The translations under genes were made by a program, and so were the position numbers. Shown here in pieces: positions 1 through 64,000 of a DNA stretch of 64,000 nt. This DNA is from Lachnospiraceae bacterium. Its GTDB lineage: Bacteria; Bacillota; Clostridia; Lachnospirales; Lachnospiraceae. The DNA lies in the NCBI GenBank assembly GCA_910575105.1, contig CAJTDK010000007.1:124001-188000 (forward strand). The letters run 5' to 3'. Position 1 is the first letter of the stretch, and the number at the start of each line of letters is the position of its first letter. The notes beneath the pieces are model-generated. The model was not told the DNA's origin. It did not search any database and saw nothing but the letters and a program-made list of their open reading frames with translations.

Positions 1-50
1 GCTCATAGCAACTGGAAGATTACCATGACAGCAAAGACTTAAAGCTCCCG

Positions 51-1961
51 CTAAAATTCAAAAATAGCAACCCCGTACGGCGGCAATTCATAGGCAAAGG
101 AGAACGGCCTTCCGTCACACTCCTTCTTCACCGCCCGGTAAACCGTCGGGCGCTCTATGCCCTTTCCGCCGTATTTCACATCATCGCTGTTCATGATGAG
201 CTTGTACTGCTTCCTTCTCGGCACACCCACACGGTAATCCTCCCATGTCATCGGTGTGAAGTTGATGACAAAGAGAAGATTCTTCTTCTTATTCTTGGAA
301 TGTCTTACAAAGCTAAAAATACTGCGGTAAGCGTCGTCCGCATTGATCCACTCGAAGCCCTCCCAGATTTGCTCATCCTGGTAAAGCGCCGGATTCTTCC
401 TATATAAATGCAGGAGATCCCTCATCCAGTTCTGGACCGCCTGATGCTCCTCCTCAGCAAGCAGGAACCAGTCAAGCTCCCGCTCCTCGCTCCACTCACG
501 GAGCTGCGCAAACTCCTGCCCCATGAACAGAAGCTTCTTCCCGGCATGTCCCATCATAAACGCATATCCGGCCTTAAGGTTCGCATATTTATCAAAGCCG
601 AGCCCCGGCATCTTATTGAGCATGGAACACTTCAGATGAACCACCTCATCATGGGACAGCACGAGGATATACTTCTCGCTTCCCGCATAGCTCATGGCAA
701 AAGTCATCATATGATGGTTGTCCTTACGGAAATACGGATCCAGCTTCATATATTCCGTAAAATCATGCATCCATCCCATATTCCACTTCAGGCTGAAGCC
801 AAGTCCGTCGTCCTCCACATCTCCCGTCACCTTCGGCCACGCAGTAGACTCCTCGGCGATCATCATCGCGCCAGGATTCCTTCCGAGGACAACCGAATTC
901 AGATGCTTGAAGAAGTCAATCGCCTCCAGGTTCTGGTTACCGCCGTATTTATTGGCAACCCACTGCCCGTCCTGTCTTCCGTAATCCAGATATAATATAG
1001 AAGCAACCGCGTCAACACGCAGCCCGTCAACATGGAACTTCTCAATCCAAAAGAGCGCATTAGAAATCAAAAAGTTTCTCACTTCATTCTTTCCGAAGTC
1101 AAAGACCTTTGTTCCCCAGTCCGGATGTTCGCCCTTTCTCGGGTCAGCATATTCAAAGGTAGGAGTCCCGTCAAAGTCTGCAAGTCCGTGGGCGTCTCTC
1201 GGGAAATGTGCCGGGACCCAGTCAAGGATAACCCCGATCTTGTTGCGGTGAAGGTAATTGACCATCCACGCAAAATCCTCCGGCGTTCCGTATCTGGATG
1301 TCGGTGCATAATACCCGGTCACCTGATATCCCCACGAACCGTCAAACGGATGCTCCGCGATACCGATCAGCTCAATATGCGTATAGCCCATGTCCTTCAC
1401 ATATTTTGCGATCTCCTTCGCAAACTCCCGATAGGTGTAAAAGCCCTCCTCCTCACGGCCAGGATGCCTCTTCCACGAACCGATATGCGCCTCATAGACA
1501 GACACCGGCTTTTGCATGTGATTCCATTTCTTCCTTTTTTCCATCCAGTCATCGTCCGTCCACTTCAGGTCGCTGATATCCACTATCTTGGATGCAGTAC
1601 CCGGCCTGAGTTCCGCATAGTTGGCAAACGGATCCGCTTTAAATACATAGTCTCCCTTATACGTCTGAATACAATATTTGTACATATCATATTCCTTTAC
1701 TCCCGGAACAAAACAGGTAAATATCCCCACAGATTCCTGACGCTCCATCGGGTTCGCCTCTATATCCCACTCATTGAATTCGCCAATGACTGACACCGAC
1801 TTTGCATGGGGCGCCCATACCGCAAAATAAACGCCTTCCCTTTTGCCTTTTTTTACTTTGTGCGCGCCCAGTTTCTTATAGATCTCATAATGATTGCCTT
1901 GTCCGAAAAGATACTGATCAAGTTCGCTGATTTCATACGCTTTCTTTTTCTTTTCCGCCAT
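51..1961 (-). CDS. glgB: 1,4-alpha-glucan branching enzyme
   Basis: This cytoplasmic GH13 enzyme makes alpha-1,6 branches in glycogen. The 636-residue protein has an N-terminal CBM48 domain (about residues 35-125), a (beta/alpha)8 catalytic barrel from about 150 and a C-terminal all-beta domain. The GH13 signature VDGLRVDAV places the nucleophile at D317, IAEES places the acid/base at E370, and a later SHDEVV supplies the third acidic residue. The length fits the family. ATG at 1961 follows GAGGG at 7-nt spacing. No other glg gene lies next to it. The gene upstream ends in a strong terminator, so glgB probably has its own promoter in 1962-2160. Confidence 0.96.
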   Translation of the reverse strand: MAEKKKKAYEISELDQYLFGQGNHYEIYKKLGAHKVKKGKREGVYFAVWAPHAKSVSVIGEFNEWDIEANPMERQESVGIFTCFVPGVKEYDMYKYCIQTYKGDYVFKADPFANYAELRPGTASKIVDISDLKWTDDDWMEKRKKWNHMQKPVSVYEAHIGSWKRHPGREEEGFYTYREFAKEIAKYVKDMGYTHIELIGIAEHPFDGSWGYQVTGYYAPTSRYGTPEDFAWMVNYLHRNKIGVILDWVPAHFPRDAHGLADFDGTPTFEYADPRKGEHPDWGTKVFDFGKNEVRNFLISNALFWIEKFHVDGLRVDAVASILYLDYGRQDGQWVANKYGGNQNLEAIDFFKHLNSVVLGRNPGAMMIAEESTAWPKVTGDVEDDGLGFSLKWNMGWMHDFTEYMKLDPYFRKDNHHMMTFAMSYAGSEKYILVLSHDEVVHLKCSMLNKMPGLGFDKYANLKAGYAFMMGHAGKKLLFMGQEFAQLREWSEERELDWFLLAEEEHQAVQNWMRDLLHLYRKNPALYQDEQIWEGFEWINADDAYRSIFSFVRHSKNKKKNLLFVINFTPMTWEDYRVGVPRRKQYKLIMNSDDVKYGGKGIERPTVYRAVKKECDGRPFSFAYELPPYGVAIFEF

Positions 1962-2162
1962 ATTCGTACCCTCGCTTGCTACGTTGTTTTTAAATTACTG
2001 CTCACACAAGTTTGTTTACTTCACAAACCGTGGAAAAATGATGCAAACGTGCAAAAACCCATTACCAGAGGCAATTATAAATGAATCTTTGCATGCTGCA
2101 TGTCACGAAATGAACCGTAACATTTTGAATAATATTATTATACCCCGCATGGGCGCAAAAAG

Positions 2163-2199
2163 AAAGAGTTTTGGCAAATATGGTATGCCAAAACTCTTT
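2163..2199 (-). terminator. Rho-independent terminator after the acidic TPR/P-loop gene
   Basis: Perfect 14-bp stem (2163-2176 with 2186-2199) and a 9-nt loop. It is followed on the minus strand by a CTTTTT tract and has a T run on the plus strand too, so it may act in both directions. It separates the 2248-5721 gene from glgB. Confidence 0.85.
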
Positions 2200-2247
2200 T
2201 TTTGTTATTGTCCACAGCCTGGGCAGCCCCAGTGCTCTTTCTTACTG

Positions 2248-5200
2248 CTAAATCTTAAAGTCTTCTTCCTTCAGAATGATCCTGTCTGAATCATCAGTAC
2301 CTTTTCCGAATACTCTCCTGGCCAGATGCTTGACATTCACCCTCTGGGAATGGGAGATCGCTTCATCCATGATCTCCTTCACTTCTGCCACTGATACCGC
2401 ATGATCCTCTCTCTGCATTACATCAATACGGCTGTACAGAGCTAAAATCCCCATCTCATCCAGCTTATAACCGTTCTCCTTCGCGTAGGTCTGGCCGAAG
2501 GTTACCAGCTCGTCATTAATGAAGATCGGCAGCTCCAGCTTGGAAGTGAATTTCTTCTTAAAGTCAGGATTGGCCGTCAAAAGCTTCTCAAGCAGCTTTC
2601 TCTGATCCTCCAGAACGAACAGCATCTCGCCGGTCTTTCTCTCCATCAGGTAGTTGAGCTCCTTCACCGTTCTGGAGTTAAGCTTTCCGGCCTTCTCAAC
2701 GATGATTGCCCCACCCTTAAGCTTCTGGATGATATTCGGCAGCTCCTTCTTATTCAGGGATTCCCCGGTAACGATCGCCACCTTGCCCTGCTTCAGGTTC
2801 CTCTGCTTCTGGATTGCCTTTACGATATCTACCGCAAGAACCGTCTTCCCAGAACCCTTCCTTCCGATTACCAGAAGGTTGCCTGTCTTAGACGTCCCCT
2901 CTCGCTGCGCCCTGCGGTCATTATCAAGCGCTTCTACGATCTGCTCGCTCATGCCCCTGACCGGAACAAAGTAGGAGAACAGCTTCTTCTGCTCTTCCGT
3001 AAGCCCTGCCTTCAGGCCGATCTCACTGGTTGCGCTCAGATCATACCGCCCGGTCACTACGAATCCGGTATCGAACGGAACTCCGCCGCTCTTAGCTTTT
3101 CTGAACCTTTTTTGTATCTCCTCTTCAGAAGGCTCTTCGATCTCAAGAGGAATATCCTCTTTTTTCGTCTCCTCTTCTACAAGCTCTTCTTCAGCGAAGT
3201 CTTCCTCATCAAAGTCTTCTTCAGCATCCCCGTCAGAATCCTCTTCGGAGTCGTCCTCAAATTCGTCCTCTTCAAAATCATCTTCGTCGAAGTCGTCCTC
3301 ATACGAATCATCATCTATGAAATCATCAGCGTCAAACTCGTCTTCATCAAAGTCTTCTTCATCAAAGTCTTCGCCGGACTCTTCAGCGAAGTCGTCCTCA
3401 TCCAGCTCCTCTTCATCAAAGCTGTCGTCAGAATCATCGTCCGCAAGGTCGTCCTGGTCTAATTCATCCTCCTCGAACTCATCCTCCGCAAAGTCGTCTT
3501 CATCTAATTCATCTTCCTCGAACTCGTCTTCTTCAAAATCATCGGTGTCAAAATCTCTTTCCGATTCGTCGTCATCCTCAAAATCATCATCATCTGAATC
3601 TTCCTCGATGAAATCATCTCCGTCAAACTCATCCTCGTCAAATCCGGCTTCGGAGTCATCCTCTGAATCATCTTCAAAATCATCTTCAGCGTCTTCATTT
3701 TCATCCTCTTCGAAATCATCAGCGTCAGCTTCGTCCTCTTCGAAATCGTCCTCGCCTTCATCATCGGCAAAGTCTTCTTCTGAATCTTCTGCGAAATCTT
3801 CTTCCTCGGCCTTGTCATCACCGCCGAAATCTTCTTCTGTTTCGTCACCGGCAAGGTCTTCTTCCTCATCTTCTGCAAGATCATCCGCATCTTCGAAATC
3901 ATCTTCGGCTTCATCCTCCGAGACACCGCCGTCCGTTTCTTCTAAAGAGCTGTCGTCTGTCTCTTCTATAAAGTCATCTGCGCCCAGCTCTTCTTTCTCC
4001 TGCTCTTCCCCGAAGCTTTCTTCCAGAATATCATCTTCTGGTATATCGTCCAGGATGTCTTTCTCCTGCCCGCCGTCACCGTCAGAAGGAGCTTTACTGG
4101 TCTTCTCATTAAGCACGATCTTCGTCGTTGCCCCCGATACTGCGAAATCCGCAGCAAAATCCGCCAGAAATTCTTCCTGGTCAAACTCATCTTCCTCTGC
4201 TGCTTCTGCCTTTTGCGGTGCCGGTGTGCCCGCCACTCTGCTCTCAAGCTGCTCCACCAGCTCCATGATATCATCTGGAAGCCGTTGCGTCTTCTCCTCC
4301 AGAACATTCTTTTTCGGCTTTTTCGCCGCCGGTTTGAGAACCTTCTCTCCCGCTTCCTTCTTTGCTGCCTCTTCCGCCGCTTTCTTTCTGGCTTCTTCCG
4401 CCTTCTTCGCCGCTTCCTCCGCCTTTCTCGCAGTCTCCTCTGCCGCTTTCTTTCTGGCTTCTTCCGCCGCTTTTTTCTTCGCCTCTTCCTCTGCCTTTCT
4501 TTTCGCTTCCTCCGCGGCTTTCCTTCTTTTTGCTTCCTCTGCTTTTCTTGCTGCTTCCTCTGCAGCTCTCCGGGATGCCTCTTTGCGCTTCTCCGCTTCT
4601 TTTCTTTCCTTCTTTAATCTTTCCTTGTCCTGTGCCTTCTGCTTTTCTATGGCATCGGCATTCATCTTCTGTTTTTCTTCCCACTCCTGGAGAATATCTT
4701 CGATCTTCATCTGGCCGTTAAGCTTAAGCTCCTCATCCCTGTCAGCCATCGCTTTTTCTTCCTGATTAAGCCCTGCAGCCATCGCCATTCCGCTTGCCAA
4801 AGCCTCTTCAAGCGTCGCTCCTGTCACAATCCTGGTAATCGGCGCCCGAGGTTTCATCTTAATCTCTTCACGATCCTCTTCCTCTTTTTCTTCTGCTTCT
4901 CCGAATACTGCTTCCCCAGCCTCTTCTTCCTCCAGCTCTGTATCCGTCTCCGCTATAGTGGGTTCAGGCTCTTCCTCCTTAGACTTCTCCTCCGGCTCTG
5001 CTTCCTTAGCTTCCTTTTCTTTTTCCTTCTCCTTTTCCTTCTCTTTCAGCGGCTCCGGCACGCCGTCGTCTTCCTCATGTCCCGGAATCACGATATCTTT
5101 TGTCTTTTTTCCGGTATGCTTATCATACTTTTCCTGCTGGAGAGGCGTGAGAGGCTTATACTTCATCTTAAGCTCCATAGCCATAAAGACATATTTCCCT

Positions 5201-5721
5201 TCGCTGAACCACAAGATCAGATCGTCGCACTCCTCCAGACACTCTCTTACCATGCCTGCCTCGTGATACAGCTTCGCCAGCTCATATGCCCATTTCTCAA
5301 TATATTCTGCCTTCTTAAACTCTTCAAGAGCCGCGATCTGCTCTTCCAAAGGCGCCTTCTGTACTTTAAGAATCCTGTATTTCAAGATGTACTGATTCGG
5401 ATCCTTCGGCGCCAGCTTAACAAACTCTTCGTAACAATCCGAGGCTTCGTCCGGGTCATTCACCTTAAGCGCCAGTGTCGCAAGCCTGTAGACGACCTTC
5501 CTGCTCCCCGGCGAACGGTCGAACGCCATAAACAGAATGTCGCGGCTCTTCTGGAATTCTCCGCAGTATTCATATACCTCACTGACCGTATTCAGCATAG
5601 ACGCACTCTTCACCCTGCGCCAGTCGATCGTATCCGCGATCTCCATCGCTTTGCGGTACTGCTTTTTCTCCGCATATTCAAGCAATTGCTCCGTCTTTAC
5701 CCGATATTCATATTTATCCAA
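2248..5721 (-). CDS. Large acidic TPR / P-loop ATPase-like protein, function unknown
   Basis: This 1157-residue protein has four visible parts. The first 190 or so residues are helical and TPR-like (repeat phrases such as YRKAMEIADTIDW and YELAKLYHEAG). A Lys/Glu/Ala-rich predicted coiled coil covers about 370-510. A very acidic Asp/Glu/Phe repeat tract covers about 590-900. The C-terminal domain of about 220 residues carries a Walker A motif, GRKGSGKT, near residue 945 and a Walker B-like LFVLED, resembling CbxX/SpoVK-type AAA modules. I chose TTG at 5721 because GAGGTGAGG lies just upstream; an in-frame GTG at 5859 lacks a ribosome binding site. No signal peptide is visible. I do not recognise a characterised homologue. 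The ATPase assignment rests on the P-loop alone. Confidence 0.8.
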   Translation of the reverse strand: MDKYEYRVKTEQLLEYAEKKQYRKAMEIADTIDWRRVKSASMLNTVSEVYEYCGEFQKSRDILFMAFDRSPGSRKVVYRLATLALKVNDPDEASDCYEEFVKLAPKDPNQYILKYRILKVQKAPLEEQIAALEEFKKAEYIEKWAYELAKLYHEAGMVRECLEECDDLILWFSEGKYVFMAMELKMKYKPLTPLQQEKYDKHTGKKTKDIVIPGHEEDDGVPEPLKEKEKEKEKEKEAKEAEPEEKSKEEEPEPTIAETDTELEEEEAGEAVFGEAEEKEEEDREEIKMKPRAPITRIVTGATLEEALASGMAMAAGLNQEEKAMADRDEELKLNGQMKIEDILQEWEEKQKMNADAIEKQKAQDKERLKKERKEAEKRKEASRRAAEEAARKAEEAKRRKAAEEAKRKAEEEAKKKAAEEARKKAAEETARKAEEAAKKAEEARKKAAEEAAKKEAGEKVLKPAAKKPKKNVLEEKTQRLPDDIMELVEQLESRVAGTPAPQKAEAAEEDEFDQEEFLADFAADFAVSGATTKIVLNEKTSKAPSDGDGGQEKDILDDIPEDDILEESFGEEQEKEELGADDFIEETDDSSLEETDGGVSEDEAEDDFEDADDLAEDEEEDLAGDETEEDFGGDDKAEEEDFAEDSEEDFADDEGEDDFEEDEADADDFEEDENEDAEDDFEDDSEDDSEAGFDEDEFDGDDFIEEDSDDDDFEDDDESERDFDTDDFEEDEFEEDELDEDDFAEDEFEEDELDQDDLADDDSDDSFDEEELDEDDFAEESGEDFDEEDFDEDEFDADDFIDDDSYEDDFDEDDFEEDEFEDDSEEDSDGDAEEDFDEEDFAEEELVEEETKKEDIPLEIEEPSEEEIQKRFRKAKSGGVPFDTGFVVTGRYDLSATSEIGLKAGLTEEQKKLFSYFVPVRGMSEQIVEALDNDRRAQREGTSKTGNLLVIGRKGSGKTVLAVDIVKAIQKQRNLKQGKVAIVTGESLNKKELPNIIQKLKGGAIIVEKAGKLNSRTVKELNYLMERKTGEMLFVLEDQRKLLEKLLTANPDFKKKFTSKLELPIFINDELVTFGQTYAKENGYKLDEMGILALYSRIDVMQREDHAVSVAEVKEIMDEAISHSQRVNVKHLARRVFGKGTDDSDRIILKEEDFKI

Positions 5722-5888
5722 ATTCCTCACCTCAAAAATGTATCTTTCATCTAATCTTTCTGTTAAAATCGTTGCTACTAGTGTATCATAAGGTATCCGC
5801 AATGTCAAAATATAGTTACTGGCCGCCAGCCACTGTTTACAAGGCCGGTTGCCGTTCACTCCGCGGCCATTCGCATGCAGAAATCCAT

Positions 5889-6264
5889 TTAAAATTGCCT
5901 TAAGAAATAGGATTTTTCAAAGTTACCCGCTAACAGCGGCGCACCAACGAAACAGCCACCGGAATGCTCTACTCCAATGGCTGTTATATTTTTATATTCA
6001 GTTTGATCTGCTTCTATTTTATAATTCGGAGGAATATCTCGGATCAACAGTTCCCGAACGATAACTTTCTGCGTGGTATCATCCTTCAATATGTCTGCAG
6101 ACCGCCAATCCTTACTTTCTCACCGGTTCCCTCTTCTCCGAATTCTCTTTTTTCATCTATCATCCGGCTTATCTTAAAATACTAAGGTTAAGGCTAATTC
6201 TCCGGGAACTTCTGTCTGCCATACCACTAACATATTGAATTACTGTCTCTTTCATCGTGTCCAT
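5889..6264 (-). pseudogene. Probable decayed small gene in a 720-nt gap
   Basis: The stretch 5722-6444 holds no intact long gene. On the minus strand, ATG at 6264 follows a good GGAAGGAGG site and opens a 31-codon frame (MDTMKETVIQYVSGMADRSS...) that stops at 6169. A second frame (6089-5889) resumes with protein-like sequence, including ELLIRDIPPNYKIEADQ and GVEHSGGCFVGAPLL. An intact ribosome binding site, an early stop and a frame change suggest a degraded gene. I recognise no family, and two independent small genes cannot be excluded. The 6300-6440 part is AT-rich with no assignable feature. Confidence 0.35.
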
Positions 6265-6444
6265 TGGAGTAAGCCTCCTTCCTTCTCTATTTAAAAGATT
6301 GCTTTCTTTTTGATGTCTTTATCTTATCACCTCCGCATATATTTGTCAACACTTTTTCATTTATTTTTATTTGTTTTTATTATTTATATTCTTGATCTCC
6401 AAATTGTCTGTTTTTTATATATTTTTCTTTCAATTCACGCAATA

Positions 6445-8532
6445 CTATAAGATCAAGTCCTCCACCTTTTTATCATCCTTAAGGGAATAGGCTTCGATGA
6501 CATTACCGCACACGACATACAGTGTATCGCCGATATATACGCCTCTGGCAGCTCTTGCGGACCGTCCGTTGATCTCCTCGGACATCCTGCACTTAAAGCC
6601 GGCTTTCTCGTCGTAACTGAACAGGTAATATCGTTCGCCGCCTTCTGTGCTTCCGGCAAATCCGATGATGTTCTTGCCCACGTCAATGAGCGCCGCCTTA
6701 TAATCGTAGGACACGTCTGTGCTGTACACATTCTTCAGCACAAGCTTATGCTCCTCCTTAACCGCTGTATTGTCGGAAATATCGAACATGCTGAGCTTCA
6801 CGCCGTCCGTGACCTGTGCTTCCTCCTCCGCGTTCATGCCGATCCCAAGGAGCTTATCCTTCCCGTAAAAATGCAGGTAGTCTGAAAATCCGGGTATCTT
6901 TAATTTCCCCAGGATCTTCGGCTTTTCCGGATCTGAAAAGTCTACGCTAAACAGAGGGTCGGTCTCCCGGAAGGTTACGAAATACCCTGTATCCCCCAGC
7001 AGTCTTGCGGAGTATACCCGCTCATCCTTTGCAAGATTTTTGATGGATCCGATGGTCTTAAGCTTCCCGTTCAGTACATAGACCGAATTTGTCTCCCCCA
7101 CTGTAGTCACGATCCGGAGATTCCCCTTATATTCGTCTATGGAGAATGAGTCGTTGATATATCCCTTGATGCTCCCCTGCACTGCGGACGTAAGCTTTCC
7201 GTCCTTATAGCCAATCTTCCGGATAACGGTCTTTTCTGCATCCCCGTCGTCATTCCATTTCGTCTCGTAATAATAGATATTCTCATTGCTCACATAGAGG
7301 CTTCCGCCGTCGGTAAAGATCGCCTTGCTGGCCGCTGTCTTTGACGGTTCATCGAGACTTACCGCTGTAACCACTTCGTACATGCTTCCGCATTTGAATG
7401 GGGGAAGGCTGATATCCTTCTCCCGGATCAGGCTGTCATTTACCATGGGAATGAAGGTGCGCGGCCTGTGACTGTCGATATTATTTCTCACGCTGTAATT
7501 GCTGAACAGATAGAGATACCCGTCCGCCAGCCTGGATGAGGTATAATAGCCGCTCTGTGTGATACTTCCAAGCTCCTTGGGCTTCTTCGGATCGCCGATA
7601 TCACAGGTCACCGCTACGACCTTCTCCGATATCTGGCCGCCGTTATTCAGATAGATATAATCCTCCTCATAAACCTCGTTTTCTCTCTCGCTGTCCGTTT
7701 CCTTCCCAAGGGGGTTCTCATCCTCGTATACGGCAGCGATGAATACCAGGCGTTTTTCCTCCGGCAATACATAGATCTCCTGGATCTGCTGATCCTTTTT
7801 GGTCTCGATCTTCCCGGTCTCCTTCAGGCCCCCCTTCGTGTCCACGATGGAGATCTGCCGGCCGTTCTCTTTAAGCACATACAGATATCTTCCGTCTGTC
7901 TTGACGATATCTCCCTCGTCTACCCCTTCCTGGCGGACATTCGTCTCCGAATAATCGCTGCCTGCCATCTTAGCATCGCCCGATTCTGCAGTCGATACCG
8001 CCATATCCTCTACCGTGCTCTCCCGCATCGTACCGCCGGCTGCCGCACTCTTTGCAGAATCAGCCCCCATGTCCAAATATCCGGATTCTTCGCGGCTCTG
8101 CTCATCAAGCTTTGCTTTAATATAGGAATAAACTTCTTTATAGCTGTCCGTCTTCCGATCGTCCTGTGTATCCGCTTCCTGCCCTTTGTCCGTATCGGGT
8201 TCACCGGCCGCCTGTGAACCGCCTTCCGCCGCTGCTTCTGTCTCCCCGGCAGTGTCTGCCGCAAGCTCCGCCGCACGGTCAGAAGCTCCGCTTCCGGTAT
8301 ACGGGACGCTGCTTCCCGAGTAGTCTCCCACGACCTTTATCCCTGCCGCAAGCACAAGGCACGCCGCAAGCAGCCCTCCTATGCGGTACAGCTTCCCTCG
8401 GCCCGGCCTGCCCCCCTTGCCCTTCTCCTCCAACAGCTTTTCGATCTGCCCGGGCTCAAGGCTTTCTGGCACCTGTACGTCTCTTGTCTTCTCTTCTATC
8501 TTGTTCAGAATATCCTGTTCCCTTTTTTCCAT
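6445..8532 (-). CDS. Membrane-anchored beta-propeller protein, probable anti-sigma partner
   Basis: This 695-residue protein has a cytoplasmic N-terminus (1-50), one transmembrane helix (about 51-68), an acidic/Ala-rich linker, and a large extracellular domain from about 190 of the secreted beta-propeller type (PF09826). Repeated blade phrases include SIVDTKGGLKETGKI, DGYLYLFSNY and SMFDISDN. It starts 15 nt after the ECF sigma gene and is evidently co-transcribed with it. By analogy with other ECF pairs, the N-terminal cytoplasmic segment may bind the sigma factor while the propeller senses something outside; this role is inference. ATG at 8532 is preceded by AAAGGGG. Confidence 0.8.
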   Translation of the reverse strand: MEKREQDILNKIEEKTRDVQVPESLEPGQIEKLLEEKGKGGRPGRGKLYRIGGLLAACLVLAAGIKVVGDYSGSSVPYTGSGASDRAAELAADTAGETEAAAEGGSQAAGEPDTDKGQEADTQDDRKTDSYKEVYSYIKAKLDEQSREESGYLDMGADSAKSAAAGGTMRESTVEDMAVSTAESGDAKMAGSDYSETNVRQEGVDEGDIVKTDGRYLYVLKENGRQISIVDTKGGLKETGKIETKKDQQIQEIYVLPEEKRLVFIAAVYEDENPLGKETDSERENEVYEEDYIYLNNGGQISEKVVAVTCDIGDPKKPKELGSITQSGYYTSSRLADGYLYLFSNYSVRNNIDSHRPRTFIPMVNDSLIREKDISLPPFKCGSMYEVVTAVSLDEPSKTAASKAIFTDGGSLYVSNENIYYYETKWNDDGDAEKTVIRKIGYKDGKLTSAVQGSIKGYINDSFSIDEYKGNLRIVTTVGETNSVYVLNGKLKTIGSIKNLAKDERVYSARLLGDTGYFVTFRETDPLFSVDFSDPEKPKILGKLKIPGFSDYLHFYGKDKLLGIGMNAEEEAQVTDGVKLSMFDISDNTAVKEEHKLVLKNVYSTDVSYDYKAALIDVGKNIIGFAGSTEGGERYYLFSYDEKAGFKCRMSEEINGRSARAARGVYIGDTLYVVCGNVIEAYSLKDDKKVEDLIL

Positions 8533-8547
8533 AAAGATACCCCTTTC

Positions 8548-9033
8548 CTACTCCAATACATATTCCATCTTTTCCAGTGCGCGGCTCCTTTTTGAGCGCA
8601 CGGTGTTCGGATTCAGATTCAGTGCACTTCCGATCTCTTTGCTGTTGTAACCGCCGAAGACGGAGAGCGCCACGATCTCCTGCTCCTCCGGCGACAGGAT
8701 GAAGAATGCTTTCCGCACATCCAGCGCTATCCCGTAATCGGGTGTCCCCGCGGGAATCTGCGCGAGTCCGTCTTCTGCGCCTTCTTCCCTCTTCTGCCTG
8801 TCCCCGGACTCTTTTAACTTTTTCCTGCATGTATTAGCCAAAATCGTGAAGATCCAGCTTTTGAATGCTGTTTCCTTTTGCAGTTTACGGATATTCTCAT
8901 ATGCCGCAAGCACAGACTCGCTCACCGCGTCCTCTGCATCCTGCACATTTCTCATCCTGCACAGCGCAAAGCGGTACAAATCTTTGTAGATTTCTTCGTA
9001 CATCTGCGCAAATTTTTTCGCATCACATCTCAT
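8548..9033 (-). CDS. ECF-type RNA polymerase sigma factor
   Basis: Short sigma-70 family protein of about 161 residues. It has a region 2 segment (YEEIYKDLYRFALCRMRNVQDAEDAVSE) and a C-terminal region 4 helix-turn-helix (YNSKEIGSALNLNPNTVRSK). It lacks regions 1 and 3, as ECF factors do. ATG at 9033 is preferred over an in-frame ATG at 9063 because GGGAGGAAAGG lies immediately upstream of it. It is followed by the beta-propeller membrane protein, its likely regulator. It probably drives its own operon, but no promoter motif was proven. Confidence 0.9.
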   Translation of the reverse strand: MRCDAKKFAQMYEEIYKDLYRFALCRMRNVQDAEDAVSESVLAAYENIRKLQKETAFKSWIFTILANTCRKKLKESGDRQKREEGAEDGLAQIPAGTPDYGIALDVRKAFFILSPEEQEIVALSVFGGYNSKEIGSALNLNPNTVRSKRSRALEKMEYVLE

Positions 9034-9162
9034 ATCCTTTCCTCCCTGATATGGTATCGGCACCGATTTGCTGTATATATATTAGAGTAAAAAAAACTAC
9101 CTGCTGTTGCAACAGAAAGATAAAAATTTATATAACAATATCAGGCAAGCCGGTTACTGCAA

Positions 9163-9197
9163 AAATGCCGGCGCCAATAAACAAGGCACCAGCATTT
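9163..9197 (-). terminator. Terminator after the aconitase-family gene
   Basis: The 13-nt arms 9163-9175 and 9185-9197 pair with two G-U wobbles around a 9-nt loop. The minus strand then reads TTTTTG. It lies just beyond the stop of the 9223-11502 gene. Confidence 0.65.
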
Positions 9198-9222
9198 CTC
9201 ACATAAAGCCGCTTTTATTCTT

Positions 9223-11502
9223 TTATCCCCGGTAGTAGTTGATCAGGCATCCCTTCAGGATGATCTCCCGCTCGGCATCTGTCATGTCGCCAAGCTTCAG
9301 CGTAATCTCCTTAAGCGATTCCCCCACCACGTATGCCTTGATCTCGGACGCTTTTTCCTCAACCGCCTTCCGGATCTGCGGCACAAAGATGTAGTCTCCG
9401 TTCTTGAAGCCAAGCGCCGTATGCTCCTCCTCTGTGATAAACGGCAGCATACCCCAGTTAATCAGGTTGGAACGGTAGCGCTTAGTGGCGTATTCGTTAG
9501 CGATATTCGCCCAGCCGCCAAGCACCTTCTGGCAGGACGCCGCCTGCTCCCTTGCGGAGCCGTCGCCCGGTTTCACCGCGAAAATGGTGCTGCCGATGCC
9601 AAGGTTCGTGCGGTCTATCTCCGTGTAAATCTCCGTAATCTTCCCGATTACCGGCTTTAATTCCTCTAAAGCCTCCGCCGGGCACTGCTCTGCCTCGATA
9701 GCCTTCTGCGCTTTCTGCACTTCCTTCGCCCTTCCGACATACGCCGGATCTTTTCTTGACAGCGCGAACTCCGAAAGTCCAAGCGGGTTCGAGCGGTATG
9801 AGGAAGTCTCCCCGGATGGGATCAGCTCGTCTGTCGTCGTAACCGGGTCGTGAATTTCGGATACAACCTTCAGCAGGAGGTTTTCCGGCAGCGCAGGCAT
9901 CGCCGGCCAGTCCTTGATGTTCGGCCCGAACTTGATCTCCACAGACGGATCCGCCTCGCCGTGGCTGTCAAACACACGGTTTGCATAGATCTTTTCGTCA
10001 AAATGATATTTCTTTCCTGTATACTCTACATCCATCGCCGTCGCCGGGGTAAGGAAGCCTCTGTTCGCCGCCGTCGCCGCGATAGAGCGGGCATCCATGA
10101 GCGCGACAGAAGAGATCTGCCCATTCTGGAGCTTCGAGCCTTCGCGGTTAGGGAAGTTCCTCGTGGAATGCCTGATGGAAAATGCATTGTTCGCCGGCGT
10201 ATCTCCCGCGCCGAAGCAAGGACCGCAAAACGCCGTCTTCACGATCGTCCCCGCCTCCATCAGATCCGCAACGGCACCATTTTTCACCAGCTCCATGTAG
10301 ATCGGGGTGCTGGCCGGATATACGCTGAAGGTAAATTCATCCGTACCGATATAGCGGCCTTTTAAAATATCCGCCGCCGCACAGATATTTTCATATCCGC
10401 CGCCTGCGCAGCCTGCGATAAGCCCCTGGTCAACATAGAGCTTTCCGCTGCGGACCTTATCCTGAAGAGAATACTCTACTGCGCCGTCGAGACTGACTAG
10501 GGCTTTCTTCTCCACATCGTGGAGGATATCGGACAGATTCTCATTCACTTCGTCGATGGTATATACATTGGACGGGTGGAACGGCATCGCGATCATCGGC
10601 TTAATCTCGCTCAAATTCACGTATACCATTCCGTCATAATAAGCTACTGATCCCGGGTTTAACTCCTGATAATCCTCCGGCCGCTTGTGGATTTCATAAA
10701 ACTCCTTTATCGTATCATCTGTTTTCCAGATAGAGGAAAGGCAGGTCGTCTCGGTCGTCATCACATCGATGCCGATACGGAAGTCCGCACTCAACTTGTC
10801 AACACCCGGCCCCACGAACTCCAGCACCTTATTGTTTACGTAGCCGTTTCCAAAAGTCGCCCCGATAATGGCAAGGGCTACGTCCTGGGGGCCTACCCCC
10901 TTCATGGGCTCGCCGTCCAGATAGATTGCCACAACTTCCGGCATCTTGATATCGTAAGTCTTATTTAAGAGCTGCTTTACAAGCTCCGGCCCGCCCTCGC
11001 CCATGGCCATGGTGCCAAGCGCGCCGTACCGGGTATGGCTGTCCGAGCCGAGGATCATCTTACCGCCGCCTGCAAGCATCTCCCTTGCAAACTGGTGGAT
11101 GACCGCCTGATGAGGCGGAACATAGACGCCGCCGTACTTCTTCGCACAGCTAAGCCCAAACATGTGGTCATCCTCGTTGATGGTGCCGCCCACCGCGCAC
11201 AAAGAATTGTGGCAGTTTGTCAGCACATAGGGAAGCGGGAATTTCTCAAGCCCTGACGCCCGCGCTGTCTGGATAATCCCCACGAATGTAATATCGTGGG
11301 AAGTTAATTTGTCAAACTTGATCTGGAGCCTGTCCATATTTCCTGAAGTATTATGTTCTTTTAAAATGCGGTAGCCGATTGTCTGTTTCGCCGCCTCTCC
11401 CTCAGGCCAATCCTGTCCTGTCTTTGCTTTCACTTCCTCCGAAGATTCGGCAATCTCTGTTCCGTTTATCAGATATACGCCTTTATCATAAAGCTTTACC
11501 AT
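9223..11502 (-). CDS. Aconitase-family hydratase
   Basis: This 759-residue protein belongs to the aconitase superfamily, which hydrates or isomerises tricarboxylates on a [4Fe-4S] cluster. Visible hallmarks are [33 protein letters not shown], the cysteine pair [11 protein letters not shown] with an earlier [13 protein letters not shown], and the C-terminal swivel-type region ([15 protein letters not shown]). The Clostridia contain a divergent subgroup of this length usually annotated as aconitate hydratase or simply hydratase, so the exact substrate (citrate or another 2-hydroxy acid) is uncertain. ATG at 11502 has AGGAGG about 12 nt upstream. It is a single-gene unit with no citrate synthase or isocitrate dehydrogenase beside it. 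Confidence 0.88.
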
Positions 11503-11684
11503 AATTACTTAATTCCTCCTGTCTCCTGACTTCTCTATTCTTATCCTTCTTTTTACATCACCCATTTTATCACATTTTCTTTATATTACAATAGTGCTGC
11601 GGAGTTTTTACAGAAGTTGTATCACTTATCCCCCGAAATACACCTGAGCTCTGCTTGATTTCCAACTCCCATTACCGATCCCAA

Positions 11685-12842
11685 TCACAGAAAGGGCTGT
11701 ATCTTGAACAGAAAAGACAGGCGGGAGATTGTATTGCTGTCAGTCAGATCCATTCCTGTCAGCTCTTCAATTTTATTAATTCTATAGATTAAGGTATTAC
11801 GGTGCAGGAACAGCCTGTCTGCAGTATTCACTTTAGAACCCAGCGATGCCGTCAGAACAGATAATGTTTCCATCAGATTACTCTTATGACGCAGGTCATG
11901 ATCACGTAAAGCCGAAAATGTCTCATCCAGACATTTCTGGAGCCTTGCATTTCCTTTGAAATCCAGAAGCACCTGTTCCAACCGGAAATCTTTGATCTGG
12001 AACGCCGTCTTATCAGATTTTTCAATAAACCCGATCTTTACCGCCTCCAATGCATCCTGAAATCCCTGGCGAAGACCGATATAAGACTCAACCCTGTCCG
12101 AAATACCGGCACGGACTGTCAAGCCAAACTGCTGACGGATATAAGCACAGACCTGCGTGCATACATCCGTGAGCATATCATCCTTATATCTATCCGAAAG
12201 AATCACAGGCACATTATCATTACCCGGCAGCAAAATGTATTTTTCCAATTTATCCGAAAAATGGCAAAGACTTTTTCTGAGGATTTCCTCATTGTAGCTA
12301 TAAGAACGCTGTTTGTTCCCAATATGAAATAACAGCAGACGAAAGGGAAGCTTGGGCCATCTTATGGGCTGTATCCTGAGCTTTGCTTCTTCTTCCGTGC
12401 GAATAGCCCCATTCATGAGATCAATGAAAAAATAATTGCTCTGTAACTGTGTATCCTGTTCACTGTAGATAAGATTCATCAGCGGGACAAAAAGATCCGA
12501 CGCCGGAACCCCGTCAGGCACTACAATAATTGGAAATCCCAGCTCCTCCGCAGCCATTATGACATCAGCACTGATTTCTCCGATAAATTTAGTCTTAATT
12601 GCAAGCGCAGCACATCCGGCATGATGCAGATCTAAAACAAGCTGCATTACGGCATTCGGTAAATTTCTGATCGAATACCCTGTCGTGATCATAAAAAGAT
12701 GCGGACGAAGCCATGGTTTAATATCAGGGACTTCCATGCTGTCAGCATAAAGAACAATATTATAGATGCCCCGGCTTCCGGCGATCAACCGGCAGTCCTT
12801 ATAGGCAGGAAGCTCAAGGACATCTTTTATGGTAACAGACAT
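11685..12842 (-). CDS. PucR-family transcriptional regulator
   Basis: This 385-residue regulator has an N-terminal PucR domain (about 1-125, starting SVTIKDVLELPAYKDCRLIAG), a central GGDEF-like region and a C-terminal PucR-type helix-turn-helix (FLHRNTLIYRINKIEELTGM). ATG at 12842 has AGGAGG at 9-nt spacing; an upstream in-frame TTG would sit too close to it. The gene is divergent from the DUF1177 / transporter / M20 operon, and its likely job is to control that operon in response to its substrate. PucR proteins often regulate purine or amino-acid catabolic genes; the ligand here is unknown. Confidence 0.9.
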   Translation of the reverse strand: MSVTIKDVLELPAYKDCRLIAGSRGIYNIVLYADSMEVPDIKPWLRPHLFMITTGYSIRNLPNAVMQLVLDLHHAGCAALAIKTKFIGEISADVIMAAEELGFPIIVVPDGVPASDLFVPLMNLIYSEQDTQLQSNYFFIDLMNGAIRTEEEAKLRIQPIRWPKLPFRLLLFHIGNKQRSYSYNEEILRKSLCHFSDKLEKYILLPGNDNVPVILSDRYKDDMLTDVCTQVCAYIRQQFGLTVRAGISDRVESYIGLRQGFQDALEAVKIGFIEKSDKTAFQIKDFRLEQVLLDFKGNARLQKCLDETFSALRDHDLRHKSNLMETLSVLTASLGSKVNTADRLFLHRNTLIYRINKIEELTGMDLTDSNTISRLSFLFKIQPFL

Positions 12843-12924
12843 GAGCAAATACCTCCTTCTGAAATATATTTTAACATTTCACACGATAAAACGGAATAAA
12901 AAATAAAGATTTCCAGAAAATATA

Positions 12925-12939
12925 TGTGCAAAACGCACA
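12925..12939. promoter_or_regulatory. Candidate operator between PucR gene and DUF1177 operon
   Basis: The palindrome TGTGCAAAACGCACA (5-bp arms, 5-nt centre) is central in the 187-nt divergent intergenic region. Its position suits an operator of the adjacent PucR regulator. There is no independent evidence for binding. Confidence 0.4.
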
Positions 12940-13029
12940 AAAAGAAAAGATGGTTTCAGATTTTATGAATGTAGACCCACCTTACTCAACGATTTAAAAT
13001 ATAAAGAAAAGAGAGTAAGGAGGAGAGAA

Positions 13030-13980
13030 ATGCTGTTAAAACAAGTAATCGAACTTTTTGATATCCTGGATACGCCAAAGGCTTGCGGCCAGAGCGTCAA
13101 AGAATATTTGCTATCGGTAAATAAACATGCGGATATCGATGTCTATCCCCTGTATGGCCCGAAGGGAAAAACGGATATGGTCAGGATCAGGATTCCGGGA
13201 ATACACGGAAAAAGCAAGGGGATGAATGCACCTACGATCGGGCTGCTTGGCAGGCTTGGCGGATTAGGCGCCCGTCCGCAGGTGACCGGATTTGTTTCTG
13301 ACGGAGACGGAGCTTTGGCTGCCCTGGCTGCTGCCGCAAAGCTTCTGGACATGCAGATAAAGGGTGATTTCCTGGAAGGGGACGTCATTGTTTCTACCCA
13401 CATCTGCCCGGATGCTCCCACAAGACCGCACGAACCGGTGCCATTTATGGACTCACCGGTAGAAATGTCGCAGGTCAATGCAGAGGAAGTTTCTCCAAAG
13501 CTGGATGCAATTCTTTCTGTGGACACGACAAAGGGCAACCGTATCATTAACCACCGCGGGATTGCGATATCCAACACCGTAAAGGAAGGATATATCCTGC
13601 CCTGCAGCGAGGATCTTCTGGATGTGGCAGAGCGGGTAACCGGAAGCCTTCCCCATGTCTTTTCTCTGAGCACGCTGGATATCACACCTTATGAAAACGG
13701 ATTATACCACCTGAACAGTATTCTGCAGCCCAGCACAGCAACCTGCGCGCCTACGGTAGGCATAGCTATTGTAGCGGAAAGCTCTGTAGCGGGATGTGCC
13801 ACCGGCGCCACGCAATTTGCGGACGTAGAAATGGCGGCGAGGTTCCTGGTAGAAGCTGCCAAAGATTTCGGCAGAAACATATGCAGATTTTACAATGAAA
13901 AAGAATATGCCGAAGCAGTGCGGCGGTACGGCAGCATGAAACATCTGCAGACCGCCGGCAGAACAGAAGGAGAAATATGA
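13030..13980 (+). CDS. DUF1177 domain protein
   Basis: This 316-residue protein matches the DUF1177 family along its length. Characteristic stretches are PTIGLLGRLGGLGARPQVTG, VIVSTHICPDAPTRPHEPVP, AILSVDTTKGNRI and SSVAGCATGATQFADVE. The conserved Asp, His and Glu residues suggest a metal-dependent enzyme, perhaps peptidase-like, but no activity is established. ATG at 13030 follows AAGGAGGAGAG. It is the first gene of a three-gene operon with a YfcC-type carrier and an M20 amidohydrolase, which points to a role in using a peptide or an N-acylated/amidated amino acid. Confidence 0.85.
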   Translation: MLLKQVIELFDILDTPKACGQSVKEYLLSVNKHADIDVYPLYGPKGKTDMVRIRIPGIHGKSKGMNAPTIGLLGRLGGLGARPQVTGFVSDGDGALAALAAAAKLLDMQIKGDFLEGDVIVSTHICPDAPTRPHEPVPFMDSPVEMSQVNAEEVSPKLDAILSVDTTKGNRIINHRGIAISNTVKEGYILPCSEDLLDVAERVTGSLPHVFSLSTLDITPYENGLYHLNSILQPSTATCAPTVGIAIVAESSVAGCATGATQFADVEMAARFLVEAAKDFGRNICRFYNEKEYAEAVRRYGSMKHLQTAGRTEGEI

Positions 13981-13981
13981 A

Positions 13982-15382
13982 ATGAGCGAAAAAGAAAAAA
14001 GACAATTTAAGATTCCACATACTTATGTCATCCTAGGAATGATCATAATCATCATGGCCGTTCTGACCTGGATCGTCCCGGCAGGAGAGTTCGACCGTAT
14101 CACAGATGAGACATCCGGAAGAACCATGGTTGTTCCTGGAACCTTCCACGAAGTTGACGGAAAGCCCGTTGGTCTGTTCCGGCTGCTGACACTGGTTCAG
14201 GAAGCTATGATCGATTCATCCGGAATTATCTTCTTCATCTTCTTTGCATACGCTTTTGTATATATGCAGATGAAATGCGGGGCTTTCGATGCCGCGGTCG
14301 GTGCTATGCTTAGAAAACTCCGCGGGCACAGAGGCTTTATAATCCCTTTATTCATGCTCATTTTCGGCTTATGCGGTTCGACCTTCGGCATGACAGAAGA
14401 GACTTTCGGCTTCATCCCTGTATTCATGGGAATTGCCGTGGCTCTCAGGTATGATGCACTAGTCGGCGGAGCTATGGTATATGTCGGCGTTATCACAGGA
14501 TTCGCCGCTGCCACAGTAAATCCCTTCACGATCGGCGTTGCACACACCGTCGCAGAGTTGCCTATGTTTTCAGGACTTGCTTTCCGATGTGCGGTATTTG
14601 CAGCTTTTATGTGCGTATCCATATGGTATGTTATGCGATACGCGAAAAAAGTCCAGAAAAATCCCGAGCTGAGCATCGTAAAGGATGCAGAACTCAGCGC
14701 AAAGGGATTATCCGAAGAAGAACTGATCAAAACAGAATTTACGGCAAGACATAAAATCAGTATGCTGCTATTTCTGATCACGGTTATCCTGATCATGTAC
14801 GGCGCGGTAAAACTGGGCTGGTATATTAATGAAATCGCCGGGCTGTTCATTGGTATGATGATCCTGGTCGGCCTGATCCAAAGGTATAACTTCAGTGAGA
14901 TCGCACAGATTTTTATCGAAGCGTGCCGGGATATTATGTTTGGCGCGCTGGTCTGCGGTGTTGCAAAAGTAATCCTTCTCGTCATGCAGGACGGGATGAT
15001 CATAGATACCCTCACTAATGCAATCGTAAATATTGCAAGCACTAATTCTAAATATCTGTCTGGCTTCATGATGCTGATCGTACAAAATCTGCTGAACTTT
15101 TTCATACCGTCCGGAAGCGGCCAGGCGGTAACCAGTATGCCGATCATGGTCCCGATTGCGGATATGGTAGGTCTTCCGAGACAGGTCGCAGTACTTGCGT
15201 ACCAGTTCGGCGACGGGTTTTCCAATATGATCTGGCCTACATCTGTAGCAACCTGGTGCGGCATGATGAAACTGCCTATGGATAAATGGTATAAATTCGT
15301 TTTGCCTCTGGGCGGTATCCTATTCGTGATGGAAGCTATCGCCATCACCATTGCAACGGCTATTAATTACGGACCTTTTTAA
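13982..15382 (+). CDS. YfcC-family carrier (DcuC/ArcD-like membrane transporter)
   Basis: Integral membrane protein of 466 residues with about 12 hydrophobic segments. It begins HTYVILGMIIIIMAVLTWIV, and the phrase IVPAGEFDR after the first helix is typical of the YfcC / C4-dicarboxylate anaerobic carrier group (PF03606). A second conserved region reads FIPSGSGQAVTSMPIMVP. It probably moves an amino-acid or dipeptide-like substrate. ATG lies one base after the DUF1177 stop, with AAGGAG 9 nt upstream, so the two are translationally close. The next gene is an amidohydrolase, suggesting import followed by hydrolysis. Confidence 0.9.
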   Translation: MSEKEKRQFKIPHTYVILGMIIIIMAVLTWIVPAGEFDRITDETSGRTMVVPGTFHEVDGKPVGLFRLLTLVQEAMIDSSGIIFFIFFAYAFVYMQMKCGAFDAAVGAMLRKLRGHRGFIIPLFMLIFGLCGSTFGMTEETFGFIPVFMGIAVALRYDALVGGAMVYVGVITGFAAATVNPFTIGVAHTVAELPMFSGLAFRCAVFAAFMCVSIWYVMRYAKKVQKNPELSIVKDAELSAKGLSEEELIKTEFTARHKISMLLFLITVILIMYGAVKLGWYINEIAGLFIGMMILVGLIQRYNFSEIAQIFIEACRDIMFGALVCGVAKVILLVMQDGMIIDTLTNAIVNIASTNSKYLSGFMMLIVQNLLNFFIPSGSGQAVTSMPIMVPIADMVGLPRQVAVLAYQFGDGFSNMIWPTSVATWCGMMKLPMDKWYKFVLPLGGILFVMEAIAITIATAINYGPF

Positions 15383-15396
15383 AACAGGAGTACGAT

Positions 15397-16557
15397 ATGA
15401 ATTGTATAGATAAGCATTTAAAAGAAGAGCTTTTTGCGCTCAACAGGTATATTTACGAACACCCGGAATTGGGCTATGCAGAATTCAAGTCTTCCGAAGC
15501 CCATGTAGAACTTTTAAAAAAACACGGATTCAAGACAGAATACGGATATATGGGAATCCAGACCGGATTTCGCGCAGAGTATACAAACGGAGCAGGACCA
15601 ACGGTTGCCTACCTTTCAGAATACGATGCACTGCCCGAAGTCGGACACGGCTGCGGACATAATATCATGGGAACCTTAAGCACTGGAGCTGCGATCCACC
15701 TGAAGGAAAACCTGGGCGATACGAAAGGTCGCATAATTGTCATCGGAACACCAGCCGAAGAAACCGACGGAGCTAAAGTACGGTATGCCGCCCACGGGGC
15801 TTTTGACGATGTGGATGTTGCATTAATCTCACATCCATTTTATAAAAATGTAAAGAGCGGTATCTCTTTCGCCCTGAAAGCACTGCGGTTTACTTTCACA
15901 GGGAAAGCCGCCCATGCCGCGGCCGCTCCGCAAAACGGCATAAATGCCCTGGATGCCTGTATTTCCACATTTGTAAACATCGGCCTGCTCAGGCAGCAGA
16001 TCGTACCGACAGCAAGAATTCACGGAATTATCAAAAACGGCGGTACAACGGCAAATACCATTCCCGACTTTGCCTGCGCCGAGTTTTATGTCCGCGCAGC
16101 AAGTAAATCCTATTTGAAAGAATTAGCCAGAAAAGTGTGCGCCTGCGCCAAGGCAGGAGCCGCTGCAGCAGGTGCCGGACTGGAAATTACTGAATATGAA
16201 ACAGGAAATGATAACCTGCTGACAAACCATACCCTCCAGGAATGCCTGTGCCGGAATTTGGTGAAAGTGGGAATTACAAATATCGAGGAGGCGGGGGAGG
16301 CTAACGGATCTACAGATGTCGGCGATGTCAGCCACGTATGCCCGACAATCCACCCGTCATTTAATATTATGGCGCCCGGAGAACAATATTCCACGCACAC
16401 CGCAGAATTTCGGGAAGCAACCTTGCGGCAGCCGGCAAAAGAAGCATTGGTTAAAAATGTCTGCGCACTTGCCATGACCGGAAAAGAAATTATGGATGAC
16501 CCGCAATTGCTCGGCAAAATCAAGGCCGAATTTAAGACAGCGGTGGAAAATGACTGA
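15397..16557 (+). CDS. M20-family amidohydrolase (AbgB/ACY1L2-like)
   Basis: This 386-residue cytoplasmic metallohydrolase has M20 metal-binding motifs in order: GHGCGHNIMG, the acidic PAEETDGAK (catalytic Glu and metal ligand), SHPF, and a late TDVGDVSHV. A dimerisation domain lies at about 165-290. Its closest groups are p-aminobenzoyl-glutamate hydrolase subunit B and peptidase M20 domain-containing protein 2, which cleave amide bonds of acylated amino acids or unusual dipeptides. AGGAG precedes ATG at 15397. It is the last gene of the operon and is followed by a long hairpin terminator. Confidence 0.9.
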   Translation: MNCIDKHLKEELFALNRYIYEHPELGYAEFKSSEAHVELLKKHGFKTEYGYMGIQTGFRAEYTNGAGPTVAYLSEYDALPEVGHGCGHNIMGTLSTGAAIHLKENLGDTKGRIIVIGTPAEETDGAKVRYAAHGAFDDVDVALISHPFYKNVKSGISFALKALRFTFTGKAAHAAAAPQNGINALDACISTFVNIGLLRQQIVPTARIHGIIKNGGTTANTIPDFACAEFYVRAASKSYLKELARKVCACAKAGAAAAGAGLEITEYETGNDNLLTNHTLQECLCRNLVKVGITNIEEAGEANGSTDVGDVSHVCPTIHPSFNIMAPGEQYSTHTAEFREATLRQPAKEALVKNVCALAMTGKEIMDDPQLLGKIKAEFKTAVEND

Positions 16558-16592
16558 CGATAACCAAAAATTTCTTTCACACATAAACCTAT

Positions 16593-16639
16593 AATAAAAG
16601 AAAGGAGCTGGAAATGATCTCTGGCCCCTTTCTTTTATT
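16593..16639. terminator. Bidirectional terminator between the M20 and CdaR-like genes
   Basis: A perfect 13-bp inverted repeat, 16593-16605 with 16627-16639, lies between two convergent genes. Outer A/T-rich arms give U-rich ends in either direction. Confidence 0.7.
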
Positions 16640-16691
16640 AACACGTCATCTTAATCTTCTCTCAGGCTTCAGACGCTTTAACCGCCGCAGA

Positions 16692-17783
16692 TCATCTGCC
16701 TTCTCTCACCGACCGCATATGGTCCGCCACCATCATCGCGATCTTAAAGGTCAGCGCATCATCGAACACCCTGACATCAAGCCCCGTTCTCTTCTGGATC
16801 TTTTCCAGCCGGTACACCAACGTATTGCGGTGAATGTAAAGCTGCCTTGCCGTCTCCGATATATTCAGGTTATTATCAAAGAAGGTAAACACTGTCTGCA
16901 GTTCTTCATCATCGAACATCCCTTCCACATCCCCGTCGAATACCTCCTTAAGAAACATACTGCACAGAGATTCCGGCAGCTGATGGATCAGGCGCCCGAT
17001 GCCGAGCTCATTGTAGGCGAGGATCGCCTTTTCCTCGTAAAATACCCTTCCTACCTCCAAAGCCATCGCCGCTTCCTTGTAGGATTTAGATACGTCTTTC
17101 AATTCCTCGATGATCGTACCATAAGATACCCGTACACTGACCATCGCTTCCATATTCAGCGTATCCGCAATCGTCCGCGCAGTCTTGGCAAGGTCTCCGT
17201 AATCCTCGGTATTCTCCACCGCCTTTACCAGTATGACGTGCTTTTCGTCAACTGCCGTGACAAAATCTCTCGTTCCGGTCGCATATAGCCCTTTCAGTGT
17301 ATCCAGGATCAGATTGTCGCCCTCGTTTCTCGCCTCCACTAAGAATACCGCCCGCCTAAGCTCTACCGGGATCTTCATCTTCTTCGCCTGGTTGTAGATG
17401 TCAACCAGTAAAAGATTATCCAGGATCAGGTTCTGGATAAAACGGTTCTTGTCCATCTTCTCTTTATAGACAAATAAAAGATTGGAAAGCTGGCTCACCC
17501 CCAGCTCCCCGGCCATCGCAAGGTTATCTCCCTCTCCCGAAAGCGCCAGTATATAAGTCGGCTTATCTTCGTCATTGACGAGGAACATCCCCGCTCCGTC
17601 TCCGATTCTTGCCGGCTCTGCTTCCACCGTCCCGGTGAACACGGAGATCCTCCGGTCAAGCCCCACCATCTTTTCGCTGGTCATCACAAGGCAGATCCCT
17701 CTCATATCCCAAACCGCACATTCAAAACCGGTTATCTTCTTGATATCCTGCACAGTTCTGTGCAAAATCTGATTCGACAACAC
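16692..17783 (-). CDS. CdaR-like (sugar-diacid type) transcriptional regulator
   Basis: Regulator of about 363 residues. The N-terminal sensor region begins LSNQILHRTVQDIKKITGF, as in CdaR proteins, and the C-terminus carries a PucR-type helix-turn-helix (LYIHRNTLVYRLEKIQKRTG). I chose GTG at 17783, which has AGGAGG 8 nt upstream; an ATG at 17807 would place that site inside the gene. CdaR homologues activate glycerate and sugar-acid genes, but none of those lie here, so the regulon is unknown. It converges on the M20 operon and is transcribed alone. Confidence 0.85.
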   Translation of the reverse strand: MLSNQILHRTVQDIKKITGFECAVWDMRGICLVMTSEKMVGLDRRISVFTGTVEAEPARIGDGAGMFLVNDEDKPTYILALSGEGDNLAMAGELGVSQLSNLLFVYKEKMDKNRFIQNLILDNLLLVDIYNQAKKMKIPVELRRAVFLVEARNEGDNLILDTLKGLYATGTRDFVTAVDEKHVILVKAVENTEDYGDLAKTARTIADTLNMEAMVSVRVSYGTIIEELKDVSKSYKEAAMALEVGRVFYEEKAILAYNELGIGRLIHQLPESLCSMFLKEVFDGDVEGMFDDEELQTVFTFFDNNLNISETARQLYIHRNTLVYRLEKIQKRTGLDVRVFDDALTFKIAMMVADHMRSVREGR

Positions 17784-17997
17784 ACATACCACCTCCTGTT
17801 TTCCCATTCTATCACATGATAAAAACCATGTCTAATCATTTTCACCCGAAAAAATGTTGCTGACCACGGAATGGGCTGCTATTCACGACCCTTAGGCCGC
17901 TCATAGCAACGATTCGCGGCGGCATTCCAAGTTTTGCTGCGCAAAAGCCGCCCCTTACTCTTGTATCATGTTCTTACGGAATGAACATGAACAAATA

Positions 17998-18025
17998 AAC
18001 CGGCTTTCGTCTTCGAAAGCCGGTT
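17998..18025 (-). terminator. Terminator of the sugar ABC ATPase gene
   Basis: A 12-bp stem (17998-18009 with 18014-18025) and 4-nt loop, followed on the minus strand by TATTTGTT. It lies about 20 nt beyond the stop. The 190 nt further left (17808-17997) hold no gene. Confidence 0.75.
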
Positions 18026-18044
18026 CTAAACTCATGGTTAAAAA

Positions 18045-19157
18045 CTAGTTTGTAATTGCTGCCTCTGTCTCTTTATCAAATACATGAATCTTAGAAGCGT
18101 CAAGAGCGAACTTAACCGTATCGCCTGTTCTTGCCTTTGTGCTAGGCTCAACTCTTGCTGTCATGTTAGCGCCTTCATAATCAAAGTATAAGAATACTTC
18201 CGCACCGAGCATCTCGTATACACGGATCTTAGCTTCGATAACCGTATCAGGAGACTTAGCAAGGAAGTCCGGCTCATCATGAACATCCTCCGGACGGATA
18301 CCAAGAACAACTGTCTTTCCGTTATATCCGCCGTCGACAAGCTTCTTAGCCTTCTCCGGAGCAAGCTTGATCTCTGAAGGACCTGCTACAAGGTATACAT
18401 CATTGCCTTTTACTTTACATGTTGCGTCAACAAAGTTCATCTGAGGTGATCCGATGAATCCTGCAACGAACAGGTTGCACGGTGAATCGTAAAGTACCTG
18501 AGGCGTATCTACCTGCTGAACGATACCAGCATTCATAACTACGATTCTTGTACCAAGCGTCATAGCCTCTGTCTGGTCATGTGTTACATAGATGATCGTT
18601 GTACCAAGTCTCTGGTGAAGCTTGGAAATCTCAATACGCATCTGTCCACGGAGCTTAGCATCCAAGTTAGAAAGAGGCTCATCCATAAGGAATACCTTAG
18701 GATTACGTACGATCGCACGTCCCATAGCAACACGCTGTCTCTGACCACCGGAAAGAGCCTTTGGCTTACGCTCAAGCAGAGCTTCCAGATCAAGGATTCT
18801 TGCTGCCTCGCGAACCATCTTATCAATCTCATCCTTCGGAACTTTTCTTAACTTAAGACCGAATGCCATGTTATCATATACTGTCATATGCGGATACAGC
18901 GCGTAGTTCTGGAATACCATCGCGATATCTCTGTCCTTAGGCTCTACATCATTCACTAATTTGTCGCCAATGTATAACTCGCCGCTGGTGATCTCTTCCA
19001 GACCAGCTACCATACGGAGTGTTGTAGACTTACCACATCCTGAAGCTCCTACAAATATGATAAACTCTTTGTCTTCAATCTCAAGGTTGAAGTCCTTAAC
19101 TGCTACATATCCGTTTGGATAAGTTTTGTTAATGTGCCGTAAAGATAAACTTGCCAT
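18045..19157 (-). CDS. Sugar ABC transporter ATP-binding protein (MsmX/UgpC type)
   Basis: This 370-residue ATPase energises carbohydrate ABC importers. It has Walker A GASGCGKST, Q-loop VFQNYALYPHMTVYDNM, signature LSGGQRQRVAMGRA, Walker B VFLMDEPLSNLDAKLR, and a C-terminal TOBE/MalK-type regulatory domain from about 240 (LGIRPEDVHDEP). It stands alone without permeases, as multitask MsmX ATPases commonly do in Firmicutes, and so may serve several sugar importers encoded elsewhere. Codon use is noticeably more T-rich and regular than in its neighbours (GCT, CTT, ATC), consistent with high expression. A hairpin terminator follows. Confidence 0.95.
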   Translation of the reverse strand: MASLSLRHINKTYPNGYVAVKDFNLEIEDKEFIIFVGASGCGKSTTLRMVAGLEEITSGELYIGDKLVNDVEPKDRDIAMVFQNYALYPHMTVYDNMAFGLKLRKVPKDEIDKMVREAARILDLEALLERKPKALSGGQRQRVAMGRAIVRNPKVFLMDEPLSNLDAKLRGQMRIEISKLHQRLGTTIIYVTHDQTEAMTLGTRIVVMNAGIVQQVDTPQVLYDSPCNLFVAGFIGSPQMNFVDATCKVKGNDVYLVAGPSEIKLAPEKAKKLVDGGYNGKTVVLGIRPEDVHDEPDFLAKSPDTVIEAKIRVYEMLGAEVFLYFDYEGANMTARVEPSTKARTGDTVKFALDASKIHVFDKETEAAITN

Positions 19158-19353
19158 TTTAATCGTCCTCCTGATTCTTCTCTAATCGCTTTTTCTGCGT
19201 AAACATCACTGCATATCTGTTTAAAAATGTGTTTCGCTTCTGTTAAAGAGTATATAAAAAAACAAGGGACCGGGGTATACCCAAGTTGAACAATTTTTCT
19301 AAAATATTCTATACAAAATGACCAACATATGATTTTTGCCAATTAACTGCCGG

Positions 19354-20199
19354 TCATTCCTGCAAAAGCAGCATCTGGTATACCTCCCTTTTTCCCACTC
19401 CCCGGTCCTTCGCCACCTGCTTCATGGCATCTTTTTTACTCAGCCCCTTTTCCATATACAGCGCCATATGATCCTTCAGGGGGATCTCCTCCCACTGCGC
19501 CCGCTCCTCCTTGATCAGCTCCTCCCTGGATCTTCCCTCTATCACAAGCACATACTCGCCCCGCGGCTCATGCTCCTCATAGTATGCTGCGGCTTCGCGC
19601 AGGGTCGTTCGAAACACCGTCTCATGCTTTTTCGTCAGCTCCTTGCATATACTGATCCTGCGGTCGCCCAACGCCTCCTCAAGCAGCGCCAGCGTGCGGA
19701 TGAGCCTGTGGGGCGCCTCATACATAACGATCGTGCGCATTTCATCCCGCAACCCTCCGATTACCTGCTGCCGCTCCTTCTTATCTGCCGGGAGAAATGC
19801 TTCAAAGACGAACCGCCTTGTCGGCAGCCCGGAGACAGTCAGCGCCGTGACACATGCCGCCGCGCCCGGAACCGACGTCACCGGGATTCCTGCCTCATGG
19901 CACATCACCGCCAGCTCTTCGCCCGGATCCGAGATGCCAGGCGTCCCCGCGTCTGTGATCAGCGCGATATTCTCTCCGCCCAGCATCCGCTCCACGAGCT
20001 TTTTCCCTTTTTCGATCTTATTGTATTCATGATAGCTTGTCATCGGTGTCTTTATCTCAAAATGATTCAAAAGCTTGATACTGCCCCGTGTGTCCTCCGC
20101 CGCGATCAGATCCACTTCCTTTAATATACGCACGCAGCGGAAGGTCATGTCCTCAAGATTACCAATCGGGGTCGCACACAGATATAAAGTGCCTGTCAT
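19354..20199 (-). CDS. rsmI: 16S rRNA (cytidine(1402)-2'-O)-methyltransferase
   Basis: This 281-residue tetrapyrrole-methylase fold protein 2'-O-methylates C1402 of 16S rRNA in the decoding centre, using SAM. It starts GTLYLCATPIGNLEDMT and contains AAEDTRGSIKLLNHF, ITDAGTPGISDPG and VPGAAACVTALTVSGLP, all RsmI hallmarks. Its ATG overlaps the stop of trmN6 by four bases (ATGA), so the two are translationally coupled. The order ricT-trmN6-rsmI matches the conserved Firmicute yaaT-yabB-yabC block. Confidence 0.96.
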   Translation of the reverse strand: MTGTLYLCATPIGNLEDMTFRCVRILKEVDLIAAEDTRGSIKLLNHFEIKTPMTSYHEYNKIEKGKKLVERMLGGENIALITDAGTPGISDPGEELAVMCHEAGIPVTSVPGAAACVTALTVSGLPTRRFVFEAFLPADKKERQQVIGGLRDEMRTIVMYEAPHRLIRTLALLEEALGDRRISICKELTKKHETVFRTTLREAAAYYEEHEPRGEYVLVIEGRSREELIKEERAQWEEIPLKDHMALYMEKGLSKKDAMKQVAKDRGVGKREVYQMLLLQE

Positions 20200-20975
20200 A
20201 CCGGTTCTCCTTTCCTGTCCGCTGCCTCGTCCCAGCCGTGATGTATCCGCATCACTTCATCCGTGTATTTTCCTTCACGCTCATATACGACCAGCGGAGG
20301 CCCCACCTTCATGCGGGGATTGCCGCCCTTGATCCCTCCTACAAGGACCATATTCGGCTCCTTGTCCGCAAATGGGTACACCAGGCGCATCTCCTTCGGC
20401 TCGATCCTCCAGGCACACATCTTCGTGAGTATCTCCGGCAGTCTAAAGGGTCTGTGCACCAGATAGAACCTCCCCTTTACCTTAAGGATCTTCGCGCTCT
20501 CCCGCAGGATGTCATCAAGCGTACACAGCGCTTCATGCCGGGCGATATAAAGCGCCTCGTTCCGGTTCTTAAGCCCGTGATTCCCGATCATATACGGCGG
20601 GTTCACCGTAATCACCTCAAAAGAGGCCGCCCCGAACCTAAGAGCCGCCTCCTTAATATCTCCTGTCACTATATCTATCTTTGATTCCAGCCCATTATAC
20701 GCGACGCTCCTTCTCGCCATGTCAGCGCTGTCCTTTTGGATCTCCAGCCCCGTATAATGCTCTCCATTATTTTTCGCCTCAAGCAGGATAGGAAGAATCC
20801 CCGTTCCCGTACCCAGATCCAGCGCCCGCTCCCCCTTCTTCACCTTCGCAAAGGAAGAAAGAAGCACCGCATCCATCCCAAAACAGAACCTTCCCGGATG
20901 CTGGATGATCTCGTATCCCTTAATCTGCAGATCGTCCAGCCGCTCCCCGTCACGAACCAAACTCTTATCTCTCAT
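20196..20975 (-). CDS. trmN6: tRNA1(Val) (adenine(37)-N6)-methyltransferase type protein
   Basis: Class I SAM methyltransferase of 259 residues, YabB/YfiC group. It has a SAM motif LDLGTGTGILPILL near residue 52 and the N6-adenine catalytic motif NPPY near residue 128. It starts RDKSLVRDGERLDDLQIKGY, typical of this group. ATG at 20975 is chosen; an adjacent in-frame GTG at 20978 is equally close to a weak GGGTG site. It sits 11 nt after ricT and overlaps rsmI by four bases. Confidence 0.9.
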   Translation of the reverse strand: MRDKSLVRDGERLDDLQIKGYEIIQHPGRFCFGMDAVLLSSFAKVKKGERALDLGTGTGILPILLEAKNNGEHYTGLEIQKDSADMARRSVAYNGLESKIDIVTGDIKEAALRFGAASFEVITVNPPYMIGNHGLKNRNEALYIARHEALCTLDDILRESAKILKVKGRFYLVHRPFRLPEILTKMCAWRIEPKEMRLVYPFADKEPNMVLVGGIKGGNPRMKVGPPLVVYEREGKYTDEVMRIHHGWDEAADRKGEPV

Positions 20976-20986
20976 CACCGCACACC

Positions 20987-21898
20987 CTAGTTATCATCCA
21001 GCCTTGAAGCCCCGTTCTTTTCCTCAAGACGCTTAAGCTCTTCCATCTCCTCCTTAGAAAGCTTCGCATCCCTCTTGCGGCGTCTCGGCTTGAATCTAAG
21101 CTCCGAAGCCTTGTACTCCCGGATCTCCTTCTCATCATTGTCCAAGGTCACGATCACCTTGACAAGCTGGCGCAACACATTGACCGACTGGACGTCACCC
21201 TTAAGCCCCTCCGGTGTAGTCACATGGTCACCGTTTCCTGGCAGGTGGCTGTTCAGCTCCTCATAGATCTCTTCTTCGTTGGTCAGGCAGCACATCAACC
21301 TTCCGCATACACCGGATATCTTCGTCGGATTCAGAGAAAGATTCTGCTCCTTCGCCATCTTGATGGATACCGGCGCGAACTCAGACAGATACGTATGACA
21401 GCAGAGCGCCCGCCCGCATATGCCTATCCCGCCGCGGATCTTCGTCTCATCCCGCACGCCGATCTGGCGCAGCTCGATCCTTGTGCGGAACACACTGGCC
21501 AGATCCTTCACCAGCTCACGGAAGTCGATACGCCCGTCAGCCGTAAAGTAAAAAAGGACTTTATTATTATCGAAGGTATACTCCGCGTCAATCAGCTTCA
21601 TCTCCAGACCGTGCTTGCGGATCTTTTCCAGACAGATTCCAAATGCTTCTTTTTCCTTCTCCCGGTTTTTATTCTCCTTCTGCTTATCCTCCTGCGTGGC
21701 GATCCTGATCACCTGCTTTAAGGGCTGTGTGATCTGCTTATCCTCCACTTCCTTAGGTCCTGTCACCACCGAGCCGAACTCTACCCCTCTGGCCGTCTCC
21801 ACGATCACCTTATCCCCGGTCTTAATCTTCAACTTTCCCGGTGCAAAAAAATAAATCTTTCCCGCCGGACGGAATCTCACGCCTATTACTCTGGTCAT
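20987..21898 (-). CDS. ricT: Stage 0 sporulation protein YaaT / RicT (PSP1 domain)
   Basis: This 303-residue PSP1-domain protein is the RicT/YaaT subunit of the RicAFT complex, which in Bacillus aids RNase Y-dependent mRNA maturation and the sporulation phosphorelay. Two cysteine clusters, GGIGICGRALCC and GVCGRLMCC, fit the iron-sulfur ligands reported for the family. The C-terminus is basic. It starts 3 nt after holB and leads into trmN6 and rsmI. Confidence 0.93.
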   Translation of the reverse strand: MTRVIGVRFRPAGKIYFFAPGKLKIKTGDKVIVETARGVEFGSVVTGPKEVEDKQITQPLKQVIRIATQEDKQKENKNREKEKEAFGICLEKIRKHGLEMKLIDAEYTFDNNKVLFYFTADGRIDFRELVKDLASVFRTRIELRQIGVRDETKIRGGIGICGRALCCHTYLSEFAPVSIKMAKEQNLSLNPTKISGVCGRLMCCLTNEEEIYEELNSHLPGNGDHVTTPEGLKGDVQSVNVLRQLVKVIVTLDNDEKEIREYKASELRFKPRRRKRDAKLSKEEMEELKRLEEKNGASRLDDN

Positions 21899-21901
21899 AG
21901 A

Positions 21902-22891
21902 TTAATTCTCCTTTATCGTCAGGAACAAAAGCTCCATCACAAGTTCAAAATTCACATTCGCCTTAAGTCTCGTCTTCGCCTTCTCAAGACCGGCGATGAT
22001 ATTCTGGATTCCTTCATAAGAGCTTGTCTTCGCCTGCTCTTTAATGTATTTTATCTGATCCTTAAAGACAAGCTTATCGATCTCCTTCGTCGCCTTATAG
22101 AGCAGTACATCCCGGTACCAGATCATGATGAAATCCAGATAATCCGTTATCTCAAGCTTATACGCAGTGACATTATTTACCGCCGTGACAACCTCGGAAA
22201 ACTCCATCTCGCGGACATATTTCAGAAGCTTGAGCGCCTCGTCCCTGATCTCGTTAAAATGCTCCGAATGGGCCAGCATGATCGCCCGTCCCATATTCCC
22301 CTGGGCAAATGCCGTGCAGACGTCCGCTTTATAATCCGGAACCTCAAGCCGCTCCATCAGATATTTTTTGATCAGCGTATCCCGGATATTGCGAAGCTTA
22401 AGCATCACGCATCTTGAGTTGATCGTAGGAAGCATCGTCTGCGCATTCTCCGTAAGCAGGATGATCACAGCGTACTCCGGCGGCTCCTCGATCGTCTTTA
22501 GCAGCGCATTCTGCGCCTGAGGCGTCATCAGTTCAGCGCGGTCGATGATATATACCTTATACGGCCCCTGGTAGGGCTTGATCATGACCGTATTGTTGAC
22601 CTGCTCGCGGATATCGTCCACGCTGATCGTATTCGGCTTCTCATGGGCGACCCATATGATGTCCGGATGGTTGCCGCCCTCCGCCTGCCTGCAGGAGTGA
22701 CAGGTATTGCACGGATCGGGGCCTTTTTTCTCGCACAGCAGCGTCATGGCAAACAGGCTCGCCAGCATCTTCTTGCCCGAGCCTCTCGCACCATTCATAA
22801 TATAAGCATGCGATACCTTCTCCATCGTGACCGCATTTCGGATATATTGAATAATGTCCTTATGTCCCACTACATCTTTAAAGCTTCCCAT
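21902..22891 (-). CDS. holB: DNA polymerase III subunit delta'
   Basis: Clamp-loader subunit of 329 residues. It has an AAA+ P-loop-like segment NGARGSGKKMLASLFA, a zinc-binding cysteine set (CNTCHSCRQAEGGNHPD) and the sensor/arginine region ENAQTMLPTINSRC. ATG at 22891 is preceded by GGGAG at 7 nt. In many Firmicutes tmk and yaaQ precede holB; here a PLP decarboxylase gene is directly upstream instead. Confidence 0.93.
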   Translation of the reverse strand: MGSFKDVVGHKDIIQYIRNAVTMEKVSHAYIMNGARGSGKKMLASLFAMTLLCEKKGPDPCNTCHSCRQAEGGNHPDIIWVAHEKPNTISVDDIREQVNNTVMIKPYQGPYKVYIIDRAELMTPQAQNALLKTIEEPPEYAVIILLTENAQTMLPTINSRCVMLKLRNIRDTLIKKYLMERLEVPDYKADVCTAFAQGNMGRAIMLAHSEHFNEIRDEALKLLKYVREMEFSEVVTAVNNVTAYKLEITDYLDFIMIWYRDVLLYKATKEIDKLVFKDQIKYIKEQAKTSSYEGIQNIIAGLEKAKTRLKANVNFELVMELLFLTIKEN

Positions 22892-22965
22892 GTCGTATCT
22901 CCCTTTTATCTTTTCTAATCCTGTAATCTATATCTGCTCATCGGCTAGTGTAGTGTACTTCGCAG

Positions 22966-24384
22966 CTACACTAAAACTTCAATGTACCGTTCTTTCTTCA
23001 GCCCTTCGACGGCAAACCCATGCTCCTCATACCAGCTAAGCCAGTCCGCCGTCTCCTTAGTGATCCTCTCACCAGGCACGGTCAGCGGGCATCCCGGCGG
23101 ATACAGATACGCATACTCTGCGGATACGGCTCCGACAGCCTTCTCCCACGGAACCAGCGTGCTCCCAGACCGGCCGCGGCTCCTTCGCTCCGCTCCGGCA
23201 ATCGGGTATACCGTCTCGGCACGGGGAAGCCCCATGCCTACTATATCTATACTTTCTTTTTTCTGTCCTGTTCTATTATCAATCCTGAACAATGCATTTG
23301 TCAACCGTTCTAAGCCTTCTTTTGTATCGGACACAGAAGTCATGGCAAGCACGTAGCTTCCCGCCGCCATCTCCATCTGCAGATGATACTCCGAAAGCAG
23401 CCGCCCATAAAGCTCCCGCCCAGTAAGACCCGAGCGCCCCGACGAAATGATCAGTTTGGATATATCATAACATTCCGTGCGGATTAACTCAAGGCGCTTA
23501 AGGCCCGAAAGTTCTTCCCGGACTTTTAAAAGCTCCTTTACATATGGATCAAACATCTCCCCCGCACGGTTCTGCAGCTCTTCCATGCACAGATCGATAC
23601 CAGCCATCAGCACATAGGACGGGCTTGAAGTCTGCAGCATGTCCAGATATTTCCGTACCCTGACTTTGTCTGCCCGTTTCCCGTTCATATGCAAAAGCGC
23701 AGTCTGGGTCAGCGACGGCAATGTCTTGTGCACACTGTGGATGACGATATCCGCCCCCTGCACATTGGCATTATCCGGAAATACCGGGTGAAAACCAAAA
23801 TGAGCCCCGTGCGCTTCATCCACGATCAAGGGCAGCCCCTTTTCATGCACCGCCTCTGCGATGGCGGCCACATCTGACACTACTCCGTCATAGGTCGGGG
23901 ATACTATCACAACTGCCTTCACTTTTGGATAACGCACAAGGGCATCCTTTACATCCTGCGGCCTGATCTCTGTATTCAGGCAGGCTCTGTCGTCAAAGCC
24001 CGGATACAGATAAACCGGGTTCAATTCATTCAGATTTATCGCATGATACACAGACTTGTGGCAATTTCTTGCCACAAGTATAGTATCTCCTTTTTCAGTT
24101 ACGCCGCAGACAGCGCTCAGGATTCCGGCTGTACTTCCATTTACGAGAAAATGCGTCTCCTCTGCACGGTAAACTGCCGCCGCCCTCTCCTGGGCCTCCT
24201 TGAGTATCCCGCGCGCATGGTGGAGATCATCGAAGCCTTCGATCTCCGTGATATCGATCCCATAGGGAAGGCTTGTTCCTTCGCCAGCCTCCCCCAGGAT
24301 GCCACGCCTTTTATGCCCCGGCATATGGAAGCCGTAATAATCTGATTCGCTGTAACGCTTTAACTTATCATATAGTGTGCTCAT
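22966..24384 (-). CDS. Orn/Lys/Arg-type PLP-dependent decarboxylase
   Basis: This 472-residue protein of the fold-type I basic amino-acid decarboxylase family (YaaO/SpeA-like) begins SDYYGFHMPGHKRRG. It carries the PLP-lysine motif HSVHKTLPSLTQTALLH and an upstream VDEAHGAHFG aspartate. It probably decarboxylates arginine or lysine as a step towards polyamines; the substrate cannot be fixed from sequence. Its position next to holB matches yaaO placement in Bacillus. The stop codon lies inside a small 8-bp hairpin (22954-22981 region) that lacks a clear T run. Confidence 0.88.
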   Translation of the reverse strand: MSTLYDKLKRYSESDYYGFHMPGHKRRGILGEAGEGTSLPYGIDITEIEGFDDLHHARGILKEAQERAAAVYRAEETHFLVNGSTAGILSAVCGVTEKGDTILVARNCHKSVYHAINLNELNPVYLYPGFDDRACLNTEIRPQDVKDALVRYPKVKAVVIVSPTYDGVVSDVAAIAEAVHEKGLPLIVDEAHGAHFGFHPVFPDNANVQGADIVIHSVHKTLPSLTQTALLHMNGKRADKVRVRKYLDMLQTSSPSYVLMAGIDLCMEELQNRAGEMFDPYVKELLKVREELSGLKRLELIRTECYDISKLIISSGRSGLTGRELYGRLLSEYHLQMEMAAGSYVLAMTSVSDTKEGLERLTNALFRIDNRTGQKKESIDIVGMGLPRAETVYPIAGAERRSRGRSGSTLVPWEKAVGAVSAEYAYLYPPGCPLTVPGERITKETADWLSWYEEHGFAVEGLKKERYIEVLV

Positions 24385-24409
24385 CTTATCCGCATTCTAT
24401 AAGCTTTCC

Positions 24410-25756
24410 TTATAATCTCTCAAGAAGCTTCTCTCTCTCTTCTTCAAATCCTGGTTTGCCAAGGAGTGCGAACATATTCTTCTTATAGCTCTCAACGCCC
24501 GGCTGATTGAACGGATTCACCCCTGAGATATATCCGCTTACGCCGCAGGCAAACTCAAACATATAGAACAACTGTCCCAGTGAATACTCATCCTGCGCCG
24601 GGATATTGATGACAAGGTTCGGGACATTGCCGTCCGTGTGCGCAAGGATCGTTCCGTTCATAGCGCTCTTATTCACAAAGTCAACATTCATTCCTGCAAG
24701 ATAGTTCAGCCCGTCAAGGTCCACCGGCTCCTCGCCGATGATGATCTCCTCCTGCGACTCTTCTACATTCAGCACCGTCTCATACATGATGCGGCTTCCG
24801 TCCTGGATAAACTGTCCCATAGAATGAAGATCCGTGGTAAGGTCTACGGATGCCGGAAAGATGCCCTTCTGATCCTTTCCTTCGCTCTCGCCGTAAAGCT
24901 GTTTCCACCACTCAGATACATAGTGGAGGCTCGGCTCATAATTTGCCAGGATCTCAACGGATTTGCCTTTCCGGTGAAGGATGTTGCGGACCGCAGCATA
25001 TTTCAGCGCGTCATTGTCCTCAAATGCGTTATTAACCGCCATCTCTCTTCCGGATGCCGCCCCTTCCATCAGCTTGTCAATATCTGCCCCGCTGACTGCG
25101 ATCGGGAGAAGCCCCACTGCTGTAAGTACCGAGAATCGTCCGCCCACATCATCCGGCACAACGAACTCCTCATATCCTTCCTCATCTGCAAGACCTTTAA
25201 GGGCTCCTCTCGCCTTGTCAGTCGTCGCATAGATCCTCTTTGCCGCCTCTTCCTTACCGTATTTCTTCTCAAGCATCGCTTTAAATACGCGGAATGCGAT
25301 CGCCGGCTCCGTCGTCGTACCTGATTTGGAAATGATGTTCACCGAGAAATCCCTATCCCCGATCACGTCGATCAGATGCTTCAGATATGTGCTGCTGATG
25401 CTGTTTCCTGCATAATAGATCTCTGGAGTCTTACGTACCTCCTTAGAAACCATGTTGTAGAAATTGTGGCGCAAAAATTCGATCGCAGCTCTCGCCCCAA
25501 GATAGGAACCGCCGATACCGATAACCACCAGCACCTCCGAATCAGCCTTGATCTTCTCTGCAGACGCCTTGATCCTCGCAAATTCCTCCTTATCGTAATC
25601 CACCGGGAGGTCGATCCAGCCAAGGAAATCATTCCCCGCGCCTTCTCTTCCCAGAAGCTCATCCTTCGCCTGCAAAGCGATCTTCTTCATGGACTCCACC
25701 TCGTGGCCACTGATAAATCCTGCTGCCTTTGAATAGTCAAATGTTACTTTTGCCAT
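24410..25756 (-). CDS. pgi: Glucose-6-phosphate isomerase
   Basis: Glycolytic enzyme of 448 residues interconverting glucose-6-phosphate and fructose-6-phosphate. It shows [14 protein letters not shown], the phosphate-binding [11 protein letters not shown], and the C-terminal [22 protein letters not shown] signature. ATG at 25756 gives the normal length for the Firmicute form; an in-frame TTG at 25780 would add eight residues. It is transcribed as its own unit, with an AT-rich promoter region to its right. Confidence 0.96.
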
Positions 25757-25836
25757 AGCGCAAATCCGTCCTTCCTTCAAAATATATTTATATTTTTTGT
25801 ATATATAATATATTTTAACAAATCAGCGCCCTATAA

Positions 25837-26862
25837 TCAAGCCATAAACTCCTCTAGTATCTGTCGGATAAGAATCTCCCTCTCCACCGACTTCTGCTCT
25901 GTCCCTTCCGGCTCTTCTCTTTCCGCCTTTCGCAAAGCTTCCCGCACCCGGTCTTTCTCTCCCTTATTCGTCTCAGGAACCCGATAAGGCTCCGGCATAG
26001 AAGGGGGAAGGATCTCCGGCGGGGTCTGGGGCGACGGTACTTCTTTGCCCGGCCTTGGCCTTACCGGCTCCTGCCCATTCCCGTCCCGCATCTTCACCGT
26101 CTGCGTCTTCGGCGTCCTTGCACGCTCCTGGCCGGCCGCTTCCATCTTCACGATCTTTTCTGCCCCGGATCCTTTCATCCGCTCCTTGCCGGCCGTTTCC
26201 ATCACCATATCCGTCTCCTCGAACTCGTCCTCGTCAAGCCCTGCCGCCGCAAAACCTTCTTCCGCCAGCCCGCTCTCCTGTTCCCTGTCCTCATCCGGAT
26301 CCCATCCGGCCGCTGACATTTTTTCATTCATTTCCTTCTGATGCGCTTTCTCATAGCGGTGGAGACAAACATTCTGCAGATAATCAACCATGTAATTTCT
26401 CGCCATCTGCATCCGGTAATTTTCGTCAGTTGTCAGATGGAACACATACACGAGAATCCCAAGCCCTGCGCCGATCACTCCTGTCTGCAGCACGAGATCA
26501 TTCATCCCGTAGATGCTGTATGTAACAACCGCCCCCAGAAGGCCCGTGACAACACACAGGAGCGCGGATGCCTTCTCCAGCCGCCTGAGACTGTGAAGCT
26601 GGATCCCGAGCACCTTGTAGCTGTAAAGATACTTGTCCACAAACACCTCCACATTCTCCACCTTTTCACTGACCATGCAGGCATGTTCAAATTTTGCACG
26701 CACCAGGCGCATCAGCGGATGGTTGCTCTTGTTCATGTTGCCCGCCGCACGCACCAGGCGCGCAAGCACTCCGTTCACCATACATTTACTCAGAATACCG
26801 GCCGCCGTGAAAATACCCAGCGCTATGACTATGATCTGCTTATCCACTATCATCCTTAACAT
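25837..26862 (-). CDS. Membrane protein with three transmembrane segments and a charged tail, function unknown
   Basis: This 341-residue protein has an N-terminal hydrophobic helix (about 9-30), two more near 100-122 and 128-150, and a long Pro/Glu/Arg-rich cytoplasmic-type tail from about 185 to the end. ATG at 26862 has AGGAGG 9 nt upstream. The heptad-like segment VSEKVENVEVFVDKYL may form a coiled coil. I recognise no characterised family; similar three-helix proteins with low-complexity tails recur in Lachnospiraceae. It is monocistronic between pgi and mtnN. Confidence 0.7.
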   Translation of the reverse strand: MLRMIVDKQIIVIALGIFTAAGILSKCMVNGVLARLVRAAGNMNKSNHPLMRLVRAKFEHACMVSEKVENVEVFVDKYLYSYKVLGIQLHSLRRLEKASALLCVVTGLLGAVVTYSIYGMNDLVLQTGVIGAGLGILVYVFHLTTDENYRMQMARNYMVDYLQNVCLHRYEKAHQKEMNEKMSAAGWDPDEDREQESGLAEEGFAAAGLDEDEFEETDMVMETAGKERMKGSGAEKIVKMEAAGQERARTPKTQTVKMRDGNGQEPVRPRPGKEVPSPQTPPEILPPSMPEPYRVPETNKGEKDRVREALRKAEREEPEGTEQKSVEREILIRQILEEFMA

Positions 26863-26991
26863 AGAATAAGCCCTCCTTTCATGGGAATTATACTTGAAAT
26901 CCCAGAAAAGAGCGACGAAATCCGTTCTCCATAAAGCGACATTCTCCTGTCAGATCCTGTCGTTTTACCGCAGATTTTTCCAGATAAATGC

Positions 26992-27684
26992 TTAAAGCGA
27001 TGTTAGAAGCTCCTTCATAAGCCGCACGCTGTGGGCGATTGCCTGCCTTTCAAACTCCGGATAGTCCATGACCGCGCTGTTGTCGGCTTTGTCCGAAATC
27101 GCCCGAATGATGACATACGAAACTTTGTTCAGGTAAGCCGCCTGGGCGATCCCCGCCCCCTCCATCTCCGTACAGAGCGGGTGAAACAGGCTTACGATCC
27201 TCTCCTTCGCCTCTGCAGACGAGATAAACTGGTCGCCGCTTGCCACCCTTCCGGTAAATGTATGAATCTCCGGGTTCGCCTTCTCATTCGCCGCCTTCGC
27301 CTTCTCGACCAGCGCAGGATCCGCCGGGAACGACAGCACATCCATCCTCGGCACCTGCCCCGCCGGATCGCCGAATATCGTCGCGTCCATATCATGATGG
27401 AGGGCGTCCGTAGAGATCACCATATCCCCGATATCAATCCGAGCATCCAAAGAACCCGCGATCCCCGTATTGATCAGCATGTCCGCTCCAAAACAGTCCA
27501 CCAGCACCTGCGCGCAGATTCCTGCATTCACCTTGCCGATGCCGCTCCTCACCACGACCGCGTCCTTTCCGCAGAGCACTCCCCGGCAGAACGCCATACC
27601 CGCGATCTCCTTCGTCTCCTGAATATCCATAGCCTCTTTCAGGGCTGCGACTTCCTCTTCCATTGCTCCAATAATACCTATCAT
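26992..27684 (-). CDS. mtnN: 5'-methylthioadenosine/S-adenosylhomocysteine nucleosidase
   Basis: Hydrolase of 230 residues that removes adenine from MTA and SAH in methionine salvage and the activated-methyl cycle. It begins IGIIGAMEEEVAAL, contains INTGIAGSLD, the substrate motif EMEGAGIAQ and the catalytic-Asp region IRAISDKAD. ATG at 27684 has GGAGG at 9-nt spacing, giving the usual length. It is divergent from the TSCPD gene. Confidence 0.95.
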   Translation of the reverse strand: MIGIIGAMEEEVAALKEAMDIQETKEIAGMAFCRGVLCGKDAVVVRSGIGKVNAGICAQVLVDCFGADMLINTGIAGSLDARIDIGDMVISTDALHHDMDATIFGDPAGQVPRMDVLSFPADPALVEKAKAANEKANPEIHTFTGRVASGDQFISSAEAKERIVSLFHPLCTEMEGAGIAQAAYLNKVSYVIIRAISDKADNSAVMDYPEFERQAIAHSVRLMKELLTSL

Positions 27685-27710
27685 CCGTCTCTTCCTCCGT
27701 ATAAATAAAT

Positions 27711-27760
27711 TCAAGAAATAGTATAGCATTCCTTCCCGTTCTCTGCTATACTTTTCTTGA
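27711..27760. promoter_or_regulatory. Near-perfect inverted repeat between mtnN and the TSCPD gene
   Basis: The arms 27711-27727 and 27745-27760 form an inverted repeat of about 17 bp with a single-base gap. Each inner arm carries a TATACT hexamer facing outward. The site could be an operator or a pair of symmetric -10 elements serving both divergent genes. Confidence 0.45.
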
Positions 27761-27789
27761 TATATACATAGCCAGAGGAGGAATTTATT

Positions 27790-28032
27790 ATGGAGTATAA
27801 ACCAGTCGGCGTCTGCTCGCAGCTCATCCGCGTAGACGTAGAAGATAACGTGATCAAGGATGCCGAATTCGTCGGCGGATGCAGCGGCAATACCCAGGGT
27901 GTAGCCCGCCTTGTGATAGGGATGAACGTGGATGAGGCCATTTCCCGCCTAGAAGGGATCAAATGCGGCATCAAATCCACATCCTGCCCCGACCAGCTCG
28001 CCCAGGCGTTAAAAGCTGTCTCCGGGAAATAA
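27790..28032 (+). CDS. TSCPD domain protein
   Basis: Small 80-residue protein of the TSCPD family (TIGR03905 type), named for its conserved C-terminal motif, seen here as STSCPDQLAQAL. Another conserved segment is FVGGCSGNTQGVARLV. The domain resembles the C-terminal cap of some ribonucleotide reductases and may bind metal or nucleotides; the free-standing form has no settled role. GAGGAGG precedes ATG at 27790, and a hairpin terminator follows. Confidence 0.88.
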   Translation: MEYKPVGVCSQLIRVDVEDNVIKDAEFVGGCSGNTQGVARLVIGMNVDEAISRLEGIKCGIKSTSCPDQLAQALKAVSGK

Positions 28033-28058
28033 AAGAAAAACAGCCGTAATATAATTTG

Positions 28059-28082
28059 GCCGGCAGGATGATTCCTGCCGGC
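28059..28082 (+). terminator. Terminator after the TSCPD gene
   Basis: Ten-bp inverted repeat GCCGGCAGGA / TCCTGCCGGC with a short loop, followed by TCTTTATCT. It lies 27 nt after the stop. The rest of the gap to 28219 holds nothing recognised. Confidence 0.65.
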
Positions 28083-28219
28083 TCTTTATCTAATACAGCA
28101 TAAATTATGTTTTGGATAGTTTGTCGCAGAATATTTTTCTGATAGCGCTGCTTCACAAACGCAGGCGCAGCGGTGGCTGCGACCAGAAATCTAACGCAGT
28201 AGCCTTGCGCGGTTTTTGT

Positions 28220-29005
28220 TTACATGCCCCTTTTCTGATAGACATACTTTTCCAGTCTTCCGAAGAACATCTGGTCAATGAATATCCCGATAAGGATGAT
28301 CACGATCATCACTAGCATGACCTGATTGATATCTGCCAGATTCCTCCCCGTGATCAAGGTCTGCCCAAGTCCGATACAGGTAGTCATGACTTCGCCCGAC
28401 ATCAGCGCCCTCCAGGCAAAAGACCAGCCCTGCTTAAGCCCCGAGATCAGCTCTGGAAAACTGGCCGGAAGGATCACTTCCCGGTAGACCTGCCTGGAAG
28501 TAGCTCCCATCGTCAGCGCCGCCTTCTTATAGATCGGCGGGACATTGCGGATAGCATTATCAGAGGCGATGGCGATACTGAACGCAGAACCCATAACCAC
28601 AACAAAGATTATCGCCTGCTGCGTCAGCCCGAACCACAGGATAGAAAAAGGCACCCAGCAAATACTGGGCAGCGTCTGGATCCCCATCACTAACGGCCTG
28701 AGGTTCTGATGAAGATAAGGAAAGCAGTTCATCAAAAATCCCAGAATGCTCCCCGCCACAACGGAGATCAGATACCCCGCAAGCCCGCGCAGAAGGCTGA
28801 AGCCGATAGCCGGAAGCAGCGAGCCGTTCTGGCACAGCAAGGCAAAGCTCTTTAGCACACCTGCCGGGGACGGCATAGCATAAGCCTTCCATATGGAAAA
28901 GACATCGACCCCAAGCGTATAAACTATCTGCCATAGAACGATCACTCCGCACAAAAAGACAATTTCTGAAATATATTTTGATCGAAACAATTTACTTTTT
29001 TTCAT
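28220..29005 (-). CDS. ABC transporter permease, NitT/TauT (SsuC-like)
   Basis: Membrane permease of about 261 residues with six hydrophobic segments. The EAA loop reads YKKAALTMGATSRQVYREVILPASFPELISGLKQG, interpretable here as the coupling helix to the ATPase. It belongs to the family serving nitrate, taurine, alkanesulfonates and, in some Clostridia, sulfate. ATG at 29005 overlaps the ATPase stop by 14 bases; an ATG at 29014 is an alternative. It is the last gene of the six-gene PAPS/sulfotransferase operon. Confidence 0.9.
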   Translation of the reverse strand: MKKSKLFRSKYISEIVFLCGVIVLWQIVYTLGVDVFSIWKAYAMPSPAGVLKSFALLCQNGSLLPAIGFSLLRGLAGYLISVVAGSILGFLMNCFPYLHQNLRPLVMGIQTLPSICWVPFSILWFGLTQQAIIFVVVMGSAFSIAIASDNAIRNVPPIYKKAALTMGATSRQVYREVILPASFPELISGLKQGWSFAWRALMSGEVMTTCIGLGQTLITGRNLADINQVMLVMIVIILIGIFIDQMFFGRLEKYVYQKRGM

Positions 29006-29747
29006 GGTCAGCATTCCCCTGCACTTCCTCCAGAATTCTATGGCGGTAATCGACGAATTTCTCATCGTAAACATAACGCGGCCGCTCAAGATCGATAGCG
29101 ATCACATCCGCGATGCTGTTCTTTGCAGGCGATATGACAATCACCCTGTCCGCCAGATACACTGCCTCCTCCACGCTGTGGGTGATAAATAGAATCGTGC
29201 GCTTCGTCTTAAGCCAGATCTCCTGCAGCTCCGACCTGAGACGGTTCGACGTCTGCTTGTCAAGGGCCGAGAACGGCTCGTCCATGAGGAGAATCTCAGA
29301 ATCCAGTGTCAGCGCCCTGGCTAACGCCACCCTCTGGCGCATCCCGCCGGAGAGCTGGTGTATCGCATAATCCCGGTACTCCTCAAGCTGCATCATCCGC
29401 AGATATTTCATCGCCGTATCTTCCTGCTCCTTTGCCGAAAGGCCGGCAAGCTTCATGCCGAATTTCACATTCTCGATAACATTCAGCCACGGGAACAGCG
29501 CGTGCTCCTGAAACATGACGACACGGTTGGCGGAAGGACCGTCAAACCCTTTGCCATTCAGCAGGATCTCTCCGGACGTGGGCTTCTCAAGCCCCGCGAT
29601 CAGATTCAGAAGGGTGCTCTTCCCGCACCCGCTCTGACCGACGACACAGACAAATTCGCCGTTTTGTATCTCCAGATTAATATTGTTTAGCACGTCTCCT
29701 TTGGTATCCTCAAAGGTTTTGCTGACATTTTTCAGTATTAGTGACAT
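28992..29747 (-). CDS. ABC transporter ATP-binding protein, NitT/TauT (SsuB-like)
   Basis: This 251-residue ATPase has Walker A VGQSGCGKST, Q-loop MFQEHALFPWLNV, signature LSGGMRQRVALARA, Walker B ILLMDEPFSALD and the switch His in FITHSVEEA. It matches the SsuB/TauB subfamily. It lies between the substrate-binding lipoprotein gene (15 nt upstream) and the permease gene (overlapping), forming a complete importer within the sulfation operon. Confidence 0.93.
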   Translation of the reverse strand: MSLILKNVSKTFEDTKGDVLNNINLEIQNGEFVCVVGQSGCGKSTLLNLIAGLEKPTSGEILLNGKGFDGPSANRVVMFQEHALFPWLNVIENVKFGMKLAGLSAKEQEDTAMKYLRMMQLEEYRDYAIHQLSGGMRQRVALARALTLDSEILLMDEPFSALDKQTSNRLRSELQEIWLKTKRTILFITHSVEEAVYLADRVIVISPAKNSIADVIAIDLERPRYVYDEKFVDYRHRILEEVQGNADHEKK

Positions 29748-29762
29748 ATGAAAGCCTTTCTG

Positions 29763-30734
29763 TTATTCAACAAAAATATCCTTGTAATCTTCCATGATGA
29801 ATTCCTGCTCCAGTGAGATATCTGCAAATTCTCTGATGGCGTCCTCATTGACATCCGTAGTGAATACGATCTTCCCGAAAGCGCCCGAAAGCACCGCTTC
29901 ATCCAGGGATTTCCCTGTAGCGTCATTGATCTCTTTATTGACTACAGCCGAGGCATCCGGCACATTGGCATTGATATAATCCGTCACCTTTTCATGTTCC
30001 TCAAGAAAAGCCTCTACCGCCTCCGGATTCTCTTCCATGAATTCACTGCGGACTACCACAACTGCCACAGGATAGTCGCCGCCCTTATATACCTCATCAT
30101 AGTCAAGCACGATCTGGGCGCCGTTCTTCTCCAGCGTCGTGCCCCATGGCTCAGGAACCAGGGCAGCGTCGATGTTGCCCTGATCCATCATATTCATCAC
30201 ATCCGCATTCTCCACTGCAGTTACATTCACGGTTCCTCCTTTATCTGCCGGGGACAGGCCGTTATCCTCCAGAAGCTTCAACAGACACAGATGCTGCGTG
30301 TTGCCAATCTGCGGGATCGCGACCGTCTTTCCGTCCAAATCAGCCGCGCTTTGAATCTCTGCTTCCGGAGACTTCACCAGTACCGCCCCGGCCTTCGATA
30401 CTCCTGATAATATCTTAACATCACTTTTCGACTTGACATTGGCAGTAACCGCCGGCACCGGCCCGATATATCCGATATCAATATCTCCGGCAAACAGCGC
30501 CTCAACCTCGGCAGGTCCTGCATTGAAGGCTGTCCAGTTCACCTTCATGCCATCCGGAAGCGCTTCCTCCATGGAACCTGTCGCTTTCATATAAAGAGCC
30601 TGCGCATGGGTGACATTATTAAAATACCCGATAGTCAGCTCCTCATCTCCGGAACTCTTCCCGCACCCTGCTAAAACTGCGGATACCGTCAGAAAACATG
30701 CCATCAGAAAAACCTGCAAAATTCTTTTTTTCAT
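29763..30734 (-). CDS. ABC transporter substrate-binding lipoprotein, NitT/TauT (SsuA-like)
   Basis: Lipoprotein of 323 residues. The signal peptide ends in the lipobox LAGC at about 20-23 and is followed by the periplasmic-binding-protein type 2 fold with ELTIGYFNNVTHAQALYMK and VPEPWGTTLEKNGAQIV, as in SsuA/TauA/NrtA proteins. Such proteins bind small oxyanions or sulfonates. With cysD and cysNC in the same operon, sulfate is the simplest ligand, though an organosulfonate or an acceptor molecule is possible. ATG at 30734 lies one base after the sulfotransferase stop. Confidence 0.9.
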   Translation of the reverse strand: MKKRILQVFLMACFLTVSAVLAGCGKSSGDEELTIGYFNNVTHAQALYMKATGSMEEALPDGMKVNWTAFNAGPAEVEALFAGDIDIGYIGPVPAVTANVKSKSDVKILSGVSKAGAVLVKSPEAEIQSAADLDGKTVAIPQIGNTQHLCLLKLLEDNGLSPADKGGTVNVTAVENADVMNMMDQGNIDAALVPEPWGTTLEKNGAQIVLDYDEVYKGGDYPVAVVVVRSEFMEENPEAVEAFLEEHEKVTDYINANVPDASAVVNKEINDATGKSLDEAVLSGAFGKIVFTTDVNEDAIREFADISLEQEFIMEDYKDIFVE

Positions 30735-30735
30735 G

Positions 30736-31875
30736 TTACTTCCTCTTTTTCAACAATATTTTTACCGCTGTCCTAAAGGGATGCCTGAGCTTATGCTTCA
30801 TCTCCTTAATCTCTGCCCGCAAAGCCTCATTCTCCTTCTCCATCCTTCGGAGCACGCTGATATTCACCTCTGCGGCAAAACGGATAACATCGTCCATCAT
30901 GCACGGATTACTCTTGTCCCACTTCGGAAGCTCCTTAAAGCTCAGATCGAACAGCTCTTCACCCGGCTCGCCCAGATATTCCTCTGCAACCCTGCGGTTC
31001 CCTTCCTGGAACTGCTCCAGGAAACCCTTCGCCTCCTCGATGGAAAACATACTGCTGGGATATGTCTGCTCCGAGATCTTGCTGTAGTTGAGTAAGACAC
31101 GTCTTAAAAAAATACTCTCATCCTCCGTAAGCTCCGGCAGCGTATTCAAGATCCGCTTGATCTCGCAGGTATTCCCGGAAAGGCTCTGGTTCACCGTATC
31201 CTTTGGTATCAGGTACTCATCCGTCAGCTCAAGCCCGATAATACTTAAAAAATCCGCCTGGATCATGCCATCCGGAAAACGGTTCCGCTCATAACGGCGC
31301 ACGATGATATTTTCTTTTCCAAGCACTGCGGACATCTCTCCAAGCGCTTTATCATAATCAAGCTGAAGCTCTGCCGGATAATCGCTGATATACTTTTCCC
31401 ACGGTATATATGACGCTGATTTCTTCAGCGAATTCCCTTTGACCCGCTGCTTCCAGCGGGAATCCATATACAGATCCTGCCGCCTCAAATACACGATGAG
31501 CTTTACCGCGAACTGATAGCGGTCGGCAGCGGCCTTTAAATCTTTCCACAAGGATTCTCCCAGCTTATAACTTGCTGTCCAGATACCCTCATCTGAAAGA
31601 ATAACATTATCATATATTTTAAACTGATGCAAGATATAATTCATATTTTCCTGAAAACGCTGCTTTTCTTCCCCGATCTGACGCACACCGTTCCGGTAAA
31701 TGCTCTTCTGGAGAAACATCCCATTGCGCCGTTTGGAATATCCGGCATAATAATTCTTAAAGTCAGGATAACAGTACCCTTTGCTCTCAAGTACATTCCG
31801 GTTCACCGTGCATAATTCCTGTATCGCAGATGTACCGGTCTTCGGCGTCCCTATGTGCACATATAATGTTTTCAT
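30736..31875 (-). CDS. PAPS-dependent sulfotransferase-like protein
   Basis: This 379-residue cytoplasmic protein starts MKTLYVHIGTPKTGTSAIQ, a 5'-phosphosulfate binding loop (about residues 7-19) of bacterial sulfotransferases. It continues with NVILSDEGIW and a 3'-phosphate binding segment LIVYLRRQDLYMDSRWKQ (about 126-143). The C-terminus is a basic coiled coil. ATG at 31875 has GGAGG 6 nt upstream; an earlier in-frame start at 31941 would run into cysNC. It lies between cysNC and the transporter with 23-nt and 1-nt gaps, so PAPS is made by the two genes before it. The acceptor (glycan, lipid, steroid, phenol or other) cannot be told from sequence. Confidence 0.82.
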   Translation of the reverse strand: MKTLYVHIGTPKTGTSAIQELCTVNRNVLESKGYCYPDFKNYYAGYSKRRNGMFLQKSIYRNGVRQIGEEKQRFQENMNYILHQFKIYDNVILSDEGIWTASYKLGESLWKDLKAAADRYQFAVKLIVYLRRQDLYMDSRWKQRVKGNSLKKSASYIPWEKYISDYPAELQLDYDKALGEMSAVLGKENIIVRRYERNRFPDGMIQADFLSIIGLELTDEYLIPKDTVNQSLSGNTCEIKRILNTLPELTEDESIFLRRVLLNYSKISEQTYPSSMFSIEEAKGFLEQFQEGNRRVAEEYLGEPGEELFDLSFKELPKWDKSNPCMMDDVIRFAAEVNISVLRRMEKENEALRAEIKEMKHKLRHPFRTAVKILLKKRK

Positions 31876-31898
31876 TCGCATCCTCCGTAACAAAATAA

Positions 31899-33725
31899 TT
31901 ATATAAACTCTTCCAATTTCTGAATAATGATATCTACACACTGCTCAAGATCATACTGCGCGGTATCAATTGTAATGTCCGGGTTCTCCGGCTCTTCGTA
32001 GGGACTGGTGATTCCCGTAAAGTCCGCGATCTTCCCTTCTCTCGCCGCCTTGTAAAGCCCTTTTATATCCCTGCGCTCACATTCCTCAAGCGGAGTGCTG
32101 ATATAGACCTCCACAAAGCTGTCCCCGATGATCTTCTTCGCATTTCTCCGATCCTGCGCATAAGGCGAGATAAAAGAAGTAAGGACGATAAGCCCCGCAT
32201 CATTCATCAGCTTCGCGACCTCGGCGATCCTCCGGATATTTTCAATACGGTCCTGCTGTCCGAAGCCAAGATTCTTATTAAGCCCCATCCGGATATTGTC
32301 CCCGTCAAGGAGCATCGTATGTCTGCCCATGGAGAACAGCTTCTTTTCCAGGGCGTTGGCAACTGTAGATTTGCCAGAACCTGACAGCCCGGTCATCCAC
32401 ACCGTGACAGCCTTCTGGCCTAACTGACCCTCTCTGAGCGTTCTCGTAATATCCATATTATTCCAGGTAAGATTATTTTCCCTCAAGCTTTCCTGGACTA
32501 CCACCCCGCAGGCAGAGGTCATATTGGTGATCCGGTTGATCAAGATCAGCGATCCCAGCTCCTGATGATTGGAAAACTCGTCGAATACGATCTTGCTTCC
32601 CACGGAAATCTCACAGAGGGCGATCTCATTCTTGCAGATCGTCGATGCTTCGATCTTGTTGCCCGAATTAATGTCGATCTTATGCTTAATCCCCAGGACA
32701 GTCGCCGGAACCTGCTGAGTTCCCAGCTTCAGCAGGAAATTCATCCCCGCCGTCAGATTACTGTCATCCATCCACAGTATGGAGGCGATCAGCATCCTGC
32801 CCACCGTCATGCTGCTGTCCTTCGTCAGGACGCAGCCTCTGGACACATCGATCTCCGTATCAAGCTGGATCGTGACCGCATGGCCGTTCCTGCTTCTGTC
32901 CACTTCCTGATCCCCCTGAAGGATGCCCGCCACCCTGGCTTTCTCCTTGCTTGGCAGGACAGTAACCGTATCGCCCACCGCGATCTCGCCTGACGCGATC
33001 TGTCCCTGGAAACCTCTGAATCCCCTGTTTGGGCGGCACACGCGCTGAACTGGCATGACAAACCCGGCATTCTCATCCTCCTTCGATACATCTATCGTCT
33101 CCAGATAATGGAGGAGAGACGGCCCGGTATACCACACCATCTGATTTGATTTTTTGGTAATATTATCTCCCTCTGTCGCAGACACCGGGATGATCTTTAT
33201 CGTCTTATAGTCAAATTCTGACATCAACATCTTAATATCTTTTTTCACCTTACGGAAACGCGCCTGATCGTAATGCACCAGATCCATCTTGTTCACCGTA
33301 AAGACAAAATGGCGAATCCCCATCAATGCACAGATTCTGGCATGGCGCTTCGTCTGGAGGAGAACGCCCTGGCTGGCATCAACCAAGATGACACTGAGCG
33401 CAGCAAATGACGCTCCCACCGCCATATTTCTCGTATATTCTTCATGTCCCGGAGTATCAGCCACAATAAAACTTCTATTCTCCGTCGTAAAATAGCGGTA
33501 AGCCACATCGATAGTGATCCCCTGCTCCCGCTCTGCCATCAACCCGTCCAGCAACAGGGAATAGTCGATCTTTCCGTCATTGGAACCCACCTTGGAATCC
33601 AGCTCCAGCGCTTTCTTCTGATCCGTGAACAGCAGCTTCGCATCGTAGAGCATATGGCCGATCAGCGTAGATTTCCCGTCGTCTACACTGCCGCATGTGA
33701 TAAATTTTAATAAGTCATTTTTCAT
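31899..33725 (-). CDS. cysNC: Bifunctional sulfate adenylyltransferase subunit 1 / APS kinase
   Basis: Fusion of 608 residues. The N-terminal CysN GTPase has GSVDDGKST, DTPGHEEY and NKMD and drives APS formation with CysD. Translation-factor-like beta barrels follow (about 225-425), then a C-terminal CysC APS kinase from about 430 with P-loop GLSGSGKST, DGDNIR and FISPYAQDRR. The product is PAPS. Both active sites look complete. ATG at 33725 begins one base after the cysD stop, with GAGAGGG upstream; the longer frame to 33842 overlaps cysD. The fusion commits sulfate to PAPS, and the next gene is a sulfotransferase. Confidence 0.95.
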   Translation of the reverse strand: MKNDLLKFITCGSVDDGKSTLIGHMLYDAKLLFTDQKKALELDSKVGSNDGKIDYSLLLDGLMAEREQGITIDVAYRYFTTENRSFIVADTPGHEEYTRNMAVGASFAALSVILVDASQGVLLQTKRHARICALMGIRHFVFTVNKMDLVHYDQARFRKVKKDIKMLMSEFDYKTIKIIPVSATEGDNITKKSNQMVWYTGPSLLHYLETIDVSKEDENAGFVMPVQRVCRPNRGFRGFQGQIASGEIAVGDTVTVLPSKEKARVAGILQGDQEVDRSRNGHAVTIQLDTEIDVSRGCVLTKDSSMTVGRMLIASILWMDDSNLTAGMNFLLKLGTQQVPATVLGIKHKIDINSGNKIEASTICKNEIALCEISVGSKIVFDEFSNHQELGSLILINRITNMTSACGVVVQESLRENNLTWNNMDITRTLREGQLGQKAVTVWMTGLSGSGKSTVANALEKKLFSMGRHTMLLDGDNIRMGLNKNLGFGQQDRIENIRRIAEVAKLMNDAGLIVLTSFISPYAQDRRNAKKIIGDSFVEVYISTPLEECERRDIKGLYKAAREGKIADFTGITSPYEEPENPDITIDTAQYDLEQCVDIIIQKLEEFI

Positions 33726-33726
33726 C

Positions 33727-34620
33727 TTAAAAATATCCCTCTCGCTTCCTCTTTTCCATACTGGCGGAACCGCCGTCCGAATCAATGACCCGGCTTGTCC
33801 TCTCCGACTCCACGGCTCCCAGTGTCTCCTCGATAATCTCATCTAACGTAGCTGCCGAAGACTCTACTCCGCCTGTCAGCGGATAACAGCCCAGTGTGCG
33901 GAAACGCACCATCTTCGTCTCGATCTTCTCGCCCGGCAGAAGCTTTAGCCTGTCGTCTGCAGCCATAATGATATTGCCGTCCCGTTCGATGACCGGCCGG
34001 GGCTTAGCAAAGTATAAAGGCACGATCGGTATATTTTCTTTTTTAATATATTGCCAGATATCGGCTTCCGTCCAGTTGGACAGTGGAAATACCCGGATGC
34101 TCTCACCCTGGTTAATCCTCGTATTATAGAGCTTCCACATCTCCGGACGCTGGTTTTTCGGATCCCATGCATGTTCAGAATTCCGAAACGAAAAAATCCG
34201 CTCTTTTGCCCGGGACTTCTCTTCGTCCCGCCTTCCCCCGCCAAAAGCCGCAGTAAAGCCGTATTTGTCCAAAGCCTGTTTTAATGCCTGTGTCTTCATG
34301 ATATCCGTATACGCGGCACCATGATCAAAGGGATTAATCCCCTGTTTTACACCATCCTCATTAATGTATTCCAGCATTTCAATCTGGAGCTCTTTTGCCC
34401 TTCTGTCCCGGAACTCAATCATCTCCGGGAACTTCCACGTCGTATTCACATGCAGAAAAGGAAAAGGCGGCTTCTCCGGATAGAACGCCTTCAATGCCAG
34501 GTGAAGCATTACTGAAGAATCCTTGCCGATGGAGTACAGCATAACCGGCTTCTCACATTCCGCCGCAACTTCCCTCATGATATAGATTGCTTCTGCCTCA
34601 AGTTCTTCTAAATGGTTCAT
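33727..34620 (-). CDS. cysD: Sulfate adenylyltransferase subunit 2
   Basis: PAPS-reductase-fold protein of 297 residues catalysing ATP plus sulfate to APS together with CysN. It has the PP-loop [41 protein letters not shown] and [12 protein letters not shown], all CysD signatures that distinguish it from CysH reductases. ATG at 34620 is preferred over ATG at 34623 for its spacing from GGGAG. It is the first gene of the operon, and a bidirectional terminator and a long hairpin lie upstream. Confidence 0.95.
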
Positions 34621-34721
34621 CATCTACTCCCGTCTTTTTTTCATATTTTGTACGTCTGTATTCCACAGTATGTATAAATTACCACTGGAAAATTAAACTA
34701 ATATTAAATCGTGTGAAAAAA

Positions 34722-34749
34722 GGATGCCCCCATCTTGGCATCCTTTTTT
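34722..34749. terminator. Bidirectional terminator upstream of cysD
   Basis: Seven-bp stem GGATGCC / GGCATCC with an 8-nt loop, flanked by six T on the right and six A on the left, so it can stop transcription on either strand. It may end the DUF6147 transcript; a role as a leader attenuator of the cysD operon is possible but unproven. Confidence 0.75.
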
Positions 34750-34765
34750 CCGTTTCCTCTTATAT

Positions 34766-34913
34766 CTGGGAAGACTGTGACCTGCATCGCAATACAACGG
34801 AGCATTGTCACTCAGATAAATATTCGTTTTACTTTTTCATTATGTTAGTCATGTTATCTAATTGTATACAACCATTCCATCCTCCGCGGCGATGCTTGTC
34901 ACAGTCTTCCCAG
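34766..34913. repeat. 148-nt imperfect long hairpin with 25-nt terminal inverted repeats
   Basis: The ends 34766-34790 and 34889-34913 are inverted copies of each other over 25 nt except for a 2-nt mismatch. Inside, CGGAG pairs with CTCCG and AGATAA with TTATCT, so the whole element can fold. No frame in it looks coding. It could be a MITE-like insertion or a structured RNA; no clear target-site duplication is visible. It lies in the 368-nt gap between the DUF6147 gene and cysD. Confidence 0.6.
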
Positions 34914-34988
34914 CAGACTCAACATACTGAGGTTATACCGAGGTGCCATAATAAAGCGACTGGAATTTCTCTATTACGGCATAGCAGG

Positions 34989-35465
34989 TTACTCGATGAG
35001 TACTCCATTAGTAAAGCTATCGCTGACATCGTCGTTTGCAGAGTGGATACATGATACGCGGTAGTAATAACCGCCTTCTACCTTCAGCTCTTTGCTGGAA
35101 GCTATTCGGTCTGTATTCTCCTCGCGTACTACCCATCCATCATAGCTTTCCCATGAAGTATCTTCCTTCTTAGCTCGTTCAACGAGAACAGCCAGTCCGA
35201 TTCTCTCCACAGTCTGACATGCGATAGTGCTCCCTCCAACATAAAGATTTCCATTAGCTAATCTGACACACTTAGAATAACCCGCCAATAAATCTTCACC
35301 ACGAGTAATCTTTGTATCATAGCCGATAGATTCACTCTCATCTGTCAGATAAGAACCATCAATCTGCTTTCTGTCTTCCTCTGCATGTACATCAAAACTC
35401 ACAACAAACATACAAAGTACCAGCATCAGGATACAACCAATAGACTTTACCTTCTTTTTCTCCAT
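34989..35465 (-). CDS. Small secreted DUF6147-like protein
   Basis: This 158-residue protein has an N-terminal signal peptide (hydrophobic core IGCILMLVLCMFVVSF, likely cleavage after VHA). The secreted part ends with GGYYYRVSCIHSAND, a phrase I associate with the DUF6147 family of Lachnospiraceae. Two cysteines may form a disulfide. The function is unknown. It is transcribed alone, 67 nt beyond the anti-sigma-like gene. Confidence 0.7.
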   Translation of the reverse strand: MEKKKVKSIGCILMLVLCMFVVSFDVHAEEDRKQIDGSYLTDESESIGYDTKITRGEDLLAGYSKCVRLANGNLYVGGSTIACQTVERIGLAVLVERAKKEDTSWESYDGWVVREENTDRIASSKELKVEGGYYYRVSCIHSANDDVSDSFTNGVLIE

Positions 35466-35532
35466 CTTTTACCTCCGCCCTCCCTAACTCTCATATAATA
35501 GACACATTATTCGCCAAAAACTGACGGCATTT

Positions 35533-36378
35533 TTACAAAAAATATAAATTTTTTAAAATTTCTATAAATTCTTCTTTATCCAACTTTCCAGCCAGAAAAT
35601 ATTCTAACTTTTTATACGTAAAATGAGCCGAGCATTTAATCGTTCCTGTTTCTTTTACTTGATATATTGATAATTCTATATCATTGCCACCAATCTTCAT
35701 TTCTTCTTTATCTATAATTTCATCGTCCCCATCAAATCCAAAAGAAGAATTATAATATCCTGCACTAATCACATACAACAACGTTTTCTCATTAAACTCA
35801 TATATCATTTCCGCAACTTGCAAGTTGTCATTCAACTCCATCTCAATAAATTTTATTCCTTTTTGTTGACTAGCAAATCTAACCGGTTCCACTCCAAACG
35901 TATCCTTAATTTCTTGATACGCCTCTTTCTCATCTTCATTCTCCGACACCTTATTCTCTTCATCAGAATCTACCTGTACAACTTTTCTCCCTCCAACAAC
36001 CTGTTCGATCACCGATGCGATCCTCTCGGCCCCGCCCGTACTTGTCATTCCAATACCCAACACAAGCAATACCGCAGCCGCGGACGCCGCATACATCCTA
36101 ATCCTTCTCTTCCTGCGCTTCTTCCGGCCGCCGGAACGTTCCTCCCGAATCTTTCGCCCGAGCATGAGCGCTTCCCGGTCTTCTTCGGAAAGTCCTGCAT
36201 AAGCCTGTTCTTTTTCGTAAGTATCAATGCGACTCTGCAGCTTAAGCCGGATATCATCTTTGAGAGCATTAGGCATCTCTTTGATCTCAGATGCATCAAC
36301 TTCCTTCTGGATGGCTTCTGCTTCACCATATAAGTCTTCTCTTATTACCTGTTCCAAATCATCTCTCTGCATTGTCAT
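35533..36378 (-). CDS. Anti-sigma-like membrane protein with DUF4367-type C-terminus
   Basis: Single-pass protein of about 281 residues. The cytoplasmic N-terminus (1-95) begins MTMQRDDLEQVIREDLYGEA and ends in a basic stretch; one transmembrane helix follows (about 95-113); the extracellular C-terminal domain (about 160-281) is rich in beta-strand phrases, as in DUF4367 proteins. This architecture is usual for ECF anti-sigma partners. ATG at 36378 has GAGG 8 nt upstream. The probable cognate ECF sigma gene lies at 37667-38242 on the same strand, with murG between them. Confidence 0.6.
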   Translation of the reverse strand: MTMQRDDLEQVIREDLYGEAEAIQKEVDASEIKEMPNALKDDIRLKLQSRIDTYEKEQAYAGLSEEDREALMLGRKIREERSGGRKKRRKRRIRMYAASAAAVLLVLGIGMTSTGGAERIASVIEQVVGGRKVVQVDSDEENKVSENEDEKEAYQEIKDTFGVEPVRFASQQKGIKFIEMELNDNLQVAEMIYEFNEKTLLYVISAGYYNSSFGFDGDDEIIDKEEMKIGGNDIELSIYQVKETGTIKCSAHFTYKKLEYFLAGKLDKEEFIEILKNLYFL

Positions 36379-36529
36379 TGAAAATACCTCATAAAACAGG
36401 CTGTTCACCCGTCTCTTTCTCTTGACCAATCTATATCAGATTGTATAATATATAAGTAACAGTTCTTTTGTTGCAGATTATAGACTGTTTAACTTGTAGT
36501 AGTTAAAGATTTTCTTTTCGGAGGTTCTT

Positions 36530-37594
36530 ATGAAACGTATTATCTTAACTGGCGGCGGCACCGCCGGTCATGTTACTCCCAACATTGCTCTCCTTCCCCG
36601 TCTTAAGGAGCTGCACTATGATATCCACTATATCGGCTCCTATAACGGAATCGAGAAGGAACTGATTGAGCAGTTCGGCATCCCGTATCATGGGATTGCC
36701 ACCGGAAAGCTCCGCCGCTATTTCAGTCTCCAGAATTTTACCGACCCATTCCGTGTTCTTAAGGGCATGAACGAAGCGAAAAAACTTGTGAAGATCCTGA
36801 AGCCTGACGTTATCTTTTCCAAAGGCGGCTTCGTATCTGTCCCTGTCGTACTTTCCGGAAAAAGATGCCGTGTTCCGGTCATCATACACGAATCAGATAT
36901 GACCCCGGGACTTGCCAACAAGATCTCCCTGTCGGCCGCCACAAAGGTATGCTGCAATTTCCCGGAAACGTTGGAACTTCTTCCCGAAGGAAAAGCAATA
37001 CTCACCGGTTCGCCTATCCGTCAGGAGCTGCTATCCGGAGACAAGTTCAAAGCACGTGAGTTCCTCGGGTTCACCGCCGACAAACCGGTGATCCTTGTTG
37101 TCGGCGGAAGTCTGGGCGCTGTTGCTGTCAACGAAGCAGTGCGCGCCATCCTCCCCGAGCTTCTCAAATCCTATCAGGTCATCCACCTGTGCGGCCGCGG
37201 CAAGCTCAACGAATCACTAAAAGGGCTTGAAGGATATGCACAGTTTGAATATGTCAAAGAAGAATTAAAAGATTTCTTCGCTCTTACAGATATCGTTATC
37301 TCCAGAGCCGGCGCCAACGCGATCTGCGAACTCCTGGCCTTACATAAACCAAACCTGCTGATCCCCCTCTCTGCCAATGCCAGCCGCGGGGACCAGATTC
37401 TGAACGCCCGCTCTTTCGAGCGTCAGGGCTTTAGTATCGTCCTGGAAGAAGAATCGCTGACAGACGAGACTCTTCTGGATGCCGTAAGCAGGCTGTACGA
37501 GCACCGCGAACATTATATCCACACGATGAAGAACTCCTCACAGCAGAATTCTATCGACACAATCGTCGATTTGATTGAATCTGTCACTGCCTGA
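36530..37594 (+). CDS. murG: UDP-GlcNAc:lipid II precursor GlcNAc transferase
   Basis: Peripheral membrane GT28 enzyme of 354 residues converting lipid I to lipid II in peptidoglycan synthesis. It starts RIILTGGGTAGHVTPNIAL (G-loop 1) and has SKGGFVSVPVV, IHESDMTPGLANK, VVGGSLGAVAVN and SRAGANAICELLAL. Firmicutes often carry a second MurG outside the dcw cluster, and this copy has no cell-division genes beside it. GGAGG precedes ATG at 36530. It is the only plus-strand gene in its stretch. Confidence 0.93.
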   Translation: MKRIILTGGGTAGHVTPNIALLPRLKELHYDIHYIGSYNGIEKELIEQFGIPYHGIATGKLRRYFSLQNFTDPFRVLKGMNEAKKLVKILKPDVIFSKGGFVSVPVVLSGKRCRVPVIIHESDMTPGLANKISLSAATKVCCNFPETLELLPEGKAILTGSPIRQELLSGDKFKAREFLGFTADKPVILVVGGSLGAVAVNEAVRAILPELLKSYQVIHLCGRGKLNESLKGLEGYAQFEYVKEELKDFFALTDIVISRAGANAICELLALHKPNLLIPLSANASRGDQILNARSFERQGFSIVLEEESLTDETLLDAVSRLYEHREHYIHTMKNSSQQNSIDTIVDLIESVTA

Positions 37595-37642
37595 TGCTTT
37601 GCCGTATATCCTGCAGTCAACATCGAATGTTGTCTTATAAAT

Positions 37643-37665
37643 AGAAGGTGCTAAAAGCACCTTCT
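37643..37665. terminator. Hairpin between convergent murG and ECF sigma genes
   Basis: Perfect 9-bp stem (37643-37651 with 37657-37665) and a 5-nt loop, adjoining the sigma gene stop codon. Flanking T runs are weak, so termination efficiency is uncertain. Confidence 0.55.
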
Positions 37666-37666
37666 A

Positions 37667-38242
37667 TTATGTATCACTTAGGCGGTCATACTCTTCTTTA
37701 TATTTTCTCTGTATCCACTTCTTTGCACGGTACAGCATACTATGCAGAACTTCCAGCGTCACTCCCATATCCTCGGCCACTTCCTTCTGCGGCTTTTCCA
37801 GAAGATAAGTGATCGTAATCGCGTCATACCAACGCTCATTCATCTGATACAGATCGCTGAATATTCTTTCCGCAAGCCCATGACATTCCCGGTCATGCAA
37901 AATAGTCATTATTTCGTCTTCTGTACTGCCCACAAGATAATCTATGTTCCCGTCTTCAAAGAGATCACTTCCGGGAATCTCATGCCATCTGTCTCTTTTA
38001 TGGTTCTTCACCATATTTCTCGCTGTCGTGATCAACCATGCACTGACTGCATTCGCATTAACATTTTCTTTGCTGATATATAGTTTCAGGAATACTTCTT
38101 GTGTAATCTCTTCTGCCACGTATTCGTCTCCAGAATAACACAATGCTGTCCGATAAACTGCGGATACATTTTCCTCATATACCTTATCAAAATCCACACT
38201 TCTACCAGAATCCGCTTCACTGGTAATTCCTTTGCCTTCCAC
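37667..38242 (-). CDS. ECF-type RNA polymerase sigma factor
   Basis: Sigma-70 family protein of 191 residues with region 2 (YEENVSAVYRTALCYSGDEYVAEEITQEVF) and a region 4 helix-turn-helix (LLEKPQKEVAEDMGVTLEVL). GTG at 38242 is preceded by GAGG at 8 nt. Its probable anti-sigma partner lies beyond murG at 35533-36378. It starts 29 nt from the stop of the HIT-family gene on the same strand, so they may be co-transcribed. Confidence 0.88.
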   Translation of the reverse strand: MEGKGITSEADSGRSVDFDKVYEENVSAVYRTALCYSGDEYVAEEITQEVFLKLYISKENVNANAVSAWLITTARNMVKNHKRDRWHEIPGSDLFEDGNIDYLVGSTEDEIMTILHDRECHGLAERIFSDLYQMNERWYDAITITYLLEKPQKEVAEDMGVTLEVLHSMLYRAKKWIQRKYKEEYDRLSDT

Positions 38243-38271
38243 TATTCTTTCCTCATTAGTATTTGTAATAT

Positions 38272-38676
38272 CTACAGCCTGGACAGTATATCCTCTCTGT
38301 CCTCTTCTGTTAATTCATTTAGCTTCCATCCAAGGCCGACCTCGTCATCCTTGTACCGCGGTATCATATGAAGGTGGAAATGAAATACTGTCTGACCTGC
38401 ACATTTTCCGTTATTCTGTACCAGATTATAGCCGTCGCAACCCAATACATCTGTCAGCTTAGTAATCATCTTCTTAGCCAGAACCATAGCTTTGCCGGCA
38501 AGCGTATCCTCAAGCTCGTACAGATTAGCATAATGCTCCTTCGGAATGATGAGCGCGTGTCCTTTCGAAGCTGGATTTGCATCCAGGATTACCCGAAAAT
38601 CCACGTCCTCATAAAGTGTTGCCGTTGGGATCTCACCATTGGCAAGTTTGCAGAAAATACAATTGTCGTCTTTCAT
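38272..38676 (-). CDS. HIT-family hydrolase
   Basis: Histidine-triad protein of 134 residues. It has the N-terminal zinc-type cysteines NCIFCKLANGEIP and the catalytic triad region HFHLHMIPRY. HIT proteins hydrolyse phosphoramidate bonds of adenylated or other nucleotide conjugates. AAAGGAGAG precedes ATG at 38676. No metabolic partner is apparent nearby. Confidence 0.93.
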   Translation of the reverse strand: MKDDNCIFCKLANGEIPTATLYEDVDFRVILDANPASKGHALIIPKEHYANLYELEDTLAGKAMVLAKKMITKLTDVLGCDGYNLVQNNGKCAGQTVFHFHLHMIPRYKDDEVGLGWKLNELTEEDREDILSRL

Positions 38677-38769
38677 ATCTCTCTCCTTTTCCAGAAAATC
38701 TTTCTAAAATTTGATTGATTATTTTGTCCGCCAGTGCTAAACTTTCTAAAAAGAAGGGCGGTAGTTACT

Positions 38770-39525
38770 ATGTTTTCAGAAACAGATTTCGACAAATTAC
38801 AACAGATAATGGAAGAAAGTCCTGAGAAAAAAGAACTTCTTCAGCGTCTTCTCGATTCACACCAGATGACGATCAGTGCGATCAGCCACGAAATCCGCAA
38901 CCCGCTGACACTAATTTACAGCACCCTGCAGCTAATCTCCTCACAGCATCCAGAAACTTCTTCTTTTAAATACTGGGAACAGTTGATGAAGGATGTTGAA
39001 TATACGAATCTTTTACTGGAAGAACTGTCAGTCTATAATAATAGCGACCGATTGCATCTCTCTCCCACAGATGCAGCCGCTTTTTTCCGAACGGCCTCAC
39101 TTTCCTTCGCTGCTTCCATTGCAGACACAGATATTGAATTTACATCCCGGATTCCAGAAGAGCTTCCCGAGATCAATTGTGACACGATAAAGCTCAGGCA
39201 AACACTCTTAAATCTCCTGCACAATGCACGGGACGCAGTACTTTCTACTGAAAACGCTGAGCGGAAGATCCATCTGGATATATACGAATCGGCAAAAGAC
39301 AGCAAACAACACTCTGCTGTCTGTGTGAAGATATCCGATAACGGATGCGGCATCCCAGCAGAGCATCTCGAACACATCTTCCAGCCATTTACTACATATA
39401 AGAAAGACGGAACCGGCCTTGGACTCGCTATAGCCAGCCGCATCGCAAGAGCGCACAATGGTTCTCTCTCCGTCACATCAGCTCCAGGTCATCTGACGAC
39501 TTTTACCCTTATTCTTCCAACATAA
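38770..39525 (+). CDS. Soluble sensor histidine kinase
   Basis: Cytoplasmic kinase of 251 residues without transmembrane segments. The phospho-acceptor helix SAISHEIRNPLTLIYSTLQ carries His40. The ATP-binding domain has the N box LLNLLHNARDAV, G1 ISDNGCGIP, the F box IFQPFTTYKKDGTGLGLAIA. There is no recognisable sensor domain and no response regulator beside it, so the input may come through protein contact, as for orphan sporulation-type kinases. ATG at 38770 follows GGCGG at 8 nt. Its last 48 bases overlap the convergent rhomboid gene. Confidence 0.88.
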   Translation: MFSETDFDKLQQIMEESPEKKELLQRLLDSHQMTISAISHEIRNPLTLIYSTLQLISSQHPETSSFKYWEQLMKDVEYTNLLLEELSVYNNSDRLHLSPTDAAAFFRTASLSFAASIADTDIEFTSRIPEELPEINCDTIKLRQTLLNLLHNARDAVLSTENAERKIHLDIYESAKDSKQHSAVCVKISDNGCGIPAEHLEHIFQPFTTYKKDGTGLGLAIASRIARAHNGSLSVTSAPGHLTTFTLILPT

Positions 39526-40119
39526 AATAACCGCAAACAAAAATCCCGACAGCAGCCCGCCGATATGGGCTGCATTGTCCACTCCAGTATTAGCAAAGCC
39601 GTAATACAGCATAAGGACTATCATAAATACAACCCCTCTGCCGGAAATCTCTCCAATGTTTCCTCTATTACGTATTGCCACATAAAGGAGCGCGCCGATC
39701 AGTCCAAATACCGCGCCGGATGCTCCGGCAGACACGGCATACTCTCCTGCAGATATGTCCCATATCGCGGATATAATATTTCCGCACAATCCGCTTGCCA
39801 TATAAATTATCAGATATTTTATCTTTCCGACAGTCTGCTCCAGATTCCAGCCAACGATCAGCAACACGATCATATTGTTCATCAGATGTTCAAATCCAAA
39901 ATGCAAAAACATACAGGTAAACAAGCGATAAACCTCCCCGCCCTCTGCCACATAGGGCACATACATCGCTCCGTGCCGAAGCAGAAACTCTGCATCTTCA
40001 GTCATTCCCTGCATAGATAAGACTAAAAACACAATAACATTAACTAAAACCAGCAACACCGTCATATTCAATGCCTTTTTCTGATATCTCCCATTATTCT
40101 CCATTGTCAGTCTCTCCAT
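39478..40119 (-). CDS. Rhomboid-family intramembrane serine protease
   Basis: Membrane protein of 213 residues with six hydrophobic helices. The catalytic serine is in GASGAVFG and the catalytic histidine in NAAHIGGLLSG; the conserved loop sequence LFTCMFLHFGFEHLMNNM also fits. It cleaves membrane-embedded substrates, here unknown. The 3' end overlaps the convergent histidine kinase gene by 48 bases. It lies 2 nt after the dacF-like gene in transcription terms reversed, that is, just downstream neighbours share the strand. Confidence 0.92.
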   Translation of the reverse strand: MERLTMENNGRYQKKALNMTVLLVLVNVIVFLVLSMQGMTEDAEFLLRHGAMYVPYVAEGGEVYRLFTCMFLHFGFEHLMNNMIVLLIVGWNLEQTVGKIKYLIIYMASGLCGNIISAIWDISAGEYAVSAGASGAVFGLIGALLYVAIRNRGNIGEISGRGVVFMIVLMLYYGFANTGVDNAAHIGGLLSGFLFAVILCWKNKGKSRQMTWS

Positions 40120-40121
40120 GA

Positions 40122-41651
40122 TCAGAAATAGCCTTCAAACCTTGCCCTGTCCCCCGTCTTCTTTTCCTCATCCTGCTCTTCATTCTCCTCTTTCTGCCGG
40201 ATAAGCTTCCGATATCGGATAACCGCCGCCAGAAACGCAATGATCAATACCAATAAAAGAGCAGAAGCCGCTGCCAGTATGATCTTATCCTTTTTACTTT
40301 TTTCAGACATTCCCGTCTTCTCCCACAGATACGATACTCCCGGGATTTTAAAGATACCTGTCTTTTCTTTTATTTCCTCTTTCTTTTTTTCCTCTTCTTT
40401 GGCAGACTCATTCCCTTCATCCGGCTCTTCATCATCTGCTGCATGAGCCTTTATATAAGAATCGCTGAGCTTTACCTTCGCACATCCTACGTAAGTCCCG
40501 GAATAAGTGTAGGACAGCGTCGCCATATCTTCAAACTCCGTATCCGGGACAAGCTCCATATCAAGGTCTGCGAAGGTAATCCCTTTGGGCACTATCACAT
40601 AGTTTTCCCCGTCCACAACCTCTGCCACATCCTCTGACTGCACCATCTCTGTTATATCAATCTTAGAAAACTTCTTAAATCCGTATTTCAGCAGTTTCGT
40701 CGTATCCGGATAAACATTCCTCCCATGTGTCCGCAGCACTACACACACAAGCTGCATCCCGTCCTTCTCTGCCATCGTAATCAGCGTAGATAAAGCGTCC
40801 GAAGTAAAGCCTGTCTTTCCGCCGATCGCATATTTATAATAATTACTGTCGCTTGGCCTTAACATCTTGTCCTTCTGGTAAAATACATGCTCTTCCACCG
40901 TCTTTGATTTCGGTATCTTGTAATCCAGAGTCTGGACAATCTTGAAAAATGCCGGATATTTAAAAAGCTCTCTCCCGATCAGAGCCATATCCCTTGCACA
41001 TGTATAATGATTTGCATCATGCAGCCCGTTCGTGTTGGCAAAATGTGAATTAACTCCGCCAAGCTGCTGCACCTTCGCATTCATCTGTTCAATAAACCAG
41101 TTATAATCGTATCCTACTTTGCGTCCGACATTCTCCCCCACTGCATATGCGGCCTCATTTGCCGAAGCAAGCAGCGTCGCATGGAGCGCCTGCTCCATAG
41201 AGATAATATTCCCTTCTTTCAATCCTATAGTAGAATCTCCAGGCTGCAGAAAAGCCACACTATCATGAGAAAATGTCACTTCATCTGATAATTCAGCATT
41301 CTCCAGAACAAGCAGTGCGGTGAGAACCTTGGTAATACTCGCCGGATATTGCTTCGAATCTATGTCCTTTGCATAGAGAATCGCTCCTGTTGAAACCTCC
41401 ATAACAATGGCTGCTTCTCCATATGTTCCGGGACCTTTTTCCCAGCCCTTCCAGCTATTAGATTCCGTCGGAATCTTATACGCCTTGTCGAGCTCCTCCT
41501 GCATCCTCTTCTCTTCTGCTGTTAATTCGTTATTTTCTGTTCCATCTTTTCCAGACTGCGTTGTCTCCGAGGCATATGCTGTCAGTTCTAAAGACATACA
41601 CAGCACAACTACCAGCACTGCAGACATTATTCTCTTGCAGTCTCTTATCAT
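40122..41651 (-). CDS. D-alanyl-D-alanine carboxypeptidase (DacF-like)
   Basis: Penicillin-binding protein of 509 residues (S11 family) that trims the pentapeptide stem of peptidoglycan. It has a signal peptide (1-27), SxxK as PASITKVLTALL, SxN as LASANEAAYAVG, KTG as IGGKTGFTSDA, a C-terminal beta domain, and then a transmembrane anchor (about 465-487) with a charged tail. ATG at 41651 has GGAGG 7 nt upstream. It is followed 3 nt later by the rhomboid protease gene on the same strand, so the two are likely co-transcribed. Confidence 0.93.
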   Translation of the reverse strand: MIRDCKRIMSAVLVVVLCMSLELTAYASETTQSGKDGTENNELTAEEKRMQEELDKAYKIPTESNSWKGWEKGPGTYGEAAIVMEVSTGAILYAKDIDSKQYPASITKVLTALLVLENAELSDEVTFSHDSVAFLQPGDSTIGLKEGNIISMEQALHATLLASANEAAYAVGENVGRKVGYDYNWFIEQMNAKVQQLGGVNSHFANTNGLHDANHYTCARDMALIGRELFKYPAFFKIVQTLDYKIPKSKTVEEHVFYQKDKMLRPSDSNYYKYAIGGKTGFTSDALSTLITMAEKDGMQLVCVVLRTHGRNVYPDTTKLLKYGFKKFSKIDITEMVQSEDVAEVVDGENYVIVPKGITFADLDMELVPDTEFEDMATLSYTYSGTYVGCAKVKLSDSYIKAHAADDEEPDEGNESAKEEEKKKEEIKEKTGIFKIPGVSYLWEKTGMSEKSKKDKIILAAASALLLVLIIAFLAAVIRYRKLIRQKEENEEQDEEKKTGDRARFEGYF

Positions 41652-41821
41652 GTTCCATCCTCCAAAAAATATTCTCAAACAAATATACCGCCAACCCGGA
41701 GCTTCCGGCTGCAGTGCTTGCAAACCCTTTGATTGGATTTATAATACAAAACAATAATAACATACCTGAAAAAGACCTGCAACAATAAATCTTTTGTTTC
41801 CCCTGGCCAGTTACGGTTCAA

Positions 41822-41846
41822 TTACTGTTCACTCCGTGACCAGTAA
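41822..41846. repeat. Short dispersed palindromic repeat, copy 2
   Basis: A 25-nt imperfect palindrome (TTACTG ... CAGTAA ends, core CACTCCGTGACC). Related sequences occur at 5849-5870 and 58931-58957, all in intergenic regions. The 214-nt gap 41652-41865 holds nothing else recognised. Confidence 0.4.
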
Positions 41847-41865
41847 CATGTGTCGTTCTTTCTCC

Positions 41866-42678
41866 TTACAGCTCCTCTTCATCAATATATAATCCATCCC
41901 AATCCCCCCATTTGGGCTTTCTATGACGGTTAAGAAGCTGCTTTACCGGTTTCCACATGTTTTCCGTCTCTTCCATAATAAGTCTTCCATGGTGCTGCTT
42001 CCTTATCCAATCATGCTGCAGGCGGTCATAATCTGCAGTATACAATCCTGGATTTTTTGTATATCCCTCTTCCCGGTTCTCCTCTCCGCTCCCGTCACCC
42101 TCATCTTCATCGCCCTCATATAGCTTCTTCGCCCCGATCCCCTCTGCTTTACCGTCCCCGTCCTCCTTCTTCTCATCTTTCATACATTCCTTCACGATTT
42201 TTGCCAGACTATAATTATCCGCCATAGTCTCTTTGTGAAGGATAAATACAATACGCACGCACTCCTTGTCCTCATAATCCGCCCGCTTAACAAAATACTC
42301 TGTCAGTCTGTGGACTTCCGCCCATAGCTCCTGTTTTGCCTGTGGATAATAACAAAAGTAAAATTTTCCGTCCTCATAGAAGATATATTCCGGTTCCATC
42401 AGAATACAGTGTATATTAAGCAGAAAATTTTCTGTTTCCCGTATCACAGCTAATAACTGCCGTAAAAATGACTTTAAATCCTCCCCGCTGATCTTGTTTT
42501 TCTCATATAATGCCTGCATAGAGATCTTCCCGCTGACATTATAATCATAAAATGATGTATTATCTATTCCTCTGCCCTTTACCGCGAGAAGTCCTTCTAT
42601 TTCATTCATCAAAAGCATCTTCATCTGATAATCTTCATGATAGATCTTTGCTTCCTCAATACTGATTTTTCGCTCCAT
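41866..42678 (-). CDS. DUF6382-type protein of the Tad locus
   Basis: This 270-residue cytoplasmic protein matches the DUF6382 type found at the ends of Tad-like loci in Clostridia: an N-terminal domain (1-165) with KGRGIDNTSFYDYNVSGK and YEDGKFYFCYYPQ, then a Glu/Asp/Lys-rich linker. Many relatives add an FHA domain; this one ends without it. It starts 23 nt inside the preceding tadE-like gene, with GGAGAG before ATG at 42678, and is the last gene of the operon. The role is unknown. Confidence 0.7.
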   Translation of the reverse strand: MERKISIEEAKIYHEDYQMKMLLMNEIEGLLAVKGRGIDNTSFYDYNVSGKISMQALYEKNKISGEDLKSFLRQLLAVIRETENFLLNIHCILMEPEYIFYEDGKFYFCYYPQAKQELWAEVHRLTEYFVKRADYEDKECVRIVFILHKETMADNYSLAKIVKECMKDEKKEDGDGKAEGIGAKKLYEGDEDEGDGSGEENREEGYTKNPGLYTADYDRLQHDWIRKQHHGRLIMEETENMWKPVKQLLNRHRKPKWGDWDGLYIDEEEL

Positions 42679-43084
42679 CTGTTCTCTCCTTTATCTTCCT
42701 GATATTACGGATATAATCTTCGGGCTCTGTTACCGCCGCCTTTTTTACAACAGACACCCCGAATCGTCCTTTGTATGCTGACACCCTGATACTGATTTCC
42801 CTCTTTCCTGCACCAGCGCGCACACTGCTCCCTGCAAACAGAATACATTTCCTGCCTGCACGCTCTCTAAACAATGCCTCCAGCTCGTCTCCCGTCACTT
42901 TTCCCTTCTCCCTGATCTTTGTACTTCCCACTACTGCCGTCTCGTACGCAGCTCCCGCCAGCACATTTTTATCGTGAAAATAAAATGCCGCAAGTATACT
43001 GCTCATGATCAGCAGCAAAATGATCGGCATAAGAAACGACATCTCCACGGTCATACTTCCTTTCAACCCTTTATCGCCATACAT
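42656..43084 (-). CDS. TadE/TadF-like pseudopilin
   Basis: This 142-residue protein has the TadE-type N-terminus LKGSMTVEMSFLMPIILLLIM, a hydrophobic helix with the conserved Thr-Val-Glu motif at the predicted processing site, and a small exported domain with RKCILF. Such pseudopilins are processed by the prepilin peptidase encoded just upstream. The ribosome binding site is weak; ATG at 43084 is the best start. It overlaps the DUF6382 gene by 23 bases. Confidence 0.8.
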   Translation of the reverse strand: MYGDKGLKGSMTVEMSFLMPIILLLIMSSILAAFYFHDKNVLAGAAYETAVVGSTKIREKGKVTGDELEALFRERAGRKCILFAGSSVRAGAGKREISIRVSAYKGRFGVSVVKKAAVTEPEDYIRNIRKIKERTDGAKNQY

Positions 43085-43137
43085 ATTGACTACATCTTCT
43101 CCTCTATATCCTAAGCTTCTCTATATCCTGATTTCTT

Positions 43138-43572
43138 TTATATCCTAATCTCCCCGATCACCCATATCGCATAAGCCGCCGCAAGAAACGGATAAAATGG
43201 CAATGCGCATTTTCTGGACATCCTTTTTACCGCCAGAACAAAAGCTCCGCACAACGCCAGCATAAAAAATGCCCCTGCAAGAATTTCCACAAGTCCCCAC
43301 AATCCAAGATATATCCCTAATCCTAAAATACCCAGACTGTCCCCATACCCTACTGCTTCCTTCGTCACTCTGCTTATAAGCAGAAATGCTGCTCCAACCG
43401 CTGCACCGCCCGCAATCAATACTACATCTTCCCCGCCCCACAGACTTTGATAAAAAAATGCTGCAACGATTATCCCAGACAGGATCCACACTGGAATCTT
43501 CCGATATTTTATATCTATTGCCGATGCTAAAATCAGTATTCCCATACAAACTATATGACTCACTTCCGCCAT
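43138..43572 (-). CDS. A24-family prepilin peptidase (TadV/CpaA-like)
   Basis: Short membrane aspartyl protease of 144 residues with about six hydrophobic segments. The two catalytic aspartates lie in ASAIDIKYRKIP (near residue 18) and in VGYGDSLG (the GxGD motif). ATG at 43572 follows AAGGGGAAGGG; longer in-frame extensions run into the tadE gene. It should cleave the Flp pilin and TadE-type pseudopilins of the same operon. Confidence 0.88.
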   Translation of the reverse strand: MAEVSHIVCMGILILASAIDIKYRKIPVWILSGIIVAAFFYQSLWGGEDVVLIAGGAAVGAAFLLISRVTKEAVGYGDSLGILGLGIYLGLWGLVEILAGAFFMLALCGAFVLAVKRMSRKCALPFYPFLAAAYAIWVIGEIRI

Positions 43573-43603
43573 CCCTTCCCCTTTCTTTCCATAAATATTG
43601 CTT

Positions 43604-44497
43604 TCATTTTCCGCATTTTGAACATGCCCGCTTTCCTGCTGCTTCTGAAAGAGGGATCGCATAAACCGTCCGTTTAAGTCCGCTGCAGGATAAAGAGCTG
43701 TGATAACGGTCTCCCGTATCTGTAATATAGATACCGCTCCCATTCCCGCCGCAGCGTTCACATGCATGATATTTTCCGCCGTTTTTGTTACGGAGATTCT
43801 CCAGCTCTTCTGACTGTACCGTACGGATGGAGAGCTTAAGATGCGTACAATGGTAATTCCGGTGATAGACAATTCCTGTCTCTGTCACGTATACCATCCC
43901 TTCATTATCAGCGCCAAATCCTGCTTTCTCATACCCATTCCACACCTTAATCTGCATCTTATCCTCGAAAGATAACATTGCAATGCGAAATACTGGCACT
44001 GGAATCCTTATCTTATATTTGGCGGACAGCTCCCCTATCCCTGTACGCGGCGAGATTTTGGAAGCACTGCAGTCAATTCCTCCGCTGCCTCCCTCTACAA
44101 TACTTCTCGCTAAACGATCCGCACCGATAGTATTGACCACGTCCGACCTTACCGCGGCAGGCGAAAGCTTTACTGACACGCATGATTCCTGCGCTGCCAT
44201 TTTTCCTGCATATTGAAGCCCCGACCGAACGGCCGTCTGAACCGCCATGATTTCCATTAGATATAAAAGACATATCACGGCAAAGAAAAATAACGGAACC
44301 GCCATAGCTGCCTCCACAGTGATGCTTCCTTTTTTGGAGGTGAAGGCAGATGCCCTCTTAGAGCATATGAGACTGGTATTTCGTGTGGGGAGTATACCAT
44401 TGAATATCAAACGAATCGTTCTCCTTTCTTCATAGATTTTTTTGGGGATGTATAGATTTTTATTTTTAAAAAGAGTTTTAGAACTCCAAGAGGACAT
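43604..44497 (-). CDS. TadE-like pseudopilin with C-terminal cysteine/His repeat module
   Basis: This 297-residue protein has an unusual 56-residue N-terminal extension, then the TadE segment KKGSITVEAAMAVPLFFFAV with one transmembrane helix, an exported domain, and two C-terminal repeats of the form VYVTETGIVYHRNYHC and IYITDTGDRYHSSLSC, each followed by paired cysteines (CERCGG, CSKCGK). The cysteine/histidine spacing suggests metal or disulfide linkage. ATG at 44497 has GGAGG 9 nt upstream. Both the start region and codons 44-52 lie in the arms of a 28-nt inverted repeat, so the start or the orientation of this segment may be regulated. Confidence 0.75.
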   Translation of the reverse strand: MSSWSSKTLFKNKNLYIPKKIYEERRTIRLIFNGILPTRNTSLICSKRASAFTSKKGSITVEAAMAVPLFFFAVICLLYLMEIMAVQTAVRSGLQYAGKMAAQESCVSVKLSPAAVRSDVVNTIGADRLARSIVEGGSGGIDCSASKISPRTGIGELSAKYKIRIPVPVFRIAMLSFEDKMQIKVWNGYEKAGFGADNEGMVYVTETGIVYHRNYHCTHLKLSIRTVQSEELENLRNKNGGKYHACERCGGNGSGIYITDTGDRYHSSLSCSGLKRTVYAIPLSEAAGKRACSKCGK

Positions 44498-44511
44498 CTG
44501 CCTTCACCTCC
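44336..44511. repeat. 28-nt inverted repeat spanning the tadE ribosome binding site and start codon
   Basis: The arms 44336-44363 and 44484-44511 are inverted copies with 26 of 28 bases identical, separated by 120 nt. The right arm holds the ribosome binding site and ATG of the tadE-like gene; the left arm is read as coding sequence within the same gene. Confidence 0.8.
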
Positions 44512-44527
44512 TTTTCTCCTGATCCTG

Positions 44528-45892
44528 TTAATTATATCCGTAGTAAGTCTGAAAACGGTATGTTATTCCCCGGCGCAGCCTGACGGTACTCTTTACCTCC
44601 ATTTTCGTGATACAGCAGTCAGCCTTAAAAAATTTCGCGCCGTGTGCCTTTCTTAAATTTTGCTCGATCATATCCAATGCACGCATGCCGGCTCTTTCTC
44701 TTTTTTCCAGAAATAAAAGCATTCTCAGATATTCCTTATAGGGCAATCCCTTTTCACAGTCACGCCCGTCGTTAATCTTACCGCTTTCCCCAAGCTTCAT
44801 AAGATCCGATATAGTCAACTGCCAGCTTTCCTCCGACTTTTTAAGGGGCACCCTGCTGCCATTAAGGAGCGCACGCAAGTCCACAAGGGACTCTCCATAA
44901 GCCCATGAGCTTAGAATCACCTGCGCCGATGCCCCGGACAGTCCTGTAAGCTCCGCCTGAGTGCACAAAGCTTCCGCCAGCTCTGCCGCCTCCGCGCGCT
45001 TCGATGCACTGCTCTGCAAAAAACGGTAATTAGCCTCAAATTGCATCGCCATAAGCCGTTCCGCGACCGCCTTAAGATTCTCTCTGTCGCTTCCCCGCCC
45101 GGCACAGATATACTCCAGCTCATAGTCCAGTGCCCCTCCTTCTCCCTCATTCGCTGCCGTAGAAAAATGTTCCATCAGATACTCGCCGAACAGCAGCATA
45201 GACAACTTTCCTCCGTCTAAAGCAACATCTGAAAAATCACCATAACCTTTATTCCGTCTTCTTCCTGACAAGCTCTCGCCCAGATTGATTTTTTTATCAG
45301 AAACGCGCCTGCTCCCTGGCATGATCAGCTCCAGAAGCGGCCGCTTTTTAAGCTGTGATACATATGCGATAGGATTATCCTCGTCAGGCAGCACTGACCC
45401 GGTTGCCTTCAAAAGTCCTTCCAGCTCAGCCTCCTTTTTATGGATTTCTTTTTCACAGCTGGCCGCCTCTTCCTCCTGCTTTTTCCATGTATCTGTCATT
45501 GGCAGCTTGTCTTTCAGGCAGTTCTTTCCATATTTGTGCTGCATATAATACATCACCTGTTCATAAAACGCTTCGGCTCCGTCATCGGTTAAAAACTGAA
45601 TCCTCCGAATACGGTTTTCCATGCTGCCCGCCCCAAAAAACGCAAGACGCTGTTCTATCATTTTTTCTGCATATTTTCCGCTTTCATACGTCCCTTCTAA
45701 TGAAAAGATATCGTATTCTTCCAATAATTCCTGCTGGTATTCGGCAAAGACAGATTCCATCGCCCGGTTCATATCCGCCCGTCGATAATTCTTCGCCATC
45801 TGGACAGAAGCACTCTCCATAATTCCTCCGATAAACGTCACAAGCAGAACGATGATAAGGCTCAGAAATGCGGTAACCTCTCCCTTTTTCAT
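44528..45892 (-). CDS. DUF5702 protein of the Tad locus
   Basis: This protein of about 454 residues starts MKKGEVTAFLSLIIVLLVTF, a single N-terminal hydrophobic helix resembling pseudopilins, followed by a mainly helical exported domain rich in Glu, Arg and Ala (for example RRADMNRAMESVFAEYQQEL). It matches the DUF5702 type of clostridial Tad-like loci. ATG at 45892 is 4 nt after the flp stop; an in-frame GTG at 45916 overlaps flp. The role is unknown, perhaps a minor pilin or tip component. Confidence 0.75.
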   Translation of the reverse strand: MKKGEVTAFLSLIIVLLVTFIGGIMESASVQMAKNYRRADMNRAMESVFAEYQQELLEEYDIFSLEGTYESGKYAEKMIEQRLAFFGAGSMENRIRRIQFLTDDGAEAFYEQVMYYMQHKYGKNCLKDKLPMTDTWKKQEEEAASCEKEIHKKEAELEGLLKATGSVLPDEDNPIAYVSQLKKRPLLELIMPGSRRVSDKKINLGESLSGRRRNKGYGDFSDVALDGGKLSMLLFGEYLMEHFSTAANEGEGGALDYELEYICAGRGSDRENLKAVAERLMAMQFEANYRFLQSSASKRAEAAELAEALCTQAELTGLSGASAQVILSSWAYGESLVDLRALLNGSRVPLKKSEESWQLTISDLMKLGESGKINDGRDCEKGLPYKEYLRMLLFLEKRERAGMRALDMIEQNLRKAHGAKFFKADCCITKMEVKSTVRLRRGITYRFQTYYGYN

Positions 45893-45896
45893 ATGA

Positions 45897-46085
45897 TCAG
45901 ATTCCAGAACTTTCACTTGTTATCTTCTTGAAAATATCCTGCACCAGACTGGTAAGCTGTGATTTAAATATAATGACAAGACCAATAAGAACTACAAGAA
46001 TCAAAATAACCTCTACAACCCCTACTCCTTTTTTCTCTGTCAGGATCTCTCTCACCCTGTTTTTCAACCGCCATATTTTCCACAT
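45897..46085 (-). CDS. Flp-type (type IVb) pilin
   Basis: This 62-residue protein is a short prepilin. Its basic leader ends around EKKGVGVVEVILILVVLIGL, with the conserved Gly-Val-Glu processing region at about residues 20-26 and a hydrophobic helix forming the pilus core. GGGAGG precedes ATG at 46085. It lies just after the two Tad inner-membrane platform genes. No other flp copy is present in the window. Confidence 0.88.
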   Translation of the reverse strand: MWKIWRLKNRVREILTEKKGVGVVEVILILVVLIGLVIIFKSQLTSLVQDIFKKITSESSGI

Positions 46086-46139
46086 ATATTTTCCTCCCTA
46101 ATTTTACAATAACTTGTTCGCTGCATAACCAGCAGCCTC

Positions 46140-47408
46140 TTACATCTGCACAGACATAAAAGCTGGCACTATTACTATGACAAGCACTACCGCAAGCATC
46201 AGGAACATAGGAGCCAGAAGCTTTGTCCCGGCTTCCTCGCCAAGCCGCCTTGCCCTCGCTTTTCTTTCCTCGAAAGACTGCACGGCCTCCGTCTGCAAGA
46301 TCTGATTCATTCCCTTTGTTCCTTTCCGAAGATTCTGCGAAAGCAGCGCCCCAAGCTTCACATACGCCTGCAAGCCGCACCGCCTGCCAAACCGCTCATA
46401 GCTTTCTGCCTCCGTAATCCCGCTGTCCATCTCATTACATGTCTGCCGCATCTCCTCGTAGGCATATCTGCTTCCCCAAATATGTTTTTCTTCCTCATAA
46501 TCCATAGCAATTCTTTTCCATGCTCTCTTGACCGTCATTCCTGCACCAAGAAGAAGGGTAAGCTTGCTGACAATCTCCGGGTAATCCATCTGCATCTGCG
46601 CCTGCTTTTTTAGCCGTTCCTTCTCCTGATTCTGCTTTTCCAGTGCCAGCAGCAGCACCGCTATCAAGCCCGCCATCGCCATAAGCACTGCGCCCCGGCC
46701 ATCCATCATTTTAAAGAACAGAAGCGGTTTTCCAGCTATATCTTTTGGCAGCATGAGTTCCTTTTCTGTCTGTGTTCTCTCATCTTCTTCTGCAATCCTA
46801 TCCGTAATATCTGCCGCCTGCTGTTCTCCGGCCTCCAGCGTCTTTGGGAATACCATCACCGCACATTCATAAAGCGCCTGTTCTTCTGGATTTTCACTGT
46901 ATGTCAGCGTTCCTTTAAGCATGACCAGCGTTCCTTCCTTTGTAAGGCCGTCTTCCTGAAGCTCCCCGTATACATTCATAACATCGTAACGATCCAGCTC
47001 CCATGAGATCTCCACCGGTACTCCGTCGATTCCTGTGATCAAATCCATATCCGATTCAATATGGTCAAGACTTTCGTTTTTTCCAAGTATACGCCTGTCC
47101 ATTCCCGCGATACATCTTTGAAACATCTGCTGTAATTCTTCGCCGGAATATTCTCTTTCAGACACCTGCACCTCTATCTTTTCTCTCTTACTCTCCCCCG
47201 CTGATACCTCCAGCTCCTCCGTTCTTTTTCCTGATCCATAAGTATTCCTGATAAGCCCTCCTTCAATAGGCTGCCTGGAAGCAACATAGTCCGCGATAAG
47301 AAGCGCTGCACCTCCAAGAAACATCAGCACTAATATAAGCAAGATCAGACCTCGATTTTTACCAGATTTACGCCAATTGCGTAAGCGCCCAGATAAGCAC
47401 AAAGACAT
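46140..47408 (-). CDS. TadC-like inner-membrane platform protein
   Basis: Type II secretion F-domain protein of about 422 residues. It has an N-terminal transmembrane helix (about 22-40), a long non-membrane domain, another helix near 240, a F-domain (LLLGAGMTVKRAWKRIA, EMDSGITEAESYERFGRRCG) and a final hydrophobic segment. ATG at 47408 with GGGAG upstream is chosen; it overlaps tadB by 64 bases, and an upstream ATG at 47450 would overlap more. The large middle domain is unusual compared with classical TadC proteins of about 300 residues. Confidence 0.82.
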   Translation of the reverse strand: MSLCLSGRLRNWRKSGKNRGLILLILVLMFLGGAALLIADYVASRQPIEGGLIRNTYGSGKRTEELEVSAGESKREKIEVQVSEREYSGEELQQMFQRCIAGMDRRILGKNESLDHIESDMDLITGIDGVPVEISWELDRYDVMNVYGELQEDGLTKEGTLVMLKGTLTYSENPEEQALYECAVMVFPKTLEAGEQQAADITDRIAEEDERTQTEKELMLPKDIAGKPLLFFKMMDGRGAVLMAMAGLIAVLLLALEKQNQEKERLKKQAQMQMDYPEIVSKLTLLLGAGMTVKRAWKRIAMDYEEEKHIWGSRYAYEEMRQTCNEMDSGITEAESYERFGRRCGLQAYVKLGALLSQNLRKGTKGMNQILQTEAVQSFEERKARARRLGEEAGTKLLAPMFLMLAVVLVIVIVPAFMSVQM

Positions 47409-48133
47409 ACACTCATCACTCCCGTCCCGATCATATTTCCATAAAGGCACTCCATAAATTCCGGAAAGCTAAGTATCATATAGGCGATGATTGCATATGG
47501 AATCACTGCCATCACCTTAAATTCATACCGCTTCGCCGCAAGCAGAGTGTCGATTTCCCGTCTGACTTCTATCTTAGCTCCGATCTGGTTCACTGTATTT
47601 TGTATGATCGCGATCATGTCGCCGCCGCTTCGCTTCGCCGCCGCAAATACATTGGCAAAGTTGCGCACGTCCTCCAGCCGGACTCTTTTTGCAAAATCCT
47701 CGAAAATCTGCTCCGCCGGTATCCGGATATACACCTGCTGCACCATGAAGCTTAACTCTTTGCATATCATCTCGTCCTTTTCATACATCAAAAGCATCTC
47801 TTTTTGCATTTCCTTCACTGCGTTCTCTACGGAATAGCCCGTGTGCAGGGATGCCGCCATACTTTGTATCGCCTCCTTAAACTGCACGAGAAATTCGCCT
47901 TTCCTTTTCTCTATACATTCTTTTTCCAGGCTTCGGTAATACCAGATACCCAAAGGCCATAACACCAGAAGCGGCCATCCTGACCGGTAATAGAGCCATG
48001 CTGTCAAAAGCAGGACTCCCGCAGTCTTACCCAGCATCAATACCTTCTGCCTTTTCCTTAAAGCCCGCCGCCAGCAGTTTTCCGGTGTGCGTAAGCCCGT
48101 GAACCTTTTTCCAAACTCCTTGAATCTTTCCAT
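47345..48133 (-). CDS. TadB-like inner-membrane platform protein
   Basis: Type II secretion F-domain protein of about 262 residues with hydrophobic segments near 33-60 and at the C-terminus, and the F-domain phrase QSMAASLHTGYSVENAVKEM followed by NVFAAAKRSGGDMIAII. ATG at 48133 has AGGAG 6 nt upstream but overlaps tadA by 107 bases; ATG at 48037 is an alternative. With TadC it forms the platform on which the TadA ATPase acts. Confidence 0.83.
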   Translation of the reverse strand: MERFKEFGKRFTGLRTPENCWRRALRKRQKVLMLGKTAGVLLLTAWLYYRSGWPLLVLWPLGIWYYRSLEKECIEKRKGEFLVQFKEAIQSMAASLHTGYSVENAVKEMQKEMLLMYEKDEMICKELSFMVQQVYIRIPAEQIFEDFAKRVRLEDVRNFANVFAAAKRSGGDMIAIIQNTVNQIGAKIEVRREIDTLLAAKRYEFKVMAVIPYAIIAYMILSFPEFMECLYGNMIGTGVMSVCLCAYLGAYAIGVNLVKIEV

Positions 48134-49259
48134 GCTTTTCTCCTGTCTCTTCAAAGCTGTAGATTGGCTGAAGCAGAATCTCTCCATCCTGATAATCTAT
48201 GATTTCTGTAACCTCCAGCACTTTCCTGCTCTTATCCCTGAGTCTTCCCAAGTGGACGATCAAGTCGATCCCTGACGCTATCTGCCTGCGGATCGCCGGA
48301 AGGGGAAGCTCCATTCCCATAAGCACCATCGTCTCCAGACGGCTCAGCATATCCTTCGGACTGTTGGCATGTCCTGTGCTCAGGCTTCCGTCATGCCCTA
48401 TATTGAGCGCCTGCAGCATATCGATCGCCTCCGCGGAACGCACTTCCCCGACGATGATCCTCGTCGGCCGCATACGCAACGCCGACTTAATCAAATCCCG
48501 TATAGTAACTTCCCCGGTTCCTTCTGCATTAGCATTTCTGGCTTCCAAACTGACCAGGTTAGATACGCTCAGTATCTTAAGCTCTGCATTATCTTCGATG
48601 GTTATGATTCTCTCATCCTTTGGAATAAATTGCGATAGTGCATTTAAGAATGTGGTTTTCCCGGATCCGGTCCCGCCACTGATAAATATATTGTAGCCTG
48701 CTGCCACATACATTGCCAGAACTTCTGCAACTTCTCTGCTGATCGAATTCCACATAATAAGCTGCTTTATCGTAACAGCCTCCTTTGGGAATTTCCGAAT
48801 TGTAACCACAGGCCCGTTGAGCGCCACCGGCGCCAGAATGACATTGACCCTTGAGCCGTCTGCCAGTCTGGCGTCCACAATCGGAGACGCTTCATTAACC
48901 AGCCGGTTTGAGCCTGCTACAATCTGCTGAATGACATCTTCTAATTTCTCTTTGGACAAAAATCGCTTTTCCGACTGATACAGCCTGCCGTCCTTCTCAT
49001 AAAAGATGTTATGGGTACCGTTGATCATAATCTCCGTAATCTCATCATCCTCTAGAAATTCCTGAAGCAGATCCAATTTGCGGAAAGCGTTAAACAGCTC
49101 CTTCCCGAGCATCGTCCGCTTGCTTAAAGAAATATACTCCCTCTCTCCGGCCTCGCCTAACACCTGATGGATGATCCTCGTCAGCTCTTCATCTTCTACT
49201 TCTCTCGTCAGATCCAGTTCCTCAAGGATTCTTGCATGGAGCTGTTCTGCCTCTATCAT
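48027..49259 (-). CDS. TadA/CpaF-family pilus assembly ATPase
   Basis: Secretion ATPase of 410 residues. It has an N-terminal helical domain, Walker A FISGGTGSGKTTFLNALS near residue 200, Asp box ERIITIEDNAEL, Walker B RPTRIIVGEVRSAEAIDML and the His box HDGSLSTGHANSP. It powers pilin assembly. It overlaps the tadZ stop by four bases (ATGA), so they are translationally coupled. Confidence 0.94.
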   Translation of the reverse strand: MIEAEQLHARILEELDLTREVEDEELTRIIHQVLGEAGEREYISLSKRTMLGKELFNAFRKLDLLQEFLEDDEITEIMINGTHNIFYEKDGRLYQSEKRFLSKEKLEDVIQQIVAGSNRLVNEASPIVDARLADGSRVNVILAPVALNGPVVTIRKFPKEAVTIKQLIMWNSISREVAEVLAMYVAAGYNIFISGGTGSGKTTFLNALSQFIPKDERIITIEDNAELKILSVSNLVSLEARNANAEGTGEVTIRDLIKSALRMRPTRIIVGEVRSAEAIDMLQALNIGHDGSLSTGHANSPKDMLSRLETMVLMGMELPLPAIRRQIASGIDLIVHLGRLRDKSRKVLEVTEIIDYQDGEILLQPIYSFEETGEKHGKIQGVWKKVHGLTHTGKLLAAGFKEKAEGIDAG

Positions 49260-50173
49260 GCATCTCCCCCTTTACGGACAATCTTTTTCAGTACATCCTC
49301 CTGTCCCAGAAGACGCATCTCCCGCTCAAACTGCGTAACCTTCGCCTGGGAAAATCTGTCCTCTAAAACCGGCATATGAATCTCTGTGCAGCACTTCAAT
49401 ATCCGATAAAGCTCCGGTATCCCGTCACCGATATCAAGAATCAGCGTCTCATAGATGCTCTGCTCCAATATCTTATTCAGCAGGTCTACCCACTCTGCTG
49501 CGCGCACTTCCTTCATATCCTCAGAAACTGCCATAGGCTGTATATAATCAAGATTCCCTCGGTGACAGACCAGCGTCGTGAGCATCAGCCCAAGATTAGC
49601 CTTTTCCTGCCTGGCATAATAGAGAACATCAGCCAGAGTCTCTCTATTTTCCTCAAAATGTCCTCCTGCTCCCGCATATGTCTCCAGATTCAGATACAAT
49701 ACGTTCTCCGACTCTGCCAGCTCTTCTCCGAGCTTCAACGCATATGCGGTCTTCCCAACCCGATGTACGGGCGAGAACACTCCGATAACCTTTCTTACTT
49801 TACCTCCAGGCATACCATACATCATATTCCCCGCGTCAAATAATTCCGCGCACTCCCGGATAAGATCACCAAGCAGCCTTTCGCCCGGCTGATATTTATA
49901 CAGCACCGGATATCTTAATTCTCCTTCCGCTCTTTCTCCTGTACCTAATACGAATACCTTTTCTGCCTTTACCTCCTCCTGCACTTCTTTTGCATACTCT
50001 GCTGATACCAGCAGAAGATCTGTCTGAATCTTCTCGCCCAAAGCCGCTGCGTTACTGACTCTGCTGCATACATGCACCTGAAGCATCAGCTCCTTTTTTT
50101 TCATAAAGAACATAGCAAGCGCTTTGGCATACTCTTCCTCGCTGTCACATATTACAAGATTCTTACTTTTCAC
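49256..50173 (-). CDS. TadZ/CpaE-like localisation protein
   Basis: This 305-residue cytoplasmic protein has an N-terminal receiver-like domain (about 1-115; NLVICDSEEEYAKALAMFF) and a ParA/MinD-type ATPase domain with a P-loop-like VFSPVHRVGKTAYALKLGEEL and LILDIGDGIPEL. Relative to canonical ParA motifs the P-loop is HRVGKT and lacks the signature lysine at its start, as in degenerate TadZ proteins. It is the first gene of the Tad operon. Confidence 0.8.
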   Translation of the reverse strand: MKSKNLVICDSEEEYAKALAMFFMKKKELMLQVHVCSRVSNAAALGEKIQTDLLLVSAEYAKEVQEEVKAEKVFVLGTGERAEGELRYPVLYKYQPGERLLGDLIRECAELFDAGNMMYGMPGGKVRKVIGVFSPVHRVGKTAYALKLGEELAESENVLYLNLETYAGAGGHFEENRETLADVLYYARQEKANLGLMLTTLVCHRGNLDYIQPMAVSEDMKEVRAAEWVDLLNKILEQSIYETLILDIGDGIPELYRILKCCTEIHMPVLEDRFSQAKVTQFEREMRLLGQEDVLKKIVRKGGDA

Positions 50174-50541
50174 ATACTATCACTCCTATTCCTCCTTTTT
50201 CACGACTTCGCTTCTCTGTGAATCTTCGCCGATATTGGCTTGAATTCTCCGAATTACTTGAAACTATCAATTAGATAAACAATCAGATACAAGTCCTCGA
50301 CTCGACTTGTGAAACCGATTATAGCCTCTCCGGCTCCATCTGTCTACTGTTTTTTTCAAAAAGAAGCATCTTTGTGAATACTTACCAAATTTTAACGCAA
50401 AATTTCTCTAATAATTTTGGATAAAATTTTTCAGCCGCCAAAAGAGGATTGCAAAATAATCTTACTTTCTTCTTGAAAATATCCGTATATACGATATGAT
50501 TGATATGAAACAGCGACATTTCTCTTAAGAAAGGATTTCCA
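50174..50541. promoter_or_regulatory. 368-nt divergent promoter region between the Tad operon and the PPTase gene
   Basis: AT-rich region without genes. Facing right, TTGAAA (50473-50478), a 16-nt spacer and TATGAT (50495-50500) form a plausible promoter for the PPTase gene. I found no convincing promoter facing the Tad operon by eye. Confidence 0.5.
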
Positions 50542-51303
50542 ATGAAATTAAATTATCTTTCCGTAAAAAATATATCCGAAAAAGAATTACTCCTCCCCGC
50601 TGCGGATTCTATTGATATCTGCATCTTTCCTATCGATGATTTTTCTTCTATAGCGGACGACGAATCTTCGCTCTCCCTGCTAGAGCGAAAAAGAGCCTCC
50701 TGTCTGCGGCAGGGGGGGGATAAGCTTCGCTTTATGGCAAGCCGAATCCTTCTTCGCAGAATCTTAAGCCTCTATCTTAGCTGTCCGGCTGAACGCTTAT
50801 CATTCAGCACAGGAGCACATGGCAAGCCCGCGCTTTCTCCAGAGGAAACAAGAAAAAAGAGTTCTCCGGAGATACAGTTTAACCTGTCCCACTCCGGCAG
50901 GCTTGTCGCCCTTGCTTTTTCCACTTCTTCTCCTCTGGGGATCGATATCGAGAATACACGCAGAAATATCCGCGCGGAAACCTTAGTCCGCCGATTTTTT
51001 CACCCGGACGAATACTTAGAATTTTTAAAGCTGGACAGCGCGGCGCGGCAAGACTTTCTGCTCCGCAGATGGACCGTACGGGAAGCATTTTTAAAGGGAA
51101 TCGGATCTGGCTTTTCTATGTCTCCGGCTTCCTTCTATGTGGAAGAAACCTCTCACCCTTCGTCTCTGTTCCGCATAAAAAAAAGCCAGGAAGATTACTC
51201 CTCCTGGCGCATAAAGCCTATCTTTGTCCCAGACGGCTACTATTGCAGTGTGGCATACCAGACCCCATCAGCCGCCCGTATAAAAGGCGATTCCGTACAG
51301 TAG
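50542..51303 (+). CDS. Sfp-type 4'-phosphopantetheinyl transferase
   Basis: This 253-residue enzyme attaches 4'-phosphopantetheine from CoA to carrier proteins. It has HGKPAL, FNLSHSGRLVALAFS, the Mg-binding GIDIENTRR and WTVREAFLKGIGSGF, the standard Sfp motifs in order. No carrier protein, NRPS or PKS gene lies in the window, so its target is elsewhere. AAAGG precedes ATG at 50542. Its last 36 bases overlap the convergent bofA gene. Confidence 0.93.
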   Translation: MKLNYLSVKNISEKELLLPAADSIDICIFPIDDFSSIADDESSLSLLERKRASCLRQGGDKLRFMASRILLRRILSLYLSCPAERLSFSTGAHGKPALSPEETRKKSSPEIQFNLSHSGRLVALAFSTSSPLGIDIENTRRNIRAETLVRRFFHPDEYLEFLKLDSAARQDFLLRRWTVREAFLKGIGSGFSMSPASFYVEETSHPSSLFRIKKSQEDYSSWRIKPIFVPDGYYCSVAYQTPSAARIKGDSVQ

Positions 51304-51474
51304 CGCTACCCCCGGCGTGCCGAATAATCCGCTTGCAGCAAAAGTCACGGGGTTCAGCCCCACCTGCATGGATATTCCTCTTGACACAAGAAACTGATTA
51401 ATAAAAAATATAAAAGCCATCCCCACTACTGCGCGGATCAAAAACTGAACAACAAAAGAGGTTTTCTGCTCCAA
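51268..51474 (-). CDS. bofA: Pro-sigmaK processing inhibitor BofA-like protein
   Basis: Small two-helix membrane protein. The second helix carries the BofA-family phrase GLNPVTFAASGLFGTPGVALL. In Bacillus, BofA holds the SpoIVFB protease inactive until sigmaK is needed. I favour TTG at 51474 (about 68 residues) because GGGGGAG lies 7 nt upstream; ATG at 51519 gives 83 residues but has no ribosome binding site. The gene overlaps the convergent PPTase end by 36 bases. Confidence 0.78.
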   Translation of the reverse strand: MEQKTSFVVQFLIRAVVGMAFIFFINQFLVSRGISMQVGLNPVTFAASGLFGTPGVALLYGIAFYTGG

Positions 51475-51542
51475 TCCTAAGCTCCCCCGCTTACATCTTT
51501 GTTCATATATATTCGTCATGCACGGTTAATATGACAGCATGT

Positions 51543-52031
51543 TTACAGATTTATCTTTATTTCCCGATTCGTCTCATGATATTCGTGATAATTCACGCCG
51601 GCAGCGTCAAACATCCTCATGGAAGCTTTTACAGACGGCGTATCTTCATACTTATTGGAGCCGTAGATAACCTCCTTGATCCCGCTCTGGATGATCGCCT
51701 TGGCACATTCATTGCACGGGAAAAGCGACACATAAAGCTTCGCTCCCTCAAGACTTCCTCCCCGGTAATTCAAGATCGCGTTCAGCTCACTGTGCACCGT
51801 ATAAAAATATTTTGTATCAAGCGGATCTTCTCCCTCTCTTGTCCACGGGAAATTGTCATCCGAACAGCCCGTCGGAAGGCCATTATACCCCATAGACAAG
51901 ATCTTATTATCCTGACTTACGATACAGCACCCCACCTGCGTATTCGGATCTTTCGAGCGCATCCCCGACAGAAGCGCAACTCCCATAAAATATTCGTCCC
52001 AGCTGATATAATCGGTTCTTTTTTCCCCCAT
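51543..52031 (-). CDS. dCMP deaminase (ComEB-like)
   Basis: Cytidine/deoxycytidylate deaminase family enzyme of 162 residues producing dUMP. Zinc ligands and the catalytic glutamate are in VHSELNAILN and PCNECAKAII; N-terminal SWDEYFMGVALLSGMRSKDP is typical. TAAGGAGG precedes ATG at 52031. It lies 33 nt after upp on the same strand, forming a small pyrimidine operon. Confidence 0.93.
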   Translation of the reverse strand: MGEKRTDYISWDEYFMGVALLSGMRSKDPNTQVGCCIVSQDNKILSMGYNGLPTGCSDDNFPWTREGEDPLDTKYFYTVHSELNAILNYRGGSLEGAKLYVSLFPCNECAKAIIQSGIKEVIYGSNKYEDTPSVKASMRMFDAAGVNYHEYHETNREIKINL

Positions 52032-52064
52032 GTGACATCCTCCTTAATGCCTTGCCCTTTTGTG

Positions 52065-52694
52065 CTATTTTGTGCCGAAAATGCGGTCCCCCGCGTCGCC
52101 AAGCCCCGGAACGATATATTTGTGCTCATCTAAACACTCATCCAGCGCGCCGATATACAGATCTACATCCGGATGCTCTTTCTGCATATATTCCACCCCT
52201 TCCGGAGCTGCGATGACACACATAAACCGTATGTTCTTCACACCTTTGTCCTTCAGCAGCTGGATCGCCGCCACACTGGATCCTCCCGTAGCAAGCATCG
52301 GGTCAACGACAAACACCTCTCTCTCATCGCAGTCCGCCGGCAGCTTGCAGTAATATTCCACCGGCTTAAACGTCTCCGGATCCCGGTAAAGCCCGATATG
52401 CCCCACCTTGGCCGCCGGGATGATACTGAGCATCCCGTCTACCATCCCGAGCCCCGCCCGCAGGATCGGCACAACCGCCAGCTTCTTTCCGCTCAATTCC
52501 TTACCCGTCATCTCGCAGATCGGCGTCTTGATCCTCACATCCCTAAGCTTCAGATTCCTGGTCGCCTCATAGCACATCAGCGCCGCAATCTCTCCGACAA
52601 TCGTCCTGAATTCCTTTGAGCCAAGCTCTTCCCTGCGGATGCAGGTAATCTTGTGCTGGATCAAAGGATGCTCCATAACCTGTACTTTACCCAT
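52065..52694 (-). CDS. upp: Uracil phosphoribosyltransferase
   Basis: Salvage enzyme of 209 residues making UMP from uracil and PRPP. It shows [16 protein letters not shown], the PRPP loop [18 protein letters not shown], and the C-terminal [16 protein letters not shown] signature that binds uracil. The length is standard. It precedes the dCMP deaminase gene in the same transcript. Confidence 0.96.
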
Positions 52695-52715
52695 AATCTC
52701 ACCTTTTCCTCTCTA

Positions 52716-53765
52716 TTATACCTGTATGACATGATGACCTGCTGCCTTCAAAAGCCGGTTCATAACTGCATCTCCGATCCCGTCCCCGGGAAATGCTTCG
52801 CTTAGGATACAATCCACATTCTCATCGTCAAATTCCCGCAGGACTGCATAGAGACGGTTCGCAACTGTCGTCTCATCCTGCCGGGTTCCGATGCATTTTA
52901 CCACTCCGTGCAGATAATCCCCTACCGTCTCCTCCGTTCCGATGATGCCGACCCGCTCTCCTTCCCGCATCTTCTCGGCCGCCATCCGGTTGATCTCCTT
53001 CACAACCGAATCCTCATCCCCTTCCACAACGCTAAGCTTCGCCTTCGGAGCGTAATGGCGGTATTTCATCCCCGGAGCCTTCGGCGCCTCCTCACTGTCC
53101 TCGCAGATCAGCGCCGCGTCCACAGCTATCTCTCCCAGAATCTCTTCGAGCATCTCCTTCGTCACCGCCCCCGGCCTTAAGATCATGGGCGGAGACACCG
53201 ACAGATCAAGTATCGTAGACTCCACGCCGATCTCTACCGGGCCGCCGTCTACGATCATATCGATCCTTCCCTTCAGATCCTCCGCTACATGCTCCGCCCT
53301 CGTAGGGCTCGGACGCCCGGACGTATTAGCACTTGGCGCCGCGATATATCCTCCGCCGGCATCGATCACTGCGCGGGCAGTCTCATGGGAGGGCATCCTT
53401 ACCGCCACCGTGTCAAGCCCGCCGGTCGTACCGTAAGGCACGATGCTGCTCTTATGAAAAATCATCGTAAGAGGACCCGGCCAGTATCTTTCAGCGGCAA
53501 TGCGCGCCGCCTCGGGAATCTCCGAAACGATCCGCCCAAGAGCTTCCATATTCGTAATATGCACGATCAGCGGATTATCCGACGGCCTCCCTTTTGCAGC
53601 ATATATCTTTTTTGCCGCTTCTTCATTCAATGCATCCGCACCCAGGCCGTACACCGTCTCTGTGGGAAATGCCACAAGCCCGCCCTTCTTTAATACCTCT
53701 CCGGCTGCTTCGACCGCTTCGCTGTTCTGTTTTAAATCTTCTATCTTCGTTATTATTGTCTTCAT
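52716..53765 (-). CDS. Threonylcarbamoyl-AMP synthase (Sua5/YwlC type)
   Basis: This 349-residue protein makes threonylcarbamoyl-AMP for tRNA t6A37. The N-terminal YrdC domain has LVAFPTETVYGLGADA, KGRPSDNPLIVHI and SANTSGRPSPT; a C-terminal Sua5 domain follows from about 215 (GMKYRHYAPKAKLS). ATG at 53765 lacks a ribosome binding site: a -10 TATAAT ends only 7 nt upstream, so the mRNA is probably leaderless or nearly so. The cwlD gene ends just upstream. Confidence 0.95.
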   Translation of the reverse strand: MKTIITKIEDLKQNSEAVEAAGEVLKKGGLVAFPTETVYGLGADALNEEAAKKIYAAKGRPSDNPLIVHITNMEALGRIVSEIPEAARIAAERYWPGPLTMIFHKSSIVPYGTTGGLDTVAVRMPSHETARAVIDAGGGYIAAPSANTSGRPSPTRAEHVAEDLKGRIDMIVDGGPVEIGVESTILDLSVSPPMILRPGAVTKEMLEEILGEIAVDAALICEDSEEAPKAPGMKYRHYAPKAKLSVVEGDEDSVVKEINRMAAEKMREGERVGIIGTEETVGDYLHGVVKCIGTRQDETTVANRLYAVLREFDDENVDCILSEAFPGDGIGDAVMNRLLKAAGHHVIQV

Positions 53766-53772
53766 GTGCTAT

Positions 53773-53801
53773 ATTATACTACACTCTGAAAACTCCTACA
53801 A
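53773..53801 (-). promoter_or_regulatory. Promoter of the Sua5 gene, predicted leaderless
   Basis: On the minus strand TTGTAG (53796-53801), a 17-nt spacer and TATAAT (53773-53778). The start codon is 7 nt beyond the -10 hexamer. Confidence 0.6.
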
Positions 53802-53802
53802 G

Positions 53803-54534
53803 TTAAGAAGTCCCAGATTTTTCATCTGTTTTTTCTTCTGCTTCTTCCGAGCCTTCTTTGTGGATGATCTCCAGTATTCCCTTGCAGATTGCCTCAGACA
53901 CCTTATCCTGGTATTCTTCGCTGCACAGGTTCGACGCATCCTCGGGATTAGACAAAAAGCCGCACTCCACAATGATCGTCGGCGCCTTCGTGCGTTTCAG
54001 CAGATAATACGTATTGTTTGCCTTTGCCTGTCTCGTATTTTCCGCATCGACGGCCAGCAGCGCATTCTGCATTACCTTTGCAGCCTCCTCGCCCTCCGGA
54101 GAGCCGGAATAGTAAAATACCTGCGCGCCATGAACCACCGCATCCTGATAGCTGTTCTGGTGAATGCTTACTGCGAGCTGCGGAGCTTCGTCATTGATGA
54201 TCCTCACCCGCTCCTTCATATCCTCAGCTTTCGTCCCGGTGCCTCCTTCACCGGCAAGCATCGCATCCTCCTCCCTTGTCATAATGACCTTAACCTTTTC
54301 CTTTTTTAATCGTTGTTCTACCTTTTTTGCAATCGTAAGATTGATCTCCTTCTCAACCACATCCCCTACGCCGACCTTTCCCGGATCGCCGCCTCCGTGA
54401 CCTGCGTCGAGAACCACCGTGTTTTTTCTGACCGTTATCTTCTGAGAGGACACCTGCTCCTCAAGGTTTTTGTTTAAGACAGCAAGACCGGCGACCATGA
54501 TGATCAGAACTACCAGCTCAATCTTTTTCTTCAA
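53803..54534 (-). CDS. cwlD: N-acetylmuramoyl-L-alanine amidase CwlD-like
   Basis: Amidase_3 enzyme of about 243 residues with an N-terminal membrane/signal helix (ELVVLIIMVAGLAVL). Zinc ligands are in VLDAGHGGGDPGKVG, the glutamate in VEKEINLTIA, and a His in LAVSIHQNSYQD. CwlD makes muramic-delta-lactam in spore cortex together with PdaA, consistent with a spore former. I prefer TTG at 54534 because AGGAGG lies 8 nt upstream; GTG at 54543 would overlap that site. Confidence 0.9.
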   Translation of the reverse strand: MKKKIELVVLIIMVAGLAVLNKNLEEQVSSQKITVRKNTVVLDAGHGGGDPGKVGVGDVVEKEINLTIAKKVEQRLKKEKVKVIMTREEDAMLAGEGGTGTKAEDMKERVRIINDEAPQLAVSIHQNSYQDAVVHGAQVFYYSGSPEGEEAAKVMQNALLAVDAENTRQAKANNTYYLLKRTKAPTIIVECGFLSNPEDASNLCSEEYQDKVSEAICKGILEIIHKEGSEEAEEKTDEKSGTS

Positions 54535-54600
54535 TAAAAACACCTCCTGACAGCCTATATTAATTCAATATATGACCGCCGGAGGCATTTTATTTTTTAT

Positions 54601-56790
54601 TTAGTTTACATATTGCTGTATGAGCGGCCAGACATCGGACGATTCCTGACCCAGCGCCCACGCCGCACTTCCTGCAAGGCCGTATTCCTTCATAAGCTTT
54701 AGCTTCGGCTCTAAGGACTTCACGTCTTCAAGCCAGATTTTATACGTAGTCTCCCCGTCTGTCCATGTTGCAAAATTCTGTTTTGTCTCCTCATCCCAGG
54801 TAATCTCTGCCCCGGCTGCCTCGACCTTTTCCTTCGCTCTGGACATACCGTACGCCTCACTCTTTACGGAAGTCGCATACTGTTCTGCTTCCGTACCCTT
54901 ATCCTTCGCAAGCTGCTCCTGGGTCTTGGGCTTCTCACTCCACAGGCGGGTAAAGAACGGAATACCGCTGATCACCTTCTCAGCCGGCACTTCTTTCAGC
55001 GTCTCCTCAATTCCTTCCTGGACAAAATTATAGGAAGACACCGAGCCGGCCTCCGGAGAGCCGCCGTAATGCTCATCATATCCCATGATGATGATATAAT
55101 CGGCAAATACGCCCTGCTCCTTACGGTTATACTGCATATTGTAATCCTTCGGCACATAGTTGTCCACGGATAATACCAGCGCACTCTGCCTGCACTTTAC
55201 CGACAGCTCACGGATAAACTGGATATAGTGCTCTCCGCACTCCTCCGAAACCTTTTCAAAGTCTACATTAATACCCGCGATATTCGTCTGCAGCGCATCA
55301 GAAATCAACTGGTTGATCAGCTTCTCACGCTTTGATGTTGAGCTTAAAAGCTCGTAGGTCTCACTCTGGGAATTAATCCCTCCGTCAAAATCTCTTACGG
55401 TAGCCCATACGTCCACCTTCAACTGGCGCGCCTTTTCCACATAATCCGAAGAGGAAAGGGATTCCAGGTCACCGTCCGTATTCTTCACATGATACCACGT
55501 CGGCGCGATCGTCGTGAGGCCTTTCGTACTCGCGATCTTGTCAAGTACATTATTATTCGCCTCCCGGTTCGTCACGTTATGCCATACCAGATTGATGGTA
55601 TAATCATGGGAAATATTTGTATACTTTGGTTCGTCAAAATCTCTGGTTATCTTCTTCTTCTCGGTATCCTTAAGCGCGCTGCTCTTGACATAGCCGATGA
55701 ATCCGTCTTTTGTACGGACTTTTTTCCAGTTTTCCTCCTCTTCGAGGACAACAACCTCATCCTTTTTGCTGACTTCTGACAGGACAGGACTTTTTACTCC
55801 GCCCCGGTAACGCACCTGTGTATTCTTCTTCACCTGCGCGACCGGAGTCTCTCCCCAATCACTGACGATCATCACACGGCTCGGCTTGTCATATACCGCA
55901 AAATCAATATTCGTATACTGCTGAATAAAATCAAGAGCTATATATGCTGTGCTTCCTTCTGTTTTTAAAATGACATAATCTTCACTGTTCTTATCGTTTG
56001 ATACCATGTAATCCTTACTGCCAACCTCGACAGTCACGATATCCTTAGGCAGTGTATAAAGAAGCTTATTTTCATTAGGATCCCAGTAAAACCGGTTGCT
56101 GATATGATCACGTACCGTTTCATATTGAATATAGGCTTTCCCTTCGGAAATCATCCCATGAGGTTCCGTAATCTCATTGTTTATTGTAATAGCAAGCTGT
56201 CCTTCCTCTTCTATTCCATAATATTCTTCCAAGTCCGCTTTTTCTTTGGACGGGCTGTATTTCTTCCATAAAAATGCACCCACCACTGCAGCTATCAGCA
56301 ATATAACAAAAAGACACATCTTCAGTATGAGCGTGATCTTTCTTCTTCTCCGACTCTGCCTTCTTCTCGCCTGCCTGCCTCTGCCTGACGGACGGCGCTG
56401 CCTGCTTCTGGTCGGAGCATCGCTTCCCTCCGGCCGCCTGCGTCTCGCTGCACCGGCGTCTTCTAAGCGCCTGCGCCTTGCCGTACCGGCGTCTTCAGCA
56501 GTCCGCTGCCTAACTGTACCTGCATCTTCAGCGGCCCGGCGTCTTACACCCTGGCTTCCTGTCAGCCTTCGCTCGGCAGGCTGTTCTCCCGATATCCTTC
56601 GTTCGGCAGGCTGCTCTCCCGGTATCCTTCGTTCGGCAGGCTGCTCTCCCGGTATTCTCCTTCTGACTGCCCTTTGTCCAGGCATCGTTCTTTTAACCGC
56701 TGGTTTCTCTCCTGATATACCAATATTTTCAGAAATATCTTTCGTCGGCTGATTCGAATCTGTGCGGCCAATCTTCTCGTTTTCTTCCAT
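54601..56790 (-). CDS. GH18 spore-type glycosidase with repeat-rich cytoplasmic tail (YaaH-like)
   Basis: Single-pass membrane protein of 729 residues. The N-terminal 150 residues are cytoplasmic and very Arg-rich, with three 10-residue repeats of RRIPGEQPAE type (44-75) and 11-residue repeats of RRRLEDAGAA type (86-120). A transmembrane helix follows (152-175), then a copper-amine-oxidase-like stalk (about 190-310), an SH3 domain (about 325-390; GFIGYVKSSALKD) and a GH18 barrel with catalytic IAGINVDFEKV. Relatives degrade spore cortex or peptidoglycan. AGGAGG precedes ATG at 56790. It sits just upstream of cwlD in transcription order. Confidence 0.88.
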   Translation of the reverse strand: MEENEKIGRTDSNQPTKDISENIGISGEKPAVKRTMPGQRAVRRRIPGEQPAERRIPGEQPAERRISGEQPAERRLTGSQGVRRRAAEDAGTVRQRTAEDAGTARRRRLEDAGAARRRRPEGSDAPTRSRQRRPSGRGRQARRRQSRRRRKITLILKMCLFVILLIAAVVGAFLWKKYSPSKEKADLEEYYGIEEEGQLAITINNEITEPHGMISEGKAYIQYETVRDHISNRFYWDPNENKLLYTLPKDIVTVEVGSKDYMVSNDKNSEDYVILKTEGSTAYIALDFIQQYTNIDFAVYDKPSRVMIVSDWGETPVAQVKKNTQVRYRGGVKSPVLSEVSKKDEVVVLEEEENWKKVRTKDGFIGYVKSSALKDTEKKKITRDFDEPKYTNISHDYTINLVWHNVTNREANNNVLDKIASTKGLTTIAPTWYHVKNTDGDLESLSSSDYVEKARQLKVDVWATVRDFDGGINSQSETYELLSSTSKREKLINQLISDALQTNIAGINVDFEKVSEECGEHYIQFIRELSVKCRQSALVLSVDNYVPKDYNMQYNRKEQGVFADYIIIMGYDEHYGGSPEAGSVSSYNFVQEGIEETLKEVPAEKVISGIPFFTRLWSEKPKTQEQLAKDKGTEAEQYATSVKSEAYGMSRAKEKVEAAGAEITWDEETKQNFATWTDGETTYKIWLEDVKSLEPKLKLMKEYGLAGSAAWALGQESSDVWPLIQQYVN
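56571..56660 (-). repeat. 30-bp tandem repeat in the GH18 gene
   Basis: Three adjacent 30-bp units (56571-56600, 56601-56630, 56631-56660) differ at only a few positions and encode the decapeptide repeats. They are a likely site of slippage. Confidence 0.85.
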
Positions 56791-56885
56791 GCTGCACCTC
56801 CTACTCGAACCTATTATAACAATAATTGTTTATTACGTCATTATTTATTTCGACATTTTTCTTATTATTTGAGGGGTATTTACGT

Positions 56886-57110
56886 TCACTCTGACATATT
56901 TATATCCGTAAAACACAGCTCTTTGATATCTCCCTTCTCATTCATCACATAATCCCGCATATAATTCGAATCTTCCCGCAGAATATATGCCTGTACCACC
57001 TGCATAGGACTGGCTGCAAAACCATTCAGTGTAATATCCACTCCTTTCTTCTCATATCCGTTCAGCTCCGTAAAGAGATTCTTCACATCCTTTTTTTCAT
57101 ACCCGCTCAT
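56886..57110 (-). CDS. Small protein, function unknown
   Basis: A 74-residue protein, MSGYEKKDVKNLFTELNGYE..., with a strong GAGGAGGAAAG ribosome binding site directly before ATG at 57110. It is hydrophilic, has one cysteine and no membrane segment or signal peptide. Internal similarity is visible between SGYEKKDVK and NGYEKKGVD near residues 2 and 17. I do not recognise a family. It lies alone between the GH18 gene and mecA, and the 447 nt to its right (57111-57557) contain only the mecA promoter region. Confidence 0.6.
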   Translation of the reverse strand: MSGYEKKDVKNLFTELNGYEKKGVDITLNGFAASPMQVVQAYILREDSNYMRDYVMNEKGDIKELCFTDINMSE

Positions 57111-57503
57111 CTTTCCTCCTCCTCAATGCATCGCGATGATAACCACATCCGTTCCTACATATATTAAAACCAGAAGAAAACTGCTGTGATACATTTTCTT
57201 ACTATAGAATTGTCTAAAAGATAGTCTGCATTGTATATGTCTTTTATTTTAGCATGATTATTTTCTGTAACTGTTATCTTTGTGATATTTATGTCGATAT
57301 GACATCTTTGATTGTTTACTGATTTTCAAATTGATAGCATAAAGATATTACATTGAGAAAAAGTAAATTCGTAAAATTCTCCCTCCTTTGTTCTAAGAAC
57401 GTGGCTACCAGGGAAAACTATCTTTTAGTGTTTTTATTATATCCGATAAAAACCGACAGCGCAAGTATTTTTTTATTTTATACTTATTTTATGAAACCTA
57501 TTG

Positions 57504-57533
57504 TTGAACATTCTGCATCCCCTATGCTATACT
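57504..57533 (+). promoter_or_regulatory. Promoter of mecA
   Basis: TTGAAC (57504-57509), an 18-nt spacer and TATACT (57528-57533), 24 nt before the start codon. Confidence 0.6.
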
Positions 57534-57557
57534 AAATTAGGAAGGAAGTGATAAATT

Positions 57558-58295
57558 ATGAAGATTGAGAAAATCAACGATAATCAGATACGCTGTACCC
57601 TAACACGAACTGATTTAGCTGAACGTCAGCTTCAATTAAGCGAACTGGCATATGGAACAGAAAAAGCAAGATCACTTTTCCATGACATGATGCAACAGGC
57701 AGCATACGAATTCGGCTTCGAGGCAGAAGATATTCCTCTGATGATTGAGGCTATTCCTGCTTCCTCCGATTCGATCGTACTGATAATTACTAAAGTCGAA
57801 GACCCAGACGAACTTGATACCCGGTTTTCAAAATTTGCACCTTCTCCGTCCGACGATTCCGGGCAAAAAAAATATGAAGCTCTTGATAAGCTTGAAGGGG
57901 CCGAAACCCTGTTAAATCTTCTGGGAAAAGTGAAAGAAAAGATGGAAGCTGTGAAGCAGTCCTCTGCTTCTGACAAACAGCCTGCAAAAGAAGAAGGCAC
58001 AGTGACCCTCCGCCTGTTTTCATTCTCAGCCATGGAACATGTACTGCAGGCAGCGCAGCTGCTCGGTGGTATGTATCATGGTTCCAACTCCCTTTATAAA
58101 GATACTGCGGAGAATGTATACATTCTTGCGATCATGCAGAGCGACCATTCGATCAATGACTTCAACCGGATCTGTAACATGCTCACAGAATTCGGTACGC
58201 TGGAGAAATCCTCCGGTGCCTCTTTAGCATTCCTCGAGGAGCATTGTGAGTCTCTGCTGTCTAATGATGCCATCCAGCAGTTATCTGCAATTTAA
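57558..58295 (+). CDS. mecA: Adaptor protein MecA
   Basis: This 245-residue cytoplasmic adaptor delivers substrates to the ClpC ATPase. It has the N-terminal MKIEKINDNQIRCTLTRTDL substrate-binding domain, an acidic/Lys-rich linker (about 85-145), and a C-terminal ClpC-binding domain (TLRLFSFSAMEHVLQAAQLL). The start has GGAAGGAAG at a suitable distance. It is monocistronic and is followed by a strong terminator. Confidence 0.93.
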   Translation: MKIEKINDNQIRCTLTRTDLAERQLQLSELAYGTEKARSLFHDMMQQAAYEFGFEAEDIPLMIEAIPASSDSIVLIITKVEDPDELDTRFSKFAPSPSDDSGQKKYEALDKLEGAETLLNLLGKVKEKMEAVKQSSASDKQPAKEEGTVTLRLFSFSAMEHVLQAAQLLGGMYHGSNSLYKDTAENVYILAIMQSDHSINDFNRICNMLTEFGTLEKSSGASLAFLEEHCESLLSNDAIQQLSAI

Positions 58296-58306
58296 GATCT
58301 GTTTAA

Positions 58307-58337
58307 AAAATGCTTCGGAAAACATGTCCGAAGCATT
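58307..58337 (+). terminator. Terminator of mecA
   Basis: A 12-bp perfect stem (58307-58318 with 58326-58337) with a T run at its right end. It lies between the convergent mecA and DUF1858 genes and could serve both. Confidence 0.85.
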
Positions 58338-58348
58338 TTTGGTCTGCC

Positions 58349-58573
58349 TTATTCTCCTAATACAGCGCCGATAGTCGCATTAAGCTTTGCTATCAGAAGA
58401 TCCGGGTCTACACCATGTCCCATCGCGCCCTGCTCGATAGATTCCATCTGGGAATGCGGACATCCGATGCAGCCCATCCCTGCTTCCATAAGATCATCAA
58501 CAATCTTTGGACACTTCTCATAATATGTCATAAGCAGTTCACCAAAAGTCATATCTTTAGAAACATGTGCCAT
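58349..58573 (-). CDS. DUF1858 domain protein
   Basis: This 74-residue protein starts MAHVSKDMTFGELLMTYYEK and has CIGCPHSQMESIEQG, the CxxC core of DUF1858, a small helical domain often fused to hybrid-cluster or ferredoxin-like proteins. It may bind a metal or a small ligand; the function is unknown. ATG at 58573 has AGGAGG upstream, so the longer frame to 58594 is not used. Confidence 0.88.
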   Translation of the reverse strand: MAHVSKDMTFGELLMTYYEKCPKIVDDLMEAGMGCIGCPHSQMESIEQGAMGHGVDPDLLIAKLNATIGAVLGE

Positions 58574-58606
58574 ATATGACACCTCCTTTTCCATTCAGTA
58601 TTATTT

Positions 58607-58635
58607 ATTATAGCTACTTTTATCCATTGTGTAAA
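58607..58635 (-). promoter_or_regulatory. Promoter of the DUF1858 gene
   Basis: On the minus strand TTTACA (58630-58635), a 17-nt spacer and TATAAT (58607-58612), 33 nt before the start codon. Confidence 0.7.
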
Positions 58636-58785
58636 CATTTTCATGCAATTTATTCTCAATATTTGACTTCTTAAAAGTCAATATTTTCCCGGATATTTTT
58701 GTTCAAAAACCGATTTTTATTATAACTCCACAAAACGTCCGTTCTTTTTTTGCCCCAAATAATCCACCGTATTTTCACCTTTTTA

Positions 58786-58865
58786 TGTGGATAATGTGGA
58801 TAAATTTTAGCAAACATCATTTTTTCCACCTTTTTTAATGGTTTTTGTGTGGATAACTTGGATAA
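58786..58865 (+). other. Cluster of DnaA-box sequences in AT-rich DNA
   Basis: Perfect TGTGGATAA nonamers (complement of TTATCCACA) lie at 58786-58794, 58795-58803 and 58848-58856, and a one-mismatch copy CTTGGATAA at 58857-58865. They form two directly abutting pairs. The flanking DNA (58640-58930) is very AT-rich. This gene-free region, 58636-59059, also carries the terminator at 58991-59022. Confidence 0.6.
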
Positions 58866-58930
58866 GTGCTTTTTTTTATTTCAAACTTTTTTTTACAATT
58901 TTGTACAATTTGTACATTATGCAGAATGCA

Positions 58931-58957
58931 TGCTGCTCCCCGCTCCGTAACCAGTAC
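58931..58957. repeat. Short dispersed repeat, copy 3
   Basis: A 27-nt sequence with CTCCGTAACCAGTA related to the palindromes at 41822-41846 and 5849-5870. Confidence 0.3.
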
Positions 58958-58990
58958 ATTATTTTTTGTTTTTTCATCGCCGAAAAAAAA

Positions 58991-59022
58991 TTCAGGACAG
59001 GGTAATCTTTCCCCATCCTGAA
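58991..59022 (-). terminator. Terminator of the NlpC/P60 gene
   Basis: TTCAGGA / TCCTGAA stem with a large partly pairing loop, followed on the minus strand by eight T. It is 38 nt beyond the stop of the 59060-60037 gene. Confidence 0.75.
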
Positions 59023-59059
59023 CTTTGCTGCCGACCGGCTGTATCTTTCCCGGACTGCC

Positions 59060-60037
59060 CTACAATATTCTTCTCACCGTAATGATATTCGTATAAGTGG
59101 CCGACAATACCCCTATGCCTTTCGAGCTGTTTATAGCGTTGACGATCTGACCGTCCCCCATATAGATCCCTACATGACCGTCATAACAGATCACATCGCC
59201 TGGAGCAGCCTCGCTGTAGCTTACTCCTTTTCCTGCTCCGCGCATCTGGCCCGAAGTTCTTGGCAGGCTTACGCCAAAGTGCTTATATACTGACTGCACA
59301 AAGCCGGAGCAATCCGCTCCGTTTGTCAGGCTCGTACCGCCCCAGACATAAGGATTTCCGATAAACTGGCAGGCATAGTCAACTACTGCTTGTCCCGACC
59401 CGCCCTTTTCTTTTGCTTCTTCTTCGGCCTTCTTACGCTCTTCTTCCTCCTTCTTACGTGCTTCCTCGGCTTCCTTTTTTAGTCTTTCTTCCTCTTCTTC
59501 TTTTGATTCTGCAAATTCAAATATCTGCTCTAGTTCCTCTAAAACCTCTTCTTTTTCAGGATTTTCTTTTTTTGACTTTTTTTTCTTCTGCGTTTTTTCC
59601 TGCTTTTTCTTTACGATCTTCTGTGCTTTTTCTTCTGCTTTTCTTCCTACGGTAATATATTCAGAATATACATAACCGGTAACACTGCCTGACTGCACTT
59701 TCGTCCATTCGCCCACCGGTCCCATAATCCTGGCCGCGTCATCGGGGTATAGCTTACCTACCCACTCACTTTCCGTTGTAGGTTCACTTCTTATATAAAG
59801 GAATGTCTCTACATCGGCAAATGCCATATCTAAATACTCGCCCTTCTCTGTCGGTACCAGATATTCTTCAATCTCTATTTTTTTCCCTGAAGAATAACAG
59901 TCATCTAGTACCCCCTCAATTCCAACACTCGGCAGCCCATCATCATGCGTATCCGCCGCTTTCGCCGTCATAGGAAGCAACATGGCGGCTCCTGAAAAAG
60001 TAACTAAGAACAATCCTTTCTTAAGATTAGAATACAT
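59060..60037 (-). CDS. Secreted NlpC/P60 cell-wall endopeptidase with SH3 domain
   Basis: Exported hydrolase of 325 residues. A signal peptide (1-28, ending AKAAD) precedes a bacterial SH3 domain (about 60-130; FLYIRSEPTTESEWVGKLY). A Lys/Glu-rich coiled coil (about 132-212) separates it from the C40 catalytic domain with the nucleophile in NGADCSGFVQSVY and the histidine in YDGHVGIYMGDG. It cleaves D-Glu-DAP type peptide bonds in peptidoglycan. AAAGGAGG precedes ATG at 60037. A strong promoter and a WalR-like box lie upstream. Confidence 0.93.
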   Translation of the reverse strand: MYSNLKKGLFLVTFSGAAMLLPMTAKAADTHDDGLPSVGIEGVLDDCYSSGKKIEIEEYLVPTEKGEYLDMAFADVETFLYIRSEPTTESEWVGKLYPDDAARIMGPVGEWTKVQSGSVTGYVYSEYITVGRKAEEKAQKIVKKKQEKTQKKKKSKKENPEKEEVLEELEQIFEFAESKEEEEERLKKEAEEARKKEEEERKKAEEEAKEKGGSGQAVVDYACQFIGNPYVWGGTSLTNGADCSGFVQSVYKHFGVSLPRTSGQMRGAGKGVSYSEAAPGDVICYDGHVGIYMGDGQIVNAINSSKGIGVLSATYTNIITVRRIL

Positions 60038-60073
60038 AAATAACCTCCTTTATGTTTTCTTATCTTTTGTAAA

Positions 60074-60133
60074 TGTTACAGAATTGTTACATGCGTTACG
60101 CACTAATTATAACATGGCATTTTAACCTGTCAA
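60074..60133 (-). promoter_or_regulatory. Promoter and WalR-like box of the NlpC/P60 gene
   Basis: On the minus strand TTGACA (60128-60133), a 16-nt spacer and TATAAT (60106-60111). Just inside the predicted transcript, 60074-60090 reads TGTTACAGAATTGTTAC on the plus strand, which fits the WalR consensus TGTWAH-N5-TGTWAH. A second TGTTAC pair with 4-nt spacing lies at about 60207-60222. Confidence 0.55.
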
Positions 60134-60238
60134 GCGTATAAATCAATATTTTATCGACATTTTTTTCCAATTCTTCCGATAAAACATCTCTTGTTATGTT
60201 GTAATTTGTTACAAATTGTTACATGCAAAAATATAATG

Positions 60239-60295
60239 TTGACAAATTTATCCCTTCAATGTATGCTAATTATAGTAATTATTATTATTATTATT
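60239..60295 (+). promoter_or_regulatory. Promoter and candidate autoregulatory site of the PerR/Fur gene
   Basis: TTGACA (60239-60244), a 17-nt spacer and TATGCT (60262-60267), then AATTATAGTAATT, a palindrome within an ATT-repeat stretch reaching 60295. A Fur/PerR-type operator would be expected here. Confidence 0.55.
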
Positions 60296-60311
60296 TGAAG
60301 GGGGATTGCGT

Positions 60312-60713
60312 ATGGCTACTTTAAAATACAGCCGCCAAAGAGCCTCTATTAAAGAATTTCTCTTAAAAACACATGAGCATCCGACTGCTGATACCGTATA
60401 TCTCCACGTAAAAGAGGAGTTTCCTAACATCAGCCTCGGCACGGTATACCGTAATCTCAATCTTCTTTCCGCCATGGGCGAAGCGCAGAAAATACCGACC
60501 CCTAACGGAGGGGACCGCTTCGACGGCCGCACGGACTTCCATTACCATGTAATCTGCAATTCCTGCGGCAATGTATCTGACTTAGAGCTTTCGCCTGTAC
60601 ACATAGATGAGATCAATCAGCTTGCCAACCGCCATTTTAACGGACAGGTGGATTCGCATTCCATGATCTTTCACGGGTTATGCCCTCACTGTCTTTGCAA
60701 GAAAATAAAATAA
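60312..60713 (+). CDS. Fur-family regulator, PerR-like
   Basis: This 133-residue metalloregulator has a winged helix (about 15-75; TADTVYLHVKEEFPNISLGTVYRNLNLL), the metal site DFHYHVICNSCGNV and a C-terminal CPHCLC pair forming the structural zinc site. The short length and the rubrerythrin gene immediately downstream favour PerR (peroxide sensing) over Fur, but this is inference. ATG at 60312 follows AGGGGG at 7 nt. Confidence 0.9.
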   Translation: MATLKYSRQRASIKEFLLKTHEHPTADTVYLHVKEEFPNISLGTVYRNLNLLSAMGEAQKIPTPNGGDRFDGRTDFHYHVICNSCGNVSDLELSPVHIDEINQLANRHFNGQVDSHSMIFHGLCPHCLCKKIK

Positions 60714-60735
60714 ATATAAACTTGCAAATTGACGA

Positions 60736-60793
60736 TTGACAAGCAGTATCAACTGTGATAATTTAATATCAGTAACTATTACTGATATTAAAT
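60736..60793 (+). promoter_or_regulatory. Rubrerythrin promoter with large palindromic operator
   Basis: TTGACA lies at 60736-60741, with a -10 candidate TAATTT at 60759-60764 (17-nt spacer) or GATAAT at 60757-60762. Overlapping it, 60761-60793 is a perfect inverted repeat with 15-bp arms and a 3-nt centre. This placement suits repression by the PerR-like protein encoded upstream. Confidence 0.65.
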
Positions 60794-60825
60794 AATATTT
60801 TATAAAAGAAAAGGAGAAAAAAACT

Positions 60826-61368
60826 ATGAAAAAATTTGTATGTAGCGTTTGCGGTTATGTTCACGAGGGAGATGCAGCACCGGAGAAATGTCCACAGTGC
60901 GGCGTTGGCGCTGACAAGTTCACTGAGCAGTCAGAGGGCTTAAGCTGGGCTGCAGAGCATGTTGTAGGCGTAGCGCAGGGTGTGAGCGAGGATATCATCG
61001 AAGATTTAAGAGCTAACTTCAACGGAGAGTGCTCAGAGGTTGGTATGTACCTTGCTATGGCAAGAGTTGCCCATAGAGAAGGATATCCGGAGATCGGTTT
61101 ATACTGGGAGAAAGCTGCTTACGAAGAGGCTGAGCACGCTGCCAAATTTGCAGAGCTTTTAGGCGAGGTAGTGACAGACAGCACAAAGAAGAATCTTGAG
61201 ATGAGAGTCGCTGCAGAGAATGGCGCTACAGCAGGTAAGTTCGACCTTGCAAAGAGAGCTAAGGCTGCTAACCTTGACGCTATCCACGATACCGTGCATG
61301 AGATGGCAAGGGATGAGGCAAGACATGGAAAAGCTTTCGAAGGCTTATTGAAGAGATATTTTGGCTAA
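60826..61368 (+). CDS. Rubrerythrin (N-terminal rubredoxin type)
   Basis: Peroxide-reducing non-haem iron protein of 180 residues. The rubredoxin-like domain is at the N-terminus ([21 protein letters not shown], 1-35) and the ferritin-like diiron domain follows (about 45-180) with [33 protein letters not shown] and [13 protein letters not shown]. The reverse domain order is common in Clostridia. Codon use is strongly biased (GCT, AAG, GAG), consistent with high expression. AAGGAG precedes ATG at 60826. Its 3' end is duplicated 1.4 kb downstream. Confidence 0.96.
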
Positions 61369-61522
61369 TCTTAATGCCTGTAAAATCAAGGAAAAATGGT
61401 ATATTAAGGGGATCGGCTCTTTGGGGCTGATCCTTTTTTGGGCTTTTTCGGCTGTGCAAATAGCGGTGTAAGGTTCTGGGCGAATTGGATAAGCTGTGTA
61501 ATAAAAAACTGTGTAACCAAAA
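61252..61522 (+). repeat. Direct repeat 1: rubrerythrin 3' end and following sequence
   Basis: The last 117 bases of the rubrerythrin gene plus about 150 bases beyond are repeated, with several mismatches and small gaps, at 62685-62957. The two copies flank the DUF4258/YgiT gene pair. Confidence 0.85.
61410..61433 (+). terminator. Terminator of rubrerythrin
   Basis: Ten-bp stem (61410-61419 with 61424-61433, two G-U pairs) and a T6 tail. A diverged copy exists in the second direct repeat near 62850-62873. The stretch to 61928 contains no other gene; two weak minus-strand frames there do not look coding. Confidence 0.75.
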
Positions 61523-61928
61523 GGCAAGAAAAGAGCCCTCTTTCGAAAGCTCAAACGGTAAACTTCTTATCCATTTTGTTTTTCCGCGCTTTTAATACAA
61601 TTCGTGCCAGTTCTCGTAATGCACACACCTACTATAGCACAATCAAAGAATTGATAATTCGCCCTCCTGGGAATTTGCAATACTATACTTACTATAAGTA
61701 TTAGAAAAATTGAAAAGGTACAATAACTGATGTTATTATTAGAAAATGCATTTTACCTTGTTTTTTACTGTGAAGGCCAATATAATAAATATAAATAGTA
61801 GCAATTGTTAAGAATATAGAACATTTCCCATATTGAGCGTCTACCTGCCCATTTTATAAGAATATGCAAAAAAGTGTAATGTACAAAAAGGAGGAGCCCC
61901 TAATTCCTAATAAAAGAGGAGGAACAAC

Positions 61929-62240
61929 ATGAATATAGAAATTATCCAGAGCCTATATCGTACTGCAAAAATAAAATGGTCTACACATTGCCTTGAACGT
62001 ATGCAGGAAAGAGATATAAGCATAGATGATATCAGTAACTGTATTATGTCTGGTGAAATCATAGAAGATTATCCTGATGATTTTCCACATCCAAGTTGTT
62101 TAATATTTGGCTATACTATTCGTCATAAAGTATTGCATATTGTTGTTGGCTCTGATGGCGAAGTCCTTCATATTATAACAGCATATTATCCAAACACTAT
62201 AAAGTTTATGGAAGATTTAAAGACAAGGAGGAATAAATAG
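61929..62240 (+). CDS. DUF4258 protein, probable toxin of a toxin-antitoxin pair
   Basis: This 103-residue protein has the DUF4258 hallmarks: WSTHCLERMQERDIS, EIIEDYPDDFPHPSCLIFGY and LHIVVGSDGEVLHIITAYYP. Such RelE/BrnT-like folds are often ribonuclease toxins. GAGGAGG precedes ATG at 61929. The next gene encodes a YgiT-type zinc-finger protein, the usual antitoxin partner, beginning directly after its stop. AT content is higher than in the surrounding housekeeping genes, consistent with acquisition. Confidence 0.85.
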   Translation: MNIEIIQSLYRTAKIKWSTHCLERMQERDISIDDISNCIMSGEIIEDYPDDFPHPSCLIFGYTIRHKVLHIVVGSDGEVLHIITAYYPNTIKFMEDLKTRRNK

Positions 62241-62468
62241 ATGTGTATGTATTGTAAATGTAATGATTTAATCGAATCAACCACGACCCATGTAGTAAAT
62301 TATAAGGGATGTGTGATTATCGTGAAAAATGTCCCCTGTGAAGAGTGTGAGCAGTGCGGCGCAAAATATTATTCAGATGAAACAGCACGACAGTTAGAGA
62401 AGTTAGTGAACACAGCCAAACAGCTTATGCAGGAGATCTCAGTAATCAATTATACGAAGGTTGCATAG
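62241..62468 (+). CDS. YgiT-type zinc-finger protein, probable antitoxin
   Basis: This 75-residue protein has N-terminal CMYCKC and central CEECEQCGAKYY cysteine pairs forming the YgiT/MqsA-type zinc finger, then a short helix (ETARQLEKLVNTAKQLM). It lacks the C-terminal Xre-type DNA-binding domain of full MqsA. ATG abuts the stop of the DUF4258 gene; AGGAGG lies in that gene's 3' end, so translation is coupled. The toxin-first order matches MqsRA-like modules. Confidence 0.82.
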   Translation: MCMYCKCNDLIESTTTHVVNYKGCVIIVKNVPCEECEQCGAKYYSDETARQLEKLVNTAKQLMQEISVINYTKVA

Positions 62469-62684
62469 CTTGATGATTAAGAGGTATTTCGGTATCTCTT
62501 TTTCTATATATTCATATTAAAAATGCGAGAAAGTGAATTTACAAAAACATTATATCCCACAAAAATGAACTTATAAAAATCAGGTGTGAACAGCCGACAA
62601 CAATACTTACTCAAAAATCTATAAATTGTGAATACTATACCTCTTTAACAAATCCTCAGAAGCCTTGTCATGTCTGCCCCCGCT

Positions 62685-62957
62685 AAGAGAGCTAAGCAGC
62701 TAACCTTGACGCTATCCACGATACCGTGCATGAGATGGCAAGGGATGAGGCCAGACATGAAAAAGCTTTCGAAGGCTTATTGAAGAGATATTTTGGCTAA
62801 TCTTAATGCCTGTAAAATCAAGGAAAAATGGTATATTAAGGGGATGGACTCTTTGGGGCCGATCCCTTTTTTGGGCTTTTCGGCTGTGCAAATAGCTGGG
62901 TAAGGTTCTAAGAGGGTTGGATATGCTGTGTAATCAAAAACTGTGTAATCAGAATGT
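62685..62957 (+). pseudogene. Direct repeat 2: truncated copy of the rubrerythrin 3' end
   Basis: The copy begins inside the ferritin-like domain coding sequence, has lost one base near 62696 (frameshift), and continues through the stop codon, terminator and about 100 nt more of the sequence that follows rubrerythrin. There is no start codon or promoter. It marks one edge of the inserted or duplicated segment. Confidence 0.85.
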
Positions 62958-63142
62958 GAGGTTTTTCGTACCTGTATCAGTACAAAATCTTTATCGTATC
63001 CGAGTATGATCAAAGAATCACGAAGACCGCTATAATACAATAGGCATGGTACATGATGTATTGTTTGCTGTTTACACAAAGTGAAAAGAAAATATTCGCC
63101 TAATATCGGCAAGACTTGCCTCTAACACAGAAAGCATTTACT

Positions 63143-63220
63143 ATGACACAGGTAGTTACTTTGGTCAGAAATCAGAAACCAGCAAAGGAACAAATCAAAC
63201 AGATAGAAGAAGCGGAATAG
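63143..63220 (+). pseudogene. Truncated small gene remnant
   Basis: A 25-codon frame, MTQVVTLVRNQKPAKEQIKQ... ending EEAE, resembles the N-terminus of small antitoxin-like proteins I have seen near toxin genes, cut short by a stop inside a terminator stem. It has no clear ribosome binding site. Confidence 0.35.
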
Positions 63221-63245
63221 GTGTACAGCACCTGTTCCGCTTTTT
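63212..63245 (+). terminator. Terminator before the serine recombinase gene
   Basis: Twelve-bp stem (63212-63223 with 63229-63240, one G-U) with a 5-nt loop and T5 tail. Confidence 0.8.
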
Positions 63246-63352
63246 GGCTCAACAGCAGTGCTTTTCCGATATGCAGCCAGATATTTTTATCATTTTTATG
63301 CTCAAATGGGTTAAGCTAAAAATTGTAAAGTGGTGTAATGATATTTTAATGA

Positions 63353-63985
<633 letters not shown>

Positions 63986-64000
63986 TATGAGATATTTGCT

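Follow-up and report, generated by a model that had tools for sequence, protein, structure and literature searches.

A 64,000-nucleotide stretch of a genome of the Lachnospiraceae, a family often found in the guts of animals, is referred to here as the window and contains a six-gene operon that is probably a self-contained sulfation module, combining sulfate import, PAPS synthesis and transfer to an acceptor made by the cell itself, most likely a surface glycopolymer. In the mechanism we propose, the binding lipoprotein, ATPase and permease would bring inorganic sulfate into the cell, CysD and CysNC would convert it to APS and then to PAPS, and the sulfotransferase, acting at the membrane's inner face, would transfer the sulfuryl group of PAPS to an acceptor that the cell makes. 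The most likely acceptor is a saccharide of a capsule-, rhamnan- or teichoic-acid-like polymer.

Organization and conservation of the operon

The genome that carries the window (G000) is 4.24 Mb in length and 99.96% complete. All six genes of the operon are on the minus strand, in the order cysD, cysNC, sulfotransferase, binding lipoprotein, ATPase, permease, and their coordinates give intergenic gaps of 1, 23, 1, 15 and -14 nt, as the original prediction had it; the open reading frames come from a mechanical caller and the start codons are our choice, that of cysNC being set 1 nt past cysD. The features are as follows.

33727-34623, minus strand: cysD, ATP sulfurylase small subunit, 298 aa (NCBIfam NF009214, 498.7 bits, cut-off 413)
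31899-33725, minus strand: cysNC, GTP-dependent ATP sulfurylase large subunit fused to APS kinase, 608 aa (NF004035, 823.9 bits, cut-off 715; APS_kinase PF01583)
30736-31875, minus strand: predicted PAPS-dependent sulfotransferase, 379 aa (PAPS-site residues kept; no Pfam or NCBIfam model)
29763-30734, minus strand: substrate-binding lipoprotein of the NMT1/SsuA (NitT/TauT) type, 323 aa, proposed sulfate binder (TIGR01728, 221.3 bits, cut-off 163.5; PF13379)
28992-29747, minus strand: ABC importer ATPase, 251 aa (PF00005)
28220-29005, minus strand: ABC importer permease, 261 aa (PF00528), overlapping the ATPase gene by 14 nt
28033-34717: swapped stretch of 6,685 bp, for which the same-genus genome G367 has 427 bp at its syntenic place, with the six operon genes and no other recognised

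CysD and CysNC both exceed their NCBIfam cut-offs and the P-loops of CysN and of CysC are legible in the CysNC translation, in keeping with the assignment of PAPS synthesis made originally. The last three genes make up an ABC importer of the NitT/TauT (SsuA-type) class, with an NMT1/SsuA-family binding protein and its cognate ATPase and permease. An Rfam scan of the window at gathering scores returned zero matches, and so no RNA regulation was found; promoter-like sites (11 against 10.3 expected) and terminator-like sites (8 against 5.7 expected) in the window were consequently not used.

The gene arrangement is beyond chance. G057, of the same genus (L036, which is the same stretch as L054 of record CANAPP010000003.1), retains the whole order with 81-98% protein identity, and G367 (L055) retains it too, but with a transposase inside the binding-protein gene. 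This is a DDE transposase (PF13701) at L038:7189-8553. The G367 operon is at a different genomic place, adjoining an EamA-type gene (read from its translation), and an orphan sulfotransferase copy, 55% identical, stands beside an EamA-type gene in the window's genome. The different location in G367, together with the 427 bp found at the syntenic place there where the window has 6,685 bp, indicates that the six genes were gained, lost or moved as one block. On the upstream side of the operon there are genes for an ECF-type sigma factor (37667-38242) and a DUF4367 protein (35533-36429), spanning 35533-38242; because the DNA from 34718 onward also aligns to the operon-less place in G367, we regard these two as lying outside the operon unit.

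The sulfotransferase family

The sulfotransferase has the motif HIGTPKTGT at residues 7-15, which we take to be the 5'-PSB, and further has E96, R131 and S139, the last two presumably forming the 3'-PB. Among 92 family sequences H7, G9, T13, R131 and S139 are present in all and K12 in 91, so that these residues of the two PAPS-binding segments originally recognised prove to be invariant or nearly so. The N-terminal 5'-PSB loop and the 3'-PB Arg...Ser pair are accompanied by a sulfotransferase fold, as in P-loop PAPS-dependent sulfotransferases. By structure, the window's enzyme is closest to the heparan-sulfate N- and 3-O-sulfotransferases (NDST, 3-OST), which share just 9-14% identity with it and are missed by sequence search; a profile of the family compared with solved structures by sequence gives a single chance-level match (E 0.77). 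At E up to 1 the window's protein has no match to any Pfam sulfotransferase family, PF00685 and PF13469 included, and among 25 family members there are weak matches to PF00685 in five (best E 1.6e-4) and to PF13469 in four (best 0.033). The family is thus without any model in Pfam or NCBIfam, the two libraries searched.

Members are present in 23 of 397 genomes of the family Lachnospiraceae, all of which fall among the 81 of the 397 that have CysN(C) (Fisher p 8e-18, relatedness ignored). A class-level sample yielded matches in 3 of 341 genomes, that of the window included, and the sulfotransferase family therefore seems centred on Lachnospiraceae. Scanning GTDB species genomes gave 381 places encoding relatives, among them the named strains Anaerobutyricum hallii DSM 3353, Roseburia faecis M72, Petralouisia muris NM01_1-7b and Eubacterium oxidoreducens DSM 3217. 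One contig (L107) is titled Muribaculaceae; its locus is close to L100, which comes from a Blautia MAG whose isolate name is similar, and it is probably misbinned.

We compared the best 80 of the 381 loci, selected by similarity to the query with the window itself excluded; many of them end at contig edges. Within the fetched stretches, CysNC or CysC is found in 42 of these best 80 loci (the CysNC label also takes in stand-alone CysC and fragments) and CysD in 36. CysD, CysNC and the sulfotransferase are found together in 35 of the best 80, which we call complete, meaning that the fetched stretch, at most 21 kb long, holds all three genes, whether contiguous or not, and with split genes counted (L088, L093, L112). 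The check put forward originally, a search for conserved co-occurrence in Lachnospiraceae, thus finds cysD, cysNC and this sulfotransferase recurring together; most such loci are without a NitT/TauT importer, which is present in 5 of the 35 complete ones.

More than one sulfotransferase reading frame occurs in 17 of the best 80 of 381 loci, and at least two full-length copies (330 aa or longer) in 12. At L049:6571-12308 (G168) five tandem members adjoin pyruvyltransferase, Glyphos_transf and IspD-like genes. A different type of sulfotransferase adjoins cysD-cysNC elsewhere in Lachnospiraceae, at L194:4996-8882 (with a PF13469 match) and L191:6440-10349 (53% identical to the L194 protein); this Sulfotransfer_3 enzyme of L194 has no significant BLAST match to the window's sulfotransferase.

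Nature of the acceptor

The best single guess for the acceptor is a saccharide of a surface glycopolymer, a prediction that we make with moderate confidence. A third family member in the window's genome (34% identity, on C8) belongs to a gene cluster that also encodes RgpF, WbsX, glycosyltransferases and an NKWYS capsular-synthesis protein. Among the best 80 of the 381 loci, CDP-glycerol glycerophosphotransferase-like genes are found in 10 and IspD/TarI-like genes in five, representatives of these genes having been checked, and individual relatives were confirmed to have pyruvyltransferase, NeuB or glycosyltransferase genes nearby. Against a glycan, at least two hits to 11 glycan probes occur in just 10 of the best 80 of 381 loci, and the sulfotransferase tree mixes PAPS, glycan and other contexts, with the window's clade not tied to glycan clusters. 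Reading the window by eye, we recognise no glycan-polymer cluster apart from MurG, and the operon is not flanked by the glycosyltransferases and polymer genes that mark a sulfated-polysaccharide cluster.

It is conceivable, although we think it unlikely, that import and activation proceed in the same way but that sulfate is passed to a small molecule or a lipid, for example a sterol, a bile acid, a phenol or a membrane lipid, on the pattern of the Bacteroides cholesterol-sulfation cluster. The analogy with steroid sulfation is not favoured by the fold, since the best structural matches are to heparan-sulfate enzymes, though a shared fold does not show function. Paralogues and relatives in capsule- and teichoic-type clusters also argue for a glycan, and the multiple full-length copies (in 12 of the best 80 of 381 loci, with the five in tandem at L049) would suit position-specific sulfation of one.

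The importer and its cargo

Importers of different kinds replace one another beside these genes. An importer-family gene is present in 27 of the best 80 of 381 loci, 13 of them CHR, nine the classical sulfate importer Sbp/CysTW and five NitT/TauT, and none of these 80 loci holds two kinds; among the 35 complete loci there are 21 with an importer (CHR 8, Sbp/CysTW 8, NitT/TauT 5). The survey covered these three kinds. Of the 159 genes immediately next to the core genes, 23 are importer genes, against two of 287 reading frames at least 5 kb away. In L086 the classical importer scores above the NCBIfam cut-offs for sulfate Sbp, CysT and CysW, and a representative CHR protein matches PF02417; we take CHR proteins to be linked to sulfate. 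The window's genome has no classical Sbp and no CHR protein. The same-genus G057 and G367 do carry CHR proteins, which, like the interrupted binding-protein gene of G367, counts against the proposed reading.

The window's binding protein has orthologues in 15 of 397 genomes, and CysN(C) is present in all 15 and the sulfotransferase in 11. We also compared 43 genomes, the 23 with the sulfotransferase and 20 more of the 81 CysN genomes hand-picked for a fused-type CysN match or the binding protein; G367 is counted here as having the binding protein despite its interrupted gene. The NitT/TauT and classical binding proteins are anti-correlated in this set, with both in two genomes, NitT/TauT only in 13, Sbp only in 19 and neither in nine (p 7e-4, a Fisher test that ignores relatedness and whose significance is inflated by kinship among the genomes). 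The nine with neither ABC importer indicate that PAPS systems can do without one. Where the NitT/TauT importer is unlinked it is often divergent from a LacI-type regulator, and this regulator family (E up to 1e-40) has 27 matches in the 43 genomes, nine near a NitT/TauT importer, 13 near a classical one and five near neither, those near either importer all lying within 7 kb; there is no match in the window's genus (G000, G057, G367). Two genomes, G106 and G343, have the NitT/TauT importer and no window-type sulfotransferase, with the other sulfotransferase type beside cysD-cysNC, and the importer thus seems to follow PAPS synthesis rather than one sulfotransferase.

In two loci (L100:10001-12133 and L107:3649-5784) the sulfotransferase reading frame continues into that of the NitT/TauT binding lipoprotein, and at L097:9024-11351 it is in frame with the classical sulfate-binding protein, a second and unrelated binding-protein family. 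A lipoprotein signal segment sits at the junction in these fusions. In L100 an in-frame ATG could still provide a separate lipoprotein start, in L107 the sole nearby ATG falls after the basic segment, and in L097 no ATG was seen in the junction stretch inspected.

Taken together, the importer exchange, the co-occurrence with CysN(C), the shared regulators, the anti-correlation and the fusions make inorganic sulfate the most likely cargo of the NitT/TauT-type importer, a prediction from strong gene context. The idea of a sulfate importer formulated originally thus gains new contextual evidence and is very probably correct, but the precedent offered for it, that NitT/TauT importers beside cysDN have been assigned to sulfate in Clostridium, was not traced to a paper among those listed by searches of the open-licence literature. 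The importer might instead take up a sulfonate (taurine, isethionate or an alkanesulfonate) or an organic acceptor: the binding protein exceeds the cut-off of the SsuA family, whose name refers to sulfonates, and among proteins of solved structure TauA and SsuA are nearest to it in sequence. We consider this improbable, since the importer exchanges with the classical sulfate importer both in its loci and beside its regulator and is anti-correlated with classical Sbp in the 43 genomes, and since no desulfonation gene was recognised around 11 unlinked importer loci (by eye, from translation starts). Nor does the glycyl-radical enzyme beside the one sulfite-reductase-like gene of the genome, described below, pass the cut-off for a sulfonate enzyme.

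Probable transfer rather than reduction of sulfate

The activated sulfate appears to be destined for transfer and not for reduction, as was proposed from the outset. No reductase genes were recognised by eye among the reading frames of the window. CysH above cut-off is present in none of the 23 sulfotransferase-bearing genomes and in eight of 14 control genomes, and the window's genome has no AprA orthologue; neither of the usual routes through an APS or PAPS reductase (CysH or AprBA) is therefore found in it. Four of the 23 do have an AprA orthologue (G319, G103, G286 and G171, from which the query came), and in the two that were read, G319 and G171, AprBA, CysD, CysN and a sulfite-reductase-like protein form a cluster apart from the sulfotransferase locus.

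Three proteins of the window's genome match PF01507 (PAPS_reduct): CysD, a 794-aa protein and one of about 250 aa (242 aa). As candidates for a hidden reductase the latter two are both rejected, the 794-aa protein being the BrxP of a BrxC-PglZ-BrxL cluster and below the CysH cut-off, and the 242-aa protein falling under all NCBIfam cut-offs. The BREX-type cluster (BrxP, BrxC, PglZ, BrxL; G000:C26, L149:1860-13551) is followed by a DndA/SspA-like cysteine desulfurase. Of the 23 sulfotransferase-bearing genomes, 16 encode proteins matching PF01077 (NIR_SIR), and the single one in the window's genome is far below every NCBIfam cut-off. The original statement that no reductase is present therefore stands for the window as read by eye and, genome-wide, for CysH over cut-off and AprA, and it has to be qualified for this one sub-cut-off protein. 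The gene (G000:C3, L146:5485-10587) encodes a sulfite/nitrite-reductase-like protein without clear subfamily and adjoins a hydroxyproline dehydratase and activase; a sulfonate-lyase explanation for it was rejected because the neighbouring glycyl-radical enzyme passes the cut-off for trans-4-hydroxyproline dehydratase and not that for a sulfonate enzyme. That the operon serves assimilation of sulfate to cysteine, with the sulfotransferase incidental, could draw on the sulfite-reductase-like protein, but the lack of CysH and AprA in the genome, the identities of the other PAPS_reduct proteins, and the separate, AprBA-employing assimilation clusters of two relatives make it highly implausible.

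Two-component regulators

OmpR-type response regulators and histidine kinases directly adjoin the sulfotransferase or PAPS genes in 26 of the best 80 of 381 loci; examples are L079:11211-13222 and L112:5257-7138. Such genes account for 32 of 133 immediate neighbours and 10 of 285 reading frames at least 5 kb off (p 5e-10, relatedness ignored), and two regulator/kinase pairs were verified by Pfam. None was seen adjacent to the window's operon. We tentatively suggest, at somewhat short of an even chance, that the operon belongs to a large, regulated system of envelope sulfation in Lachnospiraceae, with a sulfotransferase family that lacks a model, dedicated PAPS synthesis, an exchangeable sulfate importer (CHR, Sbp-CysTW or NitT/TauT ABC) and often two-component regulators.

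Relationship to known sulfation systems

PAPS genes are paired with a dedicated sulfotransferase in the rhizobial NodPQ/NodH and Xanthomonas RaxPQ/RaxST systems of Proteobacteria, whose acceptors are signalling molecules or peptides. This pairing is common to the window's operon; to our knowledge an importer is not part of those units.

A close likeness in gene content is with BT_0411-BT_0416 of Bacteroides thetaiotaomicron, also a gut bacterium, where in the account of cholesterol sulfation cited here BT_0412 is envisaged as a sulfate importer beside PAPS genes and the PAPS sulfotransferase BT_0416 (PMC9417993). The organism is of another phylum, and the window's importer is instead a NitT/TauT-type ABC system; the architecture with an importer, whose Firmicute version was originally considered new, nonetheless has a precedent there in the envisaged importer. 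In Vibrio sp. KMM 8419 cysD, cysN, cysC and sulfotransferases are likewise proposed to sulfate a surface polysaccharide, but they lie within an 80-gene capsule cluster with glycosyltransferases and a known polymer, whereas the window's operon has no polymer genes alongside and has in addition a substrate-importing ABC system (PMC11641403). Bacteroides thus already combines PAPS genes with a sulfotransferase and, as envisaged, an importer, and marine bacteria have PAPS genes within sulfated-capsule clusters. Among the top-ranked open-licence PMC papers listed by our searches we found no description of the window's sulfotransferase family or of the operon in Lachnospiraceae, nor of the importer exchange, the adjacent regulators or a NitT/TauT-type importer serving sulfation.

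Implications

Named strains carry relatives of the sulfotransferase, and the question is therefore open to testing. The fusion of sulfotransferase and lipoprotein in some species would tether the enzyme to the membrane at the site of import. A gut metagenome study counted cysDN and cysC as genes of assimilatory sulfate reduction (PMC11328384), a label that would mislead where cysNC adjoins a sulfotransferase of the window's type. If envelope sulfation is true, then surface sulfate on these commensals is a possible mimic of sulfated mucin, or a shield against it and against cationic host peptides. Work on gut sulfate usually treats it as the material from which hydrogen sulfide is made, and commensals that decorate their own molecules with sulfate would represent another sink.
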